From the IMG/VR virus record IMGVR_UViG_3300025138_000425, positions 1 to 22,006 of that record: 22,006 nucleotides of DNA, one strand, 5' to 3'. Below, one piece after another: positions 1-22,006 of the stretch. The stretch's first letter is position 1, and each line of letters begins with the position of its first letter. The position numbers were made by a program, and so were the translations under genes. A model generated the notes under the pieces. That model had not been told where the DNA came from, ran no database searches, and saw nothing but the letters and a program-made list of their open reading frames with translations. Source of the DNA: a virus.

Positions 1-1
1 A

Positions 2-127
2 CGCAACCTAGAGAAGCTAGAGTGTGACTTGCACCGCATCTTTAAGTTTGTACCCAAGCAGGATGCACAAGGGCGTAGTATGCACTATGCTGATTGGATA
101 TTAGATGAGGATGACACAAATGAGTAA
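2..127 (+). CDS. 3' end of an unrecognised gene (partial)
   Basis: The window opens inside a reading frame whose last 41 codons are visible, ending in TAA at 125-127. The visible residues include the run FKFVPKQDAQGRSMHYADWI and an acidic end (LDEDDTNE). I do not recognise the family. Its stop overlaps the start of the next gene as ATGAGTAA, the close coupling typical of this block, which supports it being a real gene in the same operon. The start lies upstream of the window. Confidence 0.6.
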   Translation, partial: RNLEKLECDLHRIFKFVPKQDAQGRSMHYADWILDEDDTNE

Positions 128-308
128 CACTATGCGAGAACACAGAATCATAGCTAGTTCACCTGACCTGCTGGAAGGTAGAGTAGAGGACTACATGGAT
201 ATGTATAACCCATTGGGTTACATGACTAGGCTGGTGAAGCCACCATACTTCAATGAAGAACTGAATGTATGGATGGCTGTACTAGAAAGGCTGGACAGTT
301 GTGATTGA
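120..308 (+). CDS. Small protein, faintly DUF1737-like
   Basis: This is a 62-residue protein. I chose the ATG at 120 over the in-frame ATGs at 105 and 111 because GAGGA at 107-111 sits 8 nt before it and because it makes the compact ATGAGTAA junction with the preceding gene. The pattern 'HRIIASSPDLLEGRVEDYM...YNPLG' resembles the short DUF1737-type fold (R-I/V-I ... dLe..V.e.l..Gy.plG), but the match is by eye and weak. No membrane segment or catalytic motif is visible. It ends 8 nt inside the cell wall hydrolase gene, so the two are probably co-translated. Function unknown. Confidence 0.6.
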   Translation: MSNTMREHRIIASSPDLLEGRVEDYMDMYNPLGYMTRLVKPPYFNEELNVWMAVLERLDSCD

Positions 309-720
309 AGCCGCACTTGTATGCCTAGCACTTAACACATACCATGAGGCACGTGACCAGCCCTTTTTGGGGCAGGTTGCGGTAGCCCAAGTGGTGATGA
401 ACAGGGTGCGTGATAAAAGGTATCCCAACACAGTATGTGAGGTGGTAAAGCAGTCACCTACATACTCATGGAAGCCTGACTTCCCTGTTCGTAATAGGTG
501 TCAGTTTAGCTGGTACTGTGATGGCAAGTCTGATAAGCCAAAAAATACAAAGGCTTATACCAAGGCTATGATGATTGCACATGGTGTGTATCATGGTAAC
601 TTGGATGACTTTGTTGAAGGTGCAACACATTATCATGCTCACTATGTAACACCTGAGTGGGCTAAGACTAAAACAATGACAGTCAGGATCAATGATCATA
701 TCTTTTACAGATGGGATTAA
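301..720 (+). CDS. Cell wall hydrolase, SleB/Hydrolase_2 type
   Basis: This 139-residue protein matches the SleB/CwlJ-type hydrolase domain (Hydrolase_2), which cleaves peptidoglycan. Seen in the sequence: the N-terminal helix with the conserved acid in 'YHEARDQP' (E16) followed by 'GQVAVAQVVMNRVRD' and 'YPNTVCEVV' (residues 24-49), then 'CQFSWYCDG' (67-75) and 'GATHYHAHYVTPEWAK' (107-122). These are the family's landmark blocks in order, and the length is that of a single complete domain. The start is GTG at 301, preceded by GAAAGG at 285-290. There is no signal peptide, so for lysis it would need a holin or another route across the membrane, or it may serve as a virion lysin. It lies just upstream of the promoter that leads the replication genes, away from the structural block, so its exact job is inferred. 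Confidence 0.85.
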   Translation: MIEAALVCLALNTYHEARDQPFLGQVAVAQVVMNRVRDKRYPNTVCEVVKQSPTYSWKPDFPVRNRCQFSWYCDGKSDKPKNTKAYTKAMMIAHGVYHGNLDDFVEGATHYHAHYVTPEWAKTKTMTVRINDHIFYRWD

Positions 721-724
721 GGGC

Positions 725-753
725 TTGACTTTAGGTTTATTTATCTATATAAC
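725..753 (+). promoter_or_regulatory. Candidate sigma70 promoter before the DUF932-integrase-replication genes
   Basis: TTGACT at 725-730 and TATAAC at 748-753 are separated by exactly 17 nt, a near-consensus housekeeping promoter. It lies in the 99-nt gap (721-819), the longest non-coding gap in the rightward block. A start of transcription near 760 would give a leader of about 60 nt containing the palindrome at 786-800 and the strong ribosome site AAAGGAG before the ATG at 820. An imperfect repeat, CCCTTCAAGGG at 767-777, lies near the expected start. This suggests host RNA polymerase drives the module; not tested. Confidence 0.6.
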
Positions 754-785
754 AGAGTATCACTTGCCCTTCAAGGGTATCAACC

Positions 786-800
786 GTCCCAACTTGGGAC
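786..800. promoter_or_regulatory. 15-nt palindrome, operator-like (copy 1)
   Basis: GTCCCAACTTGGGAC is a perfect 7+1+7 inverted repeat lying between the candidate promoter and the ribosome site of the DUF932 gene. The same sequence recurs at 2833-2847 in the primase gene, and the identity extends to 18 nt (785-802 and 2832-2849). A one-base centre fits a dimeric DNA-binding protein better than an RNA hairpin, though GUCCC-AACUU-GGGAC could fold as a 5-bp stem. The binding protein is unknown. Confidence 0.55.
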
Positions 801-819
801 ATAAAAAGGAGAATAAAAA

Positions 820-1665
820 ATGCCTTTAGATTTTACAGCAGAAGACATACTTCCAGAGAACATTAACTTTCCTGTGGAGTTTGAGCCTACTAAATTTAAT
901 AAGTCTAAATACGTAATAAATGGTAATACAGGCGAGTACCTTGGCATAGTAGGCAGGGGTTTTCCTAAAAATTCTCATGGTGCTTATTTTACTAAAACAC
1001 ATAATGCCATTTCTGATCATCTAGGACATGAATTTTGTGACAGCATGAACATTAACTTCAAAACTGCACGTAACAATGCGTGGGTTATGATGGACATGGT
1101 TATGCCTAATGTAACACGCAAGATTGAGTCAGACAAACATTCAACTACCATTGCACCTCGCTTGATCGCTTTGCATGGAATTGATGGGAGTTGTTCTAAT
1201 CAGGTTTACTTTGGTTCAATTGACTTTTTCTGTACCAATGGGATGATTACTGGTGAGTACAATAAGGTTAAGAAGAAAAACTCTTCTAACTTTGATCTTG
1301 ATAACTTTATTGATGAGTTAAAAGAAACAATGTCTGACTTTAATGCGTCTGCAGATCAATATCAAAGATGGGCAGAGACATACTTGGTAGCTTCTAATGT
1401 AAAAGATATGTTGGAAACTATCATGTCTTCCAGCAGAGCCAAAAAAATGTACAGCTTATACAACCAAGAGACTGCCGTTAGGGGACAAAATGTCTGGGCT
1501 TTGTATTCAGCATTTACTAACTATGCAAGTCACCAAAATGAGTACAATGGTTTCGCTGTAAAGAATACAGGTAATGACACGGAAGCAGAAACAATGTGGA
1601 AGCGTGAGCATGATGTATCTAAGTGGACTAGCACACCGCAATTCCAACAACTGATTGCCGCATAA
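820..1665 (+). CDS. DUF932 family protein
   Basis: This 281-residue protein belongs by eye to DUF932, the phage/plasmid-like protein family of unknown biochemical role. Landmarks are 'FFCTNGMITG' (136-145), the family's [FL]xC[ST]NGM block, and 'VWALYSAFTNYASH' (225-238), the family's conserved C-terminal helix. The length is ordinary for phage members. The start is ATG 820 with AAAGGAG 5-10 nt before it. It is the first gene after the promoter at 725-753 and its stop overlaps the integrase start (TAATG), so the two are likely translated as a pair. Members of the family are often found near replication or recombination genes on phages and plasmids; a role here is not established. Confidence 0.8.
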   Translation: MPLDFTAEDILPENINFPVEFEPTKFNKSKYVINGNTGEYLGIVGRGFPKNSHGAYFTKTHNAISDHLGHEFCDSMNINFKTARNNAWVMMDMVMPNVTRKIESDKHSTTIAPRLIALHGIDGSCSNQVYFGSIDFFCTNGMITGEYNKVKKKNSSNFDLDNFIDELKETMSDFNASADQYQRWAETYLVASNVKDMLETIMSSSRAKKMYSLYNQETAVRGQNVWALYSAFTNYASHQNEYNGFAVKNTGNDTEAETMWKREHDVSKWTSTPQFQQLIAA

Positions 1666-2558
1666 TGAAGTACAAACTACAAAACGTAGTAGATGATTAC
1701 TATTCTTCATATGATTTCAATGTATTAAGAGATGAAACTAAGAAATCATATAAGTATCATATTAACATCATGCTAGATACTGTAGTTGAAGGCAAAGCTA
1801 TTCGGGACAGATACTGTGATAAAGTATCTTCCCGTATGGCGAAGCTGGGATACAATCAGTGGTGTGATCGTGGTATTCATCTTGCTAATCATGTGTTGTC
1901 CACAGCACGTATTTTATTTAATCACGGTATGCACATGGAAATGATATTAGTGAACCCATTTATATCCGTCAAAAAACGCCCTGTGAGCGTCCGTAGCACT
2001 GTCTGGAGTAGGGAGCAGGTACAAACCTTTCTAGACACGTCCTACGGCGATTTTAGCACACGTAACGTAGGTATTATTGCTCAGATGGCCTACGAATGGT
2101 GTCAGCGTCTAGGGGACATGCGTATGCTTACATGGGACAGCCTAGATTTAAATACATGTCGTGTACACATTAAACAATCAAAACGTAAGGCCGAAGTATT
2201 TTTGCCTATTGAGCAACAATTAAATGATATGCTTATTGAACAAAAAGAAGACTTTGGCTTTCAAGAGTATGTTGCCCCCATGACAGAGCCTATCAAGGGT
2301 ATTTATCGTCCTTATTCATTACACAGACTACCAAAGGTTGCACGTAGAATAATGAGTGAGGCAGGATTACCAAATAGTTTGCGCCTATCAGACTTAAGGC
2401 GTACAGGTACTACAGAAATGGTTGAGGCTGGGGTGTCTATGGGCAATATTATGTCGGTTACAGGACATGCTAACCCACAGTCAGTTAAGCCTTACATGAA
2501 AAATACTTTCGCTAGTGCAGATTTAGCCTTGACTACTCGTAAAAAACATGATATTTAA
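1665..2558 (+). CDS. int: Tyrosine recombinase / phage integrase
   Basis: This 297-residue protein has the layout of a tyrosine integrase: an N-terminal SAM-like core-binding half (about 1-110) and a catalytic half. Active-site landmarks are R148 in 'CQRLGDMR' (box I), a Lys in 'HIKQSKRK' (K170-K175), R245 in 'LSDLRRTG' (box II), H268 in 'VTGHANPQSV' and the presumed nucleophile Y277 in 'KPYMK'. The oddity is box II, where the usual H-x-x-R reads S242-D-L-R245, so the first His is Ser. All other catalytic positions are present, so I expect an active enzyme that would catalyse site-specific recombination of the phage with the host chromosome. Its start is the TAATG overlap with the DUF932 gene. 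No tRNA or clear att core is seen beside it. Confidence 0.88.
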   Translation: MKYKLQNVVDDYYSSYDFNVLRDETKKSYKYHINIMLDTVVEGKAIRDRYCDKVSSRMAKLGYNQWCDRGIHLANHVLSTARILFNHGMHMEMILVNPFISVKKRPVSVRSTVWSREQVQTFLDTSYGDFSTRNVGIIAQMAYEWCQRLGDMRMLTWDSLDLNTCRVHIKQSKRKAEVFLPIEQQLNDMLIEQKEDFGFQEYVAPMTEPIKGIYRPYSLHRLPKVARRIMSEAGLPNSLRLSDLRRTGTTEMVEAGVSMGNIMSVTGHANPQSVKPYMKNTFASADLALTTRKKHDI

Positions 2559-2581
2559 ACATCGTGATTGCCAAACAGACC

Positions 2582-2600
2582 TATATATAATATATATATA
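2582..2600. repeat. Short AT dinucleotide tract before primase
   Basis: An almost pure TA run (with one break, TATAATATA) fills most of the 56-nt gap between the integrase stop and the primase start. It contains TATAAT at 2586-2591, but the nearest -35-like element (TTGCCA at 2568-2573) is only 12 nt away from it. Using TATATA at 2591-2596 restores a 17-nt spacing but would start transcription almost on the ribosome site. It may be an easily melted region or a weak promoter. Confidence 0.35.
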
Positions 2601-2614
2601 TGAGGAGAATAATA

Positions 2615-3385
2615 ATGGATATTAAAAGTTATGTAGAAGATTTAGATATACCTTTTGGTGAATCTCGTAGGATTAATTGTCCTGTTTGTAATTCTTACAA
2701 AACATTTACTGCTACAAATAATATGGGTAAACTATTGTGGAATTGTTACAAGGCTTCTTGTAGTGTGAGTGGTAATACCCGTGCTAAAGTTACTGCTGAT
2801 GATTTACGTAAGATGTATGGTGATCAAGAAGCGTCCCAACTTGGGACATTTGAAATGCCAAGTTATGTAGTCAATCGTAGTGGTGGTACGCACATGAACA
2901 GATGGTGTGCTAGGTGGGACATTGATGCTGAAGCATTAGGTCTTATGTACGATGTAAAGGAAGACAGAGTTGTGTTTCCTGTGATACATGAGGGTTTGGC
3001 AGTAGATGGTGCAGGTCGTGCATTAGGCAAGAGATTACCTAAATGGAAAAGATATGGAAATAGTGGCTTGCCATATACGTATGGTTGTGGTAAAGTCGCA
3101 GTTGTTGTTGAGGACTGTGTTAGTGCAGCCGTTGTTGGTGAGTACGGTTCTTTTGTCGGGGTTGCGATACTAGGCACTTCTTTGTCTGAATCGCATAAAA
3201 GGTATCTAGCGCAGTTCTCAACAGCTATTATGGCGTTAGACCCCGATGCCTTATTAAAGACACTACAGTTTAAAAAAGAGTTGAGTGGATACGTGAATGA
3301 CGTTAAGGTGCTACGCCTTAATGATGATATTAAATACCAAAACCCCGATGACATGGAACGGCTTCTTGCCTTCCAAGATATATAG
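2615..3385 (+). CDS. DNA primase, T7 gp4A-like N-terminal half (zinc finger + TOPRIM)
   Basis: This 256-residue protein would synthesise RNA primers for replication. It has a zinc-binding domain with C22-x2-C25 and C44-x4-C49, used in this family to read the primer recognition site, followed by a linker and a TOPRIM catalytic domain. In the latter 'VVVEDCVSA' supplies the acid E166 and 'ALDPDA' the D209-x-D211 pair that binds metal. In T7 the primase is fused to the helicase in gp4; here it ends at 3385 and the helicase is a separate gene 11 nt later. I chose ATG 2615 rather than the in-frame ATG at 2600 because AGGAG at 2603-2607 is correctly spaced before 2615. The linker DNA contains the second copy of the 15-nt palindrome. 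Confidence 0.85.
   Translation: MDIKSYVEDLDIPFGESRRINCPVCNSYKTFTATNNMGKLLWNCYKASCSVSGNTRAKVTADDLRKMYGDQEASQLGTFEMPSYVVNRSGGTHMNRWCARWDIDAEALGLMYDVKEDRVVFPVIHEGLAVDGAGRALGKRLPKWKRYGNSGLPYTYGCGKVAVVVEDCVSAAVVGEYGSFVGVAILGTSLSESHKRYLAQFSTAIMALDPDALLKTLQFKKELSGYVNDVKVLRLNDDIKYQNPDDMERLLAFQDI
2833..2847. promoter_or_regulatory. 15-nt palindrome, operator-like (copy 2, inside primase gene)
   Basis: GTCCCAACTTGGGAC is an exact copy of the palindrome at 786-800. It encodes residues around S74-Q-L-G77 of the primase, in the linker between zinc finger and TOPRIM domain, where protein sequence is probably little constrained. Identity with copy 1 runs to 18 nt (2832-2849). Confidence 0.5.
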
Positions 3386-3396
3386 GAGAAAACCAA

Positions 3397-4626
3397 ATGG
3401 AGTTATCAATACTAAGAAGTTTAATGGATAAGGAGTTCTACGACAATCATCGTGGAGCCAAGTGTCCTGATCGTCTGTTTGGCACAGACAACCGTAAAAT
3501 CAAGAAAGCCATTGACAATGCAATGGACAAGTATGGTCGGTCGGTCGTGCCAGAGGAGATTGAGGCATTGTTCTTATCAGACAATCCAACTATGACCACT
3601 GCACAGAAGCAGTCTTTTCAGCATCTGTTTAGTCAGATAAAGAAAGAGCATCCACTGGGCAGTGATGTGGCACAGGATGTTTTATCTAAATTGTTTCAGG
3701 ATGTAGTAGGTACAGACATTGCAGAGTTAGGTTTTCAGTATGTAAATGGTACACAGAATAGCCTAGAGGCATTGCGTACACTACTTGAACAATACAATGA
3801 TAACTTTCTGCCTGATCTAAATGTAGAGTGGGATGATATGGACATTGACACACTGCTTGCCAAGAATGATCTTGAGGCACGTTGGACATTCAATATACCA
3901 ACATTAGGTCGTCAGGTTGAGGGTATCAATGCTGGTCACTTGATTGAGATTGGCGCACGTCCCAACACTGGCAAGACATCGTTTCATGCCAGCCTCATCG
4001 CATCTCCACAGGGTCTAGCATCACAGGGTGCTAACTGCATTATATTATGTAATGAAGAAGGAAGTCATCGTGTTGGCGCACGTTACCTTACTGCCGCAAC
4101 TGGAATGACGATGAAGCAGATTAAGAGTAATCCAGCCAAGGCACGTGACTTATATGCCCCTGTCAAGGAGCGTATCAAAATCAAAGATGCAACAGGCAGG
4201 GACATGTCTTGGGTAGAATCTGTTTGTAAGACTTACAAGCCCGATGTAGTTCTTCTGGACATGGGAGATAAGTTTGCTAGGTCTGCTGGCTTTGCCCGTC
4301 CTGATGAGGCTCTAAAGGCTAATGCCATCCATGCCCGAATGATTGCCAAACAGTATGACTGTGCTGTATTCTACATGTCACAGTTATCTGCAGAGGCAGA
4401 GGGTAAGGTGTTGCTTAATCAGAGCATGATGGAAGGAAGTAGAACAGGTAAAGCGGCAGAGGCAGACCTTATGTTACTTATCGCTAAGAATCCAATGAAG
4501 CAGGAAGATGATCCTAATGTAGAAGACTTGCAACGTCACATTAATGTCGTGAAGAATAAGTTGTCAGGTTGGCATGGGGTAGTGACCTGTGAATTAGATT
4601 ATCGTACAGGAAGATATACAGCATGA
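3397..4626 (+). CDS. Replicative DNA helicase, DnaB / T7 gp4 helicase-like
   Basis: This 409-residue RecA-fold ATPase would unwind the fork as a hexamer. Residues 1-150 form an acidic helical N-terminal region. The ATPase core then shows Walker A 'GARPNTGKT' (186-194, K193), the E220-E221 pair in 'ILCNEEGSHR' where the family's catalytic Glu lies, Walker B 'VVLLDMGD' (284-291), a sensor Gln in 'YMSQLS' (Q329) and the C-terminal 'KNKLSGWHG' (387-395), the family's KNRxG-type element. It lacks the primase half of T7 gp4; that function is supplied by the preceding gene. The ribosome site AGGAG precedes ATG 3397. Its stop overlaps the next start (ATGA, 4623-4626). The gene is clearly richer in G+C than the primase. 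Confidence 0.9.
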   Translation: MELSILRSLMDKEFYDNHRGAKCPDRLFGTDNRKIKKAIDNAMDKYGRSVVPEEIEALFLSDNPTMTTAQKQSFQHLFSQIKKEHPLGSDVAQDVLSKLFQDVVGTDIAELGFQYVNGTQNSLEALRTLLEQYNDNFLPDLNVEWDDMDIDTLLAKNDLEARWTFNIPTLGRQVEGINAGHLIEIGARPNTGKTSFHASLIASPQGLASQGANCIILCNEEGSHRVGARYLTAATGMTMKQIKSNPAKARDLYAPVKERIKIKDATGRDMSWVESVCKTYKPDVVLLDMGDKFARSAGFARPDEALKANAIHARMIAKQYDCAVFYMSQLSAEAEGKVLLNQSMMEGSRTGKAAEADLMLLIAKNPMKQEDDPNVEDLQRHINVVKNKLSGWHGVVTCELDYRTGRYTA

Positions 4627-5078
4627 ACCAACTAGATTTATTTTTAGAAGATATTGAAAAGGTATGTGAGGATGGTCTTGTCTGTATCAAGTGTGATATT
4701 AGACAGCCTATTACTAACTTCCAACAGATGTCCTATACAAAAACAGGAGAGGCAGAGATAAAAAGAACATGTCGCTCTTGTCAAAAAGGACACAGGCAAG
4801 TTATTGCTTACTTACGTAAGACTAATCCTTATCCACAGGAAGCTAGTTATCGGTGTCCAATATGTCAGCGTACTATTGATGAGGTAAATAAATATGGACA
4901 GAAACTATTAGGAACGTGGGTACTGGATCACTGCCATGATACGAACACATTTCGTGGTTATATATGTAAACATTGTAATGACGGTCTTGGTGGGTTTAGA
5001 GATGACTTAGCAACTACTAGTAATGCAGTTAAATATTTACAAAATCATAAGGAGAAGTTAAATGAAACTAACACTTGA
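4623..5078 (+). CDS. Endonuclease VII-like HNH nuclease (Holliday junction resolvase type)
   Basis: This 151-residue protein matches the recombination endonuclease VII family (T4 gp49 type), which cuts branched DNA before packaging. The core holds a zinc site C78-x2-C81 and C115-x2-C118 flanking the beta-beta-alpha-metal catalytic segment 'LDHCHDTNTFRGYICKHCN' (101-119), with D102, H103, H105 and N119 as the conserved positions, then 'GLGGFRDD' (121-128). A second Cys set, C21-x2-C24 and C50-x2-C53, sits in front of the core and looks like an extra zinc ribbon, a common addition in phage homologues. The gene is coupled to helicase by ATGA and overlaps the polymerase start by 17 nt. A more general HNH nicking role cannot be excluded. 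Confidence 0.85.
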   Translation: MNQLDLFLEDIEKVCEDGLVCIKCDIRQPITNFQQMSYTKTGEAEIKRTCRSCQKGHRQVIAYLRKTNPYPQEASYRCPICQRTIDEVNKYGQKLLGTWVLDHCHDTNTFRGYICKHCNDGLGGFRDDLATTSNAVKYLQNHKEKLNETNT

Positions 5079-7104
5079 TGTAGAGAACACCACTGTTACT
5101 AGGAATGGTAAACTACACCTTGACCCCTTTGAGCCAGAGAACTCATTGACTATGGTGGGTATGCTTACAGATCAAGGAGTAGAGCGTATCGTTACCTTTG
5201 ATCACAGTGAAGTAGAGGCTGATGAGTATGGACACGTATTGGTACAGGAGTTTCTAGATGCCGCTACAGTTCTCATCATGCACAATGCGGCACACGACTT
5301 GCTATGGCTATGGGAATCAGGCTTCACATATGATGGCCCTGTGTTTGACACTATGCTGGCAGAGTATGTTCTACAGCGTGGACAGAAAGAACCCCTTTCA
5401 TTAGAACTGTGTGCTATCCGTTATGATTTAGATACAAAGAAGCAAGACACACTAAAAGAGTATTTCAAAAAAGGTTATACTACTAAGGATATACCGCATG
5501 ATGAGTTATCCGAATACCTAAGTGCTGACTTGTTAGCTACACAACAGTTATCTGATAAGTTGTATTATCGTCTTAATACAGAAGAAGATTCGGGTCTTAT
5601 GGAAACAGTCATACTTACAAATAAAGTAGCAGTATGTCTGTCACGTATATATCAAAGAGGATTCAAAGTTGATTTGTCTGCACTTAATAGTGTGCGTCAA
5701 GAATTTGAGCATGAGAAACGTCAACTTATTGACAGTCTACAGCGTCAGATTACACAGATAATGGGAGACACACCTGTTAATTTAAATAGTCCAGAGCAAC
5801 TGTCTCAAGTTATCTACAGCAGAAAACCTATTGACAAATCTATGTGGCAGAACAACTTTGATAGGTACATGAGCAAGACAGCATACAAAGAGATGGTAGC
5901 AACACATTCAGAGCCTGTCTACAAAACGAGGGCAAAACAATGCCCCAACTGTTATGGTCGTGGCACATATTATAAAAAGAAGGTGGATGGCAGTAATTGG
6001 TCAAAGCCTTCTAAGTGTCAGGATTGTAATGGCGTAGGTTTCTTATTTATGAATACAAAAGAACTGGCTGGATTACGCTTCTCTGCACCTGACGCAAAGT
6101 GGATAAGCGCACATGGATTTACGACAAGCAAGACTAATCTAGAAGTACTAGAGGGATTTGCTAGACAAAGAGGTATGGAAGATGCTAAAAGTTTCTTACA
6201 TAAAGTAAAACGTCTTAGTGCTTTAGATACATACCTGTCATCATTCGTTGATGGCATTGAGAATTATACTAAAAAAGATGGCAAGTTGCATGTTCGCTTG
6301 CTACAGCACCGCACTGCCACTGGTAGGTTTAGTGGGGCTGACCCTAATATGCAGAACATGCCTAGAGGTGGCACTTTCCCTGTCAAGAAAGTGTTTATAT
6401 CACGGTGGGAAAGTGGCAAAATTATGGAAGCAGACTTTGCACAGCTTGAGTTTAGGGCTGCTGCATTTTTATCACAAGATGGAGTTGCAATTGAAGAAGT
6501 ATCTACTGGATTTGATGTACACGCATATACCGCTAAAGTTATTAGTGATGCTGGTCAGCCTACGAGTAGGCAGGATGCAAAAGCGCATACGTTTGCTCCA
6601 CTATACGGAGCAACAGGATATGGAAGAACGCCAGCAGAAGCGTCTTACTACAAGCACTTTACAGAAAAATACAAAGGAATTGCCTCTTGGCATTCCAGAC
6701 TGGCTAAAGAAGCTATAACAACTAACAAAATAACTGCACCATCAGGAAGACAATATTCATTTCCTAATGTAGTTAGAAAAACTAATGGTACAGTAAGTTA
6801 CTTTACACAAATAAAGAATTACCCTGTGCAGGGATTTGCTACAGCAGATATTGTTCCACTTACCCTATTGCATATTGATAAATTATTGTGTAATATGCAA
6901 AGCTGTATTGTTAACACAGTGCATGATTCAATTGTGATTGATATACATCCAGACGAAGAACGTGAGGTTGTCAATCTTATTGAAAAGGTAAACAATGACT
7001 TGACTACTATTGTGAATAACACATTTAGGATTGACTTAAATGTGCCTTTGCTTTTAGAGGCAAAAATCGGAAATAATTGGCTTGACACTAAGGATGTAAG
7101 CTGA
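5062..7104 (+). CDS. polA: DNA polymerase, family A, with 3'-5' exonuclease and DnaJ-like zinc insertion
   Basis: This 680-residue replicative polymerase has all landmarks. Exonuclease: D6 and E8 in 'LDVENT', D79 in 'MHNAAHDLLW', Y152 and D156 in 'YLSADLL'. Polymerase: motif A 'MEADFAQLEFR' (D458), motif B R503-x3-K507-x3-F511-x3-Y515-G ('RQDAKAHTFAPLYG'), motif C 'VHDSIVID' (H621, D622). Between the two lies residues 291-328 with C294-x2-C297-x-G-x-G and C319-x2-C322-x-G-x-G, the zinc-finger pattern of DnaJ. From memory this insertion marks HMO-2011-type phage polymerases. The position equivalent to E. coli Pol I 762 is Phe (F511). AAGGAG precedes ATG 5062 inside the end of the nuclease gene. 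The protein is near the length of T7 gp5 (704). Confidence 0.95.
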   Translation: MKLTLDVENTTVTRNGKLHLDPFEPENSLTMVGMLTDQGVERIVTFDHSEVEADEYGHVLVQEFLDAATVLIMHNAAHDLLWLWESGFTYDGPVFDTMLAEYVLQRGQKEPLSLELCAIRYDLDTKKQDTLKEYFKKGYTTKDIPHDELSEYLSADLLATQQLSDKLYYRLNTEEDSGLMETVILTNKVAVCLSRIYQRGFKVDLSALNSVRQEFEHEKRQLIDSLQRQITQIMGDTPVNLNSPEQLSQVIYSRKPIDKSMWQNNFDRYMSKTAYKEMVATHSEPVYKTRAKQCPNCYGRGTYYKKKVDGSNWSKPSKCQDCNGVGFLFMNTKELAGLRFSAPDAKWISAHGFTTSKTNLEVLEGFARQRGMEDAKSFLHKVKRLSALDTYLSSFVDGIENYTKKDGKLHVRLLQHRTATGRFSGADPNMQNMPRGGTFPVKKVFISRWESGKIMEADFAQLEFRAAAFLSQDGVAIEEVSTGFDVHAYTAKVISDAGQPTSRQDAKAHTFAPLYGATGYGRTPAEASYYKHFTEKYKGIASWHSRLAKEAITTNKITAPSGRQYSFPNVVRKTNGTVSYFTQIKNYPVQGFATADIVPLTLLHIDKLLCNMQSCIVNTVHDSIVIDIHPDEEREVVNLIEKVNNDLTTIVNNTFRIDLNVPLLLEAKIGNNWLDTKDVS

Positions 7105-7141
7105 TATAACTATGAATCTTAATCTGAAAGGAGTAGAAAGA

Positions 7142-8068
7142 ATGAATGACTTAACAGTATTGAGTAGTGGCAACTATGACGCTATAGCGCAGATGGTTGG
7201 TATTACTGACGATGCAAATACAGGGGGTAAAGTAAATACCCTTAATCGTTTGCGTCTATGGCATTACCCTACTATGGGTCAGGCCGAAATAAATGGTAAG
7301 CTAAAGAACGTAGAAGTAATTGACGGGGGAGTATTCCGTTTAGAAGTTATTGAAGGTAGTTTATCTAAATATGTATTTAGCAAAACAATTAGTATTCGGC
7401 CTTTCATGCAGAGGTTTATGTTGAAGCGTTATATACCTAATAAAAATCCCAAGCCTAATGAAAAGAAGGGTGAGTTTCAGCGCACAATCTTGTCAGATAG
7501 CTTAAAGAAAGACCTTAAAGATAATACTGGTAGGTTTAACTGTGGTAAGCCATCTGGGTACATTGAGGACTTCCAAGCGTTACCTACAGATATGCAAGAC
7601 CTGATTCGTCAAGTCAAGCGTGTAAGAGTTTTGTTTGGTATTGTGTCTATGGAAAATCCTGTAGATGAAAAAGGTAAGCCAGTAGATGAGTTTGATGCTC
7701 CTTTTATATGGGAGATTGATAACAAAGATGCTTTCAAGAGTATTGGTGAATGTATGGGTACATTTGTCAGGCATCAGCGTTTGCCATTTAATCATGCTAT
7801 TAACTTTACGGATTCTACACAGCACGAGATGGATAATAACAGCAGTTACTATACTCCCGTGTGTAAGGTAGATATGGGCATAACGTATGAACACACTACG
7901 GAAGATGACGATACTCTATCTAATTTCTTGGATTGGGTTAAAAACAACAATGACTACATCTGTAAAGAGTGGGATATAAAAAACACTAAACGTCAGGAAG
8001 AAATGCCTGAAGAAGATGTAGATATAGTAGAAGACTTCATTGACATTGAACTTGAAGAAGGAGAATAG
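7142..8068 (+). CDS. Unrecognised acidic-tailed protein; possible ssDNA-binding protein
   Basis: This is a 308-residue protein. I prefer ATG 7142 because AAAGGAG at 7127-7133 is well spaced before it; an in-frame ATG at 7112 would lengthen it by 10 residues but lacks such a site. I do not recognise a family. The body is mixed alpha/beta and basic in the middle (for example 'KNPKPNEKKGEFQR'), and the last 25 or so residues are very acidic (EEMPEEDVDIVEDF, then IELEEGE). A basic, OB-sized body with an acidic C-terminal tail, lying between polymerase and exonuclease, is what T7 gp2.5-like single-strand binding proteins look like, since the tail recruits partner enzymes. This is inference from composition and position only. 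Confidence 0.5.
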   Translation: MNDLTVLSSGNYDAIAQMVGITDDANTGGKVNTLNRLRLWHYPTMGQAEINGKLKNVEVIDGGVFRLEVIEGSLSKYVFSKTISIRPFMQRFMLKRYIPNKNPKPNEKKGEFQRTILSDSLKKDLKDNTGRFNCGKPSGYIEDFQALPTDMQDLIRQVKRVRVLFGIVSMENPVDEKGKPVDEFDAPFIWEIDNKDAFKSIGECMGTFVRHQRLPFNHAINFTDSTQHEMDNNSSYYTPVCKVDMGITYEHTTEDDDTLSNFLDWVKNNNDYICKEWDIKNTKRQEEMPEEDVDIVEDFIDIELEEGE

Positions 8069-8070
8069 AA

Positions 8071-8931
8071 ATGAACCATCCTGCCGAAATGAAACTACAT
8101 AGGTACATGGCTGATGCAGCTAATGGAAAATCCACAATATCCGAAGAAGTAATTCAGAAGATAGGCTCTGACATCATGGACGCACTACGGCGGCAGTTTG
8201 GTGGAAGAGAGAAGCGAGAGTTTAGGTTGCGTATGTCTAATGTTGGAAGACCAACTTGCCAACTATGGTTTGAAAAGCACAAGCCAGAGACAGCGCAACC
8301 TAAGTCTAGTAACTTTGTAATGAACATGATGCTTGGAGATATAGTTGAAGCTATCTTCAAGGGTCTATTAGATGAAGCTGGAGTTGAATATGGTGATGCA
8401 GAAAGTGTTGTACTTAAACTTGAGGATGGTACAAAGATTAATGGAACATATGATATTATTATGGACGGTGCGGTTGATGACATCAAGTCAGCATCGGATT
8501 GGTCTTATCGTAACAAGTTTGAGTCATATGATACCCTTGCTTCTGGTGATGGCTTTGGGTATATTGGACAACTGGCTGGCTATGCTAAAGCAACAGGTAA
8601 ACCTGCTGGTGGCTGGTGGGTAGTAAATAAAGCTAATGGTAAGTTTAAATATGTACCTGCTGAAGATATTGACATAGACAAAGAAATAAATAAAATACAA
8701 GAGACAGTGAAGACTGTTGATAAAGATGAGTTTGTGCGTTGTTTTGAGCCAGAAGAGGAAACATTTAGAAAAGTACCCACAGGAAATAAAGTGTTAAATA
8801 AGCATTGCACGTTCTGTGATTTCAAGAATACTTGTTGGACTAATCTTCAAGAACATCCACAAGCTAAGTCAAAAGCTAAGTTTCCTAAAATGGTACAGTA
8901 CATTGAATACAATGCCGAACAAGCAAGCTAG
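8071..8931 (+). CDS. PD-(D/E)XK exonuclease, Cas4/RecB-like, with predicted 4Fe-4S cluster
   Basis: This is a 286-residue nuclease of the Cas4/RecB-type PD-(D/E)XK superfamily, in the place where T7 carries its gp6 exonuclease. Seen: 'MLGDIVEAIF' (acid E93 of motif I), 'GTYDIIMDGAVDDIKSAS' with D128 and D137-x-K139 (motifs II and III), and Q167-x3-Y171 in 'GQLAGYAK' (motif IV). One Cys ahead of the core, C63 in 'GRPTCQLWFE', and three at the end, C246-x2-C249-x5-C255, make the one-plus-three arrangement that holds a 4Fe-4S cluster in Cas4 and AddB. Expected role: resection of DNA ends for recombination and breakdown of host DNA. GAAGGAG before ATG 8071 is a strong ribosome site. The gene overlaps the endonuclease I gene by 20 nt. 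Confidence 0.85.
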   Translation: MNHPAEMKLHRYMADAANGKSTISEEVIQKIGSDIMDALRRQFGGREKREFRLRMSNVGRPTCQLWFEKHKPETAQPKSSNFVMNMMLGDIVEAIFKGLLDEAGVEYGDAESVVLKLEDGTKINGTYDIIMDGAVDDIKSASDWSYRNKFESYDTLASGDGFGYIGQLAGYAKATGKPAGGWWVVNKANGKFKYVPAEDIDIDKEINKIQETVKTVDKDEFVRCFEPEEETFRKVPTGNKVLNKHCTFCDFKNTCWTNLQEHPQAKSKAKFPKMVQYIEYNAEQAS

Positions 8932-9355
8932 AAAACATGGGTATCGCAGTGGGCTAGAACATAAACTTTCCACATACCTTGAGGAGCATAATGAACCTTA
9001 TGAGTATGAATCAATCAAGATTGAGTGGGAAGACCTAGCCTACCGCACATACACCCCAGATTTCATTTTGAGTAATGGAATAATAATTGAAACAAAAGGT
9101 AGGTTTCTTACGGCAGACAGGCGTAAGCATATTACCATAAAAAAACAACATCCTAAACTTGACATACGTTTTGTTTTCACTAATAGTAGGTCAAAGTTAC
9201 GTAAGGGAGCAAAGAGTAGCTATGCTGAGTGGTGTATAAAGTATGGTTTCTTATACTATGACCGCATTATTCCTGAAGATTGGCTAAAGGAAAAAGGTAA
9301 AAACAACCACCCCAGCTTTATAAAGTTTATGGGTACAAAAGTAAAAAGGAGATAA
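8912..9355 (+). CDS. Endonuclease I, T7 gp3-like Holliday junction resolvase
   Basis: This 147-residue protein closely follows the pattern of T7 endonuclease I, which cuts four-way junctions and helps degrade host DNA. Catalytic residues are all in place: E16 in 'YRSGLEHKL', D50 in 'YTPDFIL', and E60-x-K62 in 'IIIETKGRF'. The following 'DRRKHITIKKQHPKLDIRFV' and 'SRSKLRKGAKSSYAEWC' blocks also match T7 gp3. The frame is open further upstream to an ATG at 8816, but homology begins right after ATG 8912, giving the family's usual length (T7: 149 residues). That start lies 20 nt inside the end of the exonuclease gene without a strong ribosome site, suggesting translational coupling. Confidence 0.93.
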   Translation: MPNKQARKHGYRSGLEHKLSTYLEEHNEPYEYESIKIEWEDLAYRTYTPDFILSNGIIIETKGRFLTADRRKHITIKKQHPKLDIRFVFTNSRSKLRKGAKSSYAEWCIKYGFLYYDRIIPEDWLKEKGKNNHPSFIKFMGTKVKRR

Positions 9356-9358
9356 AAA

Positions 9359-9697
9359 ATGTCATTACAATTAGACCATGCTTCATTCAATATACAGTTG
9401 AAACCAGACTTAGATGAAGATTTTTGTTGGACAGGTGGATTGGAAGTTAGTATTACTTATGATAAGTCTAGTCCTCTAGACAAAGAAAGTTTTCTTCATC
9501 TGCAGAATCTTGCAGAAATAGTTGCTTGTTCCGTAGCCTTCATGGAAGAGAATCCAGAAGTAATAAAACAAATAGAAGATTTTATTGTTGAGACTTCAGA
9601 TTCAGACGATGATGCTATAGAAAATCACACAGTTGAAAATATAGGAGATAATGTGGTAAAGTTATCTTTCAACAGTCGCACGAAAGGGAAAGCATAA
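9359..9697 (+). CDS. Unrecognised small acidic protein
   Basis: This 112-residue protein is translated from ATG 9359 behind a strong AAAGGAG site. I do not recognise a family. It is acidic, with a cluster at 'ETSDSDDDAIE' (about residues 87-97) and short beta-like segments at both ends, such as 'GLEVSITYD' and 'NVVKLSFNSR'. There are no membrane segments or Cys pairs. It lies directly after endonuclease I and overlaps the DUF3310 gene by TAATG, so it belongs to the same operon. The local DNA is very AT-rich (18 G+C in the 60 nt of 9541-9600). Function unknown. Confidence 0.7.
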   Translation: MSLQLDHASFNIQLKPDLDEDFCWTGGLEVSITYDKSSPLDKESFLHLQNLAEIVACSVAFMEENPEVIKQIEDFIVETSDSDDDAIENHTVENIGDNVVKLSFNSRTKGKA

Positions 9698-10002
9698 TGA
9701 GACATGAAGAGTATATGAAACAAGCGGCGATACAACCAGATGCATTAGAGCAAGCAGGTAAAGAAGCCTACGGTAATGTTGATATGGTCAACAGCCCATC
9801 TCATTATAATCAATCTGGAATAGAATGCATCTCTGCAATACAGGCCGCACTAGGTCCAAACTTTAAGTACTACCTGCAAGGAAATGTTATGAAGTATATG
9901 TGGCGATTTGACTACAAGGGAAGGCCACTAGAAGACTTGCAGAAAGCACAGTGGTATCTCAACACTCTTCTAGAAGATGTGGTGGCTAGTGATGAGAGTT
10001 AA
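9697..10002 (+). CDS. DUF3310 family protein
   Basis: This 101-residue protein carries the compact DUF3310 domain common in T7-like and marine phages. The hallmarks are 'NSPSHYNQSGIECISAIQA' (32-50), then 'YYLQGNVMKYMWRF' (58-71) and 'EDLQKAQWYLNTLLE' (79-93). The biochemical role is not established; phage annotations sometimes call it a nucleotide kinase, which the sequence does not support since no P-loop is present. Its position beside the ribonucleotide reductase and upstream of MazG fits a link to nucleotide metabolism, but that is only context. It overlaps both neighbours by a few nucleotides. Confidence 0.88.
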   Translation: MRHEEYMKQAAIQPDALEQAGKEAYGNVDMVNSPSHYNQSGIECISAIQAALGPNFKYYLQGNVMKYMWRFDYKGRPLEDLQKAQWYLNTLLEDVVASDES

Positions 10003-10159
10003 AATGTTTGTATCACTAGATATTGATGAAGAAGAATATCCTATACCATCAGACGGTAGAGTAGACGAAGAGTTAGAAGATGCGTTTTTAGACTTGATAC
10101 ACGACATAGAAGGTGTTACAGTAAAATCAATTAGAGCAGTTATGGAGAGTAAAGAATGA
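9992..10159 (+). CDS. Small acidic hypothetical protein
   Basis: This protein has about 55 residues, beginning 'MRVKMFVSLDIDEEEYPIPS' and continuing 'DGRVDEELEDAFLDLIHDIE'. A short beta strand followed by an acidic helical part is seen in many small phage proteins that lie next to DUF3310 genes; I recall such a family but cannot name it. The start is uncertain: ATG 9992 is my choice (GGTGG shortly upstream, protein begins right at the conserved-looking strand), with ATG 9977 and ATG 10004 as alternatives in the same frame. It overlaps DUF3310 and is coupled to the reductase by ATGA at 10156-10159. Confidence 0.65.
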   Translation: MRVKMFVSLDIDEEEYPIPSDGRVDEELEDAFLDLIHDIEGVTVKSIRAVMESKE

Positions 10160-12096
10160 ACAATTATCTACCAACAGATTATCAAAACTTTATCGCGCTA
10201 TCACGGTATGCACGATGGAAAGAAGATGAACAACGCCGTGAGACATGGGGTGAAACAGTAGAACGATACTTTGATTACATGAAGAATCACCTGTACTCTA
10301 CCTGCAATTATGTATTGGATGATGGCCTACGCAGTGAACTAGAGCAAGCTGTACTGAACCAAGACATCATGCCTAGCATGAGAGCCTTGATGACATCTGG
10401 CCCTGCACTAGATCGTTGCCACGTAGGGGCATACAACTGCTCATACGTCCCTGTGGATAGCCCTAGAGCATTTGATGAGACTATGTACATCCTGATGTGT
10501 GGCACAGGTGTAGGCTTCTCTGTGGAGAGACATAACGTTGAGAAGATGCCTACAGTTAATGAAGATATGCACCTTACAGATACAGTAATCAAGGTGGGTG
10601 ATAGCAGACCCGGATGGGCTAAGTCACTACGTGAATTGATTGCTATGCTGTATGCTGGTCAAGTACCTAAGTGGGACGTGTCACAAGTACGTGCCGCAGG
10701 TGAAAGACTCAAGACATTCGGCGGTAGAGCATCAGGCCCAGAGCCATTGGAAGAACTATTTCAGTTCGTCATTGACAAGTTTAGGGGTGCGGCAGGTCGT
10801 AAGCTGTTCCCTATTGAATGTCACGACATTATGTGTAAGATTGGTGAGGTTGTTGTAGTCGGTGGTGTACGCCGTAGTGCATTGATTTCATTGTCTAATC
10901 TTAATGATGACCAGATGGCACATGCTAAGTCAGGTATGTGGTGGGAGAATGAAGGGCAACGTGCGTTGGCTAACAACTCTGTAGCGTACAAGGGCAAGCC
11001 TGAGATGGGTACATTCATGCGTGAATGGGTGTCACTGTACGAGAGTAAGTCAGGTGAACGTGGTATCTTCAACCGTAAGTCAGCACAAGTACAGGCCGCT
11101 AAGAATGGCAGACGTGATGCTGACCATGACTTCGGTTGCAACCCTTGCAGTGAGATAATCCTACGCCCATACCAGTTCTGTAATTTGTCAGAGGTAGTAG
11201 CACGTGCTGGTGATACAGAAAAGACACTAGCTACTAAAGTAGGCTTGGCTACAATCTTGGGTACATTCCAGTCAACACTGACAGACTTCAAGTATCTGCG
11301 TAACATCTGGAAGAAAAACACAGAGGAAGAAAGACTGTTGGGTGTATCACTTACTGGTATCATGGACAATGAACTGCTGTCAGGTAACAGTGCCACACTA
11401 GGCACAAACATTAGTGCTACACTTGAATTGCTACGTGAGGTAGCTGTAGAGACTAACAAAGGTATGTCTAAGAAGCTAGGTATACCACGGTCAACAGCAA
11501 TCACCTGTGTGAAGCCTAGCGGCACAGTGTCACAGCTTGTAGACAGTGCCAGTGGCATTCATGCAAGGCACAATGCACACTACATCCGTACTGTGCGTGG
11601 TGACAACAAAGACCCACTAACGCAGTTCCTTACATCACAAGGTATCCCTGCAGAGGCTGATGTTATGAAGCCTGAATCTACTACAGTGTTCAGCTTCCCT
11701 ATGGCATCACCACGAGGTGCAGTGACACGTACAATATTGACAGCTATTGAACAGCTAGAGTTGTGGCTTACCTACCAGCGTCACTGGTGTGAACACAAGC
11801 CTAGCGTAACAATCTCTGTGAAGGAATCCGAATGGATGGACGTAGGTGCATGGGTGTACAAACACTTTGACGAAGTGTCAGGCATCAGCTTCCTACCATT
11901 CAGTGACCATACGTACAAGCAAGCACCATATCAGGACTGTACAGAAGATGAGTATGATGCTATGCTGGCACAGATGCCTACGAGTGTAGACTGGTCACTG
12001 CTACAGGAGTTTGAGAAGGAAGACACAACATCAGGTGGACGTGAGTTAGCGTGTACTGCAGATGCTTGTGAAATTGTAGACTTGAATGCTGCGTAG
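10156..12096 (+). CDS. Ribonucleotide reductase, class II (adenosylcobalamin-dependent), monomeric type
   Basis: This 646-residue enzyme would reduce ribonucleotides to deoxyribonucleotides using B12. Landmarks are the thiyl Cys C331 in 'CNPCSEIIL' with N329 and E333, and the dithiol pair C95 ('AYNCSYVPV') and C342 ('QFCNLSEV'). C342 lies 11 residues after C331, the same spacing as C408/C419 of the Lactobacillus enzyme RTPR. 'VKPSGTVSQL' is at 452-461 and the C-terminal shuttle pair is C633-x4-C638, again like RTPR. It is about 90 residues shorter than RTPR (739), so some peripheral or allosteric segment is probably reduced. Class II enzymes need no oxygen and no small subunit. Base composition is richer in G+C (30 of 60 nt at 11041-11100) than the small genes before it. 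The host or environment must supply cobalamin. Confidence 0.93.
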   Translation: MNNYLPTDYQNFIALSRYARWKEDEQRRETWGETVERYFDYMKNHLYSTCNYVLDDGLRSELEQAVLNQDIMPSMRALMTSGPALDRCHVGAYNCSYVPVDSPRAFDETMYILMCGTGVGFSVERHNVEKMPTVNEDMHLTDTVIKVGDSRPGWAKSLRELIAMLYAGQVPKWDVSQVRAAGERLKTFGGRASGPEPLEELFQFVIDKFRGAAGRKLFPIECHDIMCKIGEVVVVGGVRRSALISLSNLNDDQMAHAKSGMWWENEGQRALANNSVAYKGKPEMGTFMREWVSLYESKSGERGIFNRKSAQVQAAKNGRRDADHDFGCNPCSEIILRPYQFCNLSEVVARAGDTEKTLATKVGLATILGTFQSTLTDFKYLRNIWKKNTEEERLLGVSLTGIMDNELLSGNSATLGTNISATLELLREVAVETNKGMSKKLGIPRSTAITCVKPSGTVSQLVDSASGIHARHNAHYIRTVRGDNKDPLTQFLTSQGIPAEADVMKPESTTVFSFPMASPRGAVTRTILTAIEQLELWLTYQRHWCEHKPSVTISVKESEWMDVGAWVYKHFDEVSGISFLPFSDHTYKQAPYQDCTEDEYDAMLAQMPTSVDWSLLQEFEKEDTTSGGRELACTADACEIVDLNAA

Positions 12097-12111
12097 AAAA
12101 GGAGTTGACAT

Positions 12112-12315
12112 ATGAGAGAACAAATGTTAGAAGTATTACGTAAACATGCACAGGCTAATATAGCACTGCATGTTTGTAATATAGAATTTTATTTACGTAA
12201 TCCTGTAGGGATTGGAGAACATTCAGATATAATGGAAGCTATGCAAGGTGAATTGGATAAAATTGCATCGCATGAAGATAGACTTGACATCCTAAACAAT
12301 TACTTTAATGAGTAA
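12112..12315 (+). CDS. Small conserved-looking phage protein, unknown function
   Basis: This 67-residue, mostly helical protein starts at ATG 12112 behind AAAGGAG. The pattern 'MREQMLEVLRKHAQANI...NIEFYLRNPVGIGEHSDIMEA...ELDKIA' resembles a small family I recall from marine T7-like and T4-like phages, with no known role. There are no membrane segments or metal sites. It follows the reductase by 15 nt, so it is probably co-transcribed. Its stop overlaps the next small frame as ATGAGTAA, the same junction seen at 120-127. Confidence 0.75.
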   Translation: MREQMLEVLRKHAQANIALHVCNIEFYLRNPVGIGEHSDIMEAMQGELDKIASHEDRLDILNNYFNE

Positions 12316-12448
12316 AAAATTGATATGGAAACGGGGTGATGGTTGGTTAATACACAACCCACCCCGCAAGTCGGAGCAATGGGATGAATGGTTAAAGGAA
12401 AAAGAAAAATATGAAAACAGGAAGACCAGAGAAAACGATACATCCTGA
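12308..12448 (+). CDS. Tiny Trp-rich protein (46 residues)
   Basis: A frame of 46 codons runs from ATG 12308 to TGA 12446-12448. It begins 'MSKKLIWKRGDGWLIHNPPR' and contains four Trp residues (positions 7, 13, 25, 28) followed by a charged helix 'WLKEKEKYENRK'. It starts in an ATGAGTAA overlap with the previous gene and runs into the next, so without it there would be an unexplained gap of about 95 nt in an otherwise gapless block. It has no ribosome site of its own, so translation would rely on coupling. Family unknown; I hold it as a likely real gene. Confidence 0.5.
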   Translation: MSKKLIWKRGDGWLIHNPPRKSEQWDEWLKEKEKYENRKTRENDTS

Positions 12449-12794
12449 CTTTCAAGAGTACTTTAAAAATGATGTCAATAGTAAAATGACTGTTAGAAAG
12501 TTAGCAGATAAGTATAATGTATCTATAGGAAAAATACACAATTTAAAAAAGGAGATAAAGATGGCAGAAAAAAACAAACAAACAGTAAATATTGATGGAG
12601 AGGAGTATGCAAACCTAGATGACTTGACAGACCTACAGAAATACATGCTAGAACAAGTAATGGACTTGAAAGTTAAGATAAAGACTACAAGTATGCATCT
12701 AGATCAGCTTAAAGTTGCTAGTGCAGAATTTAGTAACAGCCTAGCTAAATCAATAAAACTGGAGTCTCAAGGGGAAGAGAATGAAAAGACGTAA
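12411..12794 (+). CDS. Helix-turn-helix protein with internal start; C-terminal part DUF6447-like
   Basis: This 127-residue protein has two parts. Residues 1-50 ('MKTGRPEKTIHPDF', then 'MTVRKLADKYNVSIGKIHNL') look like a small helix-turn-helix of the kind that recruits proteins to DNA. Residues 51-127 begin at an internal ATG (12561) preceded by a perfect AAGGAG at 12549-12554, and read 'TVNIDGEEYANLDDLTDLQK' followed by a long helix. This is the pattern of the small DUF6447-type phage proteins, which normally begin just there. Two products from one frame, a full-length form and a 77-residue short form, are therefore plausible. The upstream start has a fair site (AAAGGA). As a DNA-binding protein it is a weak candidate for reading the palindromes at 786 and 2833. 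Confidence 0.65.
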   Translation: MKTGRPEKTIHPDFQEYFKNDVNSKMTVRKLADKYNVSIGKIHNLKKEIKMAEKNKQTVNIDGEEYANLDDLTDLQKYMLEQVMDLKVKIKTTSMHLDQLKVASAEFSNSLAKSIKLESQGEENEKT

Positions 12795-13026
12795 TGGGTT
12801 AAGTAAATATGATGCTCCACTTAAAGTACAATATGAGTGGGGCTATCAAGACTTTTTTGCTTGGGGTGAATCTATAGACATAGATAAAAAAATTAAACCA
12901 AAGGTAGAAAGAAAACTGCACCCTAACACCATGCAGTTTCGTGAGTGGCAGAGAGGATGGAATGATGCCTTCAATGCCAACTTAAAGAGGGTACAAAAGA
13001 ATGAACAAGCTAGAGCAAGAAGCTAA
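12781..13026 (+). CDS. Small basic protein, loosely RMF-like
   Basis: This 81-residue basic protein starts at ATG 12781 behind AGGGGAAGAG, overlapping the previous gene by 14 nt. The arrangement 'YEWGYQDFFAWGES' followed by a basic stretch and 'FREWQRGWNDAF' recalls the ribosome modulation factor layout (G-Y-x-x-x-x-x-G ... W-x-x-G-W-x-x-A), which binds ribosomes in slow-growing bacteria. The resemblance is structural and faint. It overlaps the MazG start by 26 nt. Function unknown; an effect on host translation would be one hypothesis. Confidence 0.65.
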   Translation: MKRRNGLSKYDAPLKVQYEWGYQDFFAWGESIDIDKKIKPKVERKLHPNTMQFREWQRGWNDAFNANLKRVQKNEQARARS

Positions 13027-13384
13027 TAACTGGATTAAAAAGAGGTACAAAGACATGAGATTACAAGAGTATCAACAAAAGGCCGCTGAGTTTGCTATCT
13101 ACCCTAAGACACATGCAATCACCTACCCAGCTTTAGGGCTGGCTGGTGAGGCTGGTGAGGTAGCTAACAAGGTCAAGAAGTTCATACGTGACGGTGCTGA
13201 CCGTGAATCATTTGAGGTTAAGAAGATGGAGATTGCTGCAGAGATTGGGGATGTACTCTGGTACTGTGCGGCACTAGCCAATGACTTAGGCTTTGAGTTG
13301 TCGGCACTTGCAGCAGCTAACTTGAGTAAGTTACAGGGAAGGAAAGACCGTGGGAAAATTAGTGGTGATGGTGACAATCGCTAG
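13001..13384 (+). CDS. mazG: MazG-like nucleoside triphosphate pyrophosphohydrolase
   Basis: This 127-residue all-helical protein of the MazG superfamily hydrolyses nucleoside triphosphates to monophosphates; phage versions are thought to trim nucleotide pools, with the exact substrate disputed. The metal-binding signature is complete: E50-x2-E53 in 'GLAGEAGEVANKVKK' and E81-x2-D84 in 'AAEIGDVLWY'. The C-terminal 'LSKLQGRKDRGKISGDGDNR' is typical for phage members. The start is either ATG 13001 or ATG 13055; both follow very similar AAAGAGG-TACAAA sequences, and the conserved part begins near the second ('MRLQEYQQKA'). G+C is high here (32 of 60 nt at 13141-13200). It sits downstream of the reductase, consistent with a nucleotide-metabolism role. 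Confidence 0.9.
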   Translation: MNKLEQEANNWIKKRYKDMRLQEYQQKAAEFAIYPKTHAITYPALGLAGEAGEVANKVKKFIRDGADRESFEVKKMEIAAEIGDVLWYCAALANDLGFELSALAAANLSKLQGRKDRGKISGDGDNR

Positions 13385-13508
13385 GAAGATACCCGGCATA
13401 TTAATTGTTCTCTGGCTATGTTATGTAATGGGCATGGCTGTAACGGAAATGATCTGCGATTGTACTAGGGAACTAAACGGTTGGTGGACTGCAGAATACT
13501 GGACATAA
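13368..13508 (+). CDS. Tiny single-pass membrane protein (46 residues)
   Basis: A 46-codon frame starts at ATG 13368, 17 nt inside the end of mazG, and stops at TAA 13506-13508, just before the terminator hairpin. It reads 'MVTIARKIPGILIVLWLCYV' and continues 'MGMAVTEM' then 'DCTRELNGWWTAEYWT'. A short positive N-terminus, one hydrophobic segment (about residues 9-25) and a polar Cys/Trp-containing tail are visible. It fills the only remaining gap before the terminator. GTG codons at 13362 and 13365 in frame are alternative starts; the ribosome site is weak (GGGA at 13352). It could be a small holin-like, spanin-like or host-membrane-acting protein. I do not recognise it. Confidence 0.55.
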   Translation: MVTIARKIPGILIVLWLCYVMGMAVTEMICDCTRELNGWWTAEYWT

Positions 13509-13511
13509 AAA

Positions 13512-13541
13512 GAGGGGGCTTAATTGCCCCCTTATTTTATT
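13512..13541. terminator. Bidirectional intrinsic terminator between converging blocks
   Basis: GGGGGC (13514-13519) pairs with GCCCCC (13526-13531) around the loop TTAATT, with an extra A-T pair at the base. On the plus strand it is followed by TTATTTTATT, and on the minus strand by TCTTTTT, so it can end transcription from both sides. It lies 5 nt after the stop of the last rightward frame and touches the stop codon of the 1128-residue leftward gene (13532), exactly where converging operons need a shared terminator. Confidence 0.88.
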
Positions 13542-16500
13542 ACTGGTTCTAACTCATCTCTCATATCTATTTTACCTTCGCCAAACTCATCTTCATATAT
13601 AGCAAGACCATATTCATAATGACCAGTATCGTGAATACTAATACCATTTGTTCTTTGTTTATATATTTGTTCTATTATTGTTTTTTTATCTCCTTTTAAT
13701 GATCTAAAAAGTGTCTCTGCCTTTTGTGCTATATCTTGACCAGATGGATATTCTATTTCTAAAACATCAGCCCTCGCTTGTCTTCTTTCATCTTTAATAA
13801 ATTGAGACAGTGCTATTCTTTTTACAACATCATTAGGTAAAGAAGTGTAATCAGGGTTTTGGATGAATGTAGATACATTAGTATCCATTTTTTCACCTAA
13901 TTCTTTTTTAGCTAGATTTGTAAGAGGTTTATTTAGTTTAATACGTGCAGGGCTTAGTTCTGCGTAACTAAAGCGTAAACGATCCAACTCTTCTTGAAGC
14001 AATGTTCTTTCTCGCTCCATAGTTATACCTGTTACAGCTTTTAAAAAGGGATTGACATTTACTACAGGTCCAGATCGTCCAACTGAGTATAAAGGTACAT
14101 CACCTTCATCAATGTCAACTTCTTGTGGAAAAGATCGCATAGATTGTTTAAACGCAAGTTCCACAAGGTCAACATCAGTATTATCAGGAACAATACGATA
14201 CTCTGGACCCATAAACGTGCCAGCTAAATCTTTAAACATACCAGCACCAACGGTAAATGTGTTAAATAAATTTCCTACAGAATTAGCAAATTCTTCTTCA
14301 AATGTTCTCTGTGATGATCCACCTTCTTCAAAGTTAAGTGCTAACTCACTAAAAAAATTAAATGTGTCTAGTCCCAAACCAGCACGTGCTGTTCCGCCTG
14401 TAAAGGCTTTTGCAATATCTCTTGTTGGATATGGTATGTCAACAGCAACTTTATCATTATCGTGAAGTTGTGGTAAATCTACAATTCCAAATAAAGGTTT
14501 TTTATTAGGCCCAGAGTGTCTATATATTAAGTCTGCAAGCATAGCAAAACCCATAAACGGACCTAAGTTTGCCTCTGCATTAATAGTCTTATTAGTTGTT
14601 GGGTCTTTGTATTGATATGGACCAGTTGTTTCATCGCCGAACACTGTTCGTATTCCAAACATTGCAGTAAGAGTTGCAAAACCACCAACTTGTTTTCCCA
14701 TTCTTTCTGCAAAAACATCTGCACTTTCAATCGGTAAAAATTCTTGTGTCCCCTTCTTACCCGCTTTATTAAGTATACCACCAAGATTAAATAAACCAAG
14801 CATAGGCATATGTTCATACATAAATATAAGCTGATTTACTAAGTATCTAGGAAACGGTATACCCACAGTTATTGGTGTTTTAGTAGCCAGTTCAATAAAA
14901 GCGTTAGCACCCGTATTAAAAACACCCTCTTTACCAGCAAATTTACCTGTTTGATAAGTAAAACCCAAGGCCGTTTCCATAGCTTCACCAATAGCTTTAT
15001 CATCTATTTGACTAAATCTACCACTGGCTTTTGCAGATGTTTTTGGGTCTAAATATGCTTCTTTAAAAAATCCTTTTAGGCCACCCTTTTGACCATTAGC
15101 AAATAAATATTTATCAATCTCTCTAGAAAAGATTGCTCTCTTAAACATGTTATCACTCATGGTATTAAGGACATTAAATTTTCTAGCTACACTAATTATA
15201 CCACCTTCTCCACCTGTTAAATCTCCAACATCACCAAGTGATCTAAATAATTCTTTAGCCAAAGGAGTTTTACCAAAACGGGAATCAGTAAATAACATGT
15301 CTAGTGCTTGAGTTTCAAAGCTACTTGTTCCCAGCCACATATCTTTTGCATAAAGAGCCTGACCGCCAGATCGCATTTGAGCCTGACCAAGACGCAATGA
15401 TCTTAATGCTTCGTCAGACATTTGACCTTTAGTTATATCAGATAATGCTTTTACACCACCTATTCCAGCATTAACTAATCCTGCTCCTAAATTATCAAAA
15501 GCATAAACATAATTACGCATCAAACCATTTGTTGTATTACGTGCTGTAGTAGCAAGTTGAACAGTCATCATACCAATACGTGCTTTATTTAAATTTCCCA
15601 AACTAAACCAATTTCTAAATACAGAACCTGACTTAGTTGCAACGCTTGCAGAACCACCATTTCTAACACTTATACGTGAACGAGTAGTAGCATCAGCTAA
15701 ACCATGAAGTCTTTGATCTAAAACAGTCAACTCGTCCAGCATTATTTTCTTTTCTTTTTTAGCTGCCCTACCAAGAGAACCCAACTTAGCACCAGCCTCA
15801 CTATAGTCCTCTGCAATTAAAGCACCAATCTGTGACATGGTAGTGTAGTGTTGTCCTGTAATACGAGCAATCTCTTCCTCTGTTATATGACCGTCAATTA
15901 TACCCCTCGTAATACGAGAGCCTATACGCTCCTCTTTTAAAACTTGCTTTTTTCCTACAACTTGTCTTATTGGTGGCACTTTGTCTAGTATTCTAGCAGC
16001 AGCAACGGCAATATTTTCATGCACCTGTTTATCTAAACCACCAATTATTTTATCTCCATCTCCAAGACCTTCTTTAATTATCTTTCCTGCTTTTAGTTGT
16101 TCTGGAACAGTGTCAGACAACGCAAGTTTAGCAATAAATTTCTTTGCGTCTTTTCTTACTCCTGCAGTTTCTTTTTTTGTGGAGTTTAAAACTTTCTTTG
16201 TTACTTTATGGGCAGTCAAAATAGGTTTCTTTTCTTTAGCAAGAGCAACCTGACGTATTTTTTCTGCGGTATTAGTTGTTAACTCTCTTTTAGTTCCTGT
16301 AGCAAGACCTATTGTTGCAGGTGCAGCGATACTAAGTGCTGTAGCTAAACCAACATTAGTAAAATCAATCTCATCTTTTACATCAGTTTCAACTCGTACT
16401 TGTTCTTGTGCTAAAGCAGTTCCAGCAGCTATTGGTGCGTCAACAGCAGCAGAGCCTATTGCAGTCTTTGCTCCTCCTTTTAGTGCCTGTTTAATACCAA

Positions 16501-16918
16501 ATTTAACACCTTGTTGAGCAGCTAATGCGCCAGCTTTTCCTGCACCAAAAGAAAACATACCTGCATAAGTGGACGGAGCAAATAACACACCCCCCAAGTA
16601 GTCTTGAGCCGCCGCTAAACCAAATTCCGTATCCATCTTATCAAAAGTGTCCATGAGTTTGCCCATGCCTTCTTTTTCTTCATCAGTGGTATCATCACTT
16701 TGGGCATAAAAAAGATCACGTGTTGCCGTGACCTCGTTTACATTTTGATATCGGAAATGTTCTAAAAAACCAGCGTAAACATCTTCTTTGTCCCTAACAT
16801 CATCTGCACTGTAGCCACCTCTCTTAATTAAAAAAGTTCTAGCATCAGACAAAAATTCGTCATTCTGAAGAAGTGAGTCTTTATTTAAATACTTATCTCC
16901 ATAAAGATTATATGACAT
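13532..16918 (-). CDS. Large probable internal virion / DNA ejection protein (1128 residues)
   Basis: This is the last and longest gene of the leftward block. The protein begins 'MSYNLYGDKYLNKDSLL', has an acidic helical region (about 20-100), then a Gly/Ala-rich, membrane-active-looking stretch (about 100-210, for example 'YLGGVLFAPSTYAGMFSFGA'), and a long mixed helical remainder ending 'MRDELEPVIK'. I see no lysozyme or transglycosylase motif. Size, Ala/Gly-rich helices and position after smaller structural genes match the large ejection proteins of T7-like phages (T7 gp16, 1318 residues) and the related core proteins of marine podoviruses, which form a channel through the cell envelope. 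Its start overlaps the stop of the preceding gene (TAATG on the minus strand). Confidence 0.7.
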   Translation of the reverse strand: MSYNLYGDKYLNKDSLLQNDEFLSDARTFLIKRGGYSADDVRDKEDVYAGFLEHFRYQNVNEVTATRDLFYAQSDDTTDEEKEGMGKLMDTFDKMDTEFGLAAAQDYLGGVLFAPSTYAGMFSFGAGKAGALAAQQGVKFGIKQALKGGAKTAIGSAAVDAPIAAGTALAQEQVRVETDVKDEIDFTNVGLATALSIAAPATIGLATGTKRELTTNTAEKIRQVALAKEKKPILTAHKVTKKVLNSTKKETAGVRKDAKKFIAKLALSDTVPEQLKAGKIIKEGLGDGDKIIGGLDKQVHENIAVAAARILDKVPPIRQVVGKKQVLKEERIGSRITRGIIDGHITEEEIARITGQHYTTMSQIGALIAEDYSEAGAKLGSLGRAAKKEKKIMLDELTVLDQRLHGLADATTRSRISVRNGGSASVATKSGSVFRNWFSLGNLNKARIGMMTVQLATTARNTTNGLMRNYVYAFDNLGAGLVNAGIGGVKALSDITKGQMSDEALRSLRLGQAQMRSGGQALYAKDMWLGTSSFETQALDMLFTDSRFGKTPLAKELFRSLGDVGDLTGGEGGIISVARKFNVLNTMSDNMFKRAIFSREIDKYLFANGQKGGLKGFFKEAYLDPKTSAKASGRFSQIDDKAIGEAMETALGFTYQTGKFAGKEGVFNTGANAFIELATKTPITVGIPFPRYLVNQLIFMYEHMPMLGLFNLGGILNKAGKKGTQEFLPIESADVFAERMGKQVGGFATLTAMFGIRTVFGDETTGPYQYKDPTTNKTINAEANLGPFMGFAMLADLIYRHSGPNKKPLFGIVDLPQLHDNDKVAVDIPYPTRDIAKAFTGGTARAGLGLDTFNFFSELALNFEEGGSSQRTFEEEFANSVGNLFNTFTVGAGMFKDLAGTFMGPEYRIVPDNTDVDLVELAFKQSMRSFPQEVDIDEGDVPLYSVGRSGPVVNVNPFLKAVTGITMERERTLLQEELDRLRFSYAELSPARIKLNKPLTNLAKKELGEKMDTNVSTFIQNPDYTSLPNDVVKRIALSQFIKDERRQARADVLEIEYPSGQDIAQKAETLFRSLKGDKKTIIEQIYKQRTNGISIHDTGHYEYGLAIYEDEFGEGKIDMRDELEPVIK

Positions 16919-18345
16919 TATATGTTAAGATACCTTTCAGCTTCTTTTTTAGCAGCTTGTGGTGTGAAACCGTTATTTGTTAAATAGGCTTCTAATTCTG
17001 CTATTGCAGCAGCTTTATCACTAGCAGATGAAGCACTATTATATTTACCTATATGACCTTTAATTATTGTCCCATTAATAGGACCAGTAGGTTGTGTGGC
17101 GTTTGGTCCGGTTTGCTGTTGAGTTACCGACCCTTGCGCGTTGGGTTGAAGTATAATTGTTCCACTGTTTTTAGCTGTACCAGCCAATTTAAAAATGGTT
17201 TCTGGAATTAATTGTTCATTACTCATCATCACAGATGCTGGAACATCTCCCTGTGCTGGAATATACACTAATTTTTTATTTTGTCCTGCTGCTATACGAG
17301 CAAGTACTATAATCTCAATGGTTTCATCTTTATACACACCTTTAGCTTTATCTTTATATGCTCTTGCTATTATGTTTGCATAATAACCACCAGCATTATC
17401 AATAGCCTCTGCTACCTCTGCTTGGTCTGATCTACCAATATAACCACTTCCATTCTCTGCCCACTTACCACCTAAACTATTAGTTGTTGCAAGAACACCT
17501 GACATTTCATTAGTAATTCTTATTATTGTAGGCACAGTAAGTTCTTTGTCTAATCTTGTAGTGGTATCTTGAAGAATTGCATACAGAGCATCAGCTTCAG
17601 AAGCAACTTTTGATGCTTTATCTCTATCTTCAGGATTTGTTGACTTTTCTAGTTGTAATGCACGTACACGCATTCTTTGTATTTCATTAAGTAAATCAGC
17701 CCTTCTACCTAAATCAAACTGATCTATTTCAATACCCAAAGCTGATGGCATATCTTCATCAACAGTAGGTTTAAACTGTCCACCTGCGTCTAGTAATTCA
17801 GCAGAACGTCTAGAAATATCTTCTCCCTTAGTATCTCCTTTAGTGCCAAACATCTTAACTAGACCAACTCTAGAATCAACGTCTTTTATTTCTGGCAATT
17901 CTCTTTTTATAGTTACTAAGTTTGTTAGTTGAGGAACAGTGGCTCTATTTGCGCCAATATCACGCATTGTCATGTTTGCAATTTTATATGCAGGTTGGCC
18001 TGTTTCTTTAGACAGAGTTATTAGTTCTGCAGCCATACTTTTAGCACCAGTAAAAGAATAATTAGTTATAAGAGAGTGCATTAAATCTTCACCCCCTTTA
18101 CCTAGTTGGCCTACAAGTGCGTCAATCTCATTTTCATTTTTATTATATAGCTTATAATACTCTTCATTATATTCATCACCTTTTTCCACACGGCGAGTAA
18201 TTAAATCCTGCGTGGTTTTTTTAGTTAAAGTCAAATCGTCATCAAGTTCATCTGCAACAGACGTGCTGAAACCCGTAACAACACCTTTAGCAAATTCTGA
18301 ATCTTTTATTCCTAGTGCTTTTCCCAAACTGCCTAAAAATGCCAT
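16918..18345 (-). CDS. Probable internal virion protein (475 residues)
   Basis: This 475-residue, mainly helical protein begins 'MAFLGSLGKALGIKDSEFAK' and is preceded by GAGGAG at a good distance. It has a charged helical first half (for example 'DEYNEEYYKLYNKNENEIDA'), a low-complexity Gln/Thr/Pro/Asn linker near residue 400 ('QGSVTQQQTGPNATQPTGP') and a short C-terminal helical unit 'AELEAYLTNNGFTPQAAKKE' resembling a small SAP- or UBA-like fold, though I cannot confirm that. I do not recognise a named family. Lying between the 167-residue protein and the giant ejection protein, it is most likely a virion core component comparable in place to T7 gp15. Confidence in the function is modest; confidence that it is a gene is high. 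Confidence 0.6.
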   Translation of the reverse strand: MAFLGSLGKALGIKDSEFAKGVVTGFSTSVADELDDDLTLTKKTTQDLITRRVEKGDEYNEEYYKLYNKNENEIDALVGQLGKGGEDLMHSLITNYSFTGAKSMAAELITLSKETGQPAYKIANMTMRDIGANRATVPQLTNLVTIKRELPEIKDVDSRVGLVKMFGTKGDTKGEDISRRSAELLDAGGQFKPTVDEDMPSALGIEIDQFDLGRRADLLNEIQRMRVRALQLEKSTNPEDRDKASKVASEADALYAILQDTTTRLDKELTVPTIIRITNEMSGVLATTNSLGGKWAENGSGYIGRSDQAEVAEAIDNAGGYYANIIARAYKDKAKGVYKDETIEIIVLARIAAGQNKKLVYIPAQGDVPASVMMSNEQLIPETIFKLAGTAKNSGTIILQPNAQGSVTQQQTGPNATQPTGPINGTIIKGHIGKYNSASSASDKAAAIAELEAYLTNNGFTPQAAKKEAERYLNI

Positions 18346-18346
18346 A

Positions 18347-18850
18347 CTAATTTCTCCTCGCCATTAATCCAGTAGGTTCTTCTTCTGGTTTAATATCATC
18401 AACGACAATTTCAGACTGTTCGTCCATGTTTATTTTATCTTTATTTCTAATTAATTTTTCGGCAATTCCCGTACCAATTGAATCTGATTGTGTTAATTCA
18501 GCATCATCTTCTAAACCTGTATTATACTTTATACCTGCTTCATCACCAAGAAGCATAAGAGTTTCAATAATCACAGGTAAAACAAGAAGACCTGTATCTA
18601 CAGAATGAGTGCCATCCATTACACCAGCTAATTGTAGTGTGTTGGCAACCGTTGTTAGAGGTATTCCCATTTCCATAACTGGAATCAAAGAATTATTAAA
18701 TGCTGGCAACATCATCCTTTCAAGATAATGTTCAGACACTTCAGTAATAGTTGTTAGACGTGCTGGTTGTTGCCACGGCCTTGCCCCTAATTCATGGGTT
18801 AAAGACATACCGGGAATAGGAGCATCTAATAATCTTTCTTTCTGCATCAT
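18347..18850 (-). CDS. Marine-phage structural-type protein ending GLMARRN
   Basis: This is a 167-residue protein. The opening 'DAPIPGMSLTHELGARPWQQ' followed by 'EVSEHYLERM', the middle 'ANTLQLAGVMDGTHSVDTGL' and the end 'EEEPTGLMARRN' match a small family I recall from marine phage structural regions, where members begin with P-I-P-G-x-S-L-T and end in G-L-M-A-R-R. Its role is not established; in such genomes it sits among virion or internal-core genes, as here. The centre holds a hydrophobic helix ('LLVLPVIIETLMLLGDEAGI'), which may be buried rather than membrane-spanning. The start overlaps the previous stop as ATGA. Confidence 0.7.
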   Translation of the reverse strand: MMQKERLLDAPIPGMSLTHELGARPWQQPARLTTITEVSEHYLERMMLPAFNNSLIPVMEMGIPLTTVANTLQLAGVMDGTHSVDTGLLVLPVIIETLMLLGDEAGIKYNTGLEDDAELTQSDSIGTGIAEKLIRNKDKINMDEQSEIVVDDIKPEEEPTGLMARRN

Positions 18851-19056
18851 GTTTCCTGTCTTTTTAATCTTTCTCTACGAATAACATTTCTAATAACCGC
18901 AACTTGATAAGCAGGTTGGCTTTTTAATTTATTAGAAACACCAGAACTTGATTTTGTTCTGTTTAACAAACCAGAAGAAGCAGGTTTTTCCTCTTGTTGT
19001 TTAACTGGTATTTTATCTACACCTAAATATATACTTTTTGCGTTATTGGTTATCAT
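18847..19056 (-). CDS. Small basic protein of the structural block
   Basis: This 69-residue protein begins 'MITNNAKSIYLGVDKIPVKQ', is rich in Ser/Lys in the middle and ends with a strongly basic helix ('VIRNVIRRERLKRQET'). AGGA lies before the start on the minus strand. It is wedged between the repeat-rich 712-residue protein and the GLMARR protein with a 4-nt overlap to the latter, so it is co-translated with virion genes. I do not recognise it. A basic tail could bind DNA or a partner core protein; this is only a suggestion. Confidence 0.65.
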   Translation of the reverse strand: MITNNAKSIYLGVDKIPVKQQEEKPASSGLLNRTKSSSGVSNKLKSQPAYQVAVIRNVIRRERLKRQET

Positions 19057-19065
19057 GTTTATATC

Positions 19066-21204
19066 CTAAAAAATCTTACCAAATCCATGTTGAAGAGCAG
19101 CACTTCCAAGTGTACCGATCAAACTACCAATAGCTGTACCTGCTGCAGAACTGCTTGCCATAGCTTGCACCTCTTTTTTATAATCAGACTCTAACTGTGC
19201 AACAGCTAAAGTAATATTTCTATCCAACTCACTTTCAGCACTTGTCCATGCCCACTCCATAGTGTCAGCATAATAACTCCACAGATTATCGTAGGCAGTT
19301 TTACTAATATCTAAAACAGCATTGGCATTTAGTTCATTAGCCCTGTTAACAGCAAGCGTGTCAGCACTAGCAATCTGTCTACGCCACTGTGCGTTAGACT
19401 GTGCAATTACAAGTTGATTCTGTGCATTAAACTGATCACGTTGATTGTTCATTTCTGCATTAAATCGTTCTACTGTGTTGGCTTGTCCTGCATTAAACTG
19501 TGACTGTGCATTTTGTTGTGTAGCATTAAACTGTGATGTTTGCTGCCCCAAGTTAGCAAAGAATTGATCCACTTGGTTTTGACTCGTAGCATTAAATTGT
19601 GCCGCCGCATTTGTAGCAGCAGCATCTGTAAACATGGATTGTGTGCGTTGTTGTGCTTTAAATAATTCTGTTTGTTGCCGATTAGACAAATTAGCCATGT
19701 CAAGCTGCATAAAGTTAGATGCATTTTGTACTGCACTTTGTTGTCTATTGTTTAAGTTAGATGCATCCATCTGCGCTAGAGCAGCAGCCTCTGCCATTAC
19801 CATACCCTGTGAGTTAGACAGGTTGTTAAGATTCATTGTATTTGCAGCACGAGAGTTTTCTAGCTGCACCTGCTGTTCAGCAGTAAAGTTCATATTTGCT
19901 ATTTCTGAAATACGTGATGCATTCTGTACTCTTGATTGAAAGGCTTGATCAAACTCTTGACCCATAAATGTCGCACGCTGTTGTGCCGCAAGCATAGCAC
20001 GTTGTTGTTTATTTGAAAGGTTCTGCGCCTCAAACTGTGCAATAGTTTGTGCGTCAGCAGAAGCAATAGGTAAAGCAGACTCTAGTGCAGCTTGAACCAT
20101 AGCCTGACCAGCTATAGAAGACGCACCAAGCCCTCTTTGAGCCATCTGTGCCTGTACACCCCTTAATGCACCTGCAGCCCACGCTGGTGGGTTTGTAGCG
20201 TCAAAGTTAGCAGTAAGAGAGGCAAGCTGTCCTTGTACTGTAGCTTGTGTAGATGGTGTAGCCTCTGCAGCTTGCACCTGTTCAGTAAAGGTGGCAGCAG
20301 TCTGTGCGTTAGCTGCGCCAGTAATTAACTCACCAGATTGTATACTACGTTGTACAGGGCTGTTGATTAATGTGGCATTACCTTGTGCTTCAGTTAGATT
20401 GCCTACAGAAGATGCTGTTTGCTGTGCAGCAGTAACTTGTGCGCGAGGATCAGCAACAGCAGTCTGTGCAGCCTGTGTAGCATTCATAGCTGCATCTACA
20501 GCAGGTGCAGCCTGTGCAGCACTAAATGTGTTAGCAGCTTTCTCTTGTTCTGCTATTGATTGTGCTGTCATTGCCATTGCTGTAGGCACTGCAACTGCAC
20601 CTGTAAGTGAGCCAGTACCCTGCTGTACTTCTTGACCCGGACCTGTTGGTGTCATAGCAGCAGTAGTTACACCACCTTCAGGAACTCCGGGTGTAAACAT
20701 ACGTTGCATTGTAGCTTCACCTATAGTTGTTGGGGTATTTGTAGGTGCAGCAGGTGTGGGTGCTGGTTGTGCTGTGCGTGGGTCAGGCATATCAGCAATA
20801 GGAAACTGCTCCATATCGCTTACTTGTTTTTGACTAGGCTGTGGGTCAAAATATCCTTGCTTAACAGTTACACGTGTACCATCAGGTTTATACGCATACT
20901 CACCGCCTGTTATTGGCATAGCTGCTGCGTATGGTCGCATAGAATCTGTAGTTCTAGTTAGCGTTTCGCCCTGTTGTGGTGTGTAAAACTCTGGACCTGC
21001 AGATAAAAGACCACCAGTCTGCATCTTCTTAACCATACCACCTTTAGCCATAGTCTGTGCAGCTTGTACAAAGCCATTCATACGTGCCTTACGTGCTGGG
21101 TCTTGTTCAATATACTGCTGGAATGAATCCATGTTACCAGTATATCCCATTGCCCCTGCAATCTTATTCATTGCTTCAGGTTTAAATGCTTTGAACATCG
21201 CCAT
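19066..21204 (-). CDS. Ala/Gln/Asn-rich virion protein with long hendecad repeat (712 residues)
   Basis: This protein has four visible regions. Residues 1-75 include 'MAKGGMVKKMQTGG', a motif I associate with marine phage core proteins. Residues 75-200 are Pro/Thr-rich and probably unstructured. Residues 200-394 are Ala/Gln/Thr-rich. From about 395 to 636 runs a near-perfect 11-residue repeat, usually starting with Asn (for example 'NLSNRQQTELF', 'NATQQNAQSQF', 'NAGQANTVERF'). A Trp-rich helix ('YDNLWSYYADTMEWAWTS') and a small-residue Gly/Ala tail ('AAGTAIGSLIGTLGSAA') that could insert in membrane close the protein. Position and composition suggest an internal virion or ejection protein forming long helices. 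No enzyme motif is seen. It follows the small membrane protein by 1 nt. Confidence 0.65.
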   Translation of the reverse strand: MAMFKAFKPEAMNKIAGAMGYTGNMDSFQQYIEQDPARKARMNGFVQAAQTMAKGGMVKKMQTGGLLSAGPEFYTPQQGETLTRTTDSMRPYAAAMPITGGEYAYKPDGTRVTVKQGYFDPQPSQKQVSDMEQFPIADMPDPRTAQPAPTPAAPTNTPTTIGEATMQRMFTPGVPEGGVTTAAMTPTGPGQEVQQGTGSLTGAVAVPTAMAMTAQSIAEQEKAANTFSAAQAAPAVDAAMNATQAAQTAVADPRAQVTAAQQTASSVGNLTEAQGNATLINSPVQRSIQSGELITGAANAQTAATFTEQVQAAEATPSTQATVQGQLASLTANFDATNPPAWAAGALRGVQAQMAQRGLGASSIAGQAMVQAALESALPIASADAQTIAQFEAQNLSNKQQRAMLAAQQRATFMGQEFDQAFQSRVQNASRISEIANMNFTAEQQVQLENSRAANTMNLNNLSNSQGMVMAEAAALAQMDASNLNNRQQSAVQNASNFMQLDMANLSNRQQTELFKAQQRTQSMFTDAAATNAAAQFNATSQNQVDQFFANLGQQTSQFNATQQNAQSQFNAGQANTVERFNAEMNNQRDQFNAQNQLVIAQSNAQWRRQIASADTLAVNRANELNANAVLDISKTAYDNLWSYYADTMEWAWTSAESELDRNITLAVAQLESDYKKEVQAMASSSAAGTAIGSLIGTLGSAALQHGFGKIF
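19297..20022 (-). repeat. Coding hendecad repeat, 22 units of 33 nt
   Basis: Residues 395-636 of the 712-residue protein divide without any gap into 22 units of 11 residues. Asn is the first residue in 15 of them (395, 428, 439, 450, 461, 483, 494, 505, 538, 560, 571, 582, 593, 604 and 626). The first half alternates 'NLSN-[KR/S]-QQ' units with variable ones, giving a 22-residue super-period; the second half has 'NA...QF' units. DNA identity between units is only partial, so the repeat is old or under protein-level selection. Confidence 0.85.
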
Positions 21205-21205
21205 A

Positions 21206-21418
21206 TTAATTCATTCCCATAAATACTGTAACGACCATAGCCACTACCATTACTGTGCTACCCATTATCATTGCTTCTAAACGCCACATGCGCTTATCCA
21301 GCCCATCCAGTTTACCGTGTACCAACTCGCGGAACATAGCACATTCTTTTTCGTGGGCGTCAAGTTCCATCTGTACCTTCAGTGCAGGTTCTATAGTTTG
21401 CTCCTGTGCCATTCGCAT
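21206..21418 (-). CDS. Small coiled-coil plus membrane-anchor protein, holin/XhlA-like
   Basis: This 70-residue protein has an amphipathic, probably coiled-coil helix (about 14-48: 'VQMELDAHEKECAMFRELVH', then 'GKLDGLDKRMWRLEAM') and one C-terminal hydrophobic segment (50-69, 'MIMGSTVMVVAMVVTVFMGM'). This layout recalls XhlA-type haemolysin/holin accessory proteins, which work at the inner membrane in lysis. It lies between tail-fibre and core genes. The start could be the first ATG or the third codon (also Met); neither has a strong ribosome site. A holin role is plausible, given that the SleB-like hydrolase lacks a signal peptide, but is inferred from shape only. Confidence 0.6.
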   Translation of the reverse strand: MRMAQEQTIEPALKVQMELDAHEKECAMFRELVHGKLDGLDKRMWRLEAMIMGSTVMVVAMVVTVFMGMN

Positions 21419-21440
21419 TAATTAACATTATCTGTAGGCA

Positions 21441-21770
21441 TTAGGCTAGGTCTCCGTGTGCAATAACATCGTGGTCATAATTTTGATTAGTACCAGATGC
21501 GTTGACTAACTCTACCGCTATAACAGAAGTACTATGCCTATCCGTATGCCGCAATAACGTTTTAGCAGCAGAGGCATCTGTTTCAACCATACCAGATTGA
21601 GCGTAGTGCAAATTAGCAAAAGCATTAGTCAAGCCATAGCTAAAGTCACCGTCACCGTGGTCTGTGGACGCACTCATGTTAAAAGAATCACTTCTTACGG
21701 CGTTAGCTTCACCACCAACCCACGCCTTTGCCACCCCTTGAATTGAGGCTAATTCTGCTGCTCTACTCAT
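21441..21770 (-). CDS. Tail-fibre-like module protein (109 residues)
   Basis: This 109-residue protein begins 'MSRAAELASIQGVAKAWVGG'. It contains the pattern 'VRSDSFNMSASTDHGDGDFS' followed by 'YGLTNAFANLHYAQSG' (about 25-60). This is the beta-rich receptor-tip type unit found at the ends of many marine phage tail fibres, where it usually reads like 'SFNVSS.TD.GTGDYTV.FT.AFANA.YA'. Here it is a separate protein with its own strong ribosome site (GGAGG inside the end of the previous gene), directly after a fibre that ends in an S74-type domain. It may be a fibre-tip adhesin or an assembly partner. Function is inferred from the fold pattern. Confidence 0.65.
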   Translation of the reverse strand: MSRAAELASIQGVAKAWVGGEANAVRSDSFNMSASTDHGDGDFSYGLTNAFANLHYAQSGMVETDASAAKTLLRHTDRHSTSVIAVELVNASGTNQNYDHDVIAHGDLA

Positions 21771-22006
21771 CTATGCCTCCAACGCTGTAATACGTGCTTC
21801 AAGAGCATCGTTCTTTGCGGATAGTTCTTGTATGGCTTTAACCAACACAGGAATTAATCTTTCTCTTGATACAGATAGAATTTTATCATCGTCGCTTTCA
21901 GAGTATGAGACAGCAGAAGAAAAAACTGTTTGTAACTCTTGTGCAACAAATCCTGCTTTAATTGTTTGTGTAGGATTTCTTTTATAAGCAAAGTCACGAA
22001 CTTTCA
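21771..22006 (-). CDS. C-terminal end of a tail fibre/spike with S74 intramolecular chaperone domain (partial)
   Basis: A leftward frame enters from the right edge and ends at TAG (21771-21773). The 77 residues visible read 'KVRDFAYKRNPTQTIKAGFV', then 'AQELQTVFSSAV', 'ILSVSRERLIPVLVKAIQEL', and finish in a Leu-rich coil 'KNDALEARITALEA'. 'GFVAQEL' plus 'L.PVLVKAIQEL' and a closing trimeric coiled coil are the signature of Peptidase_S74 domains, which help phage fibres and spikes trimerise and then cleave themselves off. The catalytic Ser end of the domain and the fibre body lie outside the window. Confidence 0.82.
   Translation of the reverse strand, partial: KVRDFAYKRNPTQTIKAGFVAQELQTVFSSAVSYSESDDDKILSVSRERLIPVLVKAIQELSAKNDALEARITALEA

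Follow-up and report, generated by a model that had tools for sequence, protein, structure and literature searches.

A Long, Proline-Free Hendecad Array in a Candidate DNA-Ejection Protein of HMO-2011-Type Podoviruses

Genes and Features at the Locus

The DNA analyzed is a stretch of 22,006 nucleotides (positions 1-22,006 of IMG/VR record IMGVR_UViG_3300025138_000425), here called the window, whose numbering is used for its coordinates throughout. On the minus strand, positions 19066-21204 encode a 712-aa protein, the hendecad protein, which is homologous to phage1322_25 of phage HMO-2011 (63.9% identity over 100% of the length by tblastn). Gene order around it matches that of HMO-2011 as far as MazG and ribonucleotide reductase, and sequence comparison places the window protein as a member of the phage1322_25 group of HMO-2011-type podoviruses. 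Searches with tblastn recovered relatives from podoviruses of this type (HMO-2011, CRP phages, HTVC phages) and, more remotely, from Vibrio phage CHOED, Aeromonas phage MQM1, Sinorhizobium phage phiM6, and Rhizobium phages. Where relatives are annotated they are called hypothetical, with the single exception of an automatic "huntingtin". When the window protein and its alignments were searched against Pfam and PHROG profiles, no significant family emerged for the hendecad protein, and a profile search against all PDB chains found no solved relative (nothing relevant at E ≤ 10); KMP-11 matches in the profile searches (E 1.3-1.6) were judged to be chance.

Within the genome-contig collection searched, only one contig, from a Maricaulis MAG, bears a relative, and there is thus little sign of prophages in the HMO-2011-type group. 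A tyrosine integrase (PF00589) nevertheless lies at 1665-2558 on the plus strand of the window. On the same strand, 5062-7104 encodes a family A DNA polymerase with an inserted DnaJ-type CXXCXGXG zinc domain (PF00684); the match, at E 2e-4, is below the curated cut-off, and the HMO-2011 protein is annotated alike.

The hendecad gene is the first in a block of minus-strand genes with which the late module ends in those relatives that were inspected. It is followed by a 69-aa ORF (18847-19056), at a place where several relatives also have small ORFs, and by a gene for a 167-aa partner protein with a C-terminal GLMARR motif (18347-18850). This conserved neighbor lies 3' of the hendecad gene in 192 of the 200 loci that were searched and have space for it, a count that leaves out 14 annotated records. 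Its model is helical and fairly confident (pLDDT 81) and has no PDB match. The block continues with a fast-evolving 475-aa protein (16918-18345), by position a putative ejection protein like P22 gp20/T7 gp15, and closes with a 1128-aa protein (13532-16918), by position a putative counterpart of P22 gp16/T7 gp16. The order of hendecad protein, small ORF, 167 aa, ~475 aa, and ~1130 aa resembles the ejection blocks of P22 (7-20-16), H6/1 (gp17-18-19), and Salmonella phage 7-11/phiEco32. In SU10, gp20-24 are lost upon genome release.

Directly upstream of the hendecad gene, a 70-aa ORF with one hydrophobic stretch (21206-21418, minus strand) is holin-like by eye, and several relatives carry holin, endolysin, lysozyme, or peptidase genes near this site. 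Farther upstream, the end of an ORF at 21771-22004 (minus strand) resembles by eye an S74-type tail-fiber C-terminus (GFVAQELQTVF...RLIPVLVKAIQEL).

The hendecad protein itself falls into five regions. Residues 1-321 (20242-21204) are Pro/Ala/Thr-rich and differ in length among close relatives, which total 504-1103 aa with the array fixed. A conserved domain at residues 322-383 (20056-20241), defined from conserved alignment columns, has the consensus NPPAWAAGALR...RGLGASS..GQA....ESALPIA; the corresponding anchor HMM matches 227 ORFs. The proline-free array of 22 hendecads occupies residues 395-636 (19297-20022) and leads into a conserved post-array helix, residues 637-680 (19165-19296; YDNLW.YYADTMEWAW.SAE...R), through which the 11-residue register continues. 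The preliminary description had pointed to a Gly/Ala-rich C-terminus as a possible membrane anchor. The composition is as described (19069-19146), and comparison of homologue tails adds a glycine zipper, G-TAI-G-SLI-G; the GxxxGxxxG pattern occurs in 32% of homologue tails versus 5% of shuffled ones. The anchoring itself we keep as part of the mechanism proposed below.

In some relatives the Gly/Ala C-terminus is replaced or followed by a Peptidase_S74 or a "CWVAREVYG" domain. The latter belongs to a C-terminal extension of ~65 aa that starts FCWVAREVYG and was seen in HMO-2011 (15911-16121 of that genome, L081) and 21 more 22-unit relatives. It sits after the glycine zipper as an alternative to S74 and is absent from all other phage records.

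An 11-Residue Register Kept across Relatives

That the frame divides into 22 consecutive 11-residue units, 15 of them opened by Asn, was claimed at the outset and is confirmed by a column-information score for period 11 that lies 8.8 SD above composition shuffles (next unrelated period, 1.4). The array reads in frame along minus-strand positions 20022-19297 with zero indels. Besides Asn at position 1, Ala takes position 2 in 14/22 units and Gln position 7 in 12/22. Only the doubled period is also prominent, and each half of the array is significant alone (6.6 and 7.5 SD for period 11). By eye, the register reaches about one unit upstream (384-394) and about four units downstream (to ~680), there without the Asn. 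When the same residue recurs in different units, its codon is identical at a frequency of 0.47, where codon usage predicts 0.27-0.51 depending on the residue. For the window, this agreement with expectation rules out a fresh DNA duplication as the source of the period and indicates that the repeat is old and maintained at the protein level.

Across the family, 236 loci were collected (annotated records included), and the pre- and post-array HMMs both match in 200 ORFs. Thirteen in-register distances separate these anchors, the shortest 140 and the longest 778 residues, and the distance is equal modulo 11 in 199 of the 200 homologues; the sole exception, L106, is one residue longer. Unit length therefore never varies freely, as it could have done had the hendecad reading been wrong, and 80/80 close relatives have the same anchor distance. 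The arrays comprise 14, 15, 16, 17, 18, 22, 27, 30, 32, 40, 42, 62, or 72 units, phiM6 having one of 15. The 12 departures from the window array length, all by whole units, cannot be chance, even with loci that are not fully independent. Prolines number 0 in 49,623 array residues (174 distinct arrays), and upstream of the array 0 of 985 windows of 150 residues are proline-free. Given whole-unit length changes, the lack of proline, and an AlphaFold2 model that is helical without strand, the hendecad helix, as predicted, is under strong selection.

If straight, the helices would measure from 23 nm (14 units) to 119 nm (72 units), with arrays of 62-72 units at 102-119 nm. A straight helix of such a long array would exceed both capsid width and envelope thickness. 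It is accordingly improbable that the array simply measures out the envelope, and the fixed 36-nm rod first envisaged is doubtful in that role, since relatives span the whole range from 23 to 119 nm. Long arrays carry Gly at position 10, mostly spaced by 4 or 6 units; these glycines may be hinges, and the long arrays may fold back. In five loci with 62-72 hendecads (L150, L151, L152, L182, and L192) we also observed a super-repeat of 110 residues (10 hendecads), with identity of up to 0.55 at the 10-unit lag.

Array length that is highly variable in whole units is also reminiscent of tape measures, and could point to an internal rod that fills the tail or portal lumen or scaffolds the head DNA and is ejected without being the path of the DNA. 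Tape-measure proteins do appear among Foldseek matches to the array model, none of them significant; the top matches to this weak model hold little beyond likely relatives. However, these phages are short-tailed, and a 62-unit record (G002, L151) has an HMO-2011-like coat (75% identity), and its downstream genes are also unchanged in kind, indicating the same kind of virion and hence no long tail to measure. We consider such a rod distinctly unlikely.

Predicted Helix and Its Packing

An AlphaFold2 monomer model of residues 322-712, built from 52 sequences, places helices at 43-93, 99-135, 143-183, 187-251, and 257-385 (model numbering) and no strand in the array. The model is weak overall, with moderate confidence for the helix (pLDDT 61, pTM 0.22); pLDDT is ~45-67 in the N-terminal half of the array and 70-82 for a large share of its C-terminal part. 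With period 11 and the fixed unit length, the model supports the original proposal of a hendecad α-helix, and the check for disorder or β structure over residues 395-636 returned helix with zero strand, at pLDDT of only ~45-67 in the N-terminal half. The low values there could instead reflect a disordered low-complexity linker, or the array could be a β-solenoid with an Asn ladder: every odd position from 1 to 9 is polar, the even positions are more hydrophobic, and there is hydrophobicity power at 2.2-2.75 residues. This strand-like alternation is not borne out by the model, and the absence of proline, the fixed register, and the helical precedent of ϕX174 H (discussed below) also argue against either form, making both very improbable.

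On an 11/3 helical wheel, hydrophobic residues gather in two seams ~163° apart, at positions 2/6/10 and 11/4/8. Positions 1/5/9 bear most of the charge, while 3/7 form an amide or small, low-charge face. The suggestion that Asn residues form ladders inside a bundle is consequently doubtful, as position 1 falls on the side of the helix that holds positions 5 and 9, the most charged of all. For hydrophobicity, the first harmonic amounts to 0.8, versus 19 for an ideal single-core hendecad. Because it is near zero and the seams are opposite, the wheel favors helices with a neighbor on each side, in a tube or sheet, over a dimer or trimer, albeit with modest statistics (two-seam pattern, joint p 0.008 versus permuted positions; second harmonic alone, p 0.18).

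Amphipathic 11-mer helices are known from synuclein, perilipin, and LEA proteins, and the array could likewise coat membrane or DNA and act on the host membrane with no tube formed. The 11/3 geometry, the low hydrophobicity of the array, and its length changes in whole units would all fit; yet a hydrophobic moment near zero leaves no single membrane-facing side, and we regard a coating helix as quite improbable.

A Candidate Role in DNA Ejection

Judged from synteny, the hendecad protein is likely a virion protein. The earlier suggestion of a virion or ejection function gains support from gene order and from the C-termini of relatives. Peptidase_S74 is absent from the window protein in a Pfam profile search and stands at the C-terminus of three relatives, CRP-3, CRP-212, and CRP-738. 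The nearest S74 domains outside the family are mostly on proteins annotated for DNA injection, transfer, or ejection, and PHROG hits carry the names "DNA ejection protein" and "virion structural protein". Overall, we think it probable that the hendecad protein is an ejection protein.

S74 is also the chaperone of endosialidase, and tail-fiber genes lie upstream of the hendecad gene. Together these features could indicate a low-order right-handed coiled-coil rod (dimer to tetramer, probably trimer), such as a tail needle or fiber shaft with S74 as its trimerizing chaperone. A long trimeric coiled coil of this sort makes up the tail needle of P22 (gp26). Against such a shaft, ejection proteins rather than fibers carry most of the closest S74 domains, the gene adjoins the large proteins that end the module, and hydrophobic positions occupy two opposite faces where a single core would be expected. 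We consider this rod unlikely.

An ejection conduit built of such helices has a precedent, and the statement that no structure of this kind had been described was wrong. The H tube of ϕX174 (PDB 4JPP), a hendecad/heptad DNA-injection tube, is a 17-nm decamer that spans the cell wall and translocates DNA; its helix comprises three hendecads, a transition, and eleven heptads (Table 1 of PMC7354561), and 18 of its 23 inward residues are N, Q, or R (PMC7354561). The H protein scores z 6.8 for period 11 with the same script. Both proteins have a hendecad helix (here predicted) with an amide-rich uncharged face, a charged opposite face, and hydrophobic seams between, and the hendecad-protein wheel would be compatible with an H-tube-type lumen lined by amide/guanidinium groups between two seams, within the modest statistics given above. 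ϕX174 differs in being an ssDNA microvirus, with only 3 hendecads before the 11 heptads, and H gave no match to the hendecad protein in the profile search of all PDB chains (E ≤ 10). A second precedent is Sf6 gp12, a dsDNA podovirus ejection protein that forms a decameric 15-nm channel whose stem accommodates the H tube (PMC4755594). Sf6 gp12 and P22 gp20 share with our protein a podovirus origin, a probable place in DNA ejection, and the prospect of a helical multimer channel resembling the H tube, but their gene position differs. Period 11 in P22 gp20 (z 6.0) was lost in an all-window test (28/400 shuffles) and reflects a short run only.

By gene position, the closer counterparts are P22 gp7/Sf6 gp11 and T7 gp14. 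Like P22 gp7/Sf6 gp11, the hendecad protein is the first of its putative ejection block and has a Gly-rich C-terminus; gp7-like proteins of other phages also carry S74. The P22-like order is present, with the hendecad gene first and the ~470-aa and larger proteins later, separated by 1-2 extra small genes. However, gp7 has 229 aa versus 712 and lacks the 11-residue period. Profile comparison by hhalign gave 0.2% probability with alignment A2 and 92.6% with A1, the latter in the S74 domain only, and homology to gp7 on the basis of a shared GGLGSTA/RGLGASS motif is unsupported by it. T7 gp14 is the small first member of the 14-15-16 block and forms a helical channel after ejection, but it too lacks the 11-residue period and has no profile match. 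None of P22 gp7, T7 gp14, and ϕX174 H shows a significant sequence match to the hendecad protein.

Pseudoalteromonas phage H6/1 gp17 (L248, 5140-6216), an annotated "putative ejection protein", has Gly/Ser-rich 11-residue repeats (z 11.4). It resembles the hendecad protein in repeat length and in opening its block, which in H6/1 has three ejection genes, and it ends in S74, being one of the annotated ejection proteins whose S74 domains are nearest to those of the CRP relatives; it differs in its Gly/Ser-rich units and shows no significant similarity. A search of viral contigs with gp17 found no relatives. As profile comparison finds S74 to be the sole part in common, the S74-linked ejection proteins and the hendecad protein likely share a design and exchange modules, descent not being established.

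The best reading, to which we assign roughly an even chance, is that the protein serves in DNA ejection (a pilot protein) and that its helices come together as a multi-helix tube or bundle. Each array would form a single long α-helix with 11/3 geometry and hydrophobic seams on two opposite sides, and many copies would pack side by side in the manner of ϕX174 H. The copies would reside in the head and exit via the portal in a slender form; once in the cell envelope, they would join the 475- and 1128-aa proteins to build a channel for phage DNA. The glycine-zipper C-terminus would insert into a membrane. Positions 3 and 7, the low-charge amide face, would be turned toward the lumen, leaving the charged face (1, 5, 9) on the outside. 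More tentatively, and less likely than not, this may be a dsDNA-phage ejection family that builds its DNA conduit from pure hendecad helices in exceptionally long uninterrupted arrays (up to 72 units), with length set by whole 11-residue units or 110-residue blocks.

HMO-2011-type phages are described as dominant and broadly distributed in the sea (PMC9038755); in the literature we found no account of how their DNA passes across the envelope. With 13 natural array sizes in an exact 11-residue register, the family offers a ready-made test of how a helical conduit is constructed and its length set. The hendecad protein would tie the H tube of the ssDNA phage ϕX174 to the ejectosomes of dsDNA podoviruses, by design if not by descent.
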